DNA of 64,000 nt from a bacterium. GTDB lineage: Bacteria > Hinthialibacterota > Hinthialibacteria > Hinthialibacterales > Hinthialibacteraceae. Position numbers and translations under genes: made by a program. The stretch is taken from contig WGLV01000022.1 in assembly GCA_016125385.1 (NCBI GenBank), forward strand, positions 186,001-250,000, given 5' to 3'. Positions 1 to 64,000 of this stretch are shown piece by piece. The first letter of the stretch is position 1. The number at the start of each line of letters is the position of its first letter. The notes beneath the pieces were generated by a model. The model searched no databases. It was not told where the DNA came from and saw only the letters and a program-made list of their open reading frames with translations.

Positions 1-1737
1 CGCCAGCAGAAACACGCCCACCGCGCCGCTTAACAGGCCGACAAGGCTGTACCAGAAAACCCGCGCGGTGAAGGGAACATAAGGCGCCATCGCGACCACC
101 TGCGAGGTCAGCAGGTCGAGCCGCGAGAATGAATACTCAAACAGAAATCCGAACGCGGCGGCCGCCGCCAGCGACGCGGGCAGTGCGCACAACCAGATCG
201 GTTGCGGCGACGCGTCCGGCGATTCCGTGCGCCGGATCACCGCGCGGTGATTGCAGCGCGTGAGCCACGCCGCGAACACCGCCGCCGCCAGAAACGACAA
301 CGGACCCACCAGAAACACGCGGATCAGTTCGCTGACGATTTCGCTGTAGGTCAGATGGCGTGACATGACCCCCTCAGGCAATACGAACGCGAGGTTCTGT
401 ACGCCCATGAACACACCCATCATCAACGCGATCAGAAAACCCAGTGAAAGGTGGTCGGTGTAATCGCTGGGATTCAACCAGTCGGCGAAACGCGTATACA
501 GCCGTTGAATGTTTCGCTCGACGAATCCCCGCCCGCGCGGGATGAAAGTGATGTCGGCGGGCAGATAAGCCCGAAAGCGGCCCCAGACCGGCGCGGCGTC
601 GCTCTCCGGGCCGCGCAGGGCGCGCCGGGCCGATTCAACCGCGCCGATTACCGTTGGGTTCAGATGAGGCGATTGCAGGGGTTGGTCCATGCAGAGCGAT
701 TGGTAAAAACGCCGCGCCGCCAGAATCGGTTTGTCGTCGTCCTGAATATCCGCCTGATACCCAAGTACGCAGAGCCCCAGCTGATGAAGCCCCGAGGCGA
801 AACCCGCCGAATACCGCCCCCGCCGTGACGATCCGCAGGCGTTCAGAAAAAGAATCGCGGGGATGTCGTGCTCGGGATGTTGCTCCCGCAACAGGTTCAA
901 CATCTCCCTCATGCGCGCGACCGTGACGTAATCGGGCGTTCCATCGCTGTTTTCAAAACAGAGACAGGGTTCGTCGTCGATCATGACGCCGTGCCCGATG
1001 AAATGCAGAATATGAATTCCCCCGTGCGCCGGCCGCAGCGCGCTTTCCAGTTCGCTGAAAGTGCGCACGCCGCCCGGCGCGCGGCGGGAGGCGCGGGGCG
1101 TCACCCGAATCAGCCCTCGCGTCCAGTCTTCCAGGTCGCGCACGGCTTCCACTTCATCCGCGCCGCGTGGAATCGCTTCCAGACCGGCTTCGCCCAGCTG
1201 CTCCTCACCCGCGTAGACGAAGGGAGTCACCAGCAGAATGCCCCACGACGACACCTGGATCTGGTTCGATCCGTTCTGCGACTCTCGCGCGTGCGAACGC
1301 ACGATCTGCAACCGGTACCGCCAGCTGATAAAGGTCTCCCCGTCGTGCAGTAACTCCCACGGCAGGTCTTCCAGCGCCAGACAGCGTTCTTTGCTTTCCC
1401 GGGAGGGAATAGGGAATTGTAAAACCAGCGCGCGCCCGGTTTCATTGTCGCGTGGATTGGCGAATGTGCGGATCAGCGCGCCCTGCGCTTCCGGACCCAG
1501 CAACTCGTACAGATGACGGCCCGTCTCGATGGCGTGGTGGTCCAACCCGGCCATCCACGCCCCCCCGGCGTGATCGCCGAGTTGAATACGCAGGTCTCCC
1601 GCTCCGGTGAAACGCCGGGTTGGCCAGGGCAGGCGAACCACGGAGTGCTTACCGGTCTGATAATAAAAATCCGCGACCAGTTCGCCCTCTTCTTCGCGGG
1701 GTTCGCTGAAACTCCAGTTGAGACGAAGGTCTCCCAT
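1..1737 (-). CDS. CHAT-domain (caspase-like) protein with C-terminal membrane segments, partial
   Basis: The reading frame stays open to the left edge, so the C-terminus is missing; 579 residues are visible. The ATG at 1737 has an in-frame TGA two codons upstream, so no earlier start is possible. Residues 1-125 form an unrecognised N-terminal region. The motif LPWELL near residue 130 and the sequence after it match CHAT proteins. The presumed catalytic dyad is His249 in HFIGHG and Cys301 in LNACGS, the pattern of caspase/separase-fold peptidases. After about residue 400 come several hydrophobic helices, the first near LSLGFLIALMMGVF, so the protease should be membrane-anchored. CHAT proteases are known in bacterial conflict and programmed-death systems, often activated by a partner; no partner is visible here because the next gene diverges. 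The family call is firm and the biological role is inference. Confidence 0.85.
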   Translation of the reverse strand, partial: MGDLRLNWSFSEPREEEGELVADFYYQTGKHSVVRLPWPTRRFTGAGDLRIQLGDHAGGAWMAGLDHHAIETGRHLYELLGPEAQGALIRTFANPRDNETGRALVLQFPIPSRESKERCLALEDLPWELLHDGETFISWRYRLQIVRSHARESQNGSNQIQVSSWGILLVTPFVYAGEEQLGEAGLEAIPRGADEVEAVRDLEDWTRGLIRVTPRASRRAPGGVRTFSELESALRPAHGGIHILHFIGHGVMIDDEPCLCFENSDGTPDYVTVARMREMLNLLREQHPEHDIPAILFLNACGSSRRGRYSAGFASGLHQLGLCVLGYQADIQDDDKPILAARRFYQSLCMDQPLQSPHLNPTVIGAVESARRALRGPESDAAPVWGRFRAYLPADITFIPRGRGFVERNIQRLYTRFADWLNPSDYTDHLSLGFLIALMMGVFMGVQNLAFVLPEGVMSRHLTYSEIVSELIRVFLVGPLSFLAAAVFAAWLTRCNHRAVIRRTESPDASPQPIWLCALPASLAAAAAFGFLFEYSFSRLDLLTSQVVAMAPYVPFTARVFWYSLVGLLSGAVGVFLLA

Positions 1738-2039
1738 AAGTCATGATCCGCGCCTTCCAACGTCGAAAGCGTCCCTGAGTTCAACACATTGTAAGAAGCC
1801 GGAAAGCAACAACTTAATAGAATAGTTCGAACCGCCGGGCCTGACTAGCAATCCATTAAATTCTTCATTTCGTGGTACTATATAGATGTCGGAAAACGTC
1901 CGATTTCTGAAATATAACACCGTGTATTCCGATATCATCCATAGCCAGATGATTCCAGGCAACGATGATTCTGAGTGTATCGCGTTATAGAATCAAAACG
2001 CCTGTTTTGAAGCAGTAACCCTGAAAGGGGGATGGAAAG
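1738..2039. other. Divergent intergenic region between the CHAT gene and the FecR/DUF6600 gene
   Basis: This 302-base stretch separates two divergently transcribed genes and must hold both promoters. It is more AT-rich than its flanks. A purine-rich ribosome site (GAAAGGGGGATGGAAAG) lies just before the ATG at 2040. I see no RNA gene, repeat or convincing promoter pair. Confidence 0.4.
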
Positions 2040-5000
2040 ATGACTCTCCACAATTTCAAAACCCCAGCAGCCTTGATTGCTACAATGATCCTGACACTGT
2101 TCGCCGGACTGGAAGCCTCGGCGGCGACGCAGGACCCGCCTCCGCCGCCCCGCGTGGCTCGTCTGTCCACGCTGGAAGGTTCTGGATCGATGATGAAAGC
2201 CGGTCAGGATGACTGGGAAGCGGTCGATCAGAACACGCCCATCATGGCGGGCGATAAATTATATACCAGCATCAATTCCCGCGCCGAGATTCAGTTGGGC
2301 GACGATATCTTTTTACGGTTGAACGACCAGACCTACGTCACCTTCCCGTTTCTGGAAGATGATTTCGTTCGCGTCGAAATCGTTCAGGGATCCGTCGCGG
2401 TTAACGCGCTGTCCGTCGATTATCAGCGCCCTCCGCTCGAAGTGATGTCGACGACTTTCCTGGCGACCATCGACGGCACGGTGAACGCGCGCTTTGACGT
2501 GCGTACCAGCGGCGGCGCCGAAATCAGCGTTATCAGCGGAAACCTCCGCGTTCAGAAAGACGCCCAGAATGCGATCGACCTTCAGCGCGGCGAACGTCTC
2601 TTCGCTCCTACCGCTGATCCCGATACCTACGCCAAACTGCCCATCGCGCCTGAAGACGCCTTCGATAAATGGAACCAGGCGCGTGACGCTGAAAACGCGT
2701 CCCGCCCGCCGGTCAACTATGTCTCTCCTCGTATCTCCGGCCATCGCGATCTCGATCAGTACGGCGACTGGGTGACCGTTCCCTCTTATGGCCGTGTCTG
2801 GCGTCCCACTGTGACCGTCTCAGACTGGGCCCCCTATCGCTACGGCTACTGGGACTGGCGTCCGTTATACGGCTGGACGTGGGTCTCGTATGAACCGTGG
2901 GGCTGGGCGCCGTATCACTACGGCCGTTGGGTGTATGTCGACCGGTATAACTGGTGCTGGGTTCCGACGGATGTCGTCTACATTCGCAACTATTACACGC
3001 GCCCCTACTGGTATCCGGCTCTCGTCTCGTTCTCTTATTACAACGACGGCAGCTATTTCAGCGTTGGTTTCGGACGTGGATATCGTGGCTCCTGCTACGG
3101 CTGGTTCCCGCTGAGCGTCCACGATCCTTATTATTGGAACTGGGGTTATTACAACCACCATCGCGATCGTTATTGGGGCGGAAACCAGACCGTCTACAAC
3201 GGCGACGTCATCATCAATAACGGTACGATCAACTACGGCAACATCAATTCGCCCAACGCGGTGACGGTGATGCCGGCCTCCGATTTCCGCGATGGCTCGT
3301 TCAGCCGTAAAGCGGCGGCGACCCGTACGGCCTCCGCGCCGCGCGCCAGCGTCGTTGGTCCGGCTGCGATGAACGAACTGCCCGATCCGCAGACGGTCAT
3401 GACGGAAACCCGTAAAACCCGTCTGGCGATGAAAGACTCTTCGGGCGTTTCGACGTCTTCCGCCCGTGCGGGGGGAAACGCCGTTGCGATGGCGAATCCA
3501 TCTAGCCCCGGCGGCGCGAAGCAGGCGATGAACCTCGCCGAAGCCAAACCCGCACGTGTGCGTGAAGCGGCTCCGGTTCCTCAGGTGAGCGAGTCTCGCA
3601 CATTGAATGACCGCGTGACCAAGCTGGCCGCTCGCTCGACGGTTGAAACCAGTGCGCCTCGCAGCCGGACGGCCATCGCGGCGAGCGAAGATCCAGCCTC
3701 GTCGCCGCGCGCGGTCAATTCACCGGCTCGCGTTTCCGATGGCGGACTTTCGGGCAATGAACCGCGTACCGCCGAGTCTACTGCGGATCGTGGAACCGTA
3801 ACCGCGTCTCCGTCACGAACCGTCGACCGATCCACGGCTCGCCCCAGCCAGCCGGATGCGATCCGCACCCGAAGCGCCAGAACGCCGGCTGACGCGGGCT
3901 CGGATGTCACAACCAGTTCACCGAGGCGTGTGGAATCGGCGGGGCGGGGCGACGCGAATCCCGCTACGTCTCCATCTCGCGTGTCGGATCGCAGCCCGCG
4001 CGTCACGTCGCCCTCTCGCGGTGCGTTGCGCTCGGCGGCTCCTTCAAACACGTCGCCCGGCCGCGATTCAACGCAGCCTGGCGTAAGCACCCAACCCCGT
4101 GTTGAACCGCTTGATTCGATTCGCTCCCGTTCGCCGCGAACCAGTGTTTCGCCGAGCCGAAGTTCGACCAACTGGGCCGAGCCGGGCCGTACGAATTCGT
4201 ACCGGATCGAGACGCGCCCTCGTTCGACTGACTCCACCGCCACGTCGCCGTCTCGTTCAACCACGTTGCCTGAGTCGAGTCAGCGAGGCGTGTTGATCAC
4301 CCCTCGCCAGTACAACATGCAGTCACGCGGAGCGTATTCGACGCCGAATCCTTCTTCGGCGCCTGACGCCACGCGCCGTTACGACTCGATCCCAACCAGC
4401 CCCAGCCGTGGCGATATCTCTGATCGCTCGCCTGTGTCGATCGAGCCGCGCGCCTCATCGTACCCATCGCGTGATGCGTACGATTCCAGTGTGAGAATCG
4501 AGTCGTCGCCTTCGCGGACTTACAGCGCACCGTCGGCCCGCTCCAGCGCGCCGTCCTATGAGACCTCGCCATCCCGGTCTTTCGATGTCTCGCCTTCACG
4601 AACCTACAACGCACCGTCGGCCCGCTCCAGCGCGCCGTCGTATGAGACCTCGCCGTCCCGGTCTTTCGATGTCTCGCCTTCACGGACCTACAGCGCACCG
4701 TCGGCTCGCTCCAGCGCGCCCTCGTATGAGACCTCGCCGTCCCGGTCATCGAGCCGTTCGTTCGAGGTCTCGCCTTCACGTGGTTTCAGTGCTCCATCCT
4801 CCCGCTCCAGCGCTCCTTCGATAGGGACCTCCCCCTCGCGCAGCTTCTCATCGCCGTCGCGCTCCGGCGGAGGATCATCCTTTATTGCGCCGCGCGTGAA
4901 CAGCCGTTCTTATAATACGTCGCCTTCGCGTTCGTTCAGTTCGCCATCGCGCTCATTCAGCACGTCTCCTTCACGCTCGTTTACCTCACCGTCGCGTTCC

Positions 5001-5138
5001 TCGGGTTCGTCAACGCGCTCGTTCAGTGCGCCCGCCATGCGGTCTTCTTCATCGGTTCGCAGCGCGGCGCCGAGTTCGCCGTCTCGCGCTTCTTCTTCGC
5101 GCGTAGGATCAAGCCCAGCCCGCATTGGCGGAAACTGA
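2040..5138 (+). CDS. Secreted FecR-domain/DUF6600 protein with long Ser-Pro-Arg repeat tail
   Basis: The 1032-residue product starts with a signal peptide (residues 1-29, ending in an ASA site). Residues about 75-200 resemble a FecR domain, a beta-rich fold with motifs such as RAEIQLGD and GTVNARFDV. Residues about 230-345 are dominated by Trp, Tyr and Pro in DUF6600-like repeats (YGDWVTVPSYG, WDWRPLYGWTWVSYEPWGWAPY). From about residue 400 to the end the protein is low-complexity Ser/Pro/Arg/Thr with dozens of S-P-S-R units, including a 28-residue tandem repeat. FecR-DUF6600 pairings are known, usually without a defined function. The basic, probably disordered tail could bind peptidoglycan, DNA or acidic polysaccharide, but that is speculation. 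It stands alone and ends at a strong terminator. It is a plausible type II secretion or cell-surface substrate. Confidence 0.85.
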   Translation: MTLHNFKTPAALIATMILTLFAGLEASAATQDPPPPPRVARLSTLEGSGSMMKAGQDDWEAVDQNTPIMAGDKLYTSINSRAEIQLGDDIFLRLNDQTYVTFPFLEDDFVRVEIVQGSVAVNALSVDYQRPPLEVMSTTFLATIDGTVNARFDVRTSGGAEISVISGNLRVQKDAQNAIDLQRGERLFAPTADPDTYAKLPIAPEDAFDKWNQARDAENASRPPVNYVSPRISGHRDLDQYGDWVTVPSYGRVWRPTVTVSDWAPYRYGYWDWRPLYGWTWVSYEPWGWAPYHYGRWVYVDRYNWCWVPTDVVYIRNYYTRPYWYPALVSFSYYNDGSYFSVGFGRGYRGSCYGWFPLSVHDPYYWNWGYYNHHRDRYWGGNQTVYNGDVIINNGTINYGNINSPNAVTVMPASDFRDGSFSRKAAATRTASAPRASVVGPAAMNELPDPQTVMTETRKTRLAMKDSSGVSTSSARAGGNAVAMANPSSPGGAKQAMNLAEAKPARVREAAPVPQVSESRTLNDRVTKLAARSTVETSAPRSRTAIAASEDPASSPRAVNSPARVSDGGLSGNEPRTAESTADRGTVTASPSRTVDRSTARPSQPDAIRTRSARTPADAGSDVTTSSPRRVESAGRGDANPATSPSRVSDRSPRVTSPSRGALRSAAPSNTSPGRDSTQPGVSTQPRVEPLDSIRSRSPRTSVSPSRSSTNWAEPGRTNSYRIETRPRSTDSTATSPSRSTTLPESSQRGVLITPRQYNMQSRGAYSTPNPSSAPDATRRYDSIPTSPSRGDISDRSPVSIEPRASSYPSRDAYDSSVRIESSPSRTYSAPSARSSAPSYETSPSRSFDVSPSRTYNAPSARSSAPSYETSPSRSFDVSPSRTYSAPSARSSAPSYETSPSRSSSRSFEVSPSRGFSAPSSRSSAPSIGTSPSRSFSSPSRSGGGSSFIAPRVNSRSYNTSPSRSFSSPSRSFSTSPSRSFTSPSRSSGSSTRSFSAPAMRSSSSVRSAAPSSPSRASSSRVGSSPARIGGN
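4518..4769 (+). repeat. 84-bp in-frame tandem repeat, three copies
   Basis: Three adjacent 84-base units begin at 4518, 4602 and 4686 and differ at only a few positions. Each encodes 28 residues of the pattern TYSAPSARSSAPSYETSPSR followed by SFDVSPSR. A fourth, diverged copy follows after a 12-base insertion that adds SSSR. The near-identity of copies inside a gene points to recent expansion by slippage or unequal recombination. Confidence 0.9.
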
Positions 5139-5167
5139 TTGCGATTTGAACCGTTAATAAAAAGTCG

Positions 5168-5196
5168 AAAGGGCCGGAGATTCTCCGGCCCTTTTT
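5168..5196 (+). terminator. Rho-independent terminator after the FecR/DUF6600 gene
   Basis: A perfect 13-base inverted repeat, AAAGGGCCGGAGA and TCTCCGGCCCTTT, is separated by one T and runs into a T-tract. It lies 30 bases after the stop codon. The gene on the other side (stop at 5262) converges on it. Confidence 0.93.
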
Positions 5197-5261
5197 GTTG
5201 CGGCGAATACCGCTGTTTGAGTGTGAGTCTGAAATGCGGTCGAACGGTGTGTATGTGGAAT

Positions 5262-6128
5262 TTAACGCTGCTTGATTACCTGAAAGATCGCTGAAAAATC
5301 CTCGTCTTCGCTTCCAGCGGCGCGCGCCTGTTTATAGATTTCATTCGCCGTCGCCGTGCAGTGCAGCGGCAGGCCAAGTTCATCGCCGCAGGCGAGGGCG
5401 AGGTGCATGTCTTTTTGCATGTGCTTGAGAGGAAAACTGGCGGGAAACTCACCTTTCAACATCGGGGCGCCCTTCACCCTGAACATTGGGTTCGCCGCCG
5501 CGCCCGCATCGAGAATCTCCAGGATGAGCCCGCCGTCCAGACCGCTTTTTTCACCAAGCGCGAGCCCTTCGCAGAACGTCGCCATCATACCGCCCAAAAT
5601 CATGTTGATGACGAGTTTCATTCGCGCGCCTTGCCCAACCTCTCCCAGAAAGAGATGCTTCTTTCCCATCGCATCAAACGCTGCGGCGGTTTCTTGATAC
5701 AGACTCTCGTCGCCCGCCGCGAGAAAAATCAGCGCTCCGTCTTCCGCCGGCTTTTTCGATCCGGAAACCGGCGCCTCCAGATAACGCCCGCCTTGTTTCT
5801 TCACAGCTTCTGAGATAGAGCGGCTGGTTGCGGCGTCGATCGTCGACGATTCAATGTAACCGCATCCGGGCCGGATGCCCCGCAATACGCCTTCTGAACC
5901 GAAACACACTTCGAGAGATGCGGCGGGGTCGGACAGCATGGCGAACGTGACGTCGCTGGCTGCCGCCGTTTCGCGGGGGCTTTCTGCCACCTGAGCGCCC
6001 AGCGCCGCCAGCGAATCGCACCGCGATGGATTCCGGTTCCATACGGTGACCTGAAAACCGGCTTTCAGCAGGTTCGTGGCCATCGCGTTCCCCATGATGC
6101 CGAGTCCAACAAATCCGTATCGGGTCAT
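5262..6128 (-). CDS. NAD(P)-dependent beta-hydroxyacid dehydrogenase (3-hydroxyisobutyrate dehydrogenase family)
   Basis: The protein has 288 residues, the usual family length. It opens with the dinucleotide-binding loop GLGIMG (8-13), has the substrate-binding segment APVSGS (119-124), and carries the catalytic Lys171 and Asn175 in MKLVINM. The family reduces or oxidises short beta-hydroxyacids such as 3-hydroxyisobutyrate, tartronate semialdehyde, glyoxylate or succinic semialdehyde. The EAPVSGSKKPA segment recalls the glyoxylate/succinic-semialdehyde reductase branch, but the substrate cannot be fixed from sequence. The start has a good purine-rich site (GGGGGAAAAGC). It is in the same direction as, and downstream of, the aldo/keto reductase, about 60 bases away, so the two may be co-transcribed. 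Confidence 0.9.
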   Translation of the reverse strand: MTRYGFVGLGIMGNAMATNLLKAGFQVTVWNRNPSRCDSLAALGAQVAESPRETAAASDVTFAMLSDPAASLEVCFGSEGVLRGIRPGCGYIESSTIDAATSRSISEAVKKQGGRYLEAPVSGSKKPAEDGALIFLAAGDESLYQETAAAFDAMGKKHLFLGEVGQGARMKLVINMILGGMMATFCEGLALGEKSGLDGGLILEILDAGAAANPMFRVKGAPMLKGEFPASFPLKHMQKDMHLALACGDELGLPLHCTATANEIYKQARAAGSEDEDFSAIFQVIKQR

Positions 6129-6188
6129 GCTTTTCCCCCTGCTTAATGAATAAATGGTGAACGGTTTCCGTTTGCGGATTCGATCTGG

Positions 6189-7178
6189 TTACACGAGGTT
6201 CCCGCGATGCTTTTCGATGATCTGATCCATGAAGATCACGTCTTCATCCGAGAGAATCACCTCGCCCGCCTTGGCGTTTTCCGCGGCTTGTTTTGCGTTG
6301 CGGGCGCCGGCCAGCGCGTGCGTGACCCCCGGCTGCCTGATGGTCCACGCTAGCGCGAGTTGAGCGAACGTGAGTCCGTATTGCTCCGCCACTGGCTTCA
6401 TCTCGTTCAACATGGCGATGACGCGCACGCGGTTCTCTTTGCTGAAGCGCGGATTGGTGCGCCGGATGTCGCCCTTGGGCAGTTCTCGTTCAGGGTCGAC
6501 TTTCCCGGTCAAAAGCCCCATCCCCATGGGTGAATACGCCAAAACGGCCATGTTTTTCTCGCGGCAATGAGGTAGCTGATCGCTCTCGATTTTGCGGTCG
6601 ATCATGCTGAATTTTTCCTGATCGGCGTCGAGAGGTCCCACGGCTTCATATTGATTCATTCGCTCCGCCGTGCAGTTGCTTACGCCGATGGCGCGAATCT
6701 TCCCCTGTTGTTTGAGGTCGATCAGGGCGGCCATCGTGTCTTCGACGGCGGTGACGTTTTCCTGCCAGTGCGTCTGATACAGATCGATCCGGTCGGTATT
6801 AAGCCGCTTCAGGCTTTGTTCAACTTCATATCGGATCGAATCGGGATGCAGGTATTTGTAGACGTCCTTGTCGTCCTTGCCGCCGAGATTGAAATGAAAC
6901 TCCCCGTTCGCGTCGTCCCAGCGCAAGCCGCACTTGGTGGCGAGTACGATTTCGTCCCGCCGGCCTTCAATCGCTTTACCAACCAGCCGTTCCGACAATC
7001 CATACCCATAAACGGGCGCGGTGTCGATGCAGTTGATGCCCGCGTCGAGCGCCGCGTGAATCGCTTCGATGGAATCCTGTTCGTCGGTTCCCCCCCAGAA
7101 CAGCCCGCCGATGGCCCAGGCGCCAAATACCACCACGCTGGCCTGAATCCCCGATTGACCGAGTGGACGCTGTTGCAT
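6189..7178 (-). CDS. Aldo/keto reductase
   Basis: This is a 329-residue NADPH-dependent aldo/keto reductase with a predicted TIM barrel. The family tetrad is visible: Asp and Tyr in CIDTAPVYGYG, Lys in LATKCG and His in YQTHWQ. The C-terminal cofactor region contains ALAGARNAKQAAEN. The start at 7178 is preferred over an ATG 15 bases upstream because AAGGAG sits exactly six bases before it. The substrate is unknown. The Asp-Thr-Ala-x-x-Tyr-Gly layout fits the YajO/Tas-like group acting on small aldehydes or sugars. It lies upstream of the beta-hydroxyacid dehydrogenase and may form an operon with it. Confidence 0.92.
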   Translation of the reverse strand: MQQRPLGQSGIQASVVVFGAWAIGGLFWGGTDEQDSIEAIHAALDAGINCIDTAPVYGYGLSERLVGKAIEGRRDEIVLATKCGLRWDDANGEFHFNLGGKDDKDVYKYLHPDSIRYEVEQSLKRLNTDRIDLYQTHWQENVTAVEDTMAALIDLKQQGKIRAIGVSNCTAERMNQYEAVGPLDADQEKFSMIDRKIESDQLPHCREKNMAVLAYSPMGMGLLTGKVDPERELPKGDIRRTNPRFSKENRVRVIAMLNEMKPVAEQYGLTFAQLALAWTIRQPGVTHALAGARNAKQAAENAKAGEVILSDEDVIFMDQIIEKHRGNLV

Positions 7179-7423
7179 ATTCGTCTCCTTCATATCATGG
7201 ATAAATCAAGCGTACCTGTATTCAACCGCCTGACAACGGGAGCGCGAAGCGTTATGCCCGGAGTGATTCATCCGTTTTAATGGGCGTGATTCGGTCCCAG
7301 TTTTCAAGCGCATGGTGTCCGCCCTGATGGTTAACGGGCGGAGCGATAGTTTGCGATGTACCCGGGGGCGAGTTACAATTGAAAATACAGAAGCAATACC
7401 CTCGATTGAAGGAGCAGGTTTTT

Positions 7424-7975
7424 ATGAATTGGATTCAAAAAAACGCATGGGTTGCGGGCGTCGTCGCCGTATTGGCGCTGGGCGTCTATCTCAATACGCA
7501 GGCGGGCGAAGAAGAATACGTTCCCGGTCCCAAACCGGGTGAGAAAGCCCCGCTGTTCTCCGCTGAAACGCTCGCTGGAGACAAAATACAACTCGAAAAG
7601 CTGCAAGGCAAACTGGTGCTGGTCGATTTCTGGGCGACGTGGTGCCCCCCCTGCAAGGCTGAAATCCCCCACCTGAGAGAAGCATACAAAAAGTTTCATG
7701 ACAAAGGGCTGGAGATCATCAGCATCTCGAATGAAAAATCGAAAGTCATTTCAAAGTTCGCCGAAAAAAATGAAATGGTTTGGAACCACATCAGCGATGA
7801 AAACGGCCGCATTATGCGCCTGTATCAGATCGAAGGGTTCCCCACGCCGTTTCTGATCGGCCCCGATGGCAAGGTTCTCGCTCGCGATATCCCTCTGCGC
7901 AGCAAGTACCTTGAACCGACGCTTGAAAAATACATCAAGCTGGTTGAAAAAGACGACGCGTCTGAAAAAGCCTGA
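7424..7975 (+). CDS. TlpA/ResA-like membrane-anchored thioredoxin
   Basis: The 183-residue protein has a hydrophobic N-terminal segment (about residues 9-24) acting as signal or anchor. A redoxin domain follows from about residue 38, with the active site WCPPC (Cys74, Cys77). The cis-Pro region reads GFPTPFLIGPDG. The family transfers electrons to periplasmic cysteines, for example in cytochrome c maturation, and the WCPPC site fits a reductant. The start at 7424 is chosen because AAGGAG lies nine bases upstream and the hydrophobic segment follows at once. An earlier in-frame ATG at 7379 lacks such a site. The YdcF-like gene starts 26 bases downstream and is probably co-transcribed. Confidence 0.93.
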   Translation: MNWIQKNAWVAGVVAVLALGVYLNTQAGEEEYVPGPKPGEKAPLFSAETLAGDKIQLEKLQGKLVLVDFWATWCPPCKAEIPHLREAYKKFHDKGLEIISISNEKSKVISKFAEKNEMVWNHISDENGRIMRLYQIEGFPTPFLIGPDGKVLARDIPLRSKYLEPTLEKYIKLVEKDDASEKA

Positions 7976-8001
7976 GTTCCATCCCGCTCCGGCTGACTTC
8001 A

Positions 8002-8730
8002 ATGACCGAATCGCTTCCGCGAATCCGATCGCATCCTGATTATTCCCCCAGAACGGCGAGCCCGGCCCGGCGTAAATGGGCTTGGCTCGCCGCTGGGTTC
8101 CTTCTTTGTGCGGCGGCGGTTTTTTTGTTGGCCGACCCCTTGTTTAACGCCGTCTTCTATTACGAGTCGCCTCCACGTCACGTTGACGCCGTGTTCATCG
8201 ACAGTTTGGGCGAGGTCGACTCCGCCGCGCGCGCGGTAAGTGACGGCGTCGCCGATCGGGTGCTGATCCAACAGGGCCCCCGGCCTGAGTATCGCGACGC
8301 TCGACCTCCGATTTCTCCCCATGTCTTTATTGAGGAAGAGTTGATCGCCGCCGGCGTCCCCGCCGGAAAGATCGGCCACATGCGATACATGCCTTACGAC
8401 ATCGTCGAGGGACATCGCCTTTTGCGTGAATGGCTGCTCTCAAATCAAATACATTCCTACATGGTCTACGCCGCTCCCTATAATTCCCGCTTTAAGAAGA
8501 TCACGTTTGACGACACCTTCGCCCATCTGGGCGTCGATATCGTCGTGCGGCCCGTGGAGGGCCGGGTGATCTGGCGCAAACAGATGCTCGGTATGGAAAA
8601 CCTCGTCCTTCATTACCTGTGGTGGAAATTCGTCGATCTTCCCAAACTCCGCGATGAATTCGGTTACGGCAACGAAAATAATACGCCGGATTCCACCTCT
8701 TCCGCCGTCTCAACGCTTGATTTGAATTAA
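8002..8730 (+). CDS. Membrane-anchored YdcF/ElyC (DUF218)-like protein, divergent
   Basis: The 242-residue protein has a short basic N-terminus, one transmembrane helix (about residues 28-50) and an extracytoplasmic domain. The domain layout resembles YdcF/SanA/ElyC proteins: a hydrophobic strand then an acidic region (HVDAVFIDSLGE), a segment with VLIQQGP, a Gly-Val-Pro element (AAGVPAGKI) and a late strand (YMVYAAPYNSRF) where the family usually has a Thr-Ser-x-x-His motif. Those signature residues are altered, so the assignment is tentative. Family members affect envelope carbohydrate or peptidoglycan precursor handling in E. coli. It follows the TlpA-like gene closely. Confidence 0.6.
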   Translation: MTESLPRIRSHPDYSPRTASPARRKWAWLAAGFLLCAAAVFLLADPLFNAVFYYESPPRHVDAVFIDSLGEVDSAARAVSDGVADRVLIQQGPRPEYRDARPPISPHVFIEEELIAAGVPAGKIGHMRYMPYDIVEGHRLLREWLLSNQIHSYMVYAAPYNSRFKKITFDDTFAHLGVDIVVRPVEGRVIWRKQMLGMENLVLHYLWWKFVDLPKLRDEFGYGNENNTPDSTSSAVSTLDLN

Positions 8731-8887
8731 CCCCGCCAACCCGTAAATCAAGACTCTCATTGATCCACGATTCATTCTCTTCAAAACAGATTGACGAAAT
8801 ACGTTTCTTGTTATAAATATTCTGTGTCTGAATCGCTTGCCGGGTCGATATAAATCTCGCTCAACAGCGCGCAGGAGCGCTTCAACA

Positions 8888-9787
8888 ATGCCTGACGCAT
8901 CCATCAAATCGTTTATAGTTCTGGCCGTGTTGTTGTTTGGATTCGCTGCGCTTGGCGTTTCTCAAGAATCTCCATCGGCGCAACCGGTTCTCTCAATCTG
9001 GGATCAATTGGAAATCGCTGAAAATAACGTGGCGTATTTCAAATCGAACGGGGTGGATGAATATCCGTTGAACGATGGAAGCACGATGGGAACTTCCAGT
9101 GACCTGTTTCGAATTGGATTGAAATTGCATGAACAAATCGAGGAATTGAAACAACCGGACAGCCAGTTCACCGAAGCTGTGATCGATTGGCAAAAACCAT
9201 TCAAAAACAGAAATACCCGCGCGCCATACGCCATTCAAAATTTCTTCGCGATACAATCCGCCCTGCCCGATGTGGATTGCGCATGGCTGTTCGCCACGTT
9301 TTATCTCTGCCAGGCGAAAAAGGCGATTCCTGACATTGAAACCGCGCTTGAATATGCGTTGATTTTTGTCGGAAAGGATGATGATGCGCTGGAAACCAAC
9401 TATTTTCTTACTTCGTTCATTGCGGCGACAGGGGACAAATCGAGCCAGAGCCTGCCTCCTGAAAAACGCCAGTGTCACTGGCCTGCGGCGAATCTGATCC
9501 TGTCCAATCCTGATCAATCGATCCCGTTATTGATCGATGCGGTGAAAAATCGGCGAATGGATGAACACTTGCGATTGCGCGCCGCCGCGTTTCTTTATCA
9601 ACTCTCTCCAAAAGCGCTGGGCAAGGCTGCGGCGGATCTGGAAACAGACATCGCCAGACAGATTCTCTGCATCAGAATGCATTCCATCTCTTGGAAGAAG
9701 GTGCGTCCGGGGATATGCGAACGGATGGAAATTTCGAGATACCGCTCTGAACTCTTTCGGATTGAACGATCGCCGATTAAACGATAA
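8888..9787 (+). CDS. Secreted hypothetical protein
   Basis: I do not recognise this family. The product has 299 residues with a clear signal peptide (residues 1-25, hydrophobic core FIVLAVLLFGFAALG). The ATG at 8888 is preferred because GGAG precedes it and the signal peptide follows directly; an upstream in-frame ATG at 8837 would add an unlikely basic leader. The mature part looks helical. The segment SIPLLIDAVKNRR followed by LRLRAAAFLYQLSPKAL has the look of a HEAT-like repeat. The last 40 residues lose this pattern and become basic, so the gene may be slightly truncated or frameshifted at its 3' end. No linked genes suggest a role. Confidence 0.65.
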   Translation: MPDASIKSFIVLAVLLFGFAALGVSQESPSAQPVLSIWDQLEIAENNVAYFKSNGVDEYPLNDGSTMGTSSDLFRIGLKLHEQIEELKQPDSQFTEAVIDWQKPFKNRNTRAPYAIQNFFAIQSALPDVDCAWLFATFYLCQAKKAIPDIETALEYALIFVGKDDDALETNYFLTSFIAATGDKSSQSLPPEKRQCHWPAANLILSNPDQSIPLLIDAVKNRRMDEHLRLRAAAFLYQLSPKALGKAAADLETDIARQILCIRMHSISWKKVRPGICERMEISRYRSELFRIERSPIKR

Positions 9788-9900
9788 AAGCACTAAGTGC
9801 GATAATCGATCGCAAATCCCGCCTCGTTTTCCTTCCCTCTCGCAAACCGTATAAAAATTTTGTTATAATCCCCGAACTTCTCGAATCATGGAAAGGATCG

Positions 9901-11022
9901 ATGACCATGCGCAACAGGGTATGGCTGATGATGGCGTGCATCGCGCTGAGCGGCGCTGCGGCGGTCGGTGGAGAATTTCAGTGGGATCTGGTTCCCATTA
10001 ACGAAGAATCGAAATACGAAGCGGCGGGTGTGGCCGACGTCAACGGCGACGGCGAAATGGATATCCTGTGCGGCGAATACTGGTACGAAGGCCCCGGGTG
10101 GACTCCCCACCAGTTCGCCGAACTCGTTGAGCACGATGAATACTACGATGACTTCGCTCACGACATGCAGGACGTCGACTCTGATGGCGACGTCGATCTA
10201 CTTTCCTGTACATGGTTCAGCAAAGCGATCTTCTGGCGTGAAAATCCCGGCGACGCCTCGGGAATCTGGGCTACCCATCCCGTCGATGAACCCGGCAATA
10301 TGGAAACCGGCGTCCCGGTTGATATCAACGGCGATGGGGAAAACGATTTTCTCCCGAACATCAGCACGGAAGTCGCCTGGTATGAAAAAACACCCGGCAA
10401 AGCCGAGTGGACCAAACGCGTGGTTGGCAAGGACGGCGCCGGTCACGGCCTCGGCTATGGCGATCTCAATAGCGACGGCGTCATCGATCTCATCACCCCC
10501 GCTGGTTGGTATGAAGGCGCGAATGAGAACGGCGCGGTGACTTGGACGTGGCATCCTGAATTCACTCTCGGTATGGCCAGCATGCCGATCCTCGCGATGG
10601 ACGTCGACTCCGATGGCGATCAGGATGTGATCTGGGGAATGGGTCATGACTTCGGCGTCTTCTGGCTCGAACAGAGCGAAAACGGCGATCAGCGGGTCTG
10701 GACGCGCCACACCATCGACGACTCGTGGTCGCAGGCGCACTATATCGCGCTGGTTGACCTCAAAGATGACGGAACCACCCAGCTCATCACGGGCAAGCGC
10801 TACCGCGCCCACAATGGACACGACCCCGGTTCGGATGGTCCGCTGGGCATCTACGTCTATGAGTACGACTCACAGAATGAAAAATGGACCCGTCAGGCGG
10901 TCAGCGAAGGCGGAAACGTCGGCTTTGGCCTCAATCCGGCGATCGCGGATGTGGACGGTGACGGTGACCTCGATATCGTGTGCCCGGGCAAGAGCGGGCT
11001 TTTTCTGGCGAAATTGCGCTAG
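9901..11022 (+). CDS. Secreted FG-GAP/VCBS repeat protein
   Basis: The 373-residue protein has a signal peptide ending near AAAVGG (about residue 24) and then six calcium-binding loops of the form D-x-[ND]-x-D-G-x-x-D: DVNGDGEMD, DVDSDGDVD, DINGDGEND, DLNSDGVID, DVDSDGDQD and DVDGDGDLD. These mark an FG-GAP/VCBS beta-propeller as in integrin-like extracellular bacterial proteins. Tryptophan-rich stretches (EYWYEGPGW) separate the blades. It is likely exported, with binding or scaffolding roles. ATG codons at 9901 and 9907 are both possible; AAGGA is better spaced for the second. A short hairpin follows the stop. Confidence 0.88.
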   Translation: MTMRNRVWLMMACIALSGAAAVGGEFQWDLVPINEESKYEAAGVADVNGDGEMDILCGEYWYEGPGWTPHQFAELVEHDEYYDDFAHDMQDVDSDGDVDLLSCTWFSKAIFWRENPGDASGIWATHPVDEPGNMETGVPVDINGDGENDFLPNISTEVAWYEKTPGKAEWTKRVVGKDGAGHGLGYGDLNSDGVIDLITPAGWYEGANENGAVTWTWHPEFTLGMASMPILAMDVDSDGDQDVIWGMGHDFGVFWLEQSENGDQRVWTRHTIDDSWSQAHYIALVDLKDDGTTQLITGKRYRAHNGHDPGSDGPLGIYVYEYDSQNEKWTRQAVSEGGNVGFGLNPAIADVDGDGDLDIVCPGKSGLFLAKLR

Positions 11023-11055
11023 AAACGATTGCAATCGTTCTGTAGATTTTTTATA
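11022..11055 (+). terminator. Probable terminator after the FG-GAP gene
   Basis: Immediately after the stop codon lies the 16-base palindrome AACGATTGCAATCGTT. It is followed by TGTAG and a run of six T. The stem is AT-rich and the T-run is offset, so this is weaker than the other terminators in the window. Confidence 0.5.
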
Positions 11056-11187
11056 ATCGCCTGACTGATAAGCCGGGTTCGAATTCACACCCCGCTTCAA
11101 GCGGATTTTCTGAAGGCATAAACAGCATTTCCTTCATCCGAGGATGGCTGAAATGTAATTCTGTAAACGGTGTAAGGAGTTGTATCA

Positions 11188-11391
11188 ATGCAGACTGGTA
11201 AGGTGAAATGGTTTAATGAGCAGAAGGGATTCGGATTTATCGAGATGGAAGGTGGGCAGGATGTATTTGTTCACTACTCCAGCATTCAGGGAGACGGTTT
11301 TCGCAATCTCCGCGAGGGCCAGTCGGTTGAATTTGAACTGACCGATGGAGAGAAAGGTCCAAAAGCAGCAAACGTGGTCGCGATCGACTGA
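11188..11391 (+). CDS. Cold-shock domain protein (Csp family)
   Basis: The 67-residue single-domain protein contains RNP1 as KGFGFI (13-18) and RNP2 as VFVHYS (26-31), with the usual aromatic residues for single-stranded nucleic acid binding (Trp9, Phe16, Phe18, His29). Such proteins are RNA chaperones or transcription antiterminators; not all are cold-induced. A good ribosome site (AAGGAG, nine bases upstream) marks the start. Up to 165 bases precede it after the FG-GAP stop, room for a structured leader as in other csp genes, though I see no cold-box match. It is monocistronic, ending at a strong terminator. Confidence 0.96.
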
Positions 11392-11421
11392 CGTTTCGTT
11401 CCATATTTTCCCGTGTACATG

Positions 11422-11456
11422 AAACGCTCTTCCAGCATCTGGTGGGGCGTTTTTTT
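11422..11456 (+). terminator. Rho-independent terminator after the cold-shock gene
   Basis: An eight-pair outer stem (AAACGCTC with GGGCGTTT, one G-T pair) encloses an inner CCAG-cat-CTGG stem. Seven T follow. It lies about 30 bases past the stop codon. Confidence 0.9.
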
Positions 11457-11751
11457 GTTACCTAGCCAAGGCGTGATAAATTTGATAAAATAACTTCCGT
11501 TGCAATTACTTTTTGTTTTTATTCAATTTAGGGAATATTCTGATTGTGAGCCCATTGGCGGTTGCTAGTTATACCCGCAAGGCTCCGGATGGCTGGATGT
11601 TCTTGTCCCATCTTGTTTGCTCCTCATCAAATCTGAACATTCGCGCGCTATCACTCTTCTGGTTTGCCATTTGCTTGTCATAACCGTATCGCTGTGTTCC
11701 GTGCCGCATCCTGACGATTCACAATGATCCCCATTCAGGTTAGAGGAAAGA

Positions 11752-13098
11752 ATGAGCCAGAATCAGAGCCCCGTCTCTCGATGGCTTGAAAAAGCCCCGT
11801 CCAGTGTATTCACCACGTATGCCGTTGTCGCCGCGTTCAGCGTCTATTTCTGTATGTACGCGTTCCGCAAGCCGTTTTCCGCCGCGGAATACGAAGGGCT
11901 CGCCTGGTTTGGCCTGACCTTCAAGGGCGCCGCCGTGTTAAGCCAGTTGATCGGTTACGTGCTCTCCAAATACGTCGGAGTTAAAGTCTGCTCTGAAATC
12001 ACCCGCCATCGCCGCGCGGGTTTCATGATCGCTTTGATCTTCATGGCTGAGGCGGCGTTACTGCTCTTCGCCGTTCTGCCTCCTTCCCTGAAGATTCTCG
12101 CGATCTTCTTCAATGGCCTCCCGCTCGGCATGATCTGGGGGCTGGTTGTTTCATACCTTGAAGGCCGCCGTACCTCCGATATCCTGCTGGCGGGCTTGAG
12201 TTGCTCGTTCATCATGTCGAGCGCTGTGGTGAAAGACATCGGGCGCTGGCTCATGCTGGATATGAGCGTCTCTCAGTTCTGGATGCCATTCGTCACCGGA
12301 CTGATGTTCTTCATCCCGTTTCTTCTTTTCACATGGATGCTCAACCAATTGCCCGAACCCTCCGAGGCTGACATTAAGGCCCGCGTTAAACGCGAACCGA
12401 TGAACGGCCGCCAGCGAATCGATTATTACATGCGCTTCTTTTTCGGAATGACCCTGCTGATCATCGTGTACACCGTCCTGACGGCGTTCCGCGACATCCG
12501 CGACAACTTCCAGGCGGATATCTTCGCCGCGCTGGGCTACACCGACGAACTCGGAATCTTTTCTCAATCTGATATCCCCGTCAGTTTGATCGTCATGGGA
12601 GCGATGGCTGCTCTGAACTGGATTGATGACAATTATTGGGGTTTGATGGGGGCCTTCGGCATCATGATCTTCGGTGTGTTATTGCTCGCCGGTGGAACGA
12701 TTCTCTTTCAGATGGGCGTTATCTCGGGCATGGCCTGGATGATACTCACCGGGCTGGGCTCCTATCTGGCTTACGTGCCGTATAACTCGGTTCTGTTTGA
12801 GCGAATCGTCGCCGCGACGCGCGTCGTCAGCACGGCGGTCTTCACCATCTACGTCGCCGATGCTTCCGGCTATACCGGCGCCATCGTGACTTTGCTTCTG
12901 CAGGACACCGTCTTCGCCAAAGTCTCGCGTCTCGAGTTTTTCATCGGCCTCAATTATGTCATGGCGGGGGTCGGCACGGTTTTACTGATCGTCAGCGCCG
13001 TGTATTTCTCACGTAAAAGCCGCGAGGCGGCCGCCGCGGCTCAAATCGACCCTGAATCCTGCAATAGTCCAGTACAACCCGCTCCGTCTGAAGCGTAA
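11752..13098 (+). CDS. DUF5690 family major-facilitator-like transporter
   Basis: The 448-residue protein has about twelve hydrophobic segments. Its N-terminal half matches the DUF5690 pattern strongly: YFCMYAFRKPF, a GYVLSKYVGVKVCSE segment, NGLPLGMIWGLVVSYLEGRR and SFIMSSAVVKDIG. A cytoplasmic loop carrying PEPSEADIKAR and PMNGRQR separates the halves. DUF5690 proteins belong to the MFS superfamily and have no assigned substrate. The last 30 residues form a hydrophilic tail. The start has GAGGAAAG upstream. It stands alone between the csp terminator and the TPR gene, which starts 160 bases later. Confidence 0.9.
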   Translation: MSQNQSPVSRWLEKAPSSVFTTYAVVAAFSVYFCMYAFRKPFSAAEYEGLAWFGLTFKGAAVLSQLIGYVLSKYVGVKVCSEITRHRRAGFMIALIFMAEAALLLFAVLPPSLKILAIFFNGLPLGMIWGLVVSYLEGRRTSDILLAGLSCSFIMSSAVVKDIGRWLMLDMSVSQFWMPFVTGLMFFIPFLLFTWMLNQLPEPSEADIKARVKREPMNGRQRIDYYMRFFFGMTLLIIVYTVLTAFRDIRDNFQADIFAALGYTDELGIFSQSDIPVSLIVMGAMAALNWIDDNYWGLMGAFGIMIFGVLLLAGGTILFQMGVISGMAWMILTGLGSYLAYVPYNSVLFERIVAATRVVSTAVFTIYVADASGYTGAIVTLLLQDTVFAKVSRLEFFIGLNYVMAGVGTVLLIVSAVYFSRKSREAAAAAQIDPESCNSPVQPAPSEA

Positions 13099-13258
13099 CA
13101 TTCTTTAGCGTTTTCGGGCTGAAAACCCCGATTCGGCAATAAAAGCTTTTATTTTGACGAAACCTCTCAATTTATTCGCCACTCAACCGATATTACTACT
13201 ATCCGATGGTTGGACTTTATTTGATTTACGAGGGCGGTAAAACAGGGAGGTTTTCGAG

Positions 13259-13720
13259 ATGATGAATCCGCGTAAGGATCGGTGGACGATTGCAGATATT
13301 TTCGAATTCGTCGGGATCGATTGCTTCAATCAGGGACAGTTCGATGACGCCGTGATGATGTTGAAAACGGCGGTCGATCAGGGTGAATCTGAAAACGACG
13401 AACCAAAGTACATGGTCTCCAAGTACCATAATCTCGGCGTGGCGTTACATGCCGTACATGAAAACGCCGATGCCGAGCATTGGTTCCAGCGTTCGCTCCA
13501 ATGTTTCCTTGATGACGCTTCGCTCAATGAAAACGATCTGGCGCTGTTGTTGAACAACTATGCCAGCCTGATGAGCGAAAAGAGCGAGCCCGTTCTGGCT
13601 GAAGCCTTCAGCGTATGTGCTGAGTTCGTCACGGCGGCTCGCCGCATGTTGAACAAGGTAAGCGAAGAAGACGGCAGCGAAGTAAACGTGATCGAAATGT
13701 CGTTGATGCAGGTGGCGTAA
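13259..13720 (+). CDS. Small TPR-like protein
   Basis: The 153-residue, acidic, probably cytoplasmic protein has no signal peptide. Two or three helical hairpins fit tetratricopeptide repeats: GIDCFNQGQFDDAVMMLKTA, then the segment at about residues 59-84 (YHNLGVALHAVHENADAEHW) and LLNNYASLMSEKSEPVLAEA. TPR proteins mediate protein contacts; no specific partner is suggested. The start at 13259 is supported by AGGGAGG eight bases upstream. A bidirectional terminator lies 125 bases downstream. Confidence 0.75.
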   Translation: MMNPRKDRWTIADIFEFVGIDCFNQGQFDDAVMMLKTAVDQGESENDEPKYMVSKYHNLGVALHAVHENADAEHWFQRSLQCFLDDASLNENDLALLLNNYASLMSEKSEPVLAEAFSVCAEFVTAARRMLNKVSEEDGSEVNVIEMSLMQVA

Positions 13721-13846
13721 ACAAAATTGAGCGTGATCCGGCGCTGGGCTTAAGGATTATCAGTTATCGTCCTGCCATCAGAACCGGTCTCACTGAAAAA
13801 ACAAAACAAAAAAACCGTTCAGAACCAACAATCGGAAAAAACAATG

Positions 13847-13876
13847 CGGCGCGCTGGGAATCAGCGCGCCGTTTTG
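13847..13876 (+). terminator. Bidirectional terminator between convergent genes
   Basis: The ten-base stem CGGCGCGCTG and CAGCGCGCCG closes a five-base loop. TTTT follows on the plus strand. On the minus strand the stem is followed by CATTGTTTTTT, so it can also end the YfhO-like gene whose stop is at 13879. Confidence 0.88.
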
Positions 13877-13878
13877 AT

Positions 13879-16704
13879 TTACGCCGTTTCCTCTTTCTTC
13901 CGGATCAGCCAGTCGTAGGGATACAACACCAGCCAGGCCAGTACCGCCGCCAACGCGGCGCCCGCTACCGCCCCGCCAAAATAAAACGGCTTGGGAAAAT
14001 ACGTCAACACGACGTCATGCTCGCCGGCGGATACGGGAATCGCCATGAAGGCGTGATTCGCCCTCAGAACCGACGCCGGCTCGCCGTCGATCGTGGCGAC
14101 CCAGTTCGGTGACCAGGTTTCACTGACCGCCAGAACGCCGTCGTATTGCGAATCCACCTGAATCAGCCAGTGATCCGAGTCCGGGCGTTTGGTTTGCACG
14201 GTGGGCGGTTCGCCCAGTGGATTCGCGACCGGTGAGCGTTCCGGCGGCGGTCCGTCGTCTTCATTGAAAAAGACCGGCGGCTCCTGATCGGAAGGCCAGT
14301 TCGACAGCGTGTCCACCAGAGAGGCGGGGCGGTCGTACGTAACCGCGTTCCGGCTGAAATACACCGGGCCAAAAGCACCGGGGTTGTCATACAATGGGAC
14401 TTCCGCCGAATCGGTCAACAGCGGATACGGATCGGAACTCGCGGCGGGTTCGGCGAAAACCCCATACAGTATCACAATGATGTTCGGCGTGGTTAATTCG
14501 ACCGATACCAGTTCCACCGGCGCCTGCACGGTAACGGGATAGCGCACTTCATACTGCCGCGCTTCCAGGGAACCGAACCGGCTGGGAATCGGAAACCAGC
14601 GGTATTCCGGTGCGGCGTGATGCGCGGCCTGGTACGGGCCGAAACGGGTGATCTGGTTGGCGATTTCAAATCCCATGCGGATGGGAAACGTTTCCACCAC
14701 TTTGGATGCGCTGACGATTCTCACGCGGCCGATCTGTGTGCCTTGCGGAATCGATTCACCCCCGGCGGCGGTCCATCGCAGAAACAGCGTCTTGACCGGT
14801 TGCGCCGGGCGCAGCGCGGTCTGTAACGATCCTGGCGCCGAGACGTCGCTCTTGCCCATGTAAAGCGTTCGAAGATAAGGCCGTCCGATGAGAGTGCGAA
14901 CGCCCAGCAGGTCGAGCAGAGGCTTCGGCGCGTCCGAGAAACGGATGTTCCGGTCGGCGTCCAGCGAGGGATGATGCGGCGTCCACGCGCGGATCAATTC
15001 GGCGTAACGCTTGGAAAATAGCGGATCGTATCCCTGCACGGCGTACACCCGGTACACGTCGGGAAGACGGGGCAACAACATCGGTTTTGTGTACCGCGCC
15101 CGTTCATCCAACGCGTTATCGATGGAAGGATCGAAGGCCAGAATGCGGTGGAACCCGATCTCATTGAGACGCTCTTTTTCAAGCCGCGCAGTGCGGGGTT
15201 CCTGCATGATGCTGGCGGGAGTCGTTTGCAGAAACAAGCGCTCGGCGTATTGTGCGCTTTGCCCGGCGATCAGAGCGCCGAACACGGCGATGGTTAACGC
15301 CGGTTTCATCTTGCCCGCGCGATGCGCGGCCGCCGCCGCCAGTGTGACGCCGCCCCAGAAACAGGCGTTCAGAATCGCCCAGGCTGAGTCGGAGAGCCCG
15401 CCTTGTGAAAACGCGCCGCTCAGCGCGGAATGAATCAGCGTGGTGCGTACCGATGGATTCACCACGGCGGCGATCAGCCATGCGATCAGAGCCGCGCCCC
15501 CCCCGGCGCCGAGCGCGATCGCGGTTCGCCGCCGGGGCTCTCCGCGCAGCCAGGCGTCGAAGCCCAGCCCCGCGAACAGGGGCGCCGCGATAGCCGCCAT
15601 CAACAGCGAACGGTTGGGCAGGTTGATCGAGTTCCATCCCGGCAGCCAGTGATAGAGCAGGGGATACAGACCGCCCTGTTCTCCAGCCGTAAACGCCAGC
15701 GCCAGCGCGATCGCCGCCGACATCGACAGCCGCAGCCGCAACGGTGAGCGCAGCCACCCCAGCAGGGCGAATCCCAGCGCGGTGACGCCCATATAACACG
15801 TCCCCTCCCACGGGTCGCACCGCGATATCTCCGGCTGGCTTAATCCTCCCAGAAATACTTTCCAGAGGTTCTTCCACTCAATGGAGCCCCCCAGTGCATC
15901 CTGAAGCGAGAGCGAGGTGCGTACCGTTTCCGGCAGATTCAACCAGGCGGGAATCAGCATCCCCGCGCAAAGCATGAGCGAAACGGCGCAAAGCGTGACG
16001 TACATCGCCGCGACCCGCCAACGCGGCGCTCGGCTCCGGCTGAAATACGACAGGTGAATCAGGCCGGTCAGCATCAACGCATAAATCGCCGTATGAGGCA
16101 CGCCCGCCAGAATCGTCATCGAAAGCATCAGCGATGCGGCCAGCAGTGGCGTGAATGAATTGATCGATAAGGCGAGCAGGTCGAAATACACCAGCGCGGG
16201 AACCCACGCCGCGCCTTCCAGCAGTCCGAGATTGGCGATCTTGCATCGCCAGTAGGCTCCCAGCAGAAACGACGCCGCGCCCAGAAACGCGCTCGGCGGC
16301 TGGCATCGCAATCCACGCAACAGCAGGTAAAACGACAGCCCGCCCAACAGTGAATGACCGTATAACAGCATTGGGAACAGCCATCGCGTCGATAGAACCG
16401 CGCTGAACCAGTTGGGCCAGTACAACAATTGCGCCTGCGGGTTTGAATCGCGCGGGATGCCGCAAAACAGGTAGGGGTCCCACAATCCCGCTCCGGGGTC
16501 CGCGTGAAGCGAGCGCAGCGGGTAAAAGAACAGCAGCGAATCCGAATCGAGCGGCAGAGCGCCGGTGAAAACGATCGCGGCGTGAGAGAAGGCCGCCAGC
16601 GCGGCCAGTGCGAGCGCGAACAGCAGGTCGCGGCGGTTAAAGCGAGGTATCTCACACAGCGAATGGGGCGTCATGCGGTTCGGCTTCTCCATCTGGCGAA
16701 TCAT
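13879..16704 (-). CDS. YfhO-type large membrane protein (GT-C-like fold)
   Basis: The 941-residue protein has about twelve transmembrane helices in residues 20-480, a large extracytoplasmic domain and one terminal helix (about 905-930). The loop GALPLDSDSLLFFYPLR early on and the C-terminal pattern ETWSPNWVATIDGEPASV with AGEHDVVLTYFPK are characteristic of YfhO-like proteins. In Firmicutes YfhO glycosylates lipoteichoic acid, and related GT-C enzymes use polyprenyl-phosphate sugars. Here it probably transfers sugar to a surface glycan, but the substrate is unknown. Starts at 16704, 16689 and 16674 are all possible; only the last has a GGAG, 12 bases away. It diverges from a polyprenyl-phosphate sugar transferase, which supports an envelope-glycan role. 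Confidence 0.85.
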   Translation of the reverse strand: MIRQMEKPNRMTPHSLCEIPRFNRRDLLFALALAALAAFSHAAIVFTGALPLDSDSLLFFYPLRSLHADPGAGLWDPYLFCGIPRDSNPQAQLLYWPNWFSAVLSTRWLFPMLLYGHSLLGGLSFYLLLRGLRCQPPSAFLGAASFLLGAYWRCKIANLGLLEGAAWVPALVYFDLLALSINSFTPLLAASLMLSMTILAGVPHTAIYALMLTGLIHLSYFSRSRAPRWRVAAMYVTLCAVSLMLCAGMLIPAWLNLPETVRTSLSLQDALGGSIEWKNLWKVFLGGLSQPEISRCDPWEGTCYMGVTALGFALLGWLRSPLRLRLSMSAAIALALAFTAGEQGGLYPLLYHWLPGWNSINLPNRSLLMAAIAAPLFAGLGFDAWLRGEPRRRTAIALGAGGGAALIAWLIAAVVNPSVRTTLIHSALSGAFSQGGLSDSAWAILNACFWGGVTLAAAAAHRAGKMKPALTIAVFGALIAGQSAQYAERLFLQTTPASIMQEPRTARLEKERLNEIGFHRILAFDPSIDNALDERARYTKPMLLPRLPDVYRVYAVQGYDPLFSKRYAELIRAWTPHHPSLDADRNIRFSDAPKPLLDLLGVRTLIGRPYLRTLYMGKSDVSAPGSLQTALRPAQPVKTLFLRWTAAGGESIPQGTQIGRVRIVSASKVVETFPIRMGFEIANQITRFGPYQAAHHAAPEYRWFPIPSRFGSLEARQYEVRYPVTVQAPVELVSVELTTPNIIVILYGVFAEPAASSDPYPLLTDSAEVPLYDNPGAFGPVYFSRNAVTYDRPASLVDTLSNWPSDQEPPVFFNEDDGPPPERSPVANPLGEPPTVQTKRPDSDHWLIQVDSQYDGVLAVSETWSPNWVATIDGEPASVLRANHAFMAIPVSAGEHDVVLTYFPKPFYFGGAVAGAALAAVLAWLVLYPYDWLIRKKEETA

Positions 16705-16868
16705 GGATGAAGTTGGTTATACCAGTATAGCGGAACCTTGTCAGCGGCAAGACGATCCTTCGATTTCCACCCGCGTGAAGGTATTCTCGTCTCGTGGTGA
16801 AAGGTGGCGTGAATTGTCTCGAAAATCAGGTCGTCATCGGCGTACTCCACGCTTGGATTGAAAGTCAC

Positions 16869-18302
16869 ATGGCGAAACGCAATATTCCCAAAGGCCCCTT
16901 CTGGAAATTCGCGCTGGTCGACCTGGCGGTCATCGCCGCCGCGCTGGCGCTGGCGTTCCTGATCCGGTTTCAGGAATTCCGCCCGGAAAACCTGAACATC
17001 TACGTCCAGCTCGCGCCGCTGATCGTCTTCATCCGGCTGGGTTCGCTTTTTGCCTTCCGCTTGTATGACTTCAGCCAGCCCCTGACCGTATTTGACATCG
17101 TGTACACCACTTTCTGGGCGATGGCGGTATCCCACGGGCTTGAGAGCCTCCTGCTGCTGTATACCGGAACCTACATCGCTTCCCACTCCGCCATCGGCAT
17201 CCCCCCTTTGATTGAAGACGCCACCATAGAGCGATCGTTCCAGGTTTCGCGCTACATCATGGCGCTAAATTTCATCGCCAGTTGGGCGCTTACCGCGGTG
17301 TGGCGCACGCTTTACCTCTACCGCCGCCGCCGCTGGGGGTATGACCGCACCCGTATGTTGATCGTCGGAGCGGGGCCGATGGGCGAAAGCGTACTGCGCG
17401 ACGTCGAGCAATACTCGCGCCTGGGACATGAGGTGGTGGGACTGGTTGATGACGACCTCGAACAGACGCTCAGCCAGACGAAAGTGCTGGGTAAAATCAG
17501 CGACCTCCCGGTTCTGGTCGAGCGAGAGGAAATTGATGAAATCATCGTGACCAGCCGCCGCGCCGACCGTCAGACCATGCTTGAAATCCTCACCGCCTGC
17601 CGCGCCACCGGCTGCGAGGTTCATCTTCTGCCCGAATTGTATGAAGTCACCATCGGCCAGGTGGAGATCGGTCAGGTGGCGGGCATCCCGCTGATCCGGG
17701 TAGGCATGGAGCCGTGGAGCGACTGGCGGCGTTTCAGTAAGCGCCTGTTTGACGCGGCCTCCGCAGCCGCGTCTCTGATCGTGCTGTCTCCCTTGTTCGT
17801 GCTGGTGGCGCTGGCCATCCGGCTCGACAGCCCCGGCCCGGCGTTTTACCGCCAGACGCGCATCGGCAAAGACGGCGCGCCCTTCCGCATCGTGAAGTTC
17901 CGCACCATGAAAAAAAACGCGGAGCGCGAAACCGGCCCGGTCATGTCGGACGAGCGCGACGAGCGCGTGACTCGGGTCGGGCGCTGGTTGCGCTTCGCTC
18001 ATCTCGATGAGTTGCCGCAATTATGGAACGTACTGCGTGGCGAGATGAGTCTGGTGGGGCCGCGTCCCGAACGTCCCCATTTCGTTGACCAGTACGCCCG
18101 CGCCCTTCCGTTGTACCGCCTGCGCGAGCGCGTGCGTCCGGGAATGACCGGCCTCGCGCAGATTCATGGATTCTACAATTCCCCGGTTGAACACAAATTG
18201 CGCTACGACATCGCATACATCAACAATATGACGTTTCTTCTCGACATAAAAATCCTGTTCAACACGCTGAAGGTCTCATTAACCGGTCGCGGCGCCCGCT
18301 GA
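16869..18302 (+). CDS. Polyprenyl-phosphate sugar-1-phosphate transferase (exopolysaccharide initiation)
   Basis: The 477-residue protein has four or five N-terminal transmembrane helices (about residues 12-145). A Rossmann-like CoA-binding-type domain follows from IVGAGPMGESVLRD (about 163). The C-terminal bacterial sugar transferase domain has the membrane-re-entrant KRLFDAASAAASLIVLSPLF, the catalytic region KFRTM and the signature DELPQLWNVLRGEMSLVGPR. Enzymes of this WbaP/PglC superfamily load a sugar-1-phosphate from a UDP-sugar onto undecaprenyl phosphate, starting O-antigen, capsule or exopolysaccharide repeats. The ATG at 16869 is chosen because the first helix follows it; an upstream ATG at 16794 would add 25 unrelated residues. 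The gene ends where the repeat region begins, and no other polysaccharide genes follow. Confidence 0.92.
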   Translation: MAKRNIPKGPFWKFALVDLAVIAAALALAFLIRFQEFRPENLNIYVQLAPLIVFIRLGSLFAFRLYDFSQPLTVFDIVYTTFWAMAVSHGLESLLLLYTGTYIASHSAIGIPPLIEDATIERSFQVSRYIMALNFIASWALTAVWRTLYLYRRRRWGYDRTRMLIVGAGPMGESVLRDVEQYSRLGHEVVGLVDDDLEQTLSQTKVLGKISDLPVLVEREEIDEIIVTSRRADRQTMLEILTACRATGCEVHLLPELYEVTIGQVEIGQVAGIPLIRVGMEPWSDWRRFSKRLFDAASAAASLIVLSPLFVLVALAIRLDSPGPAFYRQTRIGKDGAPFRIVKFRTMKKNAERETGPVMSDERDERVTRVGRWLRFAHLDELPQLWNVLRGEMSLVGPRPERPHFVDQYARALPLYRLRERVRPGMTGLAQIHGFYNSPVEHKLRYDIAYINNMTFLLDIKILFNTLKVSLTGRGAR

Positions 18303-18373
18303 AATATAGAATGTTATTATTCATATCCATCCTTGTTTAAACATAAAACACGAAGGAAATCATGTTCTGTTTT

Positions 18374-18437
18374 CCTCAGCGCCAACGAGCGCGCACGACT
18401 CGTACAACCCAAATTCTTGGCGGCGGACACTGTCCGC
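18374..18437. repeat. Repeat A, diverged copy (two-hairpin element)
   Basis: Hairpin 1 is GCGC-CAACGA-GCGC (18379-18392), preceded by CCTCA as in the other copies. Hairpin 2 is GCGGAC-ACT-GTCCGC (18423-18437). The stem of hairpin 2 differs completely from the other copies yet still pairs, and the distance between hairpins (50 bases from the first stem base to the second loop) is kept. Confidence 0.75.
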
Positions 18438-18552
18438 ATCCTGTCTATCCTGATTCAGACGAATAGAACTCAATCCATCTCATTCAGACAACCTCAGCGC
18501 CAACGAGCGCGCTTGACTCACACAACTCAAAACTCGCCCCAGGCGCTGCCTG
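18438..18552. repeat. Repeat A, full copy 1
   Basis: This 115-base unit is nearly identical to 18621-18736, with a few substitutions and one indel. A shared leader (ATCCTGTCTATCC, then TTCAGACGAATAGAACTC) precedes hairpin 1, GCGC-CAACGA-GCGC (18497-18510), and hairpin 2, CAGGC-GCT-GCCTG (18540-18552). Confidence 0.9.
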
Positions 18553-18620
18553 CATGTTTTTGTGATTCAAATCCGGTTCCAATTTCCCAACGATCGCTTT
18601 TTATCCTGTTTATCCTTCAT

Positions 18621-18736
18621 ATCCTGTCTATCCAGATTCAGACGAATAGAACTCAATCCATCTCATTCAGACAACCTCAGCGCCAACGAGCGCGTTGGAT
18701 TCACACAACTCAAATACTCGCCCCAGGCGCTGCCTG
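18621..18736. repeat. Repeat A, full copy 2
   Basis: This is the near-duplicate of 18438-18552. Hairpin 1 is at 18680-18693 and hairpin 2 at 18724-18736, with the same loops CAACGA and GCT. The two copies lie 183 bases apart in direct orientation. Confidence 0.9.
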
Positions 18737-18858
18737 TGCTCCGGCTGGGGCGCAAACTTGAAAATTAATCCTTCCAAATTGCGGTTCTCTCTCCATCCTC
18801 GAAGCGCGCTTCATTCAAAACCCGTTGCACACATTCTGGGCCGTTCGTTTCATACGGC

Positions 18859-18966
18859 GGCGCCGGTTCGTGGAAGATTCCGCTCGCGCAAAAATGGAAC
18901 GTCCGGTGAAAGGACGAATAAACACGGGGATCACAACGCATGAAAAAAGCGTTGGGCCCAACGTAA
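18859..18966. repeat. Repeat B, copy 1
   Basis: This 108-base unit starts at GGCGCCGGTTCGTGG and ends at the palindrome CGTTGGGCCCAACG (18950-18963) plus TAA. It matches 19118-19226 almost base for base. A six-A run (18943-18948) beside the palindrome makes the minus strand look like a terminator. Confidence 0.9.
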
Positions 18967-19051
18967 CTTTCACGCATATCAAAAAATTTCGAGACAGGAC
19001 GGAAGAAAAGAAAGAACGGCAATATTCATTTCACATGACTCAATTTGGCGG

Positions 19052-19113
19052 CCTCAGGCCCAACGAGGCCGCTTGGTTCGCACAGCCCCAATACGTGCCC
19101 CGGCCGCTGGCCG
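19052..19113. repeat. Repeat A, compensated variant
   Basis: Hairpin 1 is GGCC-CAACGA-GGCC (19057-19070) and hairpin 2 is CGGCC-GCT-GGCCG (19101-19113). Against the other copies both stems have changed sequence but still pair, while the loops CAACGA and GCT and the 49-base offset are unchanged. It directly abuts repeat B copy 2. Confidence 0.85.
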
Positions 19114-19117
19114 CGGT

Positions 19118-19226
19118 GGCGCCGGTTCGTGGAAGATTCCGCTCGCGCAAAAATGGAACGTCCGGTGAAAGGATGAATAAACATGGGGATCGCAACGCAT
19201 GAAAAAACGCGTTGGGCCCAACGTAA
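19118..19226. repeat. Repeat B, copy 2
   Basis: This is the second copy of the 18859-18966 unit, in direct orientation, 109 bases long. It begins four bases after repeat A ends, so A and B may be parts of one composite element. Confidence 0.9.
19202..19224 (-). terminator. Terminator-like palindrome downstream of the HerA-like operon
   Basis: Read on the minus strand, the palindrome CGTTGGGCCCAACG is followed by CG and TTTTTT. It lies about 85 bases past the HerA-like stop codon, in the right orientation to end that transcript. It is part of repeat B. Confidence 0.55.
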
Positions 19227-19310
19227 TTCATCCGGCTTTGAATTGAGATGTGAAAAAAATCGCAGAAAAGTGGGAGGAAATACAAAAAAAAAACGGTGAT
19301 CTGAAATTCA

Positions 19311-20999
19311 TCACCCCTCAGGAAAATACCCCAGCGCCTTGTCCAGTTCGTCGTCCCGTTGTTCGTCTGAGCGGTCTCCCATCGCCTGATAAAAATCGGG
19401 GCCGTAATGCCGTGTCTTGACTACCACCGGCATGGGCGTGGCGTGCCCCAGAATCAGCGCCTGTTGTCGCGTGTCGAGCGAAGCCAGCACGTTGCGTAAC
19501 GCGGCCGCGCCTGAGACGCCAGTGAAGACGGCGGCGATGTCCTTCTCATCGTTGAGCAGCGCGGTGACGCGCGTGCCCAGCTGCGAGAGAATCTCGTCAT
19601 CGATGCCCGAGGGCCGCTGGTCGACCACCAGCAGCGAGACGAAATACTTGCGCAGTTCGCGCGCGATCACGCCGAAGATGGTCTGCCTTGCCGCTGCGGG
19701 GTTGAGAAACTTGTGCGCTTCTTCGATGGAGATCATCAGCGGGCGCGGACGGTCCTCGAGTTTTGTGGTGGCCATGTATTTTTCCGCCTGTTTCACCCAC
19801 GCGGCGTGAATCCGCCGAGTGATCAGGTTAGCCACCAGCAGGTACGCCAGCATGTTAGAGACGCGGCCGAATTCGAGATCGATGTTTTTGCCCGCCTTCA
19901 ATTCTTCGATCAGGCGTAGCACGTTGATCCGCGATGACGACGCTCCTTCGGCGAGTTTTTCCGGCTGATCGACGATAAAGGGCAGGGAACGGATCGCGCC
20001 CAGTTTTCGGTACAGCGCGGCGAGGCTTTCCTTGTTGGCGCCGATCTCCTCCGCCCAGTCCTTCATGCTCGCCGGCTCCCGGTCGAGCAGTTCGAGCATC
20101 CAGCGCTTTTTATAATGATTGCGCAGAATGTACGCGGTCTCGATGGCGGTGGAATGCAGATTCAGTTCATCCTGCAGTGGAGCGATGTCTTCCACTTCGA
20201 TCTCCGTCAACGGGATCTTCAATTCGAAGTCGAATGGAACATTGCGCGCCGATGCCGATTCGGGATCAAGCGTGCAGATGGCGACCTTGTGCCCGAACAG
20301 GTTCTTCAGCCCTTTGACGAATGAATCTTTCTGTGAACCCGACTCGGCGCGCGTCTGCCAGCCGTATTCGCTGTGCATGTCGAAAATCAGGTTGACCGCT
20401 TTGTTACTACGGATCAGTCCCGCCAGCACCAGCCGGGTGAGAAAGGTTTTGCCGGTGCCTGTCTTGCCGAAGACGCCGTTCGATCGTTCGATGAACCGGT
20501 CCAGATCGAGACAAACCTCCACGTCTTCCATGTCGAGCGGCGAACCCAGGCTGAAATACCGCCGGTCCGATCCATCTTCTCGGCCGAAGATCCGGTCGAC
20601 GTCGACCGCGCCCGCCTTGTACACGGTGGAAAAGTGCGCGGGTACGCTCTTGACCGGGCGCAGATCGTCCTCGCGCTTGAACTCGGCCTTGCGCTCGACC
20701 ATCAGCATGGGCTTGAGCGAGATGGTGGCGTAGGTGTGGTCGCCTTCCAGCACGTTAGAGAGCAGCGTCCGGCGGCCGGGCGGATCGCGCAGAATCGACG
20801 CGCTGGAGGCGTCGAGCCGCACGTCGGTGATCATCGAAAAGAAATCGTGGCGCGCGCCCTCGATCACCACGAACTTGCCGGCGCGCACGTCTTCGATCGA
20901 GACCCCGGCGTCGAGCCGCATCTCGATACCTTCCGACAGCGAGCCGGAGGTGACGGCGCCAAGCCGCTCTTCTTGATTCCGATTTAATCCGTCAGCCAT
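19311..20999 (-). CDS. HerA-like hexameric ATPase (DUF87 family)
   Basis: The 562-residue protein has an N-terminal beta-barrel-like region (about 15-130, HAS-barrel type). The HerA/FtsK-type ATPase core carries the P-loop GKTGTGKT (Lys184) and the Walker B strand PLMISIEEAHKF. A later VVDQRPSGIDDEILSQ segment matches the conserved R-x-P-S/G-x-x element of HerA proteins. HerA translocates DNA, with NurA nuclease in archaeal end resection or with varied partners in bacterial defence. No NurA is present; instead the gene overlaps a small upstream gene by 16 bases, so the two products probably work together. The role (DNA repair or defence) is open. Confidence 0.85.
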   Translation of the reverse strand: MADGLNRNQEERLGAVTSGSLSEGIEMRLDAGVSIEDVRAGKFVVIEGARHDFFSMITDVRLDASSASILRDPPGRRTLLSNVLEGDHTYATISLKPMLMVERKAEFKREDDLRPVKSVPAHFSTVYKAGAVDVDRIFGREDGSDRRYFSLGSPLDMEDVEVCLDLDRFIERSNGVFGKTGTGKTFLTRLVLAGLIRSNKAVNLIFDMHSEYGWQTRAESGSQKDSFVKGLKNLFGHKVAICTLDPESASARNVPFDFELKIPLTEIEVEDIAPLQDELNLHSTAIETAYILRNHYKKRWMLELLDREPASMKDWAEEIGANKESLAALYRKLGAIRSLPFIVDQPEKLAEGASSSRINVLRLIEELKAGKNIDLEFGRVSNMLAYLLVANLITRRIHAAWVKQAEKYMATTKLEDRPRPLMISIEEAHKFLNPAAARQTIFGVIARELRKYFVSLLVVDQRPSGIDDEILSQLGTRVTALLNDEKDIAAVFTGVSGAAALRNVLASLDTRQQALILGHATPMPVVVKTRHYGPDFYQAMGDRSDEQRDDELDKALGYFPEG

Positions 21000-21589
21000 G
21001 ATTCAAGCCGCGCGATCAGGCGGCGCAGGGTTTCATAGTCGTCGCGGTACACGTCCGAAATCGCCTTGCCGACGCGCACCGCTTCTTCGCGCCGCCAGCC
21101 GTGCGCCTCCAGCAGGTTTTTACACGCCCACAGCATCAGTTCTTCCGGCGCCGAGCGGTTTGAATCGCGCAGCCAGCGCAGAAAGCCGAGATCGTCCATT
21201 ACGCCGCGCAGTTCCTCATCGCCGCAGAGTTTGATCCCGGCGTGCAGCGCGGGCGGGCGGCCGGGCAGGCCAAAACGAAACGCGCCCCGAGTCCATTCGC
21301 CGATCAGCAGCGCCTGAAACTGTTTCTTGAGCAGGGTGGCGAGCTGCGGATACCGCTTTGGTATTTCATCTTCGGGGATGCCGAGCGCGGCGGGGCGCCG
21401 GTGGGAATCGAGGCTGGCGGTTTCGATGTTATAGACCACCGCCACGCATGCGGGATCGCTCCCCGCTGATATGAACGCGCCGAAGGCGGGGCCTTCGTGG
21501 CCTCGATGGCAATGGCCGGTGATTTCGACCGTGCTGGTCTGCACGATCTCACCCAGTATCTGATTGGATTCAGTGGTTTTGGGCGGCAT
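20984..21589 (-). CDS. Hypothetical protein paired with the HerA-like ATPase
   Basis: The 201-residue protein is soluble and has no signal peptide. The first 110 residues look beta-rich, with a Gly/His segment (TGHCHRGHEGPAFG), and could form a small barrel. The last 80 are helical and charged (LIARLESWLTD). I do not recognise the family. Its 3' end overlaps the HerA-like gene by 16 bases and both run the same way, a strong sign of coupled translation and joint function. By position it could be the adaptor or nuclease partner, but no nuclease motif is visible. Confidence 0.7.
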   Translation of the reverse strand: MPPKTTESNQILGEIVQTSTVEITGHCHRGHEGPAFGAFISAGSDPACVAVVYNIETASLDSHRRPAALGIPEDEIPKRYPQLATLLKKQFQALLIGEWTRGAFRFGLPGRPPALHAGIKLCGDEELRGVMDDLGFLRWLRDSNRSAPEELMLWACKNLLEAHGWRREEAVRVGKAISDVYRDDYETLRRLIARLESWLTD

Positions 21590-21786
21590 GGTGGTTTCAG
21601 TATGCCGATCCCGAGCGGCTGGAGCAATCCCCTTGGTGACGCTTGAATTTCCATTCCTCGCCTCGTTCGTTTAATGGGGATCGGTTATGTGGGGCCGAAG
21701 GGGATAAAATCCGTACCATGCGCCGATTTTTGAGCGGTGCGGCTTGATTTCTACGCTGCCGCTGATAGATTATTGATCGTTCTCAC

Positions 21787-21859
<73 letters not shown>

Positions 21860-21895
21860 TTCTCTGATTGCCTGATAATTGAAATTGTAAAATAC

Positions 21896-21929
21896 AAACC
21901 CCCGAAGATATCCGTCTTCGGGGGTTTTT
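21896..21929 (+). terminator. Strong terminator after tRNA-Ala
   Basis: The 13-base stem AAACCCCCGAAGA and TCTTCGGGGGTTT closes a six-base loop, with five T at the end. On the minus strand the stem is followed by a T-rich stretch, so it may also end the efflux operon, whose last stop is at 21960. Confidence 0.92.
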
Positions 21930-21959
21930 CGTGTTCAATTGCGATACGAAAATAATCGA

Positions 21960-23369
21960 TCAGGCGCCTCCGCCCAGCACGGCGTACAACCGGGCCTGAT
22001 TGGCGAAACGGATCAGTTGCAGATTCACCAGCTGTTGTCGGGCCGCATACAGCGACCGTTGTGAATCGAGTACGCCCAGATAACTGTCGATCCCTTTCTG
22101 ATAGCGTTCCTCTGAAAGGCCCAACGCCTTTTCAAATGCGTTCACCATCGATTCCTGCGCCTGAATACGCTCATCGATCGTGCCCTTCACAGCCAGTGCG
22201 TCCGCCGTCTCGCGAAACGCGTTTTGAATGGCGCTTTCATATTGCGTCAGCATGATGTCTTTCTCCGCCTGAGTGACTTGATAGGCGGAGCGAAGACGGC
22301 TGTCGAAAATCGGCAGAACGAGCTGCGGGGTGTAATTCCACGTCTCCGTTCCCGATTGAAAGAGCTTGGTCAGGTCGCCGCTGGCGGATCCAAATGTGGT
22401 TGTCAATGAGATGCGCGGGAAAAACGCCGCCCGCGCCGCGCCGATGCTGGCGTAAGCCGCTTTAAGGCGATGTTCCGCCGCGAGAATGTCCGGGCGGGCG
22501 AGAAGCGTTTCAGAAGGCAGGCCCGCCGAAATATCGCTCAGTGGCGCGACGCCGTTAAGATCGCCGGGCAGCAGGTCGCTAGGGATCGGATCCGTGGTCC
22601 CGGTTAACAACTGCAAAGCGTTCCGGTCCTGCGCCGTCATCTGGGTATACTGGCTGATGTCGACCCGAGCGGCGTCGACCTGGGTTTGGGCGCGTTGCAG
22701 ATCGAGTTCATTTGAGACGCCCGCTTCGAATCGCCTCCGGATCAGTTCATAGGTTTGCTTTTGCGCGTCGTACGTCGTTTTCGCCAGTTGAAGAATCTGT
22801 TGATCGGCGGCGAGCGCCAGATAGGCGTTCGTTATCTCAAACACCAGGGAGACGCGCGCCCCGCGTTGCGCTTCTTCGGTGGCGAGGTACTCTTCCAGAG
22901 CCTGATCCTTCAGACTGCGCAGACGGCCGAAAAAGTCGATCTCCCATGAACTGATGCCCAGGTCGACGCTGTACTGTTCCACGTCGATCGAGCCGCCGCC
23001 TCCATACGATGCGGCCGACATGCGCCGGTTGGCGCCCACGGCCGACGCGTCGATGGTGGGGAAAAGTTCGGCGCGTTGGATGCCGTACATCCCGCGGGCT
23101 TTCTGTACGTTGAGCGCGGCGAGCCGGAGATCGCGATTATTTTTCAGCGCCAGTTCGATGAGCGCCTTGAGTTGATCGTCGGCGATAAAGTCGCGCCACT
23201 CGATCTCCGACGCCATCGCGACGTCCGCCGATGCGCGCGCCGGTTGATACGCGGCGCCTTCGGGCCAGGAGGAGGGAATCGGGACGCCGGGCTGTTCGTA
23301 GCGCGGCGCCAGCGAGCAACCCTGAAATATCAGAACCGCGCAGGTTGTCAGGTACAGAAGTTTATTCAT
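21960..23369 (-). CDS. RND efflux outer-membrane channel lipoprotein (NodT/OprM family)
   Basis: The 469-residue protein has a lipoprotein signal peptide (LIFQGC, Cys at about residue 18) and two repeated outer-membrane efflux domains. Typical elements are SYGGGGSIDVEQYSVDLG, SWEIDFFGRLRSLKD in the first half and LARPDILAAEHRLKAAYASI in the second. Such trimers form the channel across the outer membrane for RND pumps. The ATG at 23369 overlaps the pump stop codon by eight bases, giving translational coupling, and the lipobox follows at the normal distance. An upstream ATG at 23432 would bury the signal peptide. Last gene of the tetR-controlled operon. Confidence 0.95.
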   Translation of the reverse strand: MNKLLYLTTCAVLIFQGCSLAPRYEQPGVPIPSSWPEGAAYQPARASADVAMASEIEWRDFIADDQLKALIELALKNNRDLRLAALNVQKARGMYGIQRAELFPTIDASAVGANRRMSAASYGGGGSIDVEQYSVDLGISSWEIDFFGRLRSLKDQALEEYLATEEAQRGARVSLVFEITNAYLALAADQQILQLAKTTYDAQKQTYELIRRRFEAGVSNELDLQRAQTQVDAARVDISQYTQMTAQDRNALQLLTGTTDPIPSDLLPGDLNGVAPLSDISAGLPSETLLARPDILAAEHRLKAAYASIGAARAAFFPRISLTTTFGSASGDLTKLFQSGTETWNYTPQLVLPIFDSRLRSAYQVTQAEKDIMLTQYESAIQNAFRETADALAVKGTIDERIQAQESMVNAFEKALGLSEERYQKGIDSYLGVLDSQRSLYAARQQLVNLQLIRFANQARLYAVLGGGA

Positions 23370-26300
23370 GATTCTTGCTTTCCATAGATTGAGTTGCTTG
23401 AGCAGCCGCCTGGTTATGTGTGCGCTTGCCAAGCATTCTTTCGATCAGAACAAAGAATAACGGCGCGAACAACGTGACCAGAAATGTTGAAGTCACCACG
23501 CCTCCCAGGACGCCCGTGCCAATGGCGACCTGAGCTCCCGCGCCGGCGCCGTTGGCGAACGCCAGTGGGATGACGCCGAAACCGAAGGCCATCGATGTCA
23601 TGACGATGGGGCGCAGACGAAGCCGGGCGCCTTCCAGCGTGGCTTCGATCAATCCCATGCCCGACTCAACGCGGTCTTTGGCGAACTGCACGATCAGAAT
23701 GGCGTTTTTCGTCGTTAATCCGAGCGTGGTCAACAAGCCGATCTGGAAGTACACGTCATTCGGCAACCCGCGCCACGTGGTGGCGATTACACCGCCGATG
23801 GCGCCAAGCGGCAGCGTCAATAATATAGAGATCGGGATGGGCCAGCTCTCATACAACGCCGCGAGGCAGAGAAAGATCACCAGCACCGAAAACGCGTACA
23901 GAGTGAGCGTTTGTGAGCCGGCGAGCCGTTCCTGATACGACAGGCCGCTCCAGTCATAGCCGATGCCTTGAGGCAGTTTGGCGACGAATTCCTCCATCGC
24001 CTTCATCGCCTCGCCTGAGCTCCGGCCCGGAGCAGGCTCGCCCCAGATGTTTACGGAGGGAAAGCCGTTAAAGCGTTCCAGTTTGGGTGAACCATACGAC
24101 CAGTGTCCGGTGGCGAATGCGTCGAAGGGAACCATCGTGCCCACCGTGTTTCGAACGTACAATTTTTTCAGATCGTCCGGCGTCATGCGGTAGGGAGCAT
24201 CCGCCTGAACGTAGACTCGCTTTACGCGCCCATTCTGGATGAAGTCGTTAACGTACGCGCTGCCGAACGCCGCGGAGATTGTTCTGTGAATCGATGAAAT
24301 CGGAACACCCATCGCCCCGGCGGTTTCCCAATCGACGTCAACCCGGTATTGTGGCACGTCGTCCAATCCATTGGGGCGGACTCGAACCAGACGAGGATCG
24401 TTGGACGCCATGCCGAGCAGTTGATTCCGCGCCGCGATAAGCGCCTCGTGCCCCACGCCGCCGCGATCCAACAGTTGGAAATCGAATCCCTTGCCTTGCC
24501 CCAGTTCGATGACCGCCGGAGGAGAAAACGCGAAAACCACCGCTCGCTTGATTTGTGAGAACGTGCCCATCGCCCGGCCGATCACCGCATCGACTTTCAA
24601 ATCGGGGCGATCGCGGAGTTTCCAGTCGCGCAGTTTGACGAAGGCCAGCCCCATGTTCTGACCGCGGCCGGAAAAACTGAATCCTGCGACGGTGAGGCAT
24701 GATTCGACCGCGTCGTGCTCGTTGGTCAGAAAATAATCCTGAACCTGATCGAGAACCGCCTGCGTTTGTTCCAGAGTCGAATTACCCGGCAGGGTGACCT
24801 GACCATACAAAATGCCCTGGTCTTCATTGGGCAGATAGGCGGTCGGCATTTTCTGGAACAGGTACCCCATCGCGGCCACGATGATGGCGAACAGAAAGAG
24901 GTAACGCAGTTTCTTCCGTAACGAGTGGTTCACCATGCGAAGATACAGATCGCGGGCTCCAAAGAAGGAGCGGTCGAACAGCCGGAAGAATGGCCGCATA
25001 AACCAGATGGCCGCCTCCGCCGGTTCGTGTCCCTTGGGAATCGGTTTGAGCAGCGAGGCGCACAGAACGGGCGTCAGTATCAAGGCCACCAACACGGATA
25101 ACAGCATGGACGCGATGATGGTGACGGAGAACTGACGGTAAATGACGCCGGTCGAACCGCCAAAAAACGCCATGGGGCCGAACACCGCTGATAACACAAG
25201 CCCGATTCCGATCAACGCGCTTGTGATCTGATCCATCGATTTCGCCGTGGCGGCTTTGGGGGGCAGCCCCTCTTCACTCATGATGCGTTCGACGTTTTCG
25301 ACCACGACGATGGCGTCGTCGACCAGCAGACCAATCGCGAGGACCATCGCGAACATGGTCAGCATGTTGATCGAAAAACCGAGCAGACCAAGGACGGCGA
25401 ATGTACCGAGAATGACCACCGGCACCGCGATGGTGGGGATCAGCGTCGCGCGCATGTTGCCCATGAAGAGGTACATGACGAGAAAGACCAGCACGATCGC
25501 CTCGAACAAGGTTTTAACCACTTCTTCAATGGCGACCTTGATGAATGGCGTGGTGTCGTATGGGTACACTACTTTCAATCCCGGAGGAAAGAACTTACTC
25601 ATTTCATCCAGTTTCGCCTTGATCCGGTCAGCCGTATCGAGCGCATTGGCGCCGGCCGCCTGACGGACTGCCATTCCGCCCGCCGGAACACCATTGAAAT
25701 TGACGACGTGGTCATACTGTTCGGTACCCAATTCGGTTCGTCCAACGTCCTTCACGCGAACAACGGAGCCGTCCGGATTGGTGCGGATGGGAACCGATGC
25801 GAATTCTTCCGGCGTTTTCAGCAAGTTTTGAACGATGATAGACGCATTGAGGCGCTGGCCTTCCACCGCCGGCATGCCGCCGAACTGACCGGCGGATATT
25901 TCGACGTTATATGCTTTCAGCGCATTGATGACGTCTTCAATCGTCAGGTTGTAGCTGGTCAACTTATTTGGATCCAACCAGACCCGCATGGCGTATTGCG
26001 TACCAAAGGTCATGACTTCACCCACGCCCGGCACACGCGACAACACCTTCTCCAGCGTGGACTGCATGTAATCCTTCAGGTCATCGCTGTCCATACTGCC
26101 GTTTTCAGAGATCAGGCTGATGATAATGAGATAATTGCGGGTTGATTTGCTGACCTTTACGCCCTGCCTTTGAACGACCTCGGGCAGGCTTGCCATGGCG
26201 AGTTGGAGTTTGTTCTGCACCTGCGACCAGGCGAGGTCCGGATCGGTTCCCGGTTCGAAGGTCAGCTCCACGCGTGACGATCCAGCCGAGTCGCTGGTGG

Positions 26301-26541
26301 CAGAGAGGTACAGCATGTTGTCAAAGCCCGTCATCTTCTGCTCGATGATCTGGGTGACGCTGTTTTCAACCGTTTCCGCCGACGCGCCTGGATAAAACGA
26401 CTCAATGGCGATGGAGGGCGGGGCGATGGGGGGATATTGAGAGATTGGCAGATTGTGAATCGCCAGACCGCCCGCCACCATCAAAACGATGGCGATGACC
26501 CAGGCAAAGACGGGCCGCTCTAGAAAAAATTTGGATAACAT
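23362..26541 (-). CDS. RND multidrug efflux permease (HAE1 family, AcrB/MexB-like)
   Basis: The 1059-residue permease has the start SKFFLERPVFAWVIAI typical of the HAE1 group. Twelve transmembrane helices are split by two large periplasmic loops. The proton-relay aspartate pair lies in GLLVDDAIVVVENVER. The second half opens with YLFLFAIIVAAMGYLF. The length and motifs match drug and solvent pumps rather than metal (CusA) pumps. The ATG at 26541 has CGGAGG upstream; a longer form from 26604 would add an unlikely Pro/Arg leader. The membrane-fusion gene ends 16 bases upstream and the channel gene overlaps its 3' end. Confidence 0.97.
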   Translation of the reverse strand: MLSKFFLERPVFAWVIAIVLMVAGGLAIHNLPISQYPPIAPPSIAIESFYPGASAETVENSVTQIIEQKMTGFDNMLYLSATSDSAGSSRVELTFEPGTDPDLAWSQVQNKLQLAMASLPEVVQRQGVKVSKSTRNYLIIISLISENGSMDSDDLKDYMQSTLEKVLSRVPGVGEVMTFGTQYAMRVWLDPNKLTSYNLTIEDVINALKAYNVEISAGQFGGMPAVEGQRLNASIIVQNLLKTPEEFASVPIRTNPDGSVVRVKDVGRTELGTEQYDHVVNFNGVPAGGMAVRQAAGANALDTADRIKAKLDEMSKFFPPGLKVVYPYDTTPFIKVAIEEVVKTLFEAIVLVFLVMYLFMGNMRATLIPTIAVPVVILGTFAVLGLLGFSINMLTMFAMVLAIGLLVDDAIVVVENVERIMSEEGLPPKAATAKSMDQITSALIGIGLVLSAVFGPMAFFGGSTGVIYRQFSVTIIASMLLSVLVALILTPVLCASLLKPIPKGHEPAEAAIWFMRPFFRLFDRSFFGARDLYLRMVNHSLRKKLRYLFLFAIIVAAMGYLFQKMPTAYLPNEDQGILYGQVTLPGNSTLEQTQAVLDQVQDYFLTNEHDAVESCLTVAGFSFSGRGQNMGLAFVKLRDWKLRDRPDLKVDAVIGRAMGTFSQIKRAVVFAFSPPAVIELGQGKGFDFQLLDRGGVGHEALIAARNQLLGMASNDPRLVRVRPNGLDDVPQYRVDVDWETAGAMGVPISSIHRTISAAFGSAYVNDFIQNGRVKRVYVQADAPYRMTPDDLKKLYVRNTVGTMVPFDAFATGHWSYGSPKLERFNGFPSVNIWGEPAPGRSSGEAMKAMEEFVAKLPQGIGYDWSGLSYQERLAGSQTLTLYAFSVLVIFLCLAALYESWPIPISILLTLPLGAIGGVIATTWRGLPNDVYFQIGLLTTLGLTTKNAILIVQFAKDRVESGMGLIEATLEGARLRLRPIVMTSMAFGFGVIPLAFANGAGAGAQVAIGTGVLGGVVTSTFLVTLFAPLFFVLIERMLGKRTHNQAAAQATQSMESKNHE

Positions 26542-26557
26542 CGTTGGCCTCCGGCGG

Positions 26558-27871
26558 TTACTTCGATTCGGGGTTCGCGGCGGATTGGGGAGCGGCGGGC
26601 TCAAACGGGACGGTCTTCACCTCCGCACCGGGACGGATTTTCTGTAAGCCTTCCATAATTACGCGGTCGCCCGGCTTCAAGCCGCCGGTGACCAGCCAGC
26701 GATCGTCGAGGCTTCGATCGACGGTCAGCATCCGCTGCCGTACCTTGTTTTCGCCGTCCACGATAAAGACGTATGGGTTTCCTTTGGGATCGCGCGTCAG
26801 CGCCTGTTGGGGAACCATGATCGCTTCCGGATTCACGCCTTCGGTGATCGACGCGCGCACGAACATGCCCGGCAACAGAATGTCTTCCGGGTTGGGAACC
26901 ACGATACGCAGCACGACCGAGCCGGTGCTCGGATCGACGCTCACGTCGCGGAACTGAAGGTCGCCCTCCAGCTCATACGTCTGACCGTTTTCCAGCAGAA
27001 TCTTGACCTTGTTCTGATCGATTCCCTCATGATTGAGGTTGCCGTTTTCAAGCCGTTCTCTCAGGCGGAGAAGATCGCTGGACGCCTGTGGTACATCCAC
27101 GTAAATCGGATCGAGTTGCTGGATGGACGAGAGCGCGACCGCCTGGTACGCCGTCACGATGGCGCCTTCGGTTACGCTGGATTTGCCGATTCGTCCGGAG
27201 ATGGGCGCCTTGATCTGAGTGTAGGCGAGGTTGATCTTCGCCGCTTCAACCATCGCCTCCGCCTGCTGGATGGCGGCGTCGGCTTCAGCGACCGCTTCCT
27301 GATCGCGCCTCAGTTGAGCCTGCGCCGATTTGAGGGCGGCGGCGGCGACTTCGTCCTGCGTGACCGCCTGATCGCGCTCGGTTAACGACACCGCGCCATC
27401 CGAAGTGAGTTCTTCAAACCGCTGGCGGTTCTTTTGGGAGAAATTTAATGTGGCTTCCTGCTGGCGGATATTCGCTTTGCTTACTTCGATAGCCGCTCGC
27501 GTCCGTTCGGCGGTTTTTCGAGCGACGGCGAGGTTTGCTTCGGCCTTGTCGAGTTCAGCCTGAAAGGGCGCGGAGTCGATCTGATAGAGCACCTGCCCGG
27601 CCTCCACGTTCGCGCCCTCGGTAAACAGGCGCTTTTGAATCAGGCCGCTGACCTGGGGCCGAATTTCCGCGATACGAAACGCCGACGACCGGCCGGGAAG
27701 AACGGTGGTTAACACGACAGGCTCGGTTTTGATCGTGACCACGCTGACTTCAACCGGCGCGTTTGGCCCGGCGCTCTGGGCCGGGGCCTGTTGTTCACAT
27801 CCGCTCAGCAACACGCTTGTCATGAGAATCGCGAGAAGGGCGATGGCTCTTGGAGTCGATGTAAGTTGCAT
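26558..27871 (-). CDS. RND efflux periplasmic adaptor (membrane fusion protein, AcrA/MexA-like)
   Basis: The 437-residue lipoprotein has LLSGC as its lipobox (Cys25). A split lipoyl/barrel region (GLIQKRLFTEGANVEAGQVLYQID and its partner TQIKAPISGRIGKSSVTEGAIV) flanks a long alpha-hairpin (about residues 105-205). A beta-barrel and membrane-proximal domain follow. It bridges the permease and the outer-membrane channel. It is the first gene of the efflux set; a palindromic candidate TetR operator lies about 80 bases upstream of its start. Confidence 0.95.
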   Translation of the reverse strand: MQLTSTPRAIALLAILMTSVLLSGCEQQAPAQSAGPNAPVEVSVVTIKTEPVVLTTVLPGRSSAFRIAEIRPQVSGLIQKRLFTEGANVEAGQVLYQIDSAPFQAELDKAEANLAVARKTAERTRAAIEVSKANIRQQEATLNFSQKNRQRFEELTSDGAVSLTERDQAVTQDEVAAAALKSAQAQLRRDQEAVAEADAAIQQAEAMVEAAKINLAYTQIKAPISGRIGKSSVTEGAIVTAYQAVALSSIQQLDPIYVDVPQASSDLLRLRERLENGNLNHEGIDQNKVKILLENGQTYELEGDLQFRDVSVDPSTGSVVLRIVVPNPEDILLPGMFVRASITEGVNPEAIMVPQQALTRDPKGNPYVFIVDGENKVRQRMLTVDRSLDDRWLVTGGLKPGDRVIMEGLQKIRPGAEVKTVPFEPAAPQSAANPESK

Positions 27872-27949
27872 GTTTTTCTGCCTTTATCATGTTTCGATGA
27901 ATGTATTGGCTTGACCTTGACCGATTGGGAAATCATTTCGATCTATTTA

Positions 27950-27967
27950 GGAATGAATAATCATTCC
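27950..27967. promoter_or_regulatory. Candidate TetR operator upstream of the efflux genes
   Basis: The 18-base inverted repeat GGAATGAATAATCATTCC has perfect seven-base arms. It shares 15 of 18 bases with the site at 28594-28611 in front of tetR. The pairing of two such sites with a TetR gene strongly suggests the regulator binds both. Confidence 0.8.
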
Positions 27968-28004
27968 GTTGATTGGGTGAAAAAAAAGTGAACTGGCGGG
28001 CTTC

Positions 28005-28580
28005 TTATTTCTTGATGCCGCTCCAGCATGAATCGATGGTTTGGGTGATCAGCTCGTCATCCAGCGTAAAAAAACCGAGGATGTGGTCGCGCGCCATAGT
28101 CATGATGGGGCCGAAACTCAGGGCGCAGAGAGCGACGACGGGGAGGTCTTTCATCTCGCCTTGTTCCACTCCATCAGTGAATATCCGTAGAATCGCATTT
28201 TCTTTCCCTTTTTCTCCTAAAAGTTTGATCCGGCGTTGTTCGACGCCGTAGGGGGAGTTAAAAAACTGTTCCAGATACTTGTAGTGAGTGGGGTTATCGA
28301 TCAGGTATTTCAGCATGGACTTGCCCAGATGAAGAAAGCGGTCCTGGATGGAATGTTCGCTTTCGGAGGTTACGTCCAGAGTGGCGTGGAGTTTGGCTTC
28401 AACCACTTTGAACAGTTCGATGATCAGGACGTCTTTGCTGTCGAAATAACGATAGATCGTCCCCGCGCCGACTTTGGCGCGATCGGCGATCATCGCCATC
28501 GAAGTTCCGTGAAAGCCATGCTCGGCGATCAGTTCGAGTGCGGCGTTAATGATTTCGTCTCTTTTATCGGTTTTGCTCAT
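28005..28580 (-). CDS. TetR/AcrR-family regulator of the efflux operon
   Basis: The 191-residue protein has an N-terminal TetR helix-turn-helix (about residues 8-55): IINAALELIAEHGFHGTSM, then AGTIYRYFDSKDVL. A helical ligand-binding domain follows. Family members usually repress a neighbouring pump until a substrate binds. It lies upstream of the three efflux genes in the same direction. The palindromes at 28594-28611 (just before its own start) and 27950-27967 (before the efflux genes) fit autoregulation plus control of the pump. The ligand is unknown. Confidence 0.95.
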   Translation of the reverse strand: MSKTDKRDEIINAALELIAEHGFHGTSMAMIADRAKVGAGTIYRYFDSKDVLIIELFKVVEAKLHATLDVTSESEHSIQDRFLHLGKSMLKYLIDNPTHYKYLEQFFNSPYGVEQRRIKLLGEKGKENAILRIFTDGVEQGEMKDLPVVALCALSFGPIMTMARDHILGFFTLDDELITQTIDSCWSGIKK

Positions 28581-28593
28581 TCTATGCCATTTC

Positions 28594-28611
28594 GGAGTGA
28601 ATGTTCATTCC
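28594..28611. promoter_or_regulatory. Candidate TetR autoregulatory operator
   Basis: The site GGAGTGAATGTTCATTCC is an imperfect inverted repeat with one mismatch in the seven-base arms, 13 bases upstream of the tetR start. It matches the site at 27950 at 15 of 18 positions and has the same arm spacing. Confidence 0.8.
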
Positions 28612-28865
28612 GCCAGTATAGCCGGTCTTTTGCGTCTGGCAACAGTTTAATTCACGCGGAGAGAAAAAAAGGCAGGCTGGATGTCTATTTCAAGAGTATC
28701 GCCCCGCTTTTTCAATGCCCGAACTGCTTTCCGGATCGCGCGGTCGGTCTTATGGAACGGAGAAAGTCATGCTGATTCTCTGGACGGATTCGCCTTTATC
28801 GGGGTAGATAAAATGAGGCGGATCGTGTTACTTTCAATTCATTTCAACCAGCACCGGGGGGGAGC

Positions 28866-31800
28866 ATGGGCCTGATCTCGAATATCAAAACGGTCAATCA
28901 ATTTCTATCGGACGCCGTGGATGGATTCAAGGACTCCACGACGATTCTCGACGCGCTGAAAGAGCATTCCGGCTTTTATCTCGACGCGCTGGGGACGACC
29001 GTCGCGGAAGCGGTTGCGCCCATCAAATTTCTAACCTGTTTCTATGAGAAACTGACGAAAATCACCGATCCGCATGAACTGGGCTTGATCGCCTTGCGGC
29101 TGGCCTATCAGAACGCCGTGATTCGCGCGGTGAAGGCGCTGCCCGAACCCCAATCCCGCCGACCTAACTCCACGACGTTTTCTCCATCGGATGAGCCGGT
29201 CGATTTCGATATCAGCCTCATCGATTGGAATCAGCTTCACGCTAATGACCTGTGCAAGGCGTGGCAAAAGTCGCTGGATGGCTGGGCGAAATCGATGGGG
29301 TATGGAGACGACGCGCGGCGCGAACTGTTGTTCGAAGTTGAGCGGCGATTCAGATCGGAACTGACCAACATCCTCTCCGACGGCAAACTCGCGGAACGCT
29401 TCAAGCCCTTCGCGGATTATTTGATCCATCAGGACGAGTCGGCGCGGCGGCTGGCCGCGCTGGATTTTCACGCGGAGCATCAGCGCCATCTATTTGAAGA
29501 CGCCGGTGTGTTCGACGTGGAACCCTTTTCATTGAATGACATCTACGTCGATCTGGAGTGCGGCGAACTAACCTTTGAAGACCTAATCAAGATGGAAGAG
29601 AAGAACGCCCAACGCGGCGGCGAGCGCGGCGCCGTTCATTTCGATTCGCCTTACATCGAAGAAAATGGCGGGCGTGAAGATTTATTGAGGACCGTGTTTC
29701 GTCTGCTCAAAGATCAGAAATTCAATGGCGCGATCATCATACAGGGGATCGCGGGCATGGGCAAATCGACCTTCACGCTCAAACTTTGCGCCGAGCTGAT
29801 CAAGCGAAAATTAAAACCCATCCGCGTTCGATTAACCCGATTGGATGCTGAAATCAACTTGCTCGACGCGATCTCGAATGCGATTGAGTTGCCCAAAACC
29901 CTGCCGTTCGCGAGGCCGAAAAACCTGCTGTACGACGGCGGCGTGTTTACTCATGAGTGCGATTTTGAAGGCCGCCGAATGTCGAATTACGTCCTGATTC
30001 TGGATGGGTGGGATGAAATCAATACCAGCACCGCGGGCTTTAAAAAACGGTTCGACAAGGTGCTTGATCACATCAATAAAGACTTTTTACAGGGGTATCT
30101 TCAGAACGTCCGCGTCATCATGACCGGTCGACCCTCGCCCAGCGTGTCGGAAAGTCAGAAACTGATATTGAGCCGGAACACCGCGCTATTGACGATTCGT
30201 CCGCTCAATCCCGATGCGCTGCACGCGCTGGTGACTCGATTGCAGGACACGAATCGTTTGCAAACGCCCGAGCCGGATGCAGCGGCATCGTTCGCGGGGC
30301 TCAACGATGAGATCACCGGGAGCATCGTTGAAAAATACCGCTCCTGTTTTGAAGAATATCAAATAGACAACCAACTGCGGGGCGCGTTCGACGTGTTGAG
30401 CAATCCGTTGCTGGCTCATCTCGCCATGCGGGTGATCTCGAGACAATCCGCGAATTACGAACGGATTCTGGAAAATACCACGACGCTTTACCGCCATCTG
30501 ATCGACATGACCTGCGAGGCGGGGACGTTCAAATCGGAGACCAGCCAGCCGCGTCTTCTCCGCGGGCTCAAACTCAGAACCTTGCTGTGGAAGACGGCGG
30601 AAGCCATCACCATCCACGGCCGGGAAAGCATCGATTACGAGGAGCTCGAACTGCGCCTGCGGAAGCGGATGAATCGTCAATACGACGAATTGATGGATGA
30701 AATCGGCCAAGTGGAAGAAGAACATCCATTGCACAGCCTGGTGATCAACTACTTCTTCAAGGCGGGCAATAAACAACTGGGCTGCGAATTCATGCATAAA
30801 TCGTTTCGTGAATATCTCTTCGCGGAAAACGTCGTGCAAATTCTCCGTCAATACGCCAGCAAGGCCATCGGCGAAAACGGAGGAAATCCTCTCACGCCAC
30901 GTGCAAAATACTGGGCGGATTTTCAGGAAAGCGACTCCCGCTACAATCTTTCGCGAGACCTCGCTCATGCGCTGGCGCCGCAATGGATCACCCCTGAAGT
31001 ATTGGGACATTTGAACGGCGTGATCGATCTGGAAATGCAGAGAACCTATAAAGTGGATGAGAATGATACGGATCAAGTAAAGGAAGAAGACAAAGAAAAG
31101 CAGTTTGTATTAGAGCCTTTTGCCCGGGACGAATGGTCCGCCGCGCGGGATGGCTTGGCGGACGTGTGGGGATGGTGGGCGGAAGGCGTCTGGTTGCGCG
31201 GCCGGCCGCGCAGCGAGCGAAACGATATCAAGATGGAGCGGCCATTCGTCGACGATCTCATCGACTGGGCGGCGCCGCAGAATCGCGCGGACTTGAGACA
31301 GCTACCTTTTGTGTGCGGTCTGACCCTGGACGCGCATCTGGGAGAGGCGATTTTTATCCTGGCGCAACAGCTGCACGCTGGCGTCGCTCGAATGGAGGAT
31401 ATCCCCAAGGATATCTGGCGTAAGAGCGCTTCCAAAAATGATTTGCGCCCCTATCAAACCTCTGTGAAAGTTGATGAGCAGCAATGGATTCTTTTTTATC
31501 CCGATTGGAGTGAATCCAAGCGAACTCCAGATAATGAGGCCGCGAAACCCAGTTATTTTTATGAGTATATCTGCCGAATTAACGCGGCGGGATGGAATCC
31601 TCAAAACCGATTTGGGTGGCGGCGCGACTTGTCTTTAGCGAATTTGAGTGGGGCGGATTTGAGTGGGGCGGGTTTTGAAATCAGTTTCCTTAGTTATTTT
31701 CAGAAGCAAGCTCAGCTTGATGAGGAACAAATCAAGCAAGTTGAAGTGTGGAATCGGGAGCATCCCGACGCGCCCTGGTTGCAAGAGGGGTATCGATACT

Positions 31801-31889
31801 GGCAGGAATGCGATGAAAACCAACGAAAAATAGTCTGCGAAGAGGCGTTTGATTATATTGAAAAGGTCCGGCTGGATAAGAGGAAGTAA
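28866..31889 (+). CDS. NACHT-type STAND NTPase with short pentapeptide segment
   Basis: The 1007-residue protein has an unrecognised helical N-terminal region (1-270). The NACHT module carries the P-loop GIAGMGKS (Lys300), an extended Walker B LILDGWDE (Asp380, with Asp383 and Glu384) and the sensor strand VRVIMTGRPSPS. A helical region follows that includes FMHKSFREYLFAENV, the motif that often closes NACHT modules. Near residues 922-936 is a short run of A-[DN]-L-S-G pentapeptides. NACHT/STAND proteins act as switches that sense a ligand through the C-terminus and trigger the N-terminal effector; many bacterial ones are antiphage. Neither effector nor sensor domain can be named here. The start has a G-rich ribosome site. 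The stop is nine bases from the convergent gene at 31899. Confidence 0.85.
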   Translation: MGLISNIKTVNQFLSDAVDGFKDSTTILDALKEHSGFYLDALGTTVAEAVAPIKFLTCFYEKLTKITDPHELGLIALRLAYQNAVIRAVKALPEPQSRRPNSTTFSPSDEPVDFDISLIDWNQLHANDLCKAWQKSLDGWAKSMGYGDDARRELLFEVERRFRSELTNILSDGKLAERFKPFADYLIHQDESARRLAALDFHAEHQRHLFEDAGVFDVEPFSLNDIYVDLECGELTFEDLIKMEEKNAQRGGERGAVHFDSPYIEENGGREDLLRTVFRLLKDQKFNGAIIIQGIAGMGKSTFTLKLCAELIKRKLKPIRVRLTRLDAEINLLDAISNAIELPKTLPFARPKNLLYDGGVFTHECDFEGRRMSNYVLILDGWDEINTSTAGFKKRFDKVLDHINKDFLQGYLQNVRVIMTGRPSPSVSESQKLILSRNTALLTIRPLNPDALHALVTRLQDTNRLQTPEPDAAASFAGLNDEITGSIVEKYRSCFEEYQIDNQLRGAFDVLSNPLLAHLAMRVISRQSANYERILENTTTLYRHLIDMTCEAGTFKSETSQPRLLRGLKLRTLLWKTAEAITIHGRESIDYEELELRLRKRMNRQYDELMDEIGQVEEEHPLHSLVINYFFKAGNKQLGCEFMHKSFREYLFAENVVQILRQYASKAIGENGGNPLTPRAKYWADFQESDSRYNLSRDLAHALAPQWITPEVLGHLNGVIDLEMQRTYKVDENDTDQVKEEDKEKQFVLEPFARDEWSAARDGLADVWGWWAEGVWLRGRPRSERNDIKMERPFVDDLIDWAAPQNRADLRQLPFVCGLTLDAHLGEAIFILAQQLHAGVARMEDIPKDIWRKSASKNDLRPYQTSVKVDEQQWILFYPDWSESKRTPDNEAAKPSYFYEYICRINAAGWNPQNRFGWRRDLSLANLSGADLSGAGFEISFLSYFQKQAQLDEEQIKQVEVWNREHPDAPWLQEGYRYWQECDENQRKIVCEEAFDYIEKVRLDKRK

Positions 31890-31898
31890 GCCGTGTCT

Positions 31899-32474
31899 CT
31901 ATTTTTTATAGTGCATGCCGCGGATGGGTTTCTTTGCGGCGGGCTGTTCGATATTCACCGAGAGAAATTCATCGCTGGGCGCGCCCATTCGCTCGATACA
32001 GCCCTGACAGATTTCGGTTCTGGAGACATTGGCGAATTTCATCCCGCAAATGGTGCAGAACTGTTTCACCAGTTCGTCCTGTTTAATGACTTTAATCTGT
32101 TCTCTGATGATATAGAGCCGAAACAGGAAGCGGAAAAAATCGACCATCTCATGATGGGTTTCCGCCATGTGCGCCTCGATGTTTTCCATATTTTTCTGGT
32201 AGCGTTCTTTGAACTTGCGGTCTTTTTCATACACCTTCAAAAATTCACGGGCGAGGTCTTCAAACTGGCTATCGGCGTTGATGGTGCTGTTGGGGAAGGC
32301 GCGCAGAGCGATGCTGACCTTGCCCAGCAGGGCGCGATACAATTCGTGGCAACAGGGGTCCAGAACGTGATAGCACAGATAATCGCGTATATGGACGCCC
32401 CGCTTTCCACACCAAGGGCAATCACCGATAAAGCGCCGCTCCAGTTTTCCTACGTCATGGCTTCCAGATGGCAT
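31899..32474 (-). CDS. Hypothetical protein with two Cys-rich (zinc-type) sites
   Basis: I do not recognise this 191-residue protein. An N-terminal C-x2-C site (CPWCGKRGVH), with CYHVLDPCCH close by, and a C-terminal site CTICG with CQGC about 15 residues later look like two zinc-binding knuckles. Between them is a charged helical stretch (KVYEKDRKFKERYQKN) and a hydrophobic one (DFFRFLFRLYII). The ATG at 32474 is chosen because AAGGG precedes it by eight bases; a longer frame from 32663 has no such site. It faces the NACHT gene tail to tail. Confidence 0.6.
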   Translation of the reverse strand: MPSGSHDVGKLERRFIGDCPWCGKRGVHIRDYLCYHVLDPCCHELYRALLGKVSIALRAFPNSTINADSQFEDLAREFLKVYEKDRKFKERYQKNMENIEAHMAETHHEMVDFFRFLFRLYIIREQIKVIKQDELVKQFCTICGMKFANVSRTEICQGCIERMGAPSDEFLSVNIEQPAAKKPIRGMHYKK

Positions 32475-32734
32475 TGAATCAACCCTTTTTATCGCCAAAG
32501 TACCGTTTAACTCAACCTGGTGAAAATCATGTTTTGCATTTGATTTTCGCAGGTCGTACCAAGGCTCAAAGCAAAAGTAACTCTGACGACTTCCTTCAGC
32601 ATTCCGATGAGCGCGATGGCTGCTAGAGTCGTGCGATGCGATAACAGCGATGGGGAAACACACGTGATGCGGTTCTATTCTATCCTTATTGAGAATTGAG
32701 AAAATTCAATGGGCGTGGTCGGTTAGAGAGCGGA

Positions 32735-33859
32735 TCAACCCGCGCCTCCTGAAAACCAGCGGACCAGCACGTCGCCAAAAAAGTAACTCACCGCCGCGAC
32801 GCCAAACCCCACCACGAACATATCCATCCCGCTGCGGATGATGCCGCGCCCGGTAAACAGGCTACGGGCGGCGCCAACGCCAAAATGGGCCAGCATGGAA
32901 ATCGCGAATGAGACCCAGATCGCCAGACGGGCGTCAAGAATGAGAAACGGCGCAACCGGGATAAGCGCGCCGACGGCGGTGGCGACTCCGGTGATGACTC
33001 CGTCTTTAACGGGAGTGGTGTTGAGCTCGCCGATGTTCAGTTCTTCACGGATTTTTTCATCGAGCGCGTTCCGCGGATTCTTCATTACCTCGGCGGCGAG
33101 GCCTCGGGCGCGCGTCTCTTCGATTCCTTTGGCCTGATAGATCAGGGCGAGTTCTTCCTGCTCGACTTCGGGCATGAGAAGAATCTCCTGCCGTTCCATC
33201 TCGATTTCGTGTTCGTACACTTCGCGTTGGCTGACGGCGGCGAGATAACCGGATGAACCCATCGACAGGGCGTCGGCCACCGTTCCGGCGAGACCGGAGA
33301 GCAGGACGAGGTAGTGATTGGCTCCTCCTCCCACCACGCCCGCGACCAGCCCGAAATTCGCGGTCAGCCCGTCGTTGAAGCCATACACGATGTTGCGCAG
33401 CAGGTCTCCCGATTCAGCCTGATGCCAGGGTTCGCCTTCCGTTCCCGCGAGGTCCTGCAGCGTGGAGGCGTGTTGCGCGGATTCCTGAGCGAGGCGCAAG
33501 GCGGCCGTTTTGGCGGTTCCTTCTTCGCTGTCGGAGTGGAGTTTGAGATAGGCTTTCACTTCAGCGCCTTCTTCACGGAGCATCATGGACAGCAGGAAGC
33601 CGGGGCCAAATCGTTTCGCTGCCCACGCCTGAAGACGGGCTTTGAGCGAAGGCTCACGTGGAGGGAGGGCGATTCCATGTTCGGTCAGAATCTTGTCCCA
33701 CATTTCGGCGTGACGGTTTTCAACGCCAGCCAACTTTTCAAATATTTTCCGCTGCCTGGGATTCTGATCGAGGGTGGCGAGTTGTTCGTACAGATACGCG
33801 GCGTCGACTTCATCCTGACGGTGGTGAAGCCAGTCATTTTTTTGACTTGAATCGGGCAT
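32735..33859 (-). CDS. Ferritin-like/VIT1 fusion protein (MbfA-like iron transporter)
   Basis: The 374-residue fusion has an N-terminal rubrerythrin-type four-helix domain (1-135) with likely di-iron ligands in VENRHAEMW and MLREEGAEVKAYL. A VIT1/CCC1-type membrane domain with five helices follows, containing VYGFNDGLTANFGLVAGV and LSMGSSGYLAAVSQ. In alpha-proteobacteria the same architecture (MbfA) exports iron and protects against iron and peroxide stress; manganese is also possible. The start at 33859 is set by homology of MPDSSQ onward; an in-frame ATG at 33916 would add 19 residues. It stands alone. Confidence 0.9.
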   Translation of the reverse strand: MPDSSQKNDWLHHRQDEVDAAYLYEQLATLDQNPRQRKIFEKLAGVENRHAEMWDKILTEHGIALPPREPSLKARLQAWAAKRFGPGFLLSMMLREEGAEVKAYLKLHSDSEEGTAKTAALRLAQESAQHASTLQDLAGTEGEPWHQAESGDLLRNIVYGFNDGLTANFGLVAGVVGGGANHYLVLLSGLAGTVADALSMGSSGYLAAVSQREVYEHEIEMERQEILLMPEVEQEELALIYQAKGIEETRARGLAAEVMKNPRNALDEKIREELNIGELNTTPVKDGVITGVATAVGALIPVAPFLILDARLAIWVSFAISMLAHFGVGAARSLFTGRGIIRSGMDMFVVGFGVAAVSYFFGDVLVRWFSGGAG

Positions 33860-33916
33860 GATCGAAACTCGTTTTCTGATCTGAAAATGGAATGGAGTGG
33901 ATGGATATATCCGCAT

Positions 33917-34267
33917 CTGGATGCATGATGATGTCTGGGTTGAATTCTATCACGAAGGTTGATGAGAACCACCAGAACCGAATGATTGAGTCGCTGGATT
34001 CACTGAAATTAAATGATTGTCTACTGATGGTTATGTAATAAAACGTCGCAAACATTTATTATATCGAGAATCAAAAGAAGAATATCATGGGTTTAAATTA
34101 TATGTTAAGCGGAATGTTGTTGACTCTGAAACATTCTTGGACATGAATTAACCCTAGTATTTCGAGATGGTTGAAGAGTTTTTATCTCATGAATGAATCA
34201 AAAAAGCGTCATGGTATGTTACTTGCTCGTGTCTTCAGTTATCTAAATTCAGGAACCGCCTCAACTC
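33917..34267. other. AT-rich divergent intergenic region
   Basis: This roughly 350-base AT-rich stretch separates the divergent iron-transporter and histidine-kinase genes, so it holds both promoters. I see no gene, RNA, hairpin or repeat in it. Confidence 0.4.
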
Positions 34268-35860
34268 ATGGTTGTTATGCGTTATCCCGTGAAAATCGCT
34301 CATTCTCCTGCAGGACCGAAGCCTGACCCGGCAAGGAAACCTTGTTGCGGGAAATCTTCGATTCCCTGGGATGAGTCGCGTTTCATGGATCTCGCGGAAA
34401 ACGTCCCCGGTATTATTTACCAGTGGTTTGAACGCGCGAACGGTGAATGCGGTTATTACTACGTCAGCCCCCGAAGTTTCGATCTCTACGGCGTCACCCC
34501 AGAAGAACTGATTGAAGACTGGAGGGCGCTTCCGATTCATCCCGATGACATGGAGCGATGGGCCGTTACGGTCCGCAACGCGGTGGAAGAACGATGCGAC
34601 TGGTCGTTTGAGGGCCGCTTTGTGTTGCCGAACGGCGAGCCCCGCTGGTTCAGGGGCGTGTCGAAACCGGTTCATATCGATGAGCAGGAAGTCGTATTCA
34701 GCGGCGTCATCATCGATATTGAAGATCAGAAAAAAGCGGAAGACCGTCTTCGCCGAAACGAACAGCGGCTTGAACTGGTTTTACGCAGCGCCGAGCTGGG
34801 GCAATGGGACTGGGACGTCGAAACGGGGCTGGTTTACTTTGATGAGCAATACGCGCGCCTGCTGGGATATGAACTGGAAGAGTTGGCCCCGCACGTGGAC
34901 GCCTGGCGCGAGAAAGTTCACCCCGGCGATTGGGGGATTGTGACCAGGCGGCTGGAACGCAGCCATCGACCCTGGTCAGATGAACTGTATGAAGCCGAGT
35001 ACCGGATGAAGAACCGGGACGGCGATTGGATCTGGATTCTGGCGCGCGGCCGCGTCACCGATTGGGGATGCGACGGGCGGCCGCTCCGAATGATCGGCGT
35101 CAGTCAGGACGTCACAAAACGCAAAGAGTTTGAGCGGCGCATGCTTCAGGCCAAGGAAGCGGCGGAAGCCGCCGATCGGGCGAAGAGCAATTTTTTAACC
35201 ACGATCAGCCATGAATTGCGCACGCCATTAAACGCGATCATTGGATTCACCAAGATTCTGGTAAAGAAGTGTGAATCGAGGGACGTGCCGGAAGCGAAAA
35301 CTTTTCTGGAGAAAATACAGGATAACGGACTTCATCTGCTTGCCATCATCAATGATTTGCTCGACCTTTCCAAAGCGGAAGCCGGTCATCTGGAAATTCA
35401 GAAGTCGCTGGTCAACGTGAAAGAACTGGCGAAAGAAATCGCCAGCCGGTTTGAAAGGCAGATTGAGAACCGGCCCGTCACAATACAGATCGAGGCTCCC
35501 GCTCACGCCATGATATTGGAGAGCGATGAAAACAAACTGCGGCAGGTGCTCGTCAACCTGGTGGGGAACGCGGTCAAGTTCACGAAAAAAGGAAGCGTGA
35601 CAATTCGGCTGATCGACAAGAACAACACGCCGCTGCCGGAGCGAATCGAGATCGAAGATACGGGAATCGGGATTGAGCGGGATCAGCTGAACGTCATTTT
35701 TGAAGCGTTTCAACAGGCTGAAACAGGGCTTTCCCGTTCATACGGCGGCACGGGGCTCGGGCTTTCGATCTGCCGTTCTTTATGCAACCTGCTTGGTTAT
35801 CGTATCGACGTGATCAGCCAGGCGGGACGAGGCTCGACGTTTCGAGTGTGGTTTTCGTAA
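34268..35860 (+). CDS. PAS-PAS histidine kinase
   Basis: The 530-residue kinase has no transmembrane segment. PAS 1 spans about residues 38-150 (ENVPGIIYQWFERANGECGYYYVS) and PAS 2 about 165-285 (RSAELGQWDWDVETG, ending SQDVTKRKEFERR). HisKA has phospho-acceptor His315 in TISHELRTPLNAI. HATPase follows with the N-box NLVGNAVKFTKKG, G1 DTGIGI and G2 GGTGLGLSI. It ends right after the ATPase domain with no receiver. It should phosphorylate a separate response regulator, but none is in the window. The ligand or redox signal is unknown. The start is weakly supported, as no clear ribosome site is seen. Confidence 0.92.
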   Translation: MVVMRYPVKIAHSPAGPKPDPARKPCCGKSSIPWDESRFMDLAENVPGIIYQWFERANGECGYYYVSPRSFDLYGVTPEELIEDWRALPIHPDDMERWAVTVRNAVEERCDWSFEGRFVLPNGEPRWFRGVSKPVHIDEQEVVFSGVIIDIEDQKKAEDRLRRNEQRLELVLRSAELGQWDWDVETGLVYFDEQYARLLGYELEELAPHVDAWREKVHPGDWGIVTRRLERSHRPWSDELYEAEYRMKNRDGDWIWILARGRVTDWGCDGRPLRMIGVSQDVTKRKEFERRMLQAKEAAEAADRAKSNFLTTISHELRTPLNAIIGFTKILVKKCESRDVPEAKTFLEKIQDNGLHLLAIINDLLDLSKAEAGHLEIQKSLVNVKELAKEIASRFERQIENRPVTIQIEAPAHAMILESDENKLRQVLVNLVGNAVKFTKKGSVTIRLIDKNNTPLPERIEIEDTGIGIERDQLNVIFEAFQQAETGLSRSYGGTGLGLSICRSLCNLLGYRIDVISQAGRGSTFRVWFS

Positions 35861-36392
35861 AGAGGGCGTGAGCGTCAGCGCTTGCCGCGAATCGTCAGGT
35901 ATATGAACCCGCTGGGATTCAAGATCGATGACAACCGGAATCGAGACGATTTGTTGATTTCAAGCGGCGGTGCATCGACCAGATGAATCGGCAATGGAGA
36001 TTGAAAGCGAGACCCATTACCAGCCGAAGCGCTGGATGAGACGCTGGACCGGGACGTAACATGAGACTGATTATCCGACATCATGAACTCCATCAAAACC
36101 TTGCTTCATCGCGGGGGGTACATGGACCGGGGTGCGATGATCAGTATATCGCGGAGAAACGGTTTTACCAATTGAAAAACGCATGGCAAGCCGATTCTGA
36201 GTCAAAAAAACCGCGATTTATCAAACTTTTTTTCGAATGAGTTGACCAAGTTTCATTGGCTCAAGCAGTTAGATCGCAGTTATTGAATTTGCCCTGAAGT
36301 TCGATTAGATAAGTGGAACGATTGAGGAAAGATGGAGTAACCGAAGATTGCTGTTTGCGAGAACACACGACTGGAGTTGAGTATAAGAAATC
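35861..36392. other. Intergenic region between the two histidine kinases
   Basis: This gap of about 530 bases holds no convincing gene. A 73-codon minus-strand frame (35875-36096) has a nearby GGAG but a low-complexity Ser-rich sequence, and I do not call it. The stretch 36100-36392 is AT-rich and probably carries the promoter of the PocR-kinase gene. Confidence 0.4.
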
Positions 36393-38210
36393 ATGAGCGC
36401 ATGCCTGCGGTTGACTCAGCATTCAAAAAAAGACGAGCAACTTTCGAAAGAAGAACTCATTCAGGAAATTCATGCTTTGCGAAGCCGTGTCAACGAGCTG
36501 GAATTCAGTCAGACCAGTCTGGTTAACGCTCCCGCGAAGTCCACTCCAACCCACATACTGGACCTTTTCGATCTGGAAGAAATTCAAACCGTACAAAACG
36601 CCTTTTCGGACGCGGTCGGAGTTACCTCGATTATAACCGACCACCAGGGGAATGAGATCACGCACGCCAGCAATGAGCTCTGCCTCTGTTCGTCCATGGT
36701 TCGTAAAACAGAGCAAGGCCGAAACCAGTGTCTGCTTAATCAGGAGGGGTTTCACATCGCCGGCGACGCCACGCATGAGATTCACGAATGCGTGAACGCC
36801 GGGCTGCTGGAAGGCGTCGCACGCATATTCGCGGGACGCCTTCACATCGGAAACTGGATCGTTGGCAAGGTTCGCGACGAGAACGAAGATATTGAGTCGC
36901 TGGTGGAAGCGGGAATGAGCCTGGGATTCGACGAAAACCTGGTGCGCGAATCTCTGCTGATGACGCCCGCGATGTCTCGTGCGGGATTTGAGCGGATCTG
37001 CAAAGCGCTTCATGTATTTTCACAACAGCTGTCTGAGATGGCTTTGCAGCGATTGCAGATGAGGAAAGCGATTCAATCGATTCGCGTCGCGGAATCATTA
37101 CGAATCGAAAATGAAAACCAGTACAGCAAATTGTTTCAGGCGGCGCTGGAAGCGGTGTTTCTTTTCGATTGCGAGTCGCTGAAGATTCTGCAGGCGAATA
37201 CCGCCGCAATCAAAATGTATGGTTATTCGCTGGAAGAAATAACGGAAATGACGGTTGACGAACTTTCAAGCGAACCTGAACAGACCCGTTTGTCTTTTAC
37301 GTTGCGACGCACGAAAATTCCTCTGCGGTATCATCGCAAAAAAGACGGGGCGCCTTTTCCTATCGAAGGCTTTTTGTCGTTTTTTGAACTGGGCGGGCGA
37401 GAAGTCGCGATTGGAATCGCCCGAGACGTCAGCGATCGGCTTCGGATGGAAGAGCAATTGAGGCATTCTCAGAAGATGGAAGCGATCGGGCGGCTGGCCG
37501 GCGGCGTGGCGCACGATTTCAACAATCTTCTTTCAGGAGTAATCGGTCATCTGTACCTGGCCGAAAGCGCATCCGGCGAGGGAGGCACGCATTCGATTCA
37601 GCAGGCTCGTAAATCGGCGGATCGATGCGCCGAACTGGTTCAGCAGTTGTTGGTCTTTGGACGGCGGGTTGAGTTAAACCGGCAAACCACCGATCTGACG
37701 GCTCTGGCGGAAGACGCGGCCGCGACGGCGCGAGCGACGCTCGATCAACGCATCCGGCTGGAAGTCGAGCCAGCCGGACCCATCGTATTATCCTGCGATG
37801 AAACCAAGGTGCATTCCGTTCTGTTGAATCTGATTAACAACGCCCGTGACGCCATTCTGGACGTGCTGAATGGATCGTTTTATCCGGAACGGATCCATGA
37901 TGAATTTCGAATCGAATTAGCGACTGGAACTGAAATGAAAACACCGCCGCATGTGAACGCGGATAACATTCCGCCATGTGAATACGCCTGCGTTTCGGTT
38001 TCTGATAACGGCAAGGGTATGGATCAGGCCACGAAAAGCCAGGCGTTTGAGCCCTTCTTTACCACCAAGCAGGTCGGCAAGGGGACGGGCCTCGGGCTGG
38101 CGAGCGCCTATGGCATCGTTCATCAGCACGACGGTTGGATCGAACTCGATTCGAGGCCGGGGATGGGGACCCGGTTTACTCTGTATTTTCCGTTGGGAGA
38201 GCTTGTCTGA
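36393..38210 (+). CDS. PocR-PAS histidine kinase
   Basis: The 605-residue protein starts with a short coiled region (10-35). A PocR ligand-binding domain follows (about 52-205), recognisable from LDLFDLEEIQTVQNAFSDAV and TSIITDHQGNEIT, with Cys residues near CLCSSM and QCLLNQ. Next are PAS (about 248-350) and a HisKA-type dimerisation helix with His374 in GGVAHDFNNLLSGVIGH. The HATPase has NLINNARDAI, DNGKGM and GTGLGLAS. PocR domains bind small molecules such as propanediol-type compounds. The kinase lacks transmembrane segments and a receiver, and no response regulator is adjacent. Confidence 0.92.
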   Translation: MSACLRLTQHSKKDEQLSKEELIQEIHALRSRVNELEFSQTSLVNAPAKSTPTHILDLFDLEEIQTVQNAFSDAVGVTSIITDHQGNEITHASNELCLCSSMVRKTEQGRNQCLLNQEGFHIAGDATHEIHECVNAGLLEGVARIFAGRLHIGNWIVGKVRDENEDIESLVEAGMSLGFDENLVRESLLMTPAMSRAGFERICKALHVFSQQLSEMALQRLQMRKAIQSIRVAESLRIENENQYSKLFQAALEAVFLFDCESLKILQANTAAIKMYGYSLEEITEMTVDELSSEPEQTRLSFTLRRTKIPLRYHRKKDGAPFPIEGFLSFFELGGREVAIGIARDVSDRLRMEEQLRHSQKMEAIGRLAGGVAHDFNNLLSGVIGHLYLAESASGEGGTHSIQQARKSADRCAELVQQLLVFGRRVELNRQTTDLTALAEDAAATARATLDQRIRLEVEPAGPIVLSCDETKVHSVLLNLINNARDAILDVLNGSFYPERIHDEFRIELATGTEMKTPPHVNADNIPPCEYACVSVSDNGKGMDQATKSQAFEPFFTTKQVGKGTGLGLASAYGIVHQHDGWIELDSRPGMGTRFTLYFPLGELV

Positions 38211-38323
38211 TCGCGATCATCGTTCCGGCCCCGTCTTGACCCTCCCAAGGCGGGCGGGTACTCTGCAAAGCGTACCGGCCCTGCCGGTTGATGCCTGAAA
38301 GAGACCCTGTACCGGGAGGCGGA

Positions 38324-39334
38324 ATGGTTACGCAAACCCCCAACGCAACCGCATCGAGCGACGTGGAAGCGGTCAATCGCATTCACCAGAGCAAAGATCG
38401 GATTCTTGCGGAAATTTCGAAAGCCATCGTCGGTCAGAAGCCGGTGATCGAAGAACTGCTGATCTGCCTGTTCGCGGGTGGACACGCCCTGCTGGTGGGC
38501 GTGCCGGGGTTGGCGAAGACCACGCTGATCCGAACGTTTTCCGATATTCTCGACCTCAAGTTCCGCCGGATTCAGTTTACGCCCGACCTGATGCCCTCCG
38601 ACATCACCGGCACGGAAGTCATGCAGGAAGACCGTTCGACCGGCGAGAGAGTGTTCCGGTTTATTCAGGGCCCGCTGTTCGCCAATATCATTCTTGCCGA
38701 CGAAATCAACCGCACGCCGCCCAAGACGCAAGCCGCCCTGCTGGAAGCCATGCAGGAGCAACGCGTGACGGTGAGCGGCGTCGATTACCCCATCGCGCCG
38801 CCGTTTTTCGTGCTGGCAACGCAGAACCCCATCGAACAGGAAGGCACCTACCCGCTGCCTGAAGCGCAACTCGACCGCTTTATGTATCAGATCAACATCG
38901 ATTATCCCGAAGTGGATGATGAGGTGGAAATCGTCAAGAACACCACGTCGGCGTACAAGGCATCGCCGGAAAAGGTGTTGAGCGGCGATGAGATATTAAG
39001 CATTCAGGACCTCGTTCGCCGCGCGCCGGCTTCAGACCAGGTGATCAAATACGCGGTGCAGCTGGTCAAGGCGACGCGTCCGGGGACGTCGGAGGTCGAA
39101 CCAGTAAAGCGGTACGTCTCATGGGGAGCGGGGCCGCGAGCTTCGCAATACCTGATTCTGTCAGGCAAGGTCAGGGCGATTCTGGATGGACGTTACAGCG
39201 TGTCGGAGGAGGACGTGCGCGCCTGCGCCGCTTCAACGCTGCGGCATCGCATCATGACCAATTACCGCGCGGAAGCGGACCGGGTGGACGTTCATCAGAT
39301 CATCCAGGAGATCGTCGAGTCGCTGAGTTCCTGA
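38324..39334 (+). CDS. moxR: MoxR-family AAA+ ATPase
   Basis: The 336-residue ATPase has P-loop GVPGLAKTT, Walker B ILADEINRTPPK, sensor 1 ATQNPIEQEG, and the lid region ending ALLEAM/LRHRIMTNY. MoxR proteins are chaperone-like ATPases that usually act with DUF58 and von Willebrand (VWA) proteins in complex maturation or metal insertion. No such partner is next to it; it is bounded by a terminator downstream. The start at 38324 is backed by GGGAGG just upstream; a start at 38288 would add a Pro-rich leader. Confidence 0.95.
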   Translation: MVTQTPNATASSDVEAVNRIHQSKDRILAEISKAIVGQKPVIEELLICLFAGGHALLVGVPGLAKTTLIRTFSDILDLKFRRIQFTPDLMPSDITGTEVMQEDRSTGERVFRFIQGPLFANIILADEINRTPPKTQAALLEAMQEQRVTVSGVDYPIAPPFFVLATQNPIEQEGTYPLPEAQLDRFMYQINIDYPEVDDEVEIVKNTTSAYKASPEKVLSGDEILSIQDLVRRAPASDQVIKYAVQLVKATRPGTSEVEPVKRYVSWGAGPRASQYLILSGKVRAILDGRYSVSEEDVRACAASTLRHRIMTNYRAEADRVDVHQIIQEIVESLSS

Positions 39335-39364
39335 TCGAGCGCGACATGTTGACGGAAAAACATC

Positions 39365-39392
39365 CGGGGCGGCGATTAGCCGCCCCGTTTTT
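39365..39392 (+). terminator. Rho-independent terminator after moxR
   Basis: The nine-base stem CGGGGCGGC and GCCGCCCCG closes a five-base loop and runs into TTTTT, 30 bases after the moxR stop. Confidence 0.93.
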
Positions 39393-39466
39393 AATTTATG
39401 CCGATTGTCAATGAAGGAAGACCGGATACAATCTTGAAAATCTCCGGGGGGGGATTTTATTTCTCA

Positions 39467-40690
39467 ATGAAATCATCTTGGAAATTTCAACATTCGTTCA
39501 GTGTTTTTTTTACGCTTCAAGCGGGAATGCTTCTTGTTTCGTTCGTGTTGTTGTTTTTTGTTATCTATCTGGTTCGACACGAGATGCGCGACGAGGCATT
39601 GGTGTTCGCCCGAGAGAAATCATTAATTTTGCTCGACCGCAATCTCGCAACCCACTCGTACTTTTCAAACGTGTTGAAACCGGCGGTTTTTGAAGCCACG
39701 AAAACCACTCAAAATTCCGATTATTTCGATCCGGTATGGATGTCATCAACGTACGTTGTGCGTGAAGTCGACAAGATTTTTCGCAACCTATCCAGCGAAG
39801 ATTATTATTACAAGGAATGCGCGATCAACGCCCGCCATCCCGAAAATGAAGCGGATCCATTTGAACGCGATTTTTTAAATCGACTCAATGCTTCTGAAGT
39901 TGAAGATGAAATTCATGGTGTGCGAGAGATTGATGGCAAACCTTACTTTTATGTGTTGAAGCGCGGCGAAACGATGGCCTCGTCCTGCATGATCTGTTAC
40001 GATCAACCTGACATGGCGCCAGCGGGGTTGGTCGGTATTTATGGTCCAGACCGGAGTTTTCATCGGAATGTGAACGATGTTGTATCAGCGATATCGATTC
40101 GAATTCCCCTGCAGGACGCATTCTCTTCCGCACAGCGGTTTACGAATTATCTGTACGCGCTTTTCGCGGCGATCATCTTTGTGTTGTTCGCGGCGCAATT
40201 TTATTTAACCCGGAAACTGCTGTTAAATCCGATCAAGAAACTTCAGAGTGAAGCCGCTGGAATCGTCACCGATCAATCCAGATTGGGGCATGCGATCGAA
40301 TTACCCCCAGGCCGTGAATTAAAGGATCTCACTTCGGCGTTCAACTCGCTATCGCTCTATCTGAGGAAAGAGATCGATACCCGCGAGGGGATCATTCAGG
40401 AGCGAATGGGCGATCTGATGTCGCTGAACGAACGTTTGAAAATAGAAATCGAAAAACGGCGATCGGTTGAAAACGAACAGCATCACCTGATCCATGAGTT
40501 GCAAGCGGCTTTGTCGAAAGTCAAATTGTTAAGCGGCTTTCTTCCGATCTGCGCTTCCTGCAAAAAAATCAGAAACGATAAAGGATATTGGCAGCAGATT
40601 GAGTCGTACATTCGCGATCACTCCAACGCCGAGTTCACTCATTCATTGTGTGAGGATTGCGTGAAAATTTACTTTCCCGAACAGTCCTGA
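39467..40690 (+). CDS. Membrane sensor with Tll0287-like domain, HAMP and C-terminal Cys-rich motif
   Basis: The 407-residue protein has two transmembrane helices (about 13-37 and 227-248). The extracytoplasmic domain resembles Tll0287-like (DUF3365) sensors, as in RNLATHSYFSNVLKPAVFEA and the conserved segment ending SCMIC. Where c-type heme versions have C-x2-C-H this one has CMICY, so covalent heme with a His ligand is doubtful. A HAMP-like region (LNPIKKLQSEAAGI) and a coiled coil follow. The C-terminus has PICASCKKIRNDKGYW and LCEDCVKIYFP, a Cys-rich motif common at the ends of PAS and receiver proteins. No kinase or cyclase output is present. The start at 39467 places the first helix correctly. 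Confidence 0.75.
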   Translation: MKSSWKFQHSFSVFFTLQAGMLLVSFVLLFFVIYLVRHEMRDEALVFAREKSLILLDRNLATHSYFSNVLKPAVFEATKTTQNSDYFDPVWMSSTYVVREVDKIFRNLSSEDYYYKECAINARHPENEADPFERDFLNRLNASEVEDEIHGVREIDGKPYFYVLKRGETMASSCMICYDQPDMAPAGLVGIYGPDRSFHRNVNDVVSAISIRIPLQDAFSSAQRFTNYLYALFAAIIFVLFAAQFYLTRKLLLNPIKKLQSEAAGIVTDQSRLGHAIELPPGRELKDLTSAFNSLSLYLRKEIDTREGIIQERMGDLMSLNERLKIEIEKRRSVENEQHHLIHELQAALSKVKLLSGFLPICASCKKIRNDKGYWQQIESYIRDHSNAEFTHSLCEDCVKIYFPEQS

Positions 40691-40969
40691 TTTTCCCGCC
40701 AAAGCGTAGTGGATAACCTTCCAGACAATTTTTCTATTCGTGACCTTTTTGTGAATTCACGGTTGGGTTGTGAAATCACGGCGATTCGCGTTAAAATTAC
40801 ACTTTGTGCAATATGCCCGGCCGTTACGTGGTTCTTTGTAACTATCTGTATTTTATATTGTTATGGCGGGTGGGAGGATAAGTTCGCGCTTCAGGTCATC
40901 ATGGCAAGGGTGTTGCATAGTTGAATGGCTACCACAGCCGGAAACGGTTGGCGATAAAGGACTGAATCG

Positions 40970-42673
40970 ATGAAGAAAAATCCGGGCACGGTAGGACGGC
41001 GTTACGGCGAGTTGCTTCGGTCGCTGGACCTGATCCAGGCCGACGACATTAACCGCGCGATCGCCCTGCAGGATAAATCGGGCAAGAATCTCGACACCAT
41101 TCTGGTCGACAACGGCATGGTGGATGAAGTTCAGATGCTGGACGCGCTATCTCAGCATCTCGGCATGGAAACGGTCGACGTCAAGAACATCCAGCTGACT
41201 CCCGAGATTCTGCAGGAAGTGCCGATCCGTTTCGTCCATCGTTTTAACATTCTGCCGATCGAACGCCGGGGCGACACGTTGCGCATCGCGACCGGCGATC
41301 CGCTCAATTTCAACTCGATGGACGATCTGCGGTTGTTGCTCAAGTGCGACATCGAGCCGATGATCGCGCCCAGCGACGATATTCAAGCGGCGATCAAGAA
41401 ATATTACGGCATCGGCGCCGACACCATGGACAGCATGATGGAGGCTTCGGGCGAAGAAGAGGCGAAAGGCCCCGATGAATCCAACATCGAGGAACTCTCG
41501 GAAGACGCTTCGATTATCCGGTTCGTCAACCAGATCATGATGGAGGCCGTCGCCGACCGCGCGACCGACATTCACTTCGAGCCCTTTGAAGAAGAACTGC
41601 GAATCCGCTATCGCATCGACGGTCTGTTGTACGAGGCGGCGATTCCACCATCGATCCGGCGGTACCAGGCGGCGGTGATCTCGCGTATCAAGATCATGGC
41701 CGACATGAACATCGCCGAGAAACGGCTTCCGCAGGACGGACGCATCAACGTAAAGGTGGGCGGGGCGGAATTCGACCTGCGCGTTTCGACGATTCCGACG
41801 CCGTGGGGCGAGAGCATCGTCATCCGTATTCTGAACCGCGACAGCACGATCTTCGATCTGAAGCAACTGGGCTTCGACGATTATTCGCTGACGAAATTCA
41901 ACAACCTGATCAGCAAGCCGCACGGCATCATTCTGGTGACCGGGCCGACGGGAAGCGGAAAGACCACCACGCTGTACGCGACGCTCTCTCAGCTCAACCA
42001 GATGGACGTGAAGATTCTCACCATCGAAGAGCCGATCGAATATCACCTGCACGGCATCGTTCAGGTTCAGGTCATATCAAAAATCGGATTAACCTTCGCC
42101 AGCGTCCTGCGTTCGTTTCTGCGTCAGGACCCCGACATTATTCTCGTCGGCGAAACCCGCGACCACGAAACCGCCGAGATCGCCATTCAGGCGGCGCTGA
42201 CCGGACACCTGGTTTTCACCACACTTCACACCAACGATGCGCCGGGCGCGATCACGCGTCTGGTCGATATGAAGGTGGAACCTTATCTGGTGTCGTCGTC
42301 AGTGATCGGGGTGGTGGCGCAGCGTCTGATGCGGCGCATCTGCCCCAACTGCAAAGAGGAATACCAGCCCGAACACGACATGTTGCAGGGGCTGGGGCTG
42401 GCCGAGCCGCAATACGCGGACGCGAAGTATTATCACGGGCGCGGTTGTGAAAACTGCAAATTTCTCGGCTATCGCGGGCGGACGGCGATTTATGAAATCT
42501 TTGAAATGACCGAGCCGCTGCGCGAACTGACCGTTCAGCGCGTGCCGGCCAGCAAGATCAAGCGGCTGGCGCTGGAAGAAGGCATGAAAACGCTGCGCGC
42601 CAGCGCACTCGAAAAGGTACACCAGGGCGAATCGACCATAGAAGAATTGTTGCGCGTGACGCAGGAATGGTAA
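40970..42673 (+). CDS. gspE: Type II secretion ATPase GspE (PilB-like)
   Basis: The 567-residue ATPase has an N-terminal MshEN-type region (1-150) and a linker rich in Glu. The ATPase core has P-loop GPTGSGKT (Lys331), the Asp box IEEPIEYHLHGIVQVQV, Walker B PDIILVGETRD and the His box LVFTTLHTNDA. A C-terminal zinc motif pairs CPNC and CENC. It powers pseudopilus assembly from the cytoplasm. The Arg-Asp box reads GETRD where GEIRD is usual. It is the first gene of a tightly packed operon with AAAGGA eight bases before the ATG. Confidence 0.96.
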   Translation: MKKNPGTVGRRYGELLRSLDLIQADDINRAIALQDKSGKNLDTILVDNGMVDEVQMLDALSQHLGMETVDVKNIQLTPEILQEVPIRFVHRFNILPIERRGDTLRIATGDPLNFNSMDDLRLLLKCDIEPMIAPSDDIQAAIKKYYGIGADTMDSMMEASGEEEAKGPDESNIEELSEDASIIRFVNQIMMEAVADRATDIHFEPFEEELRIRYRIDGLLYEAAIPPSIRRYQAAVISRIKIMADMNIAEKRLPQDGRINVKVGGAEFDLRVSTIPTPWGESIVIRILNRDSTIFDLKQLGFDDYSLTKFNNLISKPHGIILVTGPTGSGKTTTLYATLSQLNQMDVKILTIEEPIEYHLHGIVQVQVISKIGLTFASVLRSFLRQDPDIILVGETRDHETAEIAIQAALTGHLVFTTLHTNDAPGAITRLVDMKVEPYLVSSSVIGVVAQRLMRRICPNCKEEYQPEHDMLQGLGLAEPQYADAKYYHGRGCENCKFLGYRGRTAIYEIFEMTEPLRELTVQRVPASKIKRLALEEGMKTLRASALEKVHQGESTIEELLRVTQEW

Positions 42674-42725
42674 CGCGCGGCTCAGGCTGAACCCGGCGAG
42701 ACGCCCGCCGAATAAAGGAACGCGG

Positions 42726-43937
42726 ATGCAGTATCGATACAAAGCGAAAAAGTTGAGCGGTGAAGTGATTGAAGGCGTACTGGAAGCCGACAATCGCAAA
42801 CTGGTCATCAACCAGCTGCAGAAGATGCAGGTGTTTCCGCTGACGGTGGAGGAACTGCGCGGCGGGAAGGGATTGAACAAGGAGATCTCTCTGGCCGCGA
42901 TCTGGGGCGTGTCGGCGAAAGACGTCACTACCTTCAGCCGCCAGATGAGCGATCTGCTGCGATCGGGACTGCCGCTGGTGAGAAGCCTGATGGTCATCCG
43001 CCAGCAGACCGCCAACCCCAAGCTGGTCGAGATCATCAAAACCATTGAGTCGGACGTGTCGGGCGGTATGACTTTTTCCGACTCGCTGGGCAAACACCCG
43101 CGCACCTTCAGTTCGTTGTATTCCAGCATGGTGGCGGCGGGCGAGGCGGGCGGCATGCTCGATCAGGTCATGGAACGTCTCGCGCAGTTTCTGGAAAACG
43201 AACAGGAGACGCGCAGCCGGATCATCTCGGCGATGACGTATCCCGCCTTCATGGTCTTCGTCTGCATCAGCGTCATCATCGTTCTGTTTCTGGTGGTGGT
43301 GCCGAACTTCAAACAGATGTTCGACGACATGGACGTCGACCTGCCGATGTCGACGCAGGTTCTGCTGGGGTTCAGCGGATTCGTCAGCACGTACTGGTGG
43401 GTCGCGCCGCTGGTGATCGTTCCTCTGGTGCTGGCGTTTCGTTCGTTTATCAAAACGAAAGAAGGCCGGTTGCTGTGGGACGGGCTGAAGCTGAACGTCC
43501 CGCTGATCGGGGAACTGATCCGCAAGCGGGAGATCGCCAAGTTCGGCCGTACGCTGGGCACGCTGTTGCAGAACGGCGTCGCGATTCTGAAGGCGCTCGA
43601 CATCACCGAACGCGTGATCTCAAACGGCGTCTTGAAGCAGGAGATTGAAGTCTTCAAAGATAAAATCAAAGAAGGCGAGAAACTCTCGACCCGCATGGGG
43701 AACTGTGGATTGTTTCCCCCGGTGGCGGTCAACATGGTGGCCGTCGGCGAGGAGACGGGCTCGATGGAGGTCACGCTGCAACGCGTGGCGGACGCCTTTG
43801 AAGGCGAGACGGACCGCGTGATCAAGACCATCACCACCGTGATCGAACCCATGATGATCGTGGTGATGGCGCTGATCGTCGGCTTTATCGTATTTGCGAT
43901 GATTATGCCGATCTTCGCGATTTCACAGAATATATAA
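42726..43937 (+). CDS. gspF: Type II secretion inner-membrane platform GspF
   Basis: The 403-residue protein has the standard GspF/PilC layout: a leading YKAKKLSGEVIEG motif, two repeated cytoplasmic domains (FSRQMSDLLRSGLPL and FGRTLGTLLQNGVAI) and three transmembrane helices (about 170-195, 222-240, 372-395). It anchors the ATPase and guides pseudopilin addition. It lies 52 bases after gspE in the same operon. Confidence 0.96.
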   Translation: MQYRYKAKKLSGEVIEGVLEADNRKLVINQLQKMQVFPLTVEELRGGKGLNKEISLAAIWGVSAKDVTTFSRQMSDLLRSGLPLVRSLMVIRQQTANPKLVEIIKTIESDVSGGMTFSDSLGKHPRTFSSLYSSMVAAGEAGGMLDQVMERLAQFLENEQETRSRIISAMTYPAFMVFVCISVIIVLFLVVVPNFKQMFDDMDVDLPMSTQVLLGFSGFVSTYWWVAPLVIVPLVLAFRSFIKTKEGRLLWDGLKLNVPLIGELIRKREIAKFGRTLGTLLQNGVAILKALDITERVISNGVLKQEIEVFKDKIKEGEKLSTRMGNCGLFPPVAVNMVAVGEETGSMEVTLQRVADAFEGETDRVIKTITTVIEPMMIVVMALIVGFIVFAMIMPIFAISQNI

Positions 43938-44008
43938 CCGGCGTAGCGGGAGGCCGCGCGCCGGCGCAACGGATTTTTCTCATTTCATCTTGCGTTGGAG
44001 GAAACGAC

Positions 44009-44440
44009 ATGAAGACAGTCAGACGAGAACGGGAAAACGCTTTTACGCTGGTGGAACTGCTGCTGGTGGTCACCATCATCGGCATTCTGGCGGGCGCGGT
44101 TCTGGTGAACATCGGCGGCCAGACCGAAAAGGCCAAGATCACGCGCGCCAAAAGCGACATCTCCACCATCGAGACCGCGTTAAACCTGTACGAGATTCAG
44201 ATCGGGCAGTATCCGACCACCGACCAGGGTTTGCAGGCGTTGATCGAAGACCCGGGCGGAGTGGAAGGATGGAACAAGCCGTTTCTGAACAAAAAGAACT
44301 TCAGGGACCCGTGGGGCAACGATTACCGCTACCGCATTCCCGGCAGCCAGGGCATTAACTTCGACCTGTACAGCACCGGACCCGATGGACAGGAAGGCAC
44401 TGACGACGACATCGGCAACTGGGAGAAGGAAAGCGCGTAA
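44009..44440 (+). CDS. gspG: Major pseudopilin GspG
   Basis: The 143-residue pseudopilin has a short basic leader and a hydrophobic helix with Glu16 at position +5 (FTLVELLLVVTIIGIL). The C-terminal region GNDYRYRIPGSQG with FDLYSTGPDGQEGTDDDIGN is the calcium-binding GspG signature. The residue before the predicted cleavage site is Ala11, not the usual Gly. The product polymerises into the pseudopilus. GGAGG sits shortly before the start. Confidence 0.95.
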   Translation: MKTVRRERENAFTLVELLLVVTIIGILAGAVLVNIGGQTEKAKITRAKSDISTIETALNLYEIQIGQYPTTDQGLQALIEDPGGVEGWNKPFLNKKNFRDPWGNDYRYRIPGSQGINFDLYSTGPDGQEGTDDDIGNWEKESA

Positions 44441-44522
44441 TCGGCGCGAAGTTTGAATCGAAACCATGACGATCGCCGCCGCGCGCAACGGCGCGCGGCG
44501 GCGGCAAACCCGGGAGCAAGGA

Positions 44523-45152
44523 ATGAATCGCGCGGCGAAGGCCGGTTTTACGCTGATTGAGCTGATGGTGGTGGTCACGCTGATGTTGCTGATGACCGCG
44601 ATCGGCGTTCCCAGTTTCCGCGGATTGTATGAACGCAGCGCGTTGCAGGGCGCGGCGAAGGAATTCGCCGACGCGTTGCGCTACGCGCAGCAGCGGGCGA
44701 TTCTCGAACGCAACCCTATCCGGCTGGTGATGGACGTGGAGAAGCAGACCTTCTGGGTGCCCGTCGAGCAGGATTCGGAACGCCGTCATTACAGCTCACG
44801 ATCGCGCCGTTCATCGATGGCGCACCGCTCGTCGCGCGGCGGGCGGGAACGGGTTCGCGAAGTGAAAGCCGTCGGATCGCAACTGCCACCCGGATTCATT
44901 TTCGAATTCGTCTACAAGGTGGCCGAGGATGATGAAATCCGCCGGGGAGAAGGGGAGATCACCTTCTATCCGGACGGATCGGCGGACGCGGCGTATATCA
45001 CGATTCTTCGCACCGCGAAGGAACGCGAAGACGAAAGCCGGTATTTTATCAAGATCGACGCCGCCACCGGCATGATCAAGACGCAGGAAGGCCGCACCAA
45101 TCAGGACGGCGAGGATTTTTACCGGGGCGTGACGGATTGGAGTTATCGCTGA
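44523..45152 (+). CDS. gspH: Minor pseudopilin GspH-like
   Basis: The 209-residue protein has a normal prepilin site, Gly8-Phe9 (AGFTLIEL, Glu13), one hydrophobic helix and a GspH-type beta domain. A basic Arg/Ser insert (YSSRSRRSSMAHRSSRGGR, about residues 93-111) is unusual and probably a disordered loop. The ATG at 44523 has GGGAG upstream; an in-frame ATG at 44466 would place a basic leader of 27 residues before the cleavage Gly and is less likely. Confidence 0.88.
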   Translation: MNRAAKAGFTLIELMVVVTLMLLMTAIGVPSFRGLYERSALQGAAKEFADALRYAQQRAILERNPIRLVMDVEKQTFWVPVEQDSERRHYSSRSRRSSMAHRSSRGGRERVREVKAVGSQLPPGFIFEFVYKVAEDDEIRRGEGEITFYPDGSADAAYITILRTAKEREDESRYFIKIDAATGMIKTQEGRTNQDGEDFYRGVTDWSYR

Positions 45153-45159
45153 GAAGACT

Positions 45160-45696
45160 ATGAAAACGCGCGGACGAGAGGCCTATGTTCTGGTTGAAGT
45201 GCTGGCCGCGATGACGATTCTCGCCATCGCCGGCACGGTGCTGATGCGTTCGCTGCAAAACGCGATGGACGCCACGATGACGGTGCGGAAAATCACCAAG
45301 GCGATCTACCTGACCGAGACGAAGCTGAACGAGTTCAAGATTTCATATAACCACAAGGCCGGCGCCGATCTCGGCGAGTTTCGGGGCCGCTACAGCCAGC
45401 CGGGCGCGAGCGAATTTCAGTGGACCGCCTGGGTGGAAAACAACCGCGAGTATGACGCCTATGTCATCACCGTGACGACGACGTGGGGCGATCAAGGCGT
45501 GCGGCGGCGCCGGGGGCGATACCGCAACGACGCCTCGCAGGGATTTATGTTGAAGACGATGGTTCCCAAGGCGCGCATCAATGACGAACTGCTGTTCGGC
45601 GGCGGGCATGAGATTGGCTCGCGGCGGCGGGAATCGCGCGGGACGAGCCGTGAACGCGGAAGCCGGACCGGCGGGGTTCCTGGAGGCGGACTATGA
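45160..45696 (+). CDS. gspI: Minor pseudopilin GspI-like
   Basis: The 178-residue protein has a prepilin-type start REAYVLVEVLAAMTIL. The residue before the cleavage site is Ala8 and the first mature residue is Tyr9, both unusual; Glu13 at +5 is kept. The C-terminal 40 residues are basic and Gly/Arg-rich and may be disordered. In other systems GspI nucleates the tip complex with GspJ and GspK. The ATGA overlap with the next gene gives coupling. Confidence 0.85.
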   Translation: MKTRGREAYVLVEVLAAMTILAIAGTVLMRSLQNAMDATMTVRKITKAIYLTETKLNEFKISYNHKAGADLGEFRGRYSQPGASEFQWTAWVENNREYDAYVITVTTTWGDQGVRRRRGRYRNDASQGFMLKTMVPKARINDELLFGGGHEIGSRRRESRGTSRERGSRTGGVPGGGL

Positions 45697-46757
45697 CGCC
45701 CCGGCGCGAATCGCTCGGCTTTACGCTGATCGAACTGCTGCTGGCGATGACGATCATGGCGCTGGTGATGGGCGCGGTGTTCGCTTCGATGCAGGTTGGA
45801 GTCGACGCCTACCAGCGTGGACAGCAGAGCATGGAAGTCTACCAGTCGGCGCGGGTGGGAATGAGAAAAGTGGCCGACGAACTGCAGTACGCGCTGTCGT
45901 CGAACGCGTTCTGGAAACCGAACGACCAGTACATGCTTGTTCCGCCCGAAGTTTTGATGATGCAGAACCCGGGCATGATCGTGCAGGAAAACGATCCCGG
46001 CGCGATCCGCTTTCTCGGGCAGGCGAACGAGGTGATGTACGTCCGGAAGAAGTATCAACTGGGTTCGAATCCACCCTTCGACCTGCAGGAATGCCGGATC
46101 GCGGTCGACGACGCGAACGACGTGCTCTATCTCGAAGTGATCCGTTCGCTGCTGGAAGTGAAGCGCGCCAGCTGGTATTTTCAGGCGCTGTTCCAGACCA
46201 GCCTCGACGGCATCGTCAGCTATACCGGCGGACAGGGAATCCGGTTCCGGAAGATTGGAACCAACGAGGAACCGCCGCTCGCGGCGTTTATCGGCAACGC
46301 GGGGCAGGTTAACAAACGCATTCCGCTGGTGGAGGGCGTGCATCAAATCACGTTCCGGTATACCGATGGCGAAGGATGGATGAGCAGCTGGAACTCGCAG
46401 GACATCCTTCAGGATTTTAAAATATCGCCGCAGAGCCCGAATTTTAACGCGAACCGCGACATGATCATTCAGGAAAAAGGCCCGCCACTGGTGTGTGAAA
46501 TCACGCTGGAACTGGTGAACGGCGATTCGATTTCCAGTTCGGTCGAGCTGCCCGCCGGCAACATGCGGGGCAGTAAAGGGCGCATGGGCGTCGATCGCGG
46601 GCCGGCCGCGCTGGCGGTTAAACCGCAGGCGCCGTCGAATCCAAACACCGGTCAACCGGGCCAACCGGGTCAGCCGGGGCAGTCGAACGGTTCCGGCGTG
46701 ACGTTGCCGTTTCCCACCGCGCTTCCGGGGAACGAAACCGGATTCGCGAATCCGTAA
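45693..46757 (+). CDS. gspJ: Minor pseudopilin GspJ-like
   Basis: The 354-residue protein has a normal site Gly9-Phe10 with Glu14 (GFTLIELLLAMTIM) and a GspJ-like beta domain (VEGVHQITFRYTDGEGW). A Pro/Gly/Gln-rich C-terminal tail (TGQPGQPGQPGQSNG) makes it longer than the roughly 200 residues typical of GspJ. It overlaps gspI by four bases. Confidence 0.88.
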   Translation: MTPRRESLGFTLIELLLAMTIMALVMGAVFASMQVGVDAYQRGQQSMEVYQSARVGMRKVADELQYALSSNAFWKPNDQYMLVPPEVLMMQNPGMIVQENDPGAIRFLGQANEVMYVRKKYQLGSNPPFDLQECRIAVDDANDVLYLEVIRSLLEVKRASWYFQALFQTSLDGIVSYTGGQGIRFRKIGTNEEPPLAAFIGNAGQVNKRIPLVEGVHQITFRYTDGEGWMSSWNSQDILQDFKISPQSPNFNANRDMIIQEKGPPLVCEITLELVNGDSISSSVELPAGNMRGSKGRMGVDRGPAALAVKPQAPSNPNTGQPGQPGQPGQSNGSGVTLPFPTALPGNETGFANP

Positions 46758-46770
46758 CAGGAAAGCATGG

Positions 46771-48057
46771 ATGATGACGAAACAAACCAACATCCATCGA
46801 GCCGCTCAGCAAGGCGTCGCCCTGGTCATCACCCTGTGGGTGATCGTGGTGTTATCGACGGTGTCGTTGGCGTACCTGCGCCAGATCAATCTGGAATTGA
46901 AGATGGTCGGGTTTCAACGCGACGCGGCGGTGGTCGATTCGATCGCCAAGGCGGGCTTGCAGGAGGCGCTGATTCAGCTGCGCGAAGACCGGTTGAAAGA
47001 CAGCGGTGAAGAAATCAAACCGACGGTGGTGCGGTTTTCGGAGCAGGACACTTACGATTACGACGGCGGAAACGAAAACTGGGCGCATTCGGATTTGTAT
47101 GACGACGTCCCGTTTTATGAAAACGGCGACAAGACTGGATATTATTACGTAACCGTTCATGATGAGGCTTCAAAATTTCCTATCAACAATCCAAAAATCT
47201 CGCTCGACATGATCGCCCACATGCTGGAACTGACCGGCGTGGACGAGAAAAAGGCGAAGCAACTGGCGGGAGCGGTCATGGACTGGAAAGACGCGGATTC
47301 GATTCCCACCGATACGGGCGAGGGCGGGTTCAGCCGCGACGGGGCCGATGAGACGTCGTACTACAACACCGGGCGGCGCTCACGCAAGGAAGACGTTCCG
47401 ATGGTGGTGATGAAAAACGCACCGATCGACGGTATCGACGAGTTTTTGCTGATTCCCGGCTTCACGCCGGACATCGTCTACGGAACCGTGGATCCCGCCG
47501 AGTATGAAGGCGGCGGGCGCTTTCGTCACAAGCGGTTGCGGCGGGGCGAGTATCTCGGATTGCAGAATTATATGACGACCTACAGCGACGTGGTCAACCT
47601 GAATACGGTGAAACAGGAAGTGCTGGAGGCGCTGTTGTATCAACCGCTGGGCGAAGACGCGGAGAACGTCGCGAGCGAGTGGGTTGAATACCGCAACGGC
47701 CGCGACAAACAGCTCTACACGGACGACGATCAGGTGTTGAAGACCATCGATAACAGCGACCTCGACGACGTACATTACACCGAGGTCCAGGGCATGACGG
47801 AGGAACTGGTGACGCAGTTCGGCGCGGGGCTGTTCAGCATCAAATCGCGCAACTTCGAGGTGATCTGCCTGGCGGATTATGAAGGGATCGAAAAAGGATA
47901 TCGCGCGATCGTGGAACGCGATTTCATCCCCTGGAATCAGTTGCCGGTTCTGGGACTGGATACGGACCGGATCGAAGACCTGGAGCAGGTCATTCTGCAG
48001 GTTCGAATCTTTGAACCGATTAACGACGCTGAAGACCGGATCAACCGGTTGATGTAG
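46771..48057 (+). CDS. gspK: Minor pseudopilin GspK
   Basis: The 428-residue protein has the GspK start QQGVALVITLWVIVVLS; Gly15 is the cleavage residue and Glu at +5 is absent, as in other GspK proteins. A large helical insert follows (DEKKAKQLAGAVMDWKD), then IDGIDEFLLIPGFTPDIVYG, the family signature. GspK caps the pseudopilus tip. It lies 13 bases after gspJ. Confidence 0.92.
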   Translation: MMTKQTNIHRAAQQGVALVITLWVIVVLSTVSLAYLRQINLELKMVGFQRDAAVVDSIAKAGLQEALIQLREDRLKDSGEEIKPTVVRFSEQDTYDYDGGNENWAHSDLYDDVPFYENGDKTGYYYVTVHDEASKFPINNPKISLDMIAHMLELTGVDEKKAKQLAGAVMDWKDADSIPTDTGEGGFSRDGADETSYYNTGRRSRKEDVPMVVMKNAPIDGIDEFLLIPGFTPDIVYGTVDPAEYEGGGRFRHKRLRRGEYLGLQNYMTTYSDVVNLNTVKQEVLEALLYQPLGEDAENVASEWVEYRNGRDKQLYTDDDQVLKTIDNSDLDDVHYTEVQGMTEELVTQFGAGLFSIKSRNFEVICLADYEGIEKGYRAIVERDFIPWNQLPVLGLDTDRIEDLEQVILQVRIFEPINDAEDRINRLM

Positions 48058-48107
48058 GGCCGCTTCATTTTGAAGTGAGGCCCAGACGAACGAAGCGAGA
48101 GAATTGA

Positions 48108-49739
48108 ATGGTCAGAGCGGCGCGCAACGCACATAAAACGCGAGGTTCCGGCGTAAAACTGGGACGCGGGCGGCGATACGCCACCGGCATCGACATCGGG
48201 CATTTCGCCGTCAAGATCATCACGCTGGGTGGAGACGACGAGGGCAAAATCGAGTTCCGCCGGGCCACGGTTGAGCGCGTTCCCGAGTCAAACGGCGCCG
48301 AGTATCCCGAAGAGCTGCACGCGCGGCAGAAGGAAGCGTTGAAAGCCGCGCTGAAAAAGCACGGCAAACTCGACGGACGCGTCGTGCTGGGCTTTCCCCG
48401 CGCGCTGTCGTCGGTGCGCTACCTCACGCTGCCGTCGAGCAACCCCGACGAGATCCGGGAGATGTTGTATTACGACGTCGAGCGGCACGTTCCGTTTCCG
48501 ATCGACGATCTGGAAATCTCGTTTGAGATGCTGGGGATGGCGAACGAAAACGAAGCGCGGATTCTGATGGTCTGCGCGCCGTATTCAGAGATCGAACCGT
48601 ACATCGAAATGTGCGCCGATCTGCGTGTTTATCCCGACAGCGTTTTGCTCAATGCGATGGCCGACGCCGAAGCGTATGGCAAAGGACTCGGCGAACAGGA
48701 GACGGCGGCGGTGGTCAATTTCGGCCGATCGACATCGACGTTGAGCGTGGTGCGCGACGGCAAACTGCTTTTCAGCCGCAATCTGCCGATATCAGAAACG
48801 CGTCTGCTGGAAGGCTTCGCGGGCGCGAAGACGTGGCGCGACCTTCAGGGGCGGGTCACGGCGGCGGGCGCGCTCAACCCGCGCGAACGCGATCACTTTT
48901 CGCAGTGGGTCGATCACCTGGGGCTTGAGCTGATGCGCTCGATGTCCGCCTTCATGTGCGAGGAGAATTCGAGCAAGATCGGCCGGCTGATTCTGAGTGG
49001 CGGCGCGGGTTTCTTCCCCGCCGGGCCGCCGCGCGGTTTGACGGTGCGCGTGAAGACCAACGCCGCGATCGAGCCGGCGTTGAATGGAACGATTCCGCCC
49101 GGCGACGGATATCATCCCACCCAGCTTTCCACGGCGGCGGGGCTGGCGATCCGCGGGTTGCGCAAGGAACCCGACACGCTGAGTCTGTTGCCCGAAGCGG
49201 TGGTGCAGGAGCGGAAAAATCAGGCGGCGTCGGCGACGCGGAAAAACGTCGCGGTGATGCTGTTTATGATCGTGGCGTTGCTGGGCGCGGCCGGGTATCT
49301 GCGCTGGCACGAGAACTACAAGGTCCAATCATCGGTTGAGACGTATTACACCGATTTGATGAAGGAAACCTCAAAAGTTCAGACCATGCGCAAAAAGATC
49401 GAGACGGTTGAACACTACCTCGACAGTGAGCAGTCGTGTCTGAAAGTGATTCAAAAGGTGTTGGAGGTGTTGCCGCCGAGAACGTATATCCGCAACCTGA
49501 CCTTCAGCAAACGCCAGACGCTTGAAATCACCGGTCAGGTGCAGACGGAAGAAGAAGTGCAGCAGATCCATCGCGCGCTGATCGATTTGCGCCCCAGCCC
49601 CAACGGCGAGGCGTTTTTCGATCTGGTGCAGCCACGGGCCACGACGACCAAGACGCTGGAGCTGGGCCTGGGCAAAATGATCGTGCGCGAGTTCCAGTTC
49701 AACTGCGTGTTGAAGTGGGAAGAAGACAAAAAGAAATAA
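48108..49739 (+). CDS. gspL: GspL-like assembly protein, PilM-PilN type
   Basis: The 543-residue protein joins an actin-like PilM/GspL cytoplasmic domain (about 25-355; ATGIDIGHFAVKI, then AAVVNFGRSTSTLSVV) to a transmembrane helix (about 383-402) and a PilN-like periplasmic domain (RTYIRNLTFSKRQTLEITGQ). GspL links the ATPase to the membrane platform. The actin-like domain looks more complete than in classical GspL, so the protein resembles a PilM-PilN fusion. Confidence 0.88.
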   Translation: MVRAARNAHKTRGSGVKLGRGRRYATGIDIGHFAVKIITLGGDDEGKIEFRRATVERVPESNGAEYPEELHARQKEALKAALKKHGKLDGRVVLGFPRALSSVRYLTLPSSNPDEIREMLYYDVERHVPFPIDDLEISFEMLGMANENEARILMVCAPYSEIEPYIEMCADLRVYPDSVLLNAMADAEAYGKGLGEQETAAVVNFGRSTSTLSVVRDGKLLFSRNLPISETRLLEGFAGAKTWRDLQGRVTAAGALNPRERDHFSQWVDHLGLELMRSMSAFMCEENSSKIGRLILSGGAGFFPAGPPRGLTVRVKTNAAIEPALNGTIPPGDGYHPTQLSTAAGLAIRGLRKEPDTLSLLPEAVVQERKNQAASATRKNVAVMLFMIVALLGAAGYLRWHENYKVQSSVETYYTDLMKETSKVQTMRKKIETVEHYLDSEQSCLKVIQKVLEVLPPRTYIRNLTFSKRQTLEITGQVQTEEEVQQIHRALIDLRPSPNGEAFFDLVQPRATTTKTLELGLGKMIVREFQFNCVLKWEEDKKK

Positions 49740-49808
49740 ACCCGGCTTCCTTTCAGGACGAGCGAATCGTAGAACGCTCTATACGCCGGTTGATGAGAGA
49801 CAGGATTC

Positions 49809-50459
49809 ATGGCGCGGAAAAGATCGGAAAAACTTTTATTCATCGTGGTGTTGTTGCTGGCCGCCGTTTTCGGCGGTTCGTATCTGTACCAGAACGTGGA
49901 TACGGATTTGCTGTTTCTGCAGAGCAACGTCGACGAACAACTCTCCAGCATCGAGAGCATGCAGAGCGTTCTCGAGTTGTCGCCCCGCATTCAGGCGCGG
50001 TACGACGCGATGGAAAGCGAGCTGAAGCTGGGGCTGGCGGGCGCGGAAAATGAGAAGCGCTTCAACGACATGAGCAATTCAGAACAGGAGCTTCAGATTC
50101 GCGGCGAAATTACCCAGATTCTTTCGGACCTGGGATTGAAAGACGCCTACGGCAACATCACCAGCAAGGAACCAAGCAAGGAAGAGGATTTTAAAATCGT
50201 CTCTATTGACGTGAATCAGTTGCAATGTACGCCGAAGCAGTTGGGTGAATTGCTCTACCGTCTCGAAAAGCAGTCGGAGGTCATGGAAGTGGAATCATGC
50301 CGGATCGACAACCTGATCGACGATCGCGGCGGCACGCCGCGCATGGTTGAAATGGGCGGGCTGGACGCCAGCGGAGGACTGCTGTCGGTCGATCTGAAAA
50401 TTTCGAGACTGGTGGAATACCGGAAGGGCGAAGCGCCCAAGAAACGAGGCCGTGCATGA
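49809..50459 (+). CDS. gspM: GspM/PilO-like protein
   Basis: The 216-residue protein has one N-terminal transmembrane helix (about 9-26), a coiled coil (30-90) and a ferredoxin-like PilO domain. GspM/PilO dimerises with the GspL periplasmic domain to form the inner-membrane base. Its place after gspL and the ATGA overlap with the next gene support the call; sequence similarity alone is weak, as usual for this family. Confidence 0.8.
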   Translation: MARKRSEKLLFIVVLLLAAVFGGSYLYQNVDTDLLFLQSNVDEQLSSIESMQSVLELSPRIQARYDAMESELKLGLAGAENEKRFNDMSNSEQELQIRGEITQILSDLGLKDAYGNITSKEPSKEEDFKIVSIDVNQLQCTPKQLGELLYRLEKQSEVMEVESCRIDNLIDDRGGTPRMVEMGGLDASGGLLSVDLKISRLVEYRKGEAPKKRGRA

Positions 50460-51001
50460 AACAACGACGCAAAACATTCTGGACGTATACCGTACTGTTT
50501 CTGTCGCTGATCGCCGCGTCTTTCATTCTGGGATTCGAGGTCAAACATTACCTCTACGAGCAGACCGATCCGCTGGAAGACATTCGCCAGAGCGAGCCCG
50601 ACGCGCAGCAGGTGTTGCAGAAATACAACGAAGGCAAACAGCAGGAACGCGAAGAGATTCTTTTCGCGTTCAACCAGACGTCGGCGTTTTCATCGCTGGG
50701 CACGCCGGTACCGTACCCGACTTCGACGCCGATGCCGCTGCCGTCGCCGACGCCGGTGATTCCAGCGAATGGATACAAAGTCAGGTTCGCCGCGAACAGC
50801 ATGGTGATTCTGCAAAAGTACGACAACAGCGAAATCATGAAAAAGCCCGGCGAAATCGTAGAGGACCCGCAAGTCGGGAATTTCAAGATTCTGGAAGGCG
50901 CGTCGGATTTCCGCAACACGTCAGCGCCTTTTAAGGTAAAAGTACAGGACGTCGCCACCGGCGTCGTTCGATGGATTGAAGAACAGGCGCCGGCGAAATA
51001 A
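50456..51001 (+). CDS. gspC: GspC/PilP-like protein
   Basis: The 181-residue protein has a single N-terminal helix (about 9-27), a charged coiled segment, a Pro/Thr-rich linker (about residues 83-102) and a small beta domain (about 107-180) resembling the HR/PilP fold that docks to the secretin. It connects the inner-membrane base with GspD. The assignment rests on layout and position just before gspD; the family is poorly conserved. Confidence 0.7.
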   Translation: MKQRRKTFWTYTVLFLSLIAASFILGFEVKHYLYEQTDPLEDIRQSEPDAQQVLQKYNEGKQQEREEILFAFNQTSAFSSLGTPVPYPTSTPMPLPSPTPVIPANGYKVRFAANSMVILQKYDNSEIMKKPGEIVEDPQVGNFKILEGASDFRNTSAPFKVKVQDVATGVVRWIEEQAPAK

Positions 51002-51058
51002 CCGGCCCCGCCGCGCACGCACGGCGATTCGCAACGAGAGCGAGTAAGGAGCAAGGCA

Positions 51059-53083
51059 TTGAAGACGATTCTACGCGGAATTTCAGCCATGTCGGCGGTG
51101 TTACTTCTTGCGCTGGCGCCGGTTCAGGCGCAGCAGCGCGTTCCCGCCCAGCCGGCCGGAGCGGCGGCGGCTCAGCAGCCGGGGGGCGCGCAAGGCGGTC
51201 AGGCGGGTCAGACGGCTCAGCCCCAGCAGCAGGCTCAAAACCTCAAAGGTACGATCGAGTACCAGATCGAGGGCCCGGTTCAGATGGTGAATCAGGACCT
51301 GAGTATTCTGTTGACGCTGTTGCAGGCGGAGAGCGGCGTGCAGGTGATATTAGGCGACGGCATCAAAAAGAACGTCACCTTTCAGTTGAACAACCCGACC
51401 GTGAAGCAGGTTCTGGATACGGTGTTGCCTTCAGCCGGGCTCGACTACATTGTTAACGACTCTGGCGTCGTGGTGGTCGATACCATCGAGAAGATCAAAC
51501 AGCTCAAGACGCCGGTGATGGAACTGGTGGAGCGCGTCTTCGCGCCGCGTTTCGTCGACGTAACCCAGCTGCAGGACGCGATCAGCAATCTGCGCAGTCC
51601 GAACGGGCAGATCGTCATCGACCCCGATTCACAGAAAATCATCGTCAAGGATATTCCCGAGGTGGTCGAGGCCATCGAGCAATTGATCCTGCAACTCGAC
51701 GTTGAGACCGAGACGCGCGTGTTCCCGATCAAATACGCCAACGCGCAGGAGATCGCGGATCAGCTGCAGGGCGTCATCAATACGATCGATGGAGAACTGT
51801 TCGTCGATCTTCGCAACAACCTGATCGTCATCACCGATACGCGCGACCGCCTCGATCGCGCCCAGGCGATCATTGAGCAACTCGACGTGGCGGTCGATAT
51901 CCGCGTGATCCCGCTGGCGTTCGCGCTGCCCGACGACGTGTTGCCGATCGTGGAATCGCTGTTGACGGAGAACGGCTACGTCGATTTCGACCCGCGCACC
52001 AGCCGGATCATCGTTCAGGACATCCCCAGCATCCTCGATCAGATCGCCGATCTGATCAAACAGCTGGATATTCCAACGCAGCAGGTTTACGTTGAGTCGG
52101 ACATCGTACAGATCAATCATGATAAATCGTTCAAACTGGGGACGACGGCGGACTACGGCAAAGACGTTGGAGCCGACGGCGCGTCGTCGCCCAGCGTTGG
52201 TTCGGCGACCGGCTCCGCTTCTTCCTATTTCTCCTATAATCCGTTTCTTTCCACGTCAGGCAGCGGGCTCACGCTGCTGGATGTGAATAAAGGCAGTTTC
52301 CGTTTTCAGATCGACGCGATGGTGAGCCGGGAAGAGGCGGAGGTCATCGCCAGCCCGAGGCTGTTAATTCAGGACGGCGGCGTCGGATCGTTCAACCTCG
52401 GTTCGCAGGAGCCGTTTTCATCGCGCCAATCGAATTTTTTCGGCGGCGTGGGCGGCGACTATTACACCCAGCAGTTCCGCAACGTCGGTACCACAATCAA
52501 CCTTGAGGTTTACGCCAGCGAAGCGGGGTACGTCGAGATGTACATCAACATTGAAGACACCCGCGCGCGCCGCGTTGAACTGGCGAACGTCGGCGAAGCG
52601 CTGGCGGTGGACGGTTCGTTCATCGATACCAGTGTAACGGTCAAATCGGGACGAACCGTGGTGCTCGGCGGCATCATTAACCGCACCACGCGGAATTCGC
52701 GTTCGGGCGTGCCGATTCTGAGCAGTATTCCAGTGATCGGCGGATTGTTTGGAACCAAGAGCAAGGACAATGAGAAGCAGAAATTGCTGGTCTTTATCAC
52801 GCCCAAACTGGTTAACGTCGACGATCCGTACGATTTCGCCCAGATCGACAACATTCAACGCGTGAAAGACCTGCAAAGCAGCGGCGCCACCGGATTTCTC
52901 GAAACCAACGTGGATGACAAGTACATCGACTGGAGCGACGAGTCAGAGAACGAACGCGCCGCCATCGAAAAAGCGATGGGTAACCTTGAAGACCTTCCAC
53001 AGGGCAAGAGCCTGGACAAGACGCCTTCTCTGAAAACGCAAAAACAACAGGGCCTGATCCGGATGTCAGGCGCCAAGCAATAG
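51059..53083 (+). CDS. gspD: Type II secretin GspD
   Basis: The 674-residue secretin starts at TTG, supported by AAGGAG seven bases upstream and a signal peptide (residues 1-24, ending VQAQQ). A Gln/Ala/Gly-rich linker (25-65) comes next. N0 and N1-N3 periplasmic domains follow (VFPIKYANAQEIADQLQ and repeats). The secretin barrel ends in SGVPILSSIPVIGGLFGT and KQKLLVFITPKLV. It forms the outer-membrane pore. The C-terminal tail (about 80 residues after the barrel) is charged and helical and may act as a pilotin-docking or S-domain-like region. It is the last gene of the operon. Confidence 0.95.
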   Translation: MKTILRGISAMSAVLLLALAPVQAQQRVPAQPAGAAAAQQPGGAQGGQAGQTAQPQQQAQNLKGTIEYQIEGPVQMVNQDLSILLTLLQAESGVQVILGDGIKKNVTFQLNNPTVKQVLDTVLPSAGLDYIVNDSGVVVVDTIEKIKQLKTPVMELVERVFAPRFVDVTQLQDAISNLRSPNGQIVIDPDSQKIIVKDIPEVVEAIEQLILQLDVETETRVFPIKYANAQEIADQLQGVINTIDGELFVDLRNNLIVITDTRDRLDRAQAIIEQLDVAVDIRVIPLAFALPDDVLPIVESLLTENGYVDFDPRTSRIIVQDIPSILDQIADLIKQLDIPTQQVYVESDIVQINHDKSFKLGTTADYGKDVGADGASSPSVGSATGSASSYFSYNPFLSTSGSGLTLLDVNKGSFRFQIDAMVSREEAEVIASPRLLIQDGGVGSFNLGSQEPFSSRQSNFFGGVGGDYYTQQFRNVGTTINLEVYASEAGYVEMYINIEDTRARRVELANVGEALAVDGSFIDTSVTVKSGRTVVLGGIINRTTRNSRSGVPILSSIPVIGGLFGTKSKDNEKQKLLVFITPKLVNVDDPYDFAQIDNIQRVKDLQSSGATGFLETNVDDKYIDWSDESENERAAIEKAMGNLEDLPQGKSLDKTPSLKTQKQQGLIRMSGAKQ

Positions 53084-53224
53084 CCGAACCTTGGGGAGGC
53101 GCCGCGGGACGTGGTCCGGCGGCGTTGATTCATGCAATGCGATGAGGATTTTGCACCGCGCGCGAGGGGTATGAACAAGCGCGCGGGGAATCTCTATTGA
53201 TTCGAAATCTGGAGAAAGGCGGGT

Positions 53225-53728
53225 GTGCGGATCATGGGAATCATCGACGCCGGTGAAGGGCGTGAGTTTTACTTCGCCTATTGTCTCAATATGGACCCCA
53301 AACGGCTGAACCGTTGCGGCGTGGCGGCGATTTCATACCAGTACGCCGTACTGCCTGACTACCGGCTCACGTTCAACGTGCTGGAGGACGAGCATTTTTC
53401 ATTCGAACGCCGGGGGCTGGCCAACATCGCGCCGGCGCCGGGCGAGGTGGTTGAAGGCGTATTGTACGCGATTCCGGAAGAACAGGTTTTTCTGCTCGAC
53501 CGGCGAGCCAGCGTCCGCGAATTGAAATACTACCGCAAGCGCGTGCTGGTGCATGACTCGAATGGGCATGGGGTTGAAGCCTTCGCGTATGCGGCCTGGC
53601 CCGACAAGACGGCGAATAACCTGAGACCGGGAGAGAAATACCTGTCGTTTCTGCAGGCGGCCGCCGAACGGCAGGGGTGTTCAAAACGCTTTCTCGACTG
53701 GCTCGCGAAACAGCCGACCATTGCCTGA
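53225..53728 (+). CDS. Gamma-glutamylcyclotransferase-like protein, probably inactive
   Basis: The 167-residue protein has the AIG2/GGCT-fold layout: an opening YFAYCLNMDPKRL (family: Y-x-x-Y-G-S-N-M), then GVLYAIPEEQ and LDRRASVRELKYYRK. The catalytic Glu normally follows LDR-x (as in LDRxEG); here the position is Ala95, and the Gly-Ser of the substrate loop is Cys-Leu. The fold may be kept for binding rather than cyclising gamma-glutamyl amines. The GTG at 53225 is supported by AAAGG; an ATG at 53234 is an alternative. It follows gspD by 140 bases and ends at a terminator. Confidence 0.7.
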   Translation: MRIMGIIDAGEGREFYFAYCLNMDPKRLNRCGVAAISYQYAVLPDYRLTFNVLEDEHFSFERRGLANIAPAPGEVVEGVLYAIPEEQVFLLDRRASVRELKYYRKRVLVHDSNGHGVEAFAYAAWPDKTANNLRPGEKYLSFLQAAAERQGCSKRFLDWLAKQPTIA

Positions 53729-53794
53729 CCGAGAGGAAATTTTTTAAAACGAAAACCAATTGGCGAATGATTTTCCTACAACGCAAGATGAATT

Positions 53795-53824
53795 GGGCGA
53801 GATCAGCATCTCGCCCCTTTTTTT
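53795..53824 (+). terminator. Terminator after the GGCT-like gene
   Basis: The nine-base stem GGGCGAGAT and ATCTCGCCC closes a four-base loop, followed by C and seven T. Genes on both sides converge here. Confidence 0.93.
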
Positions 53825-53858
53825 GTGAAAAATATGATGCTGGATGAGTGGGTTTAAT

Positions 53859-54389
53859 TCAATCCAACTCGGGAACAGCGATGAAGGGAAGTTGGCGGTA
53901 GCGCTCGCGGTAGTCGAGTCCATACCCCACGACGAACACGTTGGGGATGGTGAAGCCGGTAAAGTCGACCGGCGGATATTCGATTCGTTCCACGCCTTCT
54001 TTCACCAGCAGGACGCAGGTCCGGAGCGATTGGGGATTTTCACTCTGGCAGCGGCGGATGGCATGCGCCAGACTGGGGCCACGATCGAGGATGTCTTCCA
54101 CGATCAGGACGTGGCGTCCGGTCAGATCGGGCAAAGCGAGGTTGCTTTCCTGAATTTTGCTTTGACGTTCCGTCTCGCCCTGATAACTGGAAAGAGCGAG
54201 AAAGCCGATCTCCACATCCATGCCGAGCGCGCGGCACAGATCGGCGAGAAAGATGAATCCACCCTTCAGAATGGATACCAGGACGACAGGCTGTCCGCCG
54301 TAAACCGAGCGGATCTCTTCCGCGAGTTCCGCGATGCGCGCATCGATTCGCTTGCGATCGATGAGGATTTCACGAACGGGCGGCGTCAT
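53859..54389 (-). CDS. hpt: Hypoxanthine phosphoribosyltransferase
   Basis: The 176-residue enzyme has the PRPP-binding motif VLIVEDILDRG (94-104, acidic pair Glu98-Asp99), the early loop LVSILKGGFIFLADL and the C-terminal VVGYGLDYRERYRQLPFIA typical of bacterial Hpt. It converts hypoxanthine (and often guanine) with PRPP to the nucleotide in purine salvage. Its start overlaps the stop of the TPR lipoprotein gene by four bases, so they are co-transcribed. Confidence 0.96.
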   Translation of the reverse strand: MTPPVREILIDRKRIDARIAELAEEIRSVYGGQPVVLVSILKGGFIFLADLCRALGMDVEIGFLALSSYQGETERQSKIQESNLALPDLTGRHVLIVEDILDRGPSLAHAIRRCQSENPQSLRTCVLLVKEGVERIEYPPVDFTGFTIPNVFVVGYGLDYRERYRQLPFIAVPELD

Positions 54390-55555
54390 GGCGTGGCGAG
54401 GGGCAGGGCGGCCTCCGCCGCATCGCCGGCGGCGGGTTGCGCGGTTTCATCAGCGGACGCGGGCGTTGGCTCGCCGGCTTTGGGGCCTTCACGGAGCCGC
54501 TCAAGCAATTCGTACACCTTAGGTTGTTGTCCATCGAGGTTGAGCGAGAGCGTCAGGTATTTATGTGCGCGCAAAAACTGGCCTTTGCGGGCGTATAACG
54601 TCGCCAGCAGGTTATAGAGTTCAGGGCCGCGCATAGCGTCTTCATTACGGGCGAGGGCCTCTTCCGCGCTCTGCGCCTGAGCGAGGGCTTCATCTTCACG
54701 CTGGGCGGCGAACAGCATGCGCGCGTAATAGACGCGATGCCACGGCGTTGAATTGGGACAAACCAGAGCGCGAGTAAAGGCGCTCTCCGATTCGCCGTAA
54801 TGCAACAGCGCCAGTTGAGCGCGTCCGATCAGCGTCCAGAGCTGCGCGTCGCGGCGTTCTTCGGGTTTTAGCGTATTCGCCAGGTCGAGCGCTTTCTGGG
54901 GATCGCCCAGTTCGAGATAGCATTCCGCGATCTGACGGACGGCTTCGTCCGACCGGGCCGTGGACGCCTCGGCTTCAGCCAGATAGGCTTTGCCCTGATC
55001 CGCGTCGCCCTGCATGATTTTTACGTAGGCGAGAGTCGCTTTGACCAAGGGGCTGGCGTCACCCAGCGCGATGGTGTTGCGCAGGGCGCCCTCGGCCTGT
55101 TGAAGCTGGTTGTCACGCAGGTGAAGCACGGCGGTCAGGTATTGGGTTCGGGGCTGGTTGCGATCATCGGGCGCCATACGGTTAAGATAATCGAGCGCCT
55201 GACGGGCGCCGCCCTGGTTGAGGCTGATCTCGGCCAGCAACTGGAGCAGGTCATGATCGTTCGGCTCGTAATTGAGGGCTTTGGCGGCGTTGCGTTGCGC
55301 TTCTTCGTAATCGCCTTTGAGATTGAGGAGAAGGGCGAAATTGTATAAAAGCCCCGCATTTCGCGGATTTTCGCTTAACGCCTGAGAGACGGTTTCCAGA
55401 GCCTGATCGATTCGCCCCTGTTCAACCATCGCCGTGACGTCAACGGCTTGGACCGCGGGTTCATTCTGCTGGCAGGCGCCGAGCAGCATGGCCGCCGCGG
55501 CGATGAGTATTAGGGTTTTAGAGTAGCGCCACTGGGCGGGGATACGAAAACTCAT
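54386..55555 (-). CDS. TPR-repeat lipoprotein
   Basis: The 389-residue protein has a lipoprotein signal peptide (SKTLILIAAAAMLLGAC, Cys at about residue 28), then at least eight TPR-like helical hairpins (DYEEAQRNAAKALNYEPND and similar), and an Ala/Pro/Glu-rich tail. It is probably anchored in the envelope as a scaffold. The ATG at 55555 is chosen because GGAAG precedes it and the lipobox follows; an upstream frame from 55825 has no signal. It is co-transcribed with hpt by a four-base overlap. Confidence 0.88.
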   Translation of the reverse strand: MSFRIPAQWRYSKTLILIAAAAMLLGACQQNEPAVQAVDVTAMVEQGRIDQALETVSQALSENPRNAGLLYNFALLLNLKGDYEEAQRNAAKALNYEPNDHDLLQLLAEISLNQGGARQALDYLNRMAPDDRNQPRTQYLTAVLHLRDNQLQQAEGALRNTIALGDASPLVKATLAYVKIMQGDADQGKAYLAEAEASTARSDEAVRQIAECYLELGDPQKALDLANTLKPEERRDAQLWTLIGRAQLALLHYGESESAFTRALVCPNSTPWHRVYYARMLFAAQREDEALAQAQSAEEALARNEDAMRGPELYNLLATLYARKGQFLRAHKYLTLSLNLDGQQPKVYELLERLREGPKAGEPTPASADETAQPAAGDAAEAALPLATP

Positions 55556-55810
55556 GGCGATGCGATTGCTTCCTTTCCAGTTCACGGGGCGTGTAATGGC
55601 TATATAGTATAAACGAATCAGCCCGGCGTTCGTCATGTCTTCTGACCATGCCGCGCGGATTATTGTGGTTGTTTTTTCAAGGGAATCCACCGTTGGCGCT
55701 GGTTCCCTGACTGAGAATGTCATCCTATCATCACGTGGATATAGAACATAGGCGCGGCCTCCGCTGAGCAAGCGGAGGGGCGAACGCCTGAATGAGAAAA
55801 AGGAAAGCGA

Positions 55811-56569
55811 ATGTTTCTGATTCAATCCAAACTGCTTTCATCCGTTCCCAACCTGAGCCATGGGTTCATCGGCCCCGATGACGCGTCGAGCATGGCGGAT
55901 AATCTCAGCTTCAACGCCGGGCGGGAAGAAGACGTACGAGAGGCGCGGCGGCGCGCCGCCGGTCTGTTGGGCGTGGAGGCGGAAAAACTGACTTTCGTCT
56001 ATCAGGAACACGGCGACCTGATTCATCCCGTTTCAAGCGAACAGGCGGGCGCCGGCGCATTGGCGGCCAACGCGCAGTTGTGCAAAGGCGACGGTATGAT
56101 GACCGCACAGCCTGGCGCGGCGCTTGCCATTCTGACGGCGGACTGTATTCCCGTCATGCTGGCGGCGGAAGACGGGAGCGCGATCGCGATCGCCCATGCG
56201 GGGTGGCGCGGGACGCTCAAGGCCATCGCCAAAAAGACGGCGGATCGTATGAACGAGGAGTTCGGCATCGACCCCGCGAAATTGAAAGCGTGGATCGGGC
56301 CGGGAATCTCATTCGATTATTTTGAAGTGGGCGAAGACACCTGGGCGTATTTCATCGACGGATGGTGTCAATATCACGATTGCTTCGACGCGAAAAATCG
56401 CTGCATCGATCTGCATGGCCTGAATTATTATCAGCTGATCGAAGCGGGTCTACTGGAAGACAATATCGAAATTTCGGAGGACTGCACCGTCGGAGACGAG
56501 CGGTTTTATTCATACCGGCGTCAGGGCGAAGGGTATGGCCGCAACATGGCGGCGATCGCGATCCGCTAG
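55811..56569 (+). CDS. pgeF: Peptidoglycan editing factor PgeF (YfiH family)
   Basis: The 252-residue protein has the YfiH/DUF152 metal site: His67 in QEHG, Cys112 in LTADCIPV and His129 in IAHAGWRGT. The segments AWIGPGISFDYFEVG and DERFYSYRRQGEGYGRNMA are also conserved. In E. coli this protein prevents misincorporation of Ser into peptidoglycan; older names call it a multicopper polyphenol oxidase. A small gene follows 11 bases downstream. Confidence 0.93.
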   Translation: MFLIQSKLLSSVPNLSHGFIGPDDASSMADNLSFNAGREEDVREARRRAAGLLGVEAEKLTFVYQEHGDLIHPVSSEQAGAGALAANAQLCKGDGMMTAQPGAALAILTADCIPVMLAAEDGSAIAIAHAGWRGTLKAIAKKTADRMNEEFGIDPAKLKAWIGPGISFDYFEVGEDTWAYFIDGWCQYHDCFDAKNRCIDLHGLNYYQLIEAGLLEDNIEISEDCTVGDERFYSYRRQGEGYGRNMAAIAIR

Positions 56570-56580
56570 AGGGGCGCGCG

Positions 56581-56871
56581 ATGAGCGAAGTGTTGCTCAA
56601 CGGCGTGGTGGAGGAAGAGGTCGACAAGTATCTCCACGTCTGTTTTTTTACCGACCGTGATGGGCTCGATCTGACAAACGAGGATCACTACGTTTTCATA
56701 CCGAAACAGGTCTGCCGGGTGATCGATTACCGTACGCTGGGCGTGCAGGACTGGTACGTTCGCAAGAAGAAACTCGGGGCTTTCGTTCGAGGGAATCAGG
56801 CCCCGAGCGGCCCGGGGGCGATTCAGAACCAGTCATTCTCCCGTGCGGACTGGGAATCAAAACGCCGATAA
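56581..56871 (+). CDS. Small hypothetical protein downstream of pgeF
   Basis: I do not recognise this 96-residue protein. It looks soluble and mixed alpha/beta (VDKYLHVCFFTDRDGLDL, then HYVFIPKQVCRVIDY), with a basic stretch (YVRKKKLG) and a disordered tail. The start at 56581 has GAGGGG seven bases upstream and lies 11 bases after pgeF, so it is very likely in the same transcript. A role linked to PgeF is possible but unsupported. Confidence 0.65.
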   Translation: MSEVLLNGVVEEEVDKYLHVCFFTDRDGLDLTNEDHYVFIPKQVCRVIDYRTLGVQDWYVRKKKLGAFVRGNQAPSGPGAIQNQSFSRADWESKRR

Positions 56872-56938
56872 ATGTTTTGCATCAACATCTCGCCTGATTC
56901 ATCATGGGGTTAACCCGATCGATTCAGGAGCGAGAGCG

Positions 56939-57406
56939 ATGTCCCCTTCCGTTCAACCGATTCCAGATGGATTTCATGGCGTAACGCCCTATCTATGCGT
57001 GAATGGCGCATCGTCGGCGATCGATTTTTACCAACGGGCTTTCGGCGCGGTGGAAACCATGCGGATCGGCGCGCCCGGCGGGAAAGTGGGCCATGCGGAA
57101 TTGCGCATCGGCGAAGCGCCGATCTTTCTGGCGGATGAGTTCCCCGAGATGGACGTGCTCAGCCCGTCGACCATCGGCGGCTCGCCGGTAACGATTTTTC
57201 TTTACGTGGAGGATGTGGACGCGCTGGTATCAAAGGCGGAATCGGCGGGAGCGGAGATCGTCACGCCGCCAGAGACGAAGTTTTACGGAGACCGGGGAGC
57301 GAAATTACGCGATCCTTTCGGCCATGTCTGGTACTTCGCGACTCATGTTGAAGACGTATCTCCAGAAGAAATCGAGCGGCGGTCGAAAGCGATGCAGGGC
57401 GGATAA
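56939..57406 (+). CDS. VOC-superfamily (PhnB-like) protein
   Basis: The 155-residue protein has two glyoxalase-type beta-alpha-beta-beta-beta units: GVTPYLCVNGASSAIDFYQR with GKVGHAELRIGEAPIFLADE, and PVTIFLYVEDVDALVSKAES with DRGAKLRDPFGHVWYFATH. This matches PhnB-like VOC proteins, which bind a metal or small molecule; the reaction is unknown. AGGAG lies eight bases before the ATG. A terminator follows. Confidence 0.9.
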   Translation: MSPSVQPIPDGFHGVTPYLCVNGASSAIDFYQRAFGAVETMRIGAPGGKVGHAELRIGEAPIFLADEFPEMDVLSPSTIGGSPVTIFLYVEDVDALVSKAESAGAEIVTPPETKFYGDRGAKLRDPFGHVWYFATHVEDVSPEEIERRSKAMQGG

Positions 57407-57438
57407 GAACGCATGGTTATGTGATGAACATTCAACGG

Positions 57439-57467
57439 GGCAGGTTGAATTTCAGCCTGCCTGTTTT
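57439..57467 (+). terminator. Terminator shared by convergent genes
   Basis: The stem GGCAGG and CCTGCC is extended inward by TTGAA/TTCAG pairing, and TGTTTTT follows. The hairpin overlaps the stop codon of the minus-strand glycosyltransferase gene (57452). Confidence 0.75.
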
Positions 57468-59110
57468 TCATGCAAGCGCGAAACGGCGCGGTCGACCAGA
57501 TCGTTCCGTATCCAGAAATTAATCCGGATGTCATACCAGAACCACTCGTCGTCGGGAATCGACGCGCCGGGCGCGTCATGCAACGGCGTGTAGTTCTGTT
57601 TGATGTATTCACCCGAGCCGGGTGCTTTCGTTTCGATCCACTCCGGCGGGGCTTCACCGCGCATGCGCGTCAGATCCACCAGGATCAGCGCGGGGCGCCG
57701 CGTATGAAGATCGGCGAGAAAACGCGCGTATTCAGCTTCTCCAACCACGTCAGCCAGTTTTTCTTTCCAGAGCGGAGAGTAGTGATAGTAACGCGATCCC
57801 GCGTAGCGACTGGCGAGGAAATAGACCGAGTTGGGCGACTGGCCAACCAGCAGAATTCGCTCATCCGGTTCGGTGACGAAGGCCGCCGCGTCCGCGACGC
57901 TTCTCTGAAAAGCGCGGGTTCCATGCGGATTGGCATCGTCATGGAGAATCGACATGTAATCGCTGACGTATTGCCGGACGCCGAGAGCGCTCAAACTGAG
58001 GAAGGCCATCGCGGTCAGGATGGTGAGCGCGATGGCTAGCAGGGCGTGGGGCCGAGTGAGGCCGCGATTTCGCGCGGAGTTGATCGCATCGACGAAACCC
58101 TGCGCCGAGAAACAGAACAACAGGTGGATCGATACGGCGGCCTGAACGTAGTAATGGCTGTAGTATTCGCCGCTGAGCGACGCGGCCAGCAGATCGCCGG
58201 AGAACGCCGCCAGCAGGGGAAGCAGCATTCGCCAGCGCCTGTCTTGCGCGAAAGGCAACGACGCCACGGCGAAGAGTGGCGCCAACAGGTAGGGACCGGT
58301 TGATTCGATGATCTCGCGCTGCGCCTGGATGACGCCGCTCCACGTGTTGTGCGGCCGGGCGCCGACGTAGACGAAGTTGGCGAGATAGCTGGCTTTAAAA
58401 TACTGCGTCCATGCGCCGTTCAGAGCGAAATAGAGTGAAACGAACAACTCGGGAATCAGCATTCCGAATGACAACGCCAGCGCGTGAGAGAGACAGGACC
58501 GGATGGATCGCTCGCCACTGAGGGCGTCGAGCAAAATGAGCGAATAGAGAAACAGGGACGAAAGCGCGAACGTCTGACGGAACTGGATGGCCGCGCCAAA
58601 AGCGAGACCGGCCCACAACGACGTTCGCCATCCACGCGTTCGATTCAGGCTCAGGCCGTACGCAAGAGCGAGGAAGGGCAGCGCGCTTTCTTCGGTCAGG
58701 CCGCCGGTGCGGATAGTGGCGTAAGCGCTGGTGTATAGCACGAACCAGGGCAACAGAGCGAGCGAAATCGCGCGGCCCGCGAATTTCCGGCTTACCCGGT
58801 ACAGCCAGACGGCGCCCAGCGCCAGCCAGAGAACGGAGGCGAGTTTGACGGCGAACAGGTTGAACGGCGTCAGGCGGCAGGGAAGCGACAGGAAGAAAAA
58901 GAGACCGGGCGGCTTGTGGTCGTAAAAATCGCGATAGGGAAGCTCGCCCGCCGCCCAGGCCTGACCGGTATACAAAAAGAGGCCGTCGTCATGAACCAGC
59001 GCGGCGAAAAACGTGAAGGAACGCAGGGCTGCGTAGGCGCCGGCCAGCGCCAGCCACAGTCCGATCCATTTCATCCAATCGCGCCGTTCAACGCCGGTGT
59101 GTTCGTTCAT
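57452..59110 (-). CDS. GT-C glycosyltransferase (ArnT/PMT-like, GT39-type)
   Basis: The 552-residue protein has about eleven transmembrane helices. The first periplasmic loop carries the acidic VHDDGLFLYTGQAWAAG and YRDFYDHKPPG, the signature of ArnT/PMT-like enzymes that move sugars from polyprenyl phosphate. A C-terminal periplasmic domain (about 400-552) contains LLVGQSPNSVYFLAS. The target (lipid, glycan or protein) cannot be inferred. It overlaps the UDP-glucose dehydrogenase gene by four bases, linking it to sugar-nucleotide supply. Confidence 0.88.
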   Translation of the reverse strand: MNEHTGVERRDWMKWIGLWLALAGAYAALRSFTFFAALVHDDGLFLYTGQAWAAGELPYRDFYDHKPPGLFFFLSLPCRLTPFNLFAVKLASVLWLALGAVWLYRVSRKFAGRAISLALLPWFVLYTSAYATIRTGGLTEESALPFLALAYGLSLNRTRGWRTSLWAGLAFGAAIQFRQTFALSSLFLYSLILLDALSGERSIRSCLSHALALSFGMLIPELFVSLYFALNGAWTQYFKASYLANFVYVGARPHNTWSGVIQAQREIIESTGPYLLAPLFAVASLPFAQDRRWRMLLPLLAAFSGDLLAASLSGEYYSHYYVQAAVSIHLLFCFSAQGFVDAINSARNRGLTRPHALLAIALTILTAMAFLSLSALGVRQYVSDYMSILHDDANPHGTRAFQRSVADAAAFVTEPDERILLVGQSPNSVYFLASRYAGSRYYHYSPLWKEKLADVVGEAEYARFLADLHTRRPALILVDLTRMRGEAPPEWIETKAPGSGEYIKQNYTPLHDAPGASIPDDEWFWYDIRINFWIRNDLVDRAVSRLHEKQAG

Positions 59111-60423
59111 GGCCTTCCGATTCCGTAATATTCAAATCCCATCGAGCGCATTTTTTTCGGGTCGTACAGGTTGCGGCCGTCAAACAGGACGAGACCGCGC
59201 ATGGCGGAGCGAATCGCATCCCAGTTGGGGCGGCGGAATTCGTCCCACTCGGTCACCAACGCCAACGCATCCGCGCCGTTCAGGCAATCGTACATCTTGT
59301 TGGCGTATTGAATCGAGTCTCCGAAGCGTTCGCGGGCGTTGGGCATGGCGACGGGGTCGTACACGGCGACGGCGGCGCCGGCTTCAAGCAGGGCTTCGAT
59401 CAATACAACGGCGGGCGCCTCGCGCATGTCGTCGGTTTTGGGTTTGAACGCCAGCCCCCAGACGGCGATGGTCTTGTCCGCTAGGCCGTCCTGAAAACGA
59501 GTTTTCATTTTTTCGATCAAGACCCGCTTCTGCGCGGCGTTTACGTCTTCCACCGCACGGATGACGGGAGTGGGGCAACCCGCCGCTTCACCCATCGCGA
59601 TCAGCGCCTTGACGTCTTTGGGAAAGCAACTGCCGCCGTACCCCGCGCCGGGGAAGAGAAACGGGTATCCGATTCGCGAGTCGGAGCCGACGGCGTGACG
59701 GATGAGATCGACGTCGGCGCCATAGTGTTCGCTGAGGCGCGCCATCTCGTTCATGAATGAGATGCGCGTCGCCAGCATGGCATTGGAGACGTATTTGGTC
59801 ATCTCGGCGGACGCGTTGTCCATAATGAAAATGGGTTTGCCGGTGCGGAGAAAAGGCGAATAAAGTTCTTTCATGATCTCGCCTGTACGGACGTTATCGA
59901 CGCCGATGACCACGCGGTCCGGTTTCATGAAATCGTCGATAGCGGCGCCTTCTTTGAGGAACTCAGGGTTCGAGACGACATCGAACTCGATCTCGGCGCC
60001 GCGTTGTTTGAGTTCATCGGCCACGGCGCCGCGCACTCTGGCGGCCGAACCGACCGGGACGGTCGATTTGATGACGATGATTTTGAACCGTTCCATAGCG
60101 CGTCCCACGCCGCGCGCCGCGTCGAGCACATAGCGCAGGTCGGCGGAGCCGTCTTCACCGGGCGGCGTACCCACCGCGATGAAGACGAGCAGCGAGGTTT
60201 TGACGGCGCTTTCGAGATCGGTTGTGAAGGTGAGGCGCTCTTCGCGCACGTTGCGTTTGACCAGCTCTTCCAGACCCGGTTCGTAAATGGGAATAACGCC
60301 CTGCTTGAGGCCGTCGATCTTGGCCTGATTCACGTCAACGCAGATTACGTCGTTGCCGGTTTCCGCGAAGCAGGTCCCCGCGACCAGCCCCACGTATCCT
60401 GTTCCTATTACCGCGATTTGCAT
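59107..60423 (-). CDS. ugd: UDP-glucose 6-dehydrogenase
   Basis: The 438-residue enzyme has the N-terminal NAD-binding loop GTGYVGLVAGTCFAE, the motifs FIAVGTPPGEDG and KSTVPVGSAARV, the catalytic Cys266 in GYGGSCFPKDVKAL, and a C-terminal UDP-binding domain (VWGLAFKPKTDDMREAP). It oxidises UDP-glucose to UDP-glucuronate for surface polysaccharide. It lies upstream of and overlaps the GT-C gene (ATGA), suggesting a joint glycan function. Confidence 0.96.
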   Translation of the reverse strand: MQIAVIGTGYVGLVAGTCFAETGNDVICVDVNQAKIDGLKQGVIPIYEPGLEELVKRNVREERLTFTTDLESAVKTSLLVFIAVGTPPGEDGSADLRYVLDAARGVGRAMERFKIIVIKSTVPVGSAARVRGAVADELKQRGAEIEFDVVSNPEFLKEGAAIDDFMKPDRVVIGVDNVRTGEIMKELYSPFLRTGKPIFIMDNASAEMTKYVSNAMLATRISFMNEMARLSEHYGADVDLIRHAVGSDSRIGYPFLFPGAGYGGSCFPKDVKALIAMGEAAGCPTPVIRAVEDVNAAQKRVLIEKMKTRFQDGLADKTIAVWGLAFKPKTDDMREAPAVVLIEALLEAGAAVAVYDPVAMPNARERFGDSIQYANKMYDCLNGADALALVTEWDEFRRPNWDAIRSAMRGLVLFDGRNLYDPKKMRSMGFEYYGIGRP

Positions 60424-60629
60424 GTTGGTTCCTTCCAGTCAGAATGGTTGCGTTCAAATCAGCCGGCAAAGGTTATGACATACCGCCAAAGCGCCGTTCG
60501 AATTCCTCATGGCGAAACTCACTTTTTTTCGTGATTTTCACCGGGCGTGCGGAGGTTCAAAACGAACCGGCGCCGTTGGCGACAGTAACAGGACGGGCGA
60601 CGAGAGCAATGAATAGCATGACTGGTTTT

Positions 60630-61451
60630 TTACTCTGAGGGAGATGCAACGGGACGTTCAGGAGGGAACGCCTTGTTGCGTAGAATCCAGTATCCCCATA
60701 CGCCGAGCGCGGTCATGAGGAGGCCGATCCATTGTGAAGTGGACAGCCCCGCGATAAACCCGCGCGGATCGACGCGGAAATGTTCGATGATCGAGCGTCC
60801 CACGCCATAGGCGATGAGATAAGTCATGGCGAGCTGGCCTTTAAACGTCTGCCGGCCGCGCAGCCAACGCAAAAAGAAAAACAGGCCGAGCAGAAAGAAC
60901 GATTCATACAACTGAGTCGGGTGAACCGGCAAGGACCAGGGCTGGTTCGCCGGGATGAGGCCATTGTTGTATTGATCGATCCAGGAGGGTGAGTTTTCAG
61001 GGAATCGGACCGCCCAAGGCGCGTTACACACCCCTCCCCAGCAGCAGCCGTAGAGAAAACAGCCGACGCGGCCGATGGAATGAGCCAGCGGGAGATACGG
61101 GGCGAACAGGTCGGCAACACCCAATACGCTCTGTTTATGCTTGCGGATATACCAGGCTGAAACCACCACGGCGGCGAGGAATCCACCGAGAAAGACATAA
61201 CCCTCGCGGGAAAAAATCTTCCAGGGATTCTGGCGATATTCGTCGAAGCTCACCACGACGTGCAGCAGCCGCGCGCCCACCATCGCGCTGATGACGATGA
61301 GAGTCAGCAGATTCTGGATGAATTCAGGATCGTAACCCAGACGCTTGCCACGCCGGACCGTGACCCACCAGAAGGTGAGAAACGCGATGGCCACCATCAA
61401 GCCGTAGGTGGTGATGGGGAAGCCGCCTATATCGATCAGGATGGGGTGCAT
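60630..61451 (-). CDS. lgt: Prolipoprotein diacylglyceryl transferase Lgt
   Basis: The 273-residue membrane protein has seven predicted helices and the Lgt signature HSIGRVGCFLYGCCWGG, a Cys-rich variant of the E. coli GRxGNFxNxE form. HPTQLYES and the late GVGRSIIEHFRVD are also conserved. It transfers diacylglycerol to the lipobox Cys of prelipoproteins, several of which are encoded in this window. It overlaps lspA by 16 bases. Confidence 0.95.
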   Translation of the reverse strand: MHPILIDIGGFPITTYGLMVAIAFLTFWWVTVRRGKRLGYDPEFIQNLLTLIVISAMVGARLLHVVVSFDEYRQNPWKIFSREGYVFLGGFLAAVVVSAWYIRKHKQSVLGVADLFAPYLPLAHSIGRVGCFLYGCCWGGVCNAPWAVRFPENSPSWIDQYNNGLIPANQPWSLPVHPTQLYESFFLLGLFFFLRWLRGRQTFKGQLAMTYLIAYGVGRSIIEHFRVDPRGFIAGLSTSQWIGLLMTALGVWGYWILRNKAFPPERPVASPSE

Positions 61452-62032
61452 GGCGGTTTGTTTTCAGTCGCGGCTGGATCGGATTCGAGCGCGGCGCCGG
61501 AGGATTCGGGTTGACTCGCGGGTTCAGGACCGCGCTCGAAGAAGAGCAGTTTGATCACCAGCAGGGCCTGACCGGCGCAGAGTGCGCTGTCAGCCATGTT
61601 AAAGGTGGGCCAATGATAGGTATTGATGTAGACGTCAATAAAATCGACCACATAGCCGTTAAGCATGCGGTCGTAAATGTTGCCAATAGCGCCGCCGATG
61701 AGCAGGCCGAAGATCAGCCGGTACCAGGCGTCCATACCGGCTTCGGCGAATTGTTTGTAGATCAGGTAGAGCAAAAGCGCGAAAGCGAGCGGCGTGATGA
61801 CGTGCAGCCAGCCGCCGTGATTTTGAAACAGGCCGAAGGCGATGCCCGTGTTTTCACCATAGGCGAAGTAGAACACTCCCGGGATGATGGTGATGGCGGG
61901 CTGGTTTTTGAGCGTAACCACCGCCCAGTATTTGGCCGCCTGGTCGATGATAAAAACGCCGTTCGCCAGAGCGAACACCCAGATCAGGTCGCTCCAGGCC
62001 GAGCGGGTTGGAGATGCGGCCGGTTTATTCAT
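61436..62032 (-). CDS. lspA: Lipoprotein signal peptidase LspA
   Basis: The 198-residue protein has four transmembrane helices, the NTGIAFGL motif, and the two catalytic aspartates in IYDRMLNGYVVDFIDV and FNMADSAL. It cleaves lipoprotein signal peptides after Lgt action. It lies 35 bases downstream of ileS and overlaps lgt, the common ileS-lspA arrangement extended by lgt. The C-terminal tail is polar and variable. Confidence 0.96.
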   Translation of the reverse strand: MNKPAASPTRSAWSDLIWVFALANGVFIIDQAAKYWAVVTLKNQPAITIIPGVFYFAYGENTGIAFGLFQNHGGWLHVITPLAFALLLYLIYKQFAEAGMDAWYRLIFGLLIGGAIGNIYDRMLNGYVVDFIDVYINTYHWPTFNMADSALCAGQALLVIKLLFFERGPEPASQPESSGAALESDPAATENKPPCTPS

Positions 62033-62067
62033 TCCAAATCACTCTGTCGTTCGTCTATCGCCGCCGG

Positions 62068-64000
62068 TTACGCGGAGATGGTTTGCATGACATCGCCGCA
62101 GCGGGGGCAGACGTCGCTTTCGGGATCTTTTACCGCTTCGTCATAGTGCCAGCAGCGGGGGCATTTTTCTCCCGCCGCCTTGGCGACGCCGATGCGGAGA
62201 GGCAGTTCGACGCTGGTTTCGACGACGTCCATTCCGTTCGCGTCCCCAAATCCCGCCTGAGACACGATGAGGATCGAGGCGAGGTCGTCGCCGAGGGGCG
62301 CGGCGGCGGCGCGTTCGATCACGGTTTTCCAAGTATTGTCGCTGGTTTCAAACACCACGCGGCAATCGAGCGAGTGGCCGATGATTTCTTTCTTGCGGGC
62401 CAGTTCGATGACCTTGATGGCTTCGGCGCGTAATTGAAAAACGCGTTCCCACTCTTCCAATAACGCGGAATCCGGTTTTTTTCCGTTTTGTTCGGTGAGG
62501 CGAAGAAATACGCAGCTCTCCGTAACGAGCCCCATGGTGCGCAATTCATCCCAGATTTCGTCGCTGGTGAACGAGAGAATAGGCGCGAGGCAAAGCGTCA
62601 GGTCGATGATGATTTCGGCCAGCGTGGTTTGCGCGGAGCGGCGCTCCAGGCTGTCTTTTCCACTGACGTAGAGGCGATCCTTGATGATGTCGAGATAGAG
62701 CGCGCTGAGATCGACGCTGCAGAAGTTGTTCACGTCGTACACGATACGGTGAAAATCGTACATCTCGTAGGCGGAGAGGATGCGGCGTTTGGTTTCACGC
62801 CAGCGGTTGAGTATCCAGCGGTCGAGGCCGCGGCGATCTTCTTCAGTGACGGCGTGTTCGTGCGAATAGCCGTGAAGGTTGCCGAGGATGAAGCGCGCCG
62901 TGTTGCGGATACGGCGGTACGATTCGGTGGTGCGGGCGAGAATGTTTTTGGAGAACGATACGTCGCCGCGGAAATCTTCAGAGGCCACCCACAGGCGGAT
63001 GATGTCGGCGCCGGTTTCTTTCAGCAGATCATCAAGTACGACGTAGTTACCAAGGCTTTTCGACAGTTTTTTGCCCGTTTCATCCACCGTGAAGCCGTGA
63101 GTTAGCACGGTCTTGTAGGGCGGTTCGTGACCCGCGCCCACGGAAGTGACGAGCGACGACTGGAACCAGCCGCGATGCTGGTCGCTGCCTTCGAGATAAA
63201 GGTCGACGGGAAAGACGCCTTCCTCCTGGGCCATGACGGAATGATGAGTGACGCCCGAGTCAAACCAGACGTCGAGAATATCGGTCTCAAGCCGGACGTC
63301 ATTCACCGTCTTGCCTTCAGGCAACAGAGCGGAAAGACGCTTGATGCGATTGAGCTGTTCGGACTCAGCGATCGCCTTGAACCAGAAGTCCGTACCTTCG
63401 GTCTGAATGATGGCGGCGGCTTCTTCGATGAATTCAGGGTCGAGAATGGCCTGGTCCGAGTCGCCGATGTAGAGCGCCGGGATGGGGACGCCCCACGAGC
63501 GCTGGCGCGAGATGCACCATTCCTGCCGGTTTTCCACCATGCCGCGAATGCGCGAGCGGCCCCAGGCGGGAACCCACTGCACTTTTGAATCAATGGCGTC
63601 GAGCAGGCGCTGGCGCAGGTTGTCTTCTTCGAGCGAAACGAACCACTGGCGGGTGGCGCGGAAGATGATGGGGCGTTTGCTGCGCCAGCAATAGGGATAG
63701 GAGTGTTTATAGTTTTCGTGGTGGATGAGCAGCCCTTTTTCTTTCAGCATTTCGAGAATGGGCTGGTTGGCTTTCTCAACGAAGACGCCCTGCAGGATGG
63801 GCGACTGGGCGGTATAGCACCCGGCGTCGTCAACCGGGGAGAAGACCTCCAACTTGTATTCGAGAGAGACGAGGTAGTCTTCATGGCCGTGGCCGGGCGC
63901 GGTGTGGACGGCGCCGGTCCCCTGCTCAAGCGTGACGTGCGTTCCACAGATGATTGGAACGGGAGTCTCGGAGAAGGGAGGCGTCATGGCCAGGCCGAGC
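62068..64000 (-). CDS. ileS: Isoleucyl-tRNA synthetase, C-terminal part
   Basis: About 643 residues are visible; the frame runs past the right edge, so the N-terminal third with the HIGH motif is missing. The part present starts inside the editing domain (TAPGHGHEDYLV). It continues through the catalytic fold with GVPIPALY and DVWFDSGVTHHSV, the KMSKS loop as KKLSKSLGN, and the anticodon-binding domain. A C-terminal zinc site pairs CPRCWHY with CPRCGDVM. The ATG at 63987 is internal and not the true start. It charges tRNA-Ile and heads the ileS-lspA-lgt run. Confidence 0.97.
   Translation of the reverse strand, partial: LGLAMTPPFSETPVPIICGTHVTLEQGTGAVHTAPGHGHEDYLVSLEYKLEVFSPVDDAGCYTAQSPILQGVFVEKANQPILEMLKEKGLLIHHENYKHSYPYCWRSKRPIIFRATRQWFVSLEEDNLRQRLLDAIDSKVQWVPAWGRSRIRGMVENRQEWCISRQRSWGVPIPALYIGDSDQAILDPEFIEEAAAIIQTEGTDFWFKAIAESEQLNRIKRLSALLPEGKTVNDVRLETDILDVWFDSGVTHHSVMAQEEGVFPVDLYLEGSDQHRGWFQSSLVTSVGAGHEPPYKTVLTHGFTVDETGKKLSKSLGNYVVLDDLLKETGADIIRLWVASEDFRGDVSFSKNILARTTESYRRIRNTARFILGNLHGYSHEHAVTEEDRRGLDRWILNRWRETKRRILSAYEMYDFHRIVYDVNNFCSVDLSALYLDIIKDRLYVSGKDSLERRSAQTTLAEIIIDLTLCLAPILSFTSDEIWDELRTMGLVTESCVFLRLTEQNGKKPDSALLEEWERVFQLRAEAIKVIELARKKEIIGHSLDCRVVFETSDNTWKTVIERAAAAPLGDDLASILIVSQAGFGDANGMDVVETSVELPLRIGVAKAAGEKCPRCWHYDEAVKDPESDVCPRCGDVMQTISA

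Follow-up and report, generated by a model that had tools for sequence, protein, structure and literature searches.

The window, a stretch of 64,000 nucleotides, contains four copies of a two-hairpin element in which the loops are kept and the stems change. The question raised by this locus is what kind of element they represent: a mobile repeat, a relative of the bacterial interspersed mosaic elements (BIMEs) or an RNA. The array lies between two genes: a sugar transferase gene on the + strand (ORF at 16794-18302; Pfam Bac_transf), which is convergent and on the gene-distal side, and a HerA-like ATPase gene on the − strand (ORF at 19311-20999; Pfam DUF87 and HAS-barrel), whose 3′ end points towards the array on its gene-proximal side.

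Four element copies and their flanking repeats in the window

All four copies are found on the + strand and match a covariance model (R1) with E values of 3e-15 or better. Copy 1 (18374-18438; 72.5 bits, E 1.3e-17) consists of hairpin 1, GCGC-CAACGA-GCGC, at 18379-18392 and hairpin 2, GCGGAC-ACT-GTCCGC, at 18423-18437. Copy 2 (18492-18554; 63.7 bits) and copy 3 (18675-18738; 68.3 bits) have the same hairpin 1 (18497-18510 and 18680-18693, respectively) together with CAGGC-GCT-GCCTG as hairpin 2 (18540-18552 and 18724-18736). Copy 4 (19052-19115; 67.6 bits) combines GGCC-CAACGA-GGCC at 19057-19070 with CGGCC-GCT-GGCCG at 19101-19113. The four copies and the hairpin positions of the original prediction are thereby confirmed. 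The 18-nt block common to the three GCGC copies, CTCAGCGCCAACGAGCGC, is found 3 times with up to 3 mismatches compared to 0.16 expected in shuffled sequence, so the repeats in the window are not due to chance.

The copies are embedded in other repeats. A flank module of the ATCCTGTCTATCCTGATTCAGAC... type is located at 18438-18491 (+ strand), on the gene-distal side of copy 2, and is repeated before copy 3 at 18621-18674. The direct repeat covering this flank (D1) spans 94 nt with 96% identity, and the same flank type is found beside other element copies. A different flank module is made up of short ATCCTGTCNATCCTG...ATTCAGAC motifs in tandem, present at 18438-18460 and 18608-18650 in the window and at many loci. 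Copy 4 is bracketed by a second dispersed repeat (direct repeats D2 and D8, 18855-18966 and 19114-19226), which is about 110 nt long, 96% identical, carries the terminal palindrome CGTTGGGCCCAACG and ends in GCGTTGGGCCCAACG. A further copy of this repeat adjoins the element at another locus (L015), and an 85-aa ORF across it has no match in Pfam. The array in the window does not abut a stop codon: the nearest one, that of the HerA-like gene (19313-19311), is 195 nt away from copy 4, with another repeat in between.

A large family found in a single genome

Using a covariance model derived from 47 copies gathered from the host genome itself, we found at least 149 copies in 84 clusters in that genome (5.53 Mb in 77 contigs, 95.8% complete); this count is a lower bound, as 150 candidates were scored. 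The four copies in the window accordingly do not stand alone, which excludes the first condition that would have refuted the original prediction. Copy density is uneven, with 22 copies in 120 kb on contig C9 alone. Units inside a cluster are arranged head to tail, and all clusters have a single orientation except for one region of contig C22. Local duplications involve blocks of 78-307 nt that include the flanking modules.

A covariance-model search of relatives, proposed with the original prediction, yielded no copies in any of the 13 other genomes of the class (5 of the same family and 8 others) or in 27 further bacteria, making 40 genomes in total. The exact element pattern has no match in GTDB r220 outside the host genome and none in viral contigs. 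By the HerA gene next to the array, the closest named relative (74% identity) is a MAG, SURF_12, which carries the label Candidatus Omnitrophota; the element was not found behind its HerA gene. Among the genomes searched, the element is found only in the host genome.

Hairpin 2 is a compensated palindrome

Hairpin 2 has the form C-x-G-y-C, an RCT loop and G-y′-C-x′-G. Pairs 1, 3 and 5 are nearly fixed; at pairs 2 and 4, GC, CG and AT replace one another with full compensation. Among 133 distinct copies, we counted 150 double-changed cells compared to 49 in shuffles, and none of 500 shuffles reached 150. The covariation score drops from 0.234 to 0.067 or less once the partner is slid, and the 47-row alignment agrees on compensation in hairpin 2. 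The compensatory stems around a conserved loop that were predicted from the window thus hold on 47 and on 133 distinct rows, and hairpin 2 as a compensated palindrome is strongly supported.

Compensation of this kind could be selected in an RNA or in DNA. The one-sided changes, read on the top strand, comprise 26 G.T and 23 A.C, favouring wobble pairing in the RNA of neither strand. Because an RNA selected on one strand should tolerate G.T or A.C but not both, this balance lowers the RNA reading, and an explanation at the level of DNA, or palindrome-correcting mutation, accounts better for the structure signal than an RNA does. RNA folding of single window copies gave no consistent two-hairpin structure (copies 2 and 3 fold with a long-range CAGCGCC/GGCGCUG pairing), and Rfam showed no match in the window region at the gathering score, nor at four further loci at E 0.1. 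With no wobble bias, inconsistent folds and no Rfam match, the suggestion of an RNA in the original prediction was not borne out.

Palindrome correction would require no function at all: template switching during replication may rewrite one arm of a quasi-palindrome from the other. Hairpin 2 falls largely into six discrete, perfectly paired stem types, with few intermediates in which a single side has changed, and the mismatches have no strand asymmetry, both of which speak for such copying. Nonetheless, template switching explains the arms only and leaves aside the conserved RCT and AAC loops, the linker, the dispersal and the placement behind stop codons, and the difference between fixed pairs 1, 3 and 5 and variable pairs 2 and 4 suggests that part of the stem is recognised. 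We consider it an improbable account of the element.

Hairpin 1 and the anatomy of the whole unit

Hairpin 1 is found in two forms. The short form, present in 28 copies including those of the window, displays true compensation, with the stems CGC/GCG (15), GCC/GGC (7), CCC/GGG (4) and GCT/GGC (2). The commoner long form, CGAC/GGAG or CAAC/GGCG, has outer pairs, two non-pairs and inner pairs around the loop; in most of the 89 copies parsed, the mid-stem positions are G.A and A.G, a conserved tandem mismatch. The pairing originally proposed for hairpin 1 is thus right for the 28 short-form copies but does not extend to most copies, which carry the tandem mismatch. The tetranucleotide before hairpin 1 (n = 149) is CCTC in 35 copies, CGTC in 19, CATC in 19 and CTTC in 14.

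With respect to genes, the element runs opposite to the direction in which it had first been read: the leading part is hairpin 2, which points to the 3′ end of the gene. In gene sense, the order is stop codon, palindrome 2 (CxGyC-AGY-Gy'Cx'G), a conserved linker (GCCgAGTmTTTGGGTTGTgCGAAT), the imperfect palindrome 1 (GCGCTCCCGTTGGTCGC), GCTGAGG, GCGnGATnGAG and a tail. The tail following GCGnGATnGAG at the gene-distal end is one of several modules. For example, the GTAG-tagged palindrome GTAGGGGCnGGTTTnAAACCnGCCC is one of these tail modules and has about 20 exact occurrences in the genome (C55:18315-18343, C9:115392-115420 and C14:23325 among them). Another palindrome, CTCCCCCAAACTTTGGGGGAG, is found at about 40 genomic places (e.g. 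C31:49440 and C42:112702), often as a gene-distal module of the element.

Element copies often directly follow native stop codons

With clustering at 1 kb, there are 86 clusters, and in 61 of them the next gene on the hairpin 2 side is oriented toward the element. For the 58 clusters with a clear gene of at least 450 nt, we measured the gap from the stop codon to the core hairpin: it is exactly 0 in 14 clusters and 1-4 nt in 11 more (p ~5e-20 compared to uniform placement over 200 nt), an abutting share that is approximate given that genes were called by a simple ORF rule. In several clusters where the gap is 13-19 nt, an additional hairpin 2 copy starts at or next to the stop codon. Among 456 long-ORF ends examined, 15 have a perfect 5-bp hairpin directly behind the stop, and 13 of these hairpins belong to the element. 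About half of the clusters, including the copies in the window, are located more than 20 nt from any clear stop codon.

The abutted genes are unrelated and encode SecA, RNase Y, MoaA, a dihydrolipoamide-dehydrogenase-like enzyme, a sigma-54 activator, ThiC, a ParB-like protein, a CcsB-like protein and others; the YebC and MsrB genes are at a somewhat larger distance from their element copies. For 13 abutted genes, we compared orthologs from up to three same-family genomes: nearly all have the same terminal residue, mostly without any difference in position, and the C-terminus of SecA matches in 4 relatives. On this basis, the idea that genes are cut short by the element and receive a new stop codon from it was rejected. 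Behind none of the orthologs of the 13 genes is the element found; unrelated sequence is located there instead. Since the C-termini are equal in relatives lacking the element, it came to native stop codons in the host lineage. In these relatives, the gene ends are collinear and the intergenic DNA is too diverged to reveal a filled or empty junction at the base level.

Such placement could reflect a functional 3′-UTR RNA element under selection, with the stop-touching hairpin affecting either the termination of translation or the 3′ ends of mRNAs. The exact adjacency to the stops of unrelated housekeeping genes would fit this possibility, as would a stable GC hairpin with compensation, and precedents exist: many REPs are located 1-20 nt from the ORF end, with translation downregulated when the distance is below 16 nt, and in E. 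coli, REPs within 15 nt of the stop codon stall ribosomes (reviewed in PMC12306157). Nevertheless, we regard an RNA of this kind as unlikely, given the lack of G.U bias on either strand, the lack of conservation in any relative searched, the many copies far from any stop codon, a number of clusters (84) that is small for a genome-wide gene-end signal and the absence of a U-tract for termination. An intrinsic terminator was rejected: on the gene strand, neither hairpin is followed by a U-tract.

Position behind stop codons is also a property of integron-like or other tyrosine-recombinase sites (attC-like) that are read as a folded single strand. The AAC/GTT triplet conserved in the loop of hairpin 1 and the GCCCAAC box of some copies are in line with such a site. 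On the other hand, no R''/R' pair spans the element, there is no long imperfect hairpin, the genes concerned are single dispersed housekeeping genes and not a cassette array, and most copies have GTTGGTC in place of GTTRRRY. We therefore hold this origin to be very improbable. A genuine attC site was rejected on anatomy: RYYYAAC...GTTRRRY boxes bounding a long hairpin were found in none of the copies, all of which were read.

TAG and CTAG are enriched at the junction

Of 25 abutting ends, 14 (56%) use TAG as the stop codon, compared to 57 of 326 background gene ends (17%; p value = 5.6e-6). The tetranucleotide CTAG is strongly avoided in this genome, with 100 occurrences in the 461 kb examined or about 1 per 4.6 kb, and 17 of these 100 are found at the gene-proximal ends of elements compared to 0.8 expected. 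CTAG ends 18 of the 326 background genes, so a considerable fraction of the CTAG sites are stop codons. Only about a fifth of the clusters (~20%) have CTAG at their gene-proximal end, and TGA and TAA junctions are also found, indicating that the target preference is not absolute. This junction pattern suggests a target preference combined with purifying selection; stop codons are the places where an insertion harms least. More tentatively, insertion may be aimed at stop codons as such, entering exactly at CTAG/CTGA-like stops, leaving the protein unchanged and often leaving TAG, so that the targeting itself would make the element harmless; we see this as conceivable rather than probable.

The under-representation of CTAG also shows in GCTAGC, which is found 105 times in the host genome compared to 4949 for the reversed control.

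Comparison with known repeats

REPs are mostly found downstream of coding regions, sometimes overlapping them, and GTAG REPs often serve flanking ORFs as the source of their TAG stop codon (PMC3733652). The element resembles the GTAG REPs and BIMEs mobilised by RAYTs (PMC3733652; PMC2817692) in its more than 100 short palindromes, which are mosaic, clustered and downstream of genes. Based on the usual description of a REP (a short imperfect palindrome with more than 100 extragenic copies, mostly 3′ of genes), the element, with at least 149 mostly intergenic copies, falls within the range. Like GTAG REPs, it often touches stop codons, with TAG there, and its host encodes RAYT-like proteins, namely two RAYT-like Y1 transposases.

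Unlike GTAG REPs and REPtrons, the element has no GTAG (or GTGG) tag and no adjoining RAYT gene. Neither GTAG nor CGTC is conserved at either foot of the hairpins in the 149 copies, and no copy is located within ~1.5 kb of either RAYT-like gene. On these two grounds, the element is not filed as a REP. Near the RAYT-like genes themselves, one GTAGGGGCnGGTTTnAAACCnGCCC copy lies inside the gene of L032, where it seems to be read as VGAGLKPAP, and in L031 (1778-2415) the RAYT-like gene precedes a short array of tandem repeats whose translation would give MTGEG/GHALAGHA-like repeats.

Other known repeats share single features with the element. In contrast to BIMEs, it consists of two unlike palindromes 48-50 nt apart, arranged head to tail, and not of alternating inverted REPs. 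Like CGTC REPs, which include the Rickettsia palindromic elements (PMC3733652), it forms dispersed palindromes without a dedicated transposase; yet CGTC is present in only 19 of 149 copies, the motif being CNTC with any N, so the CGTC foot is lacking, and the element copies differ further in being intergenic and behind stops. As in the stop-proximal REPs of E. coli, the hairpin is placed just behind the stop on the sense strand of the gene, but here the commonest gap is exactly zero.

The element thus behaves in a REP-like manner but is a separate, undescribed kind: the tag and RAYT adjacency set it apart from REPs, and orientation sets it apart from BIMEs.

Miniature elements derived from IS200/IS605 have hairpins near their ends, no terminal inverted repeats, a fixed orientation and a one-sided preference for a short tetranucleotide. 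The element shares end hairpins, the lack of terminal inverted repeats, fixed orientation and a tetranucleotide with them. No autonomous IS200/IS605-like parent with the ends of the element was found.

A probable mobile palindrome that would accumulate behind stop codons

The element is dispersed and tandem, forms palindromes with compensated stems, keeps a fixed orientation and is often found directly behind native stop codons, among which TAG and CTAG are enriched. We lean towards the view that it is a lineage-specific, non-autonomous REP/BIME-like mobile repeat. The original guess of a non-autonomous mobile or BIME-like repeat is in line with these findings.

As such a mobile repeat, the element would spread in single-stranded form, folded into hairpins that are recognised by their shape and possibly moved in trans by an IS200/IS605-like (RAYT-type) Y1 transposase. 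Insertion would take place just 3′ of a CTAG/CTGA-like tetranucleotide. With CTAG rare and a good part of its sites being in-frame stops, surviving insertions would build up directly behind stop codons, and the arrays would arise by local tandem duplication. Once placed, the hairpin may, like REPs, delay ribosomes at termination or protect the 3′ ends of mRNAs.

The family provides a clear case in which many unrelated genes have short palindromes placed exactly after their native stop codons and, judging by the orthologs, have kept their ends unchanged. Two questions become testable through it: whether REP-like repeats are placed at gene ends by the choice of target or by selection, and whether they are guided by CTAG, a rare, stop-enriched tetranucleotide.
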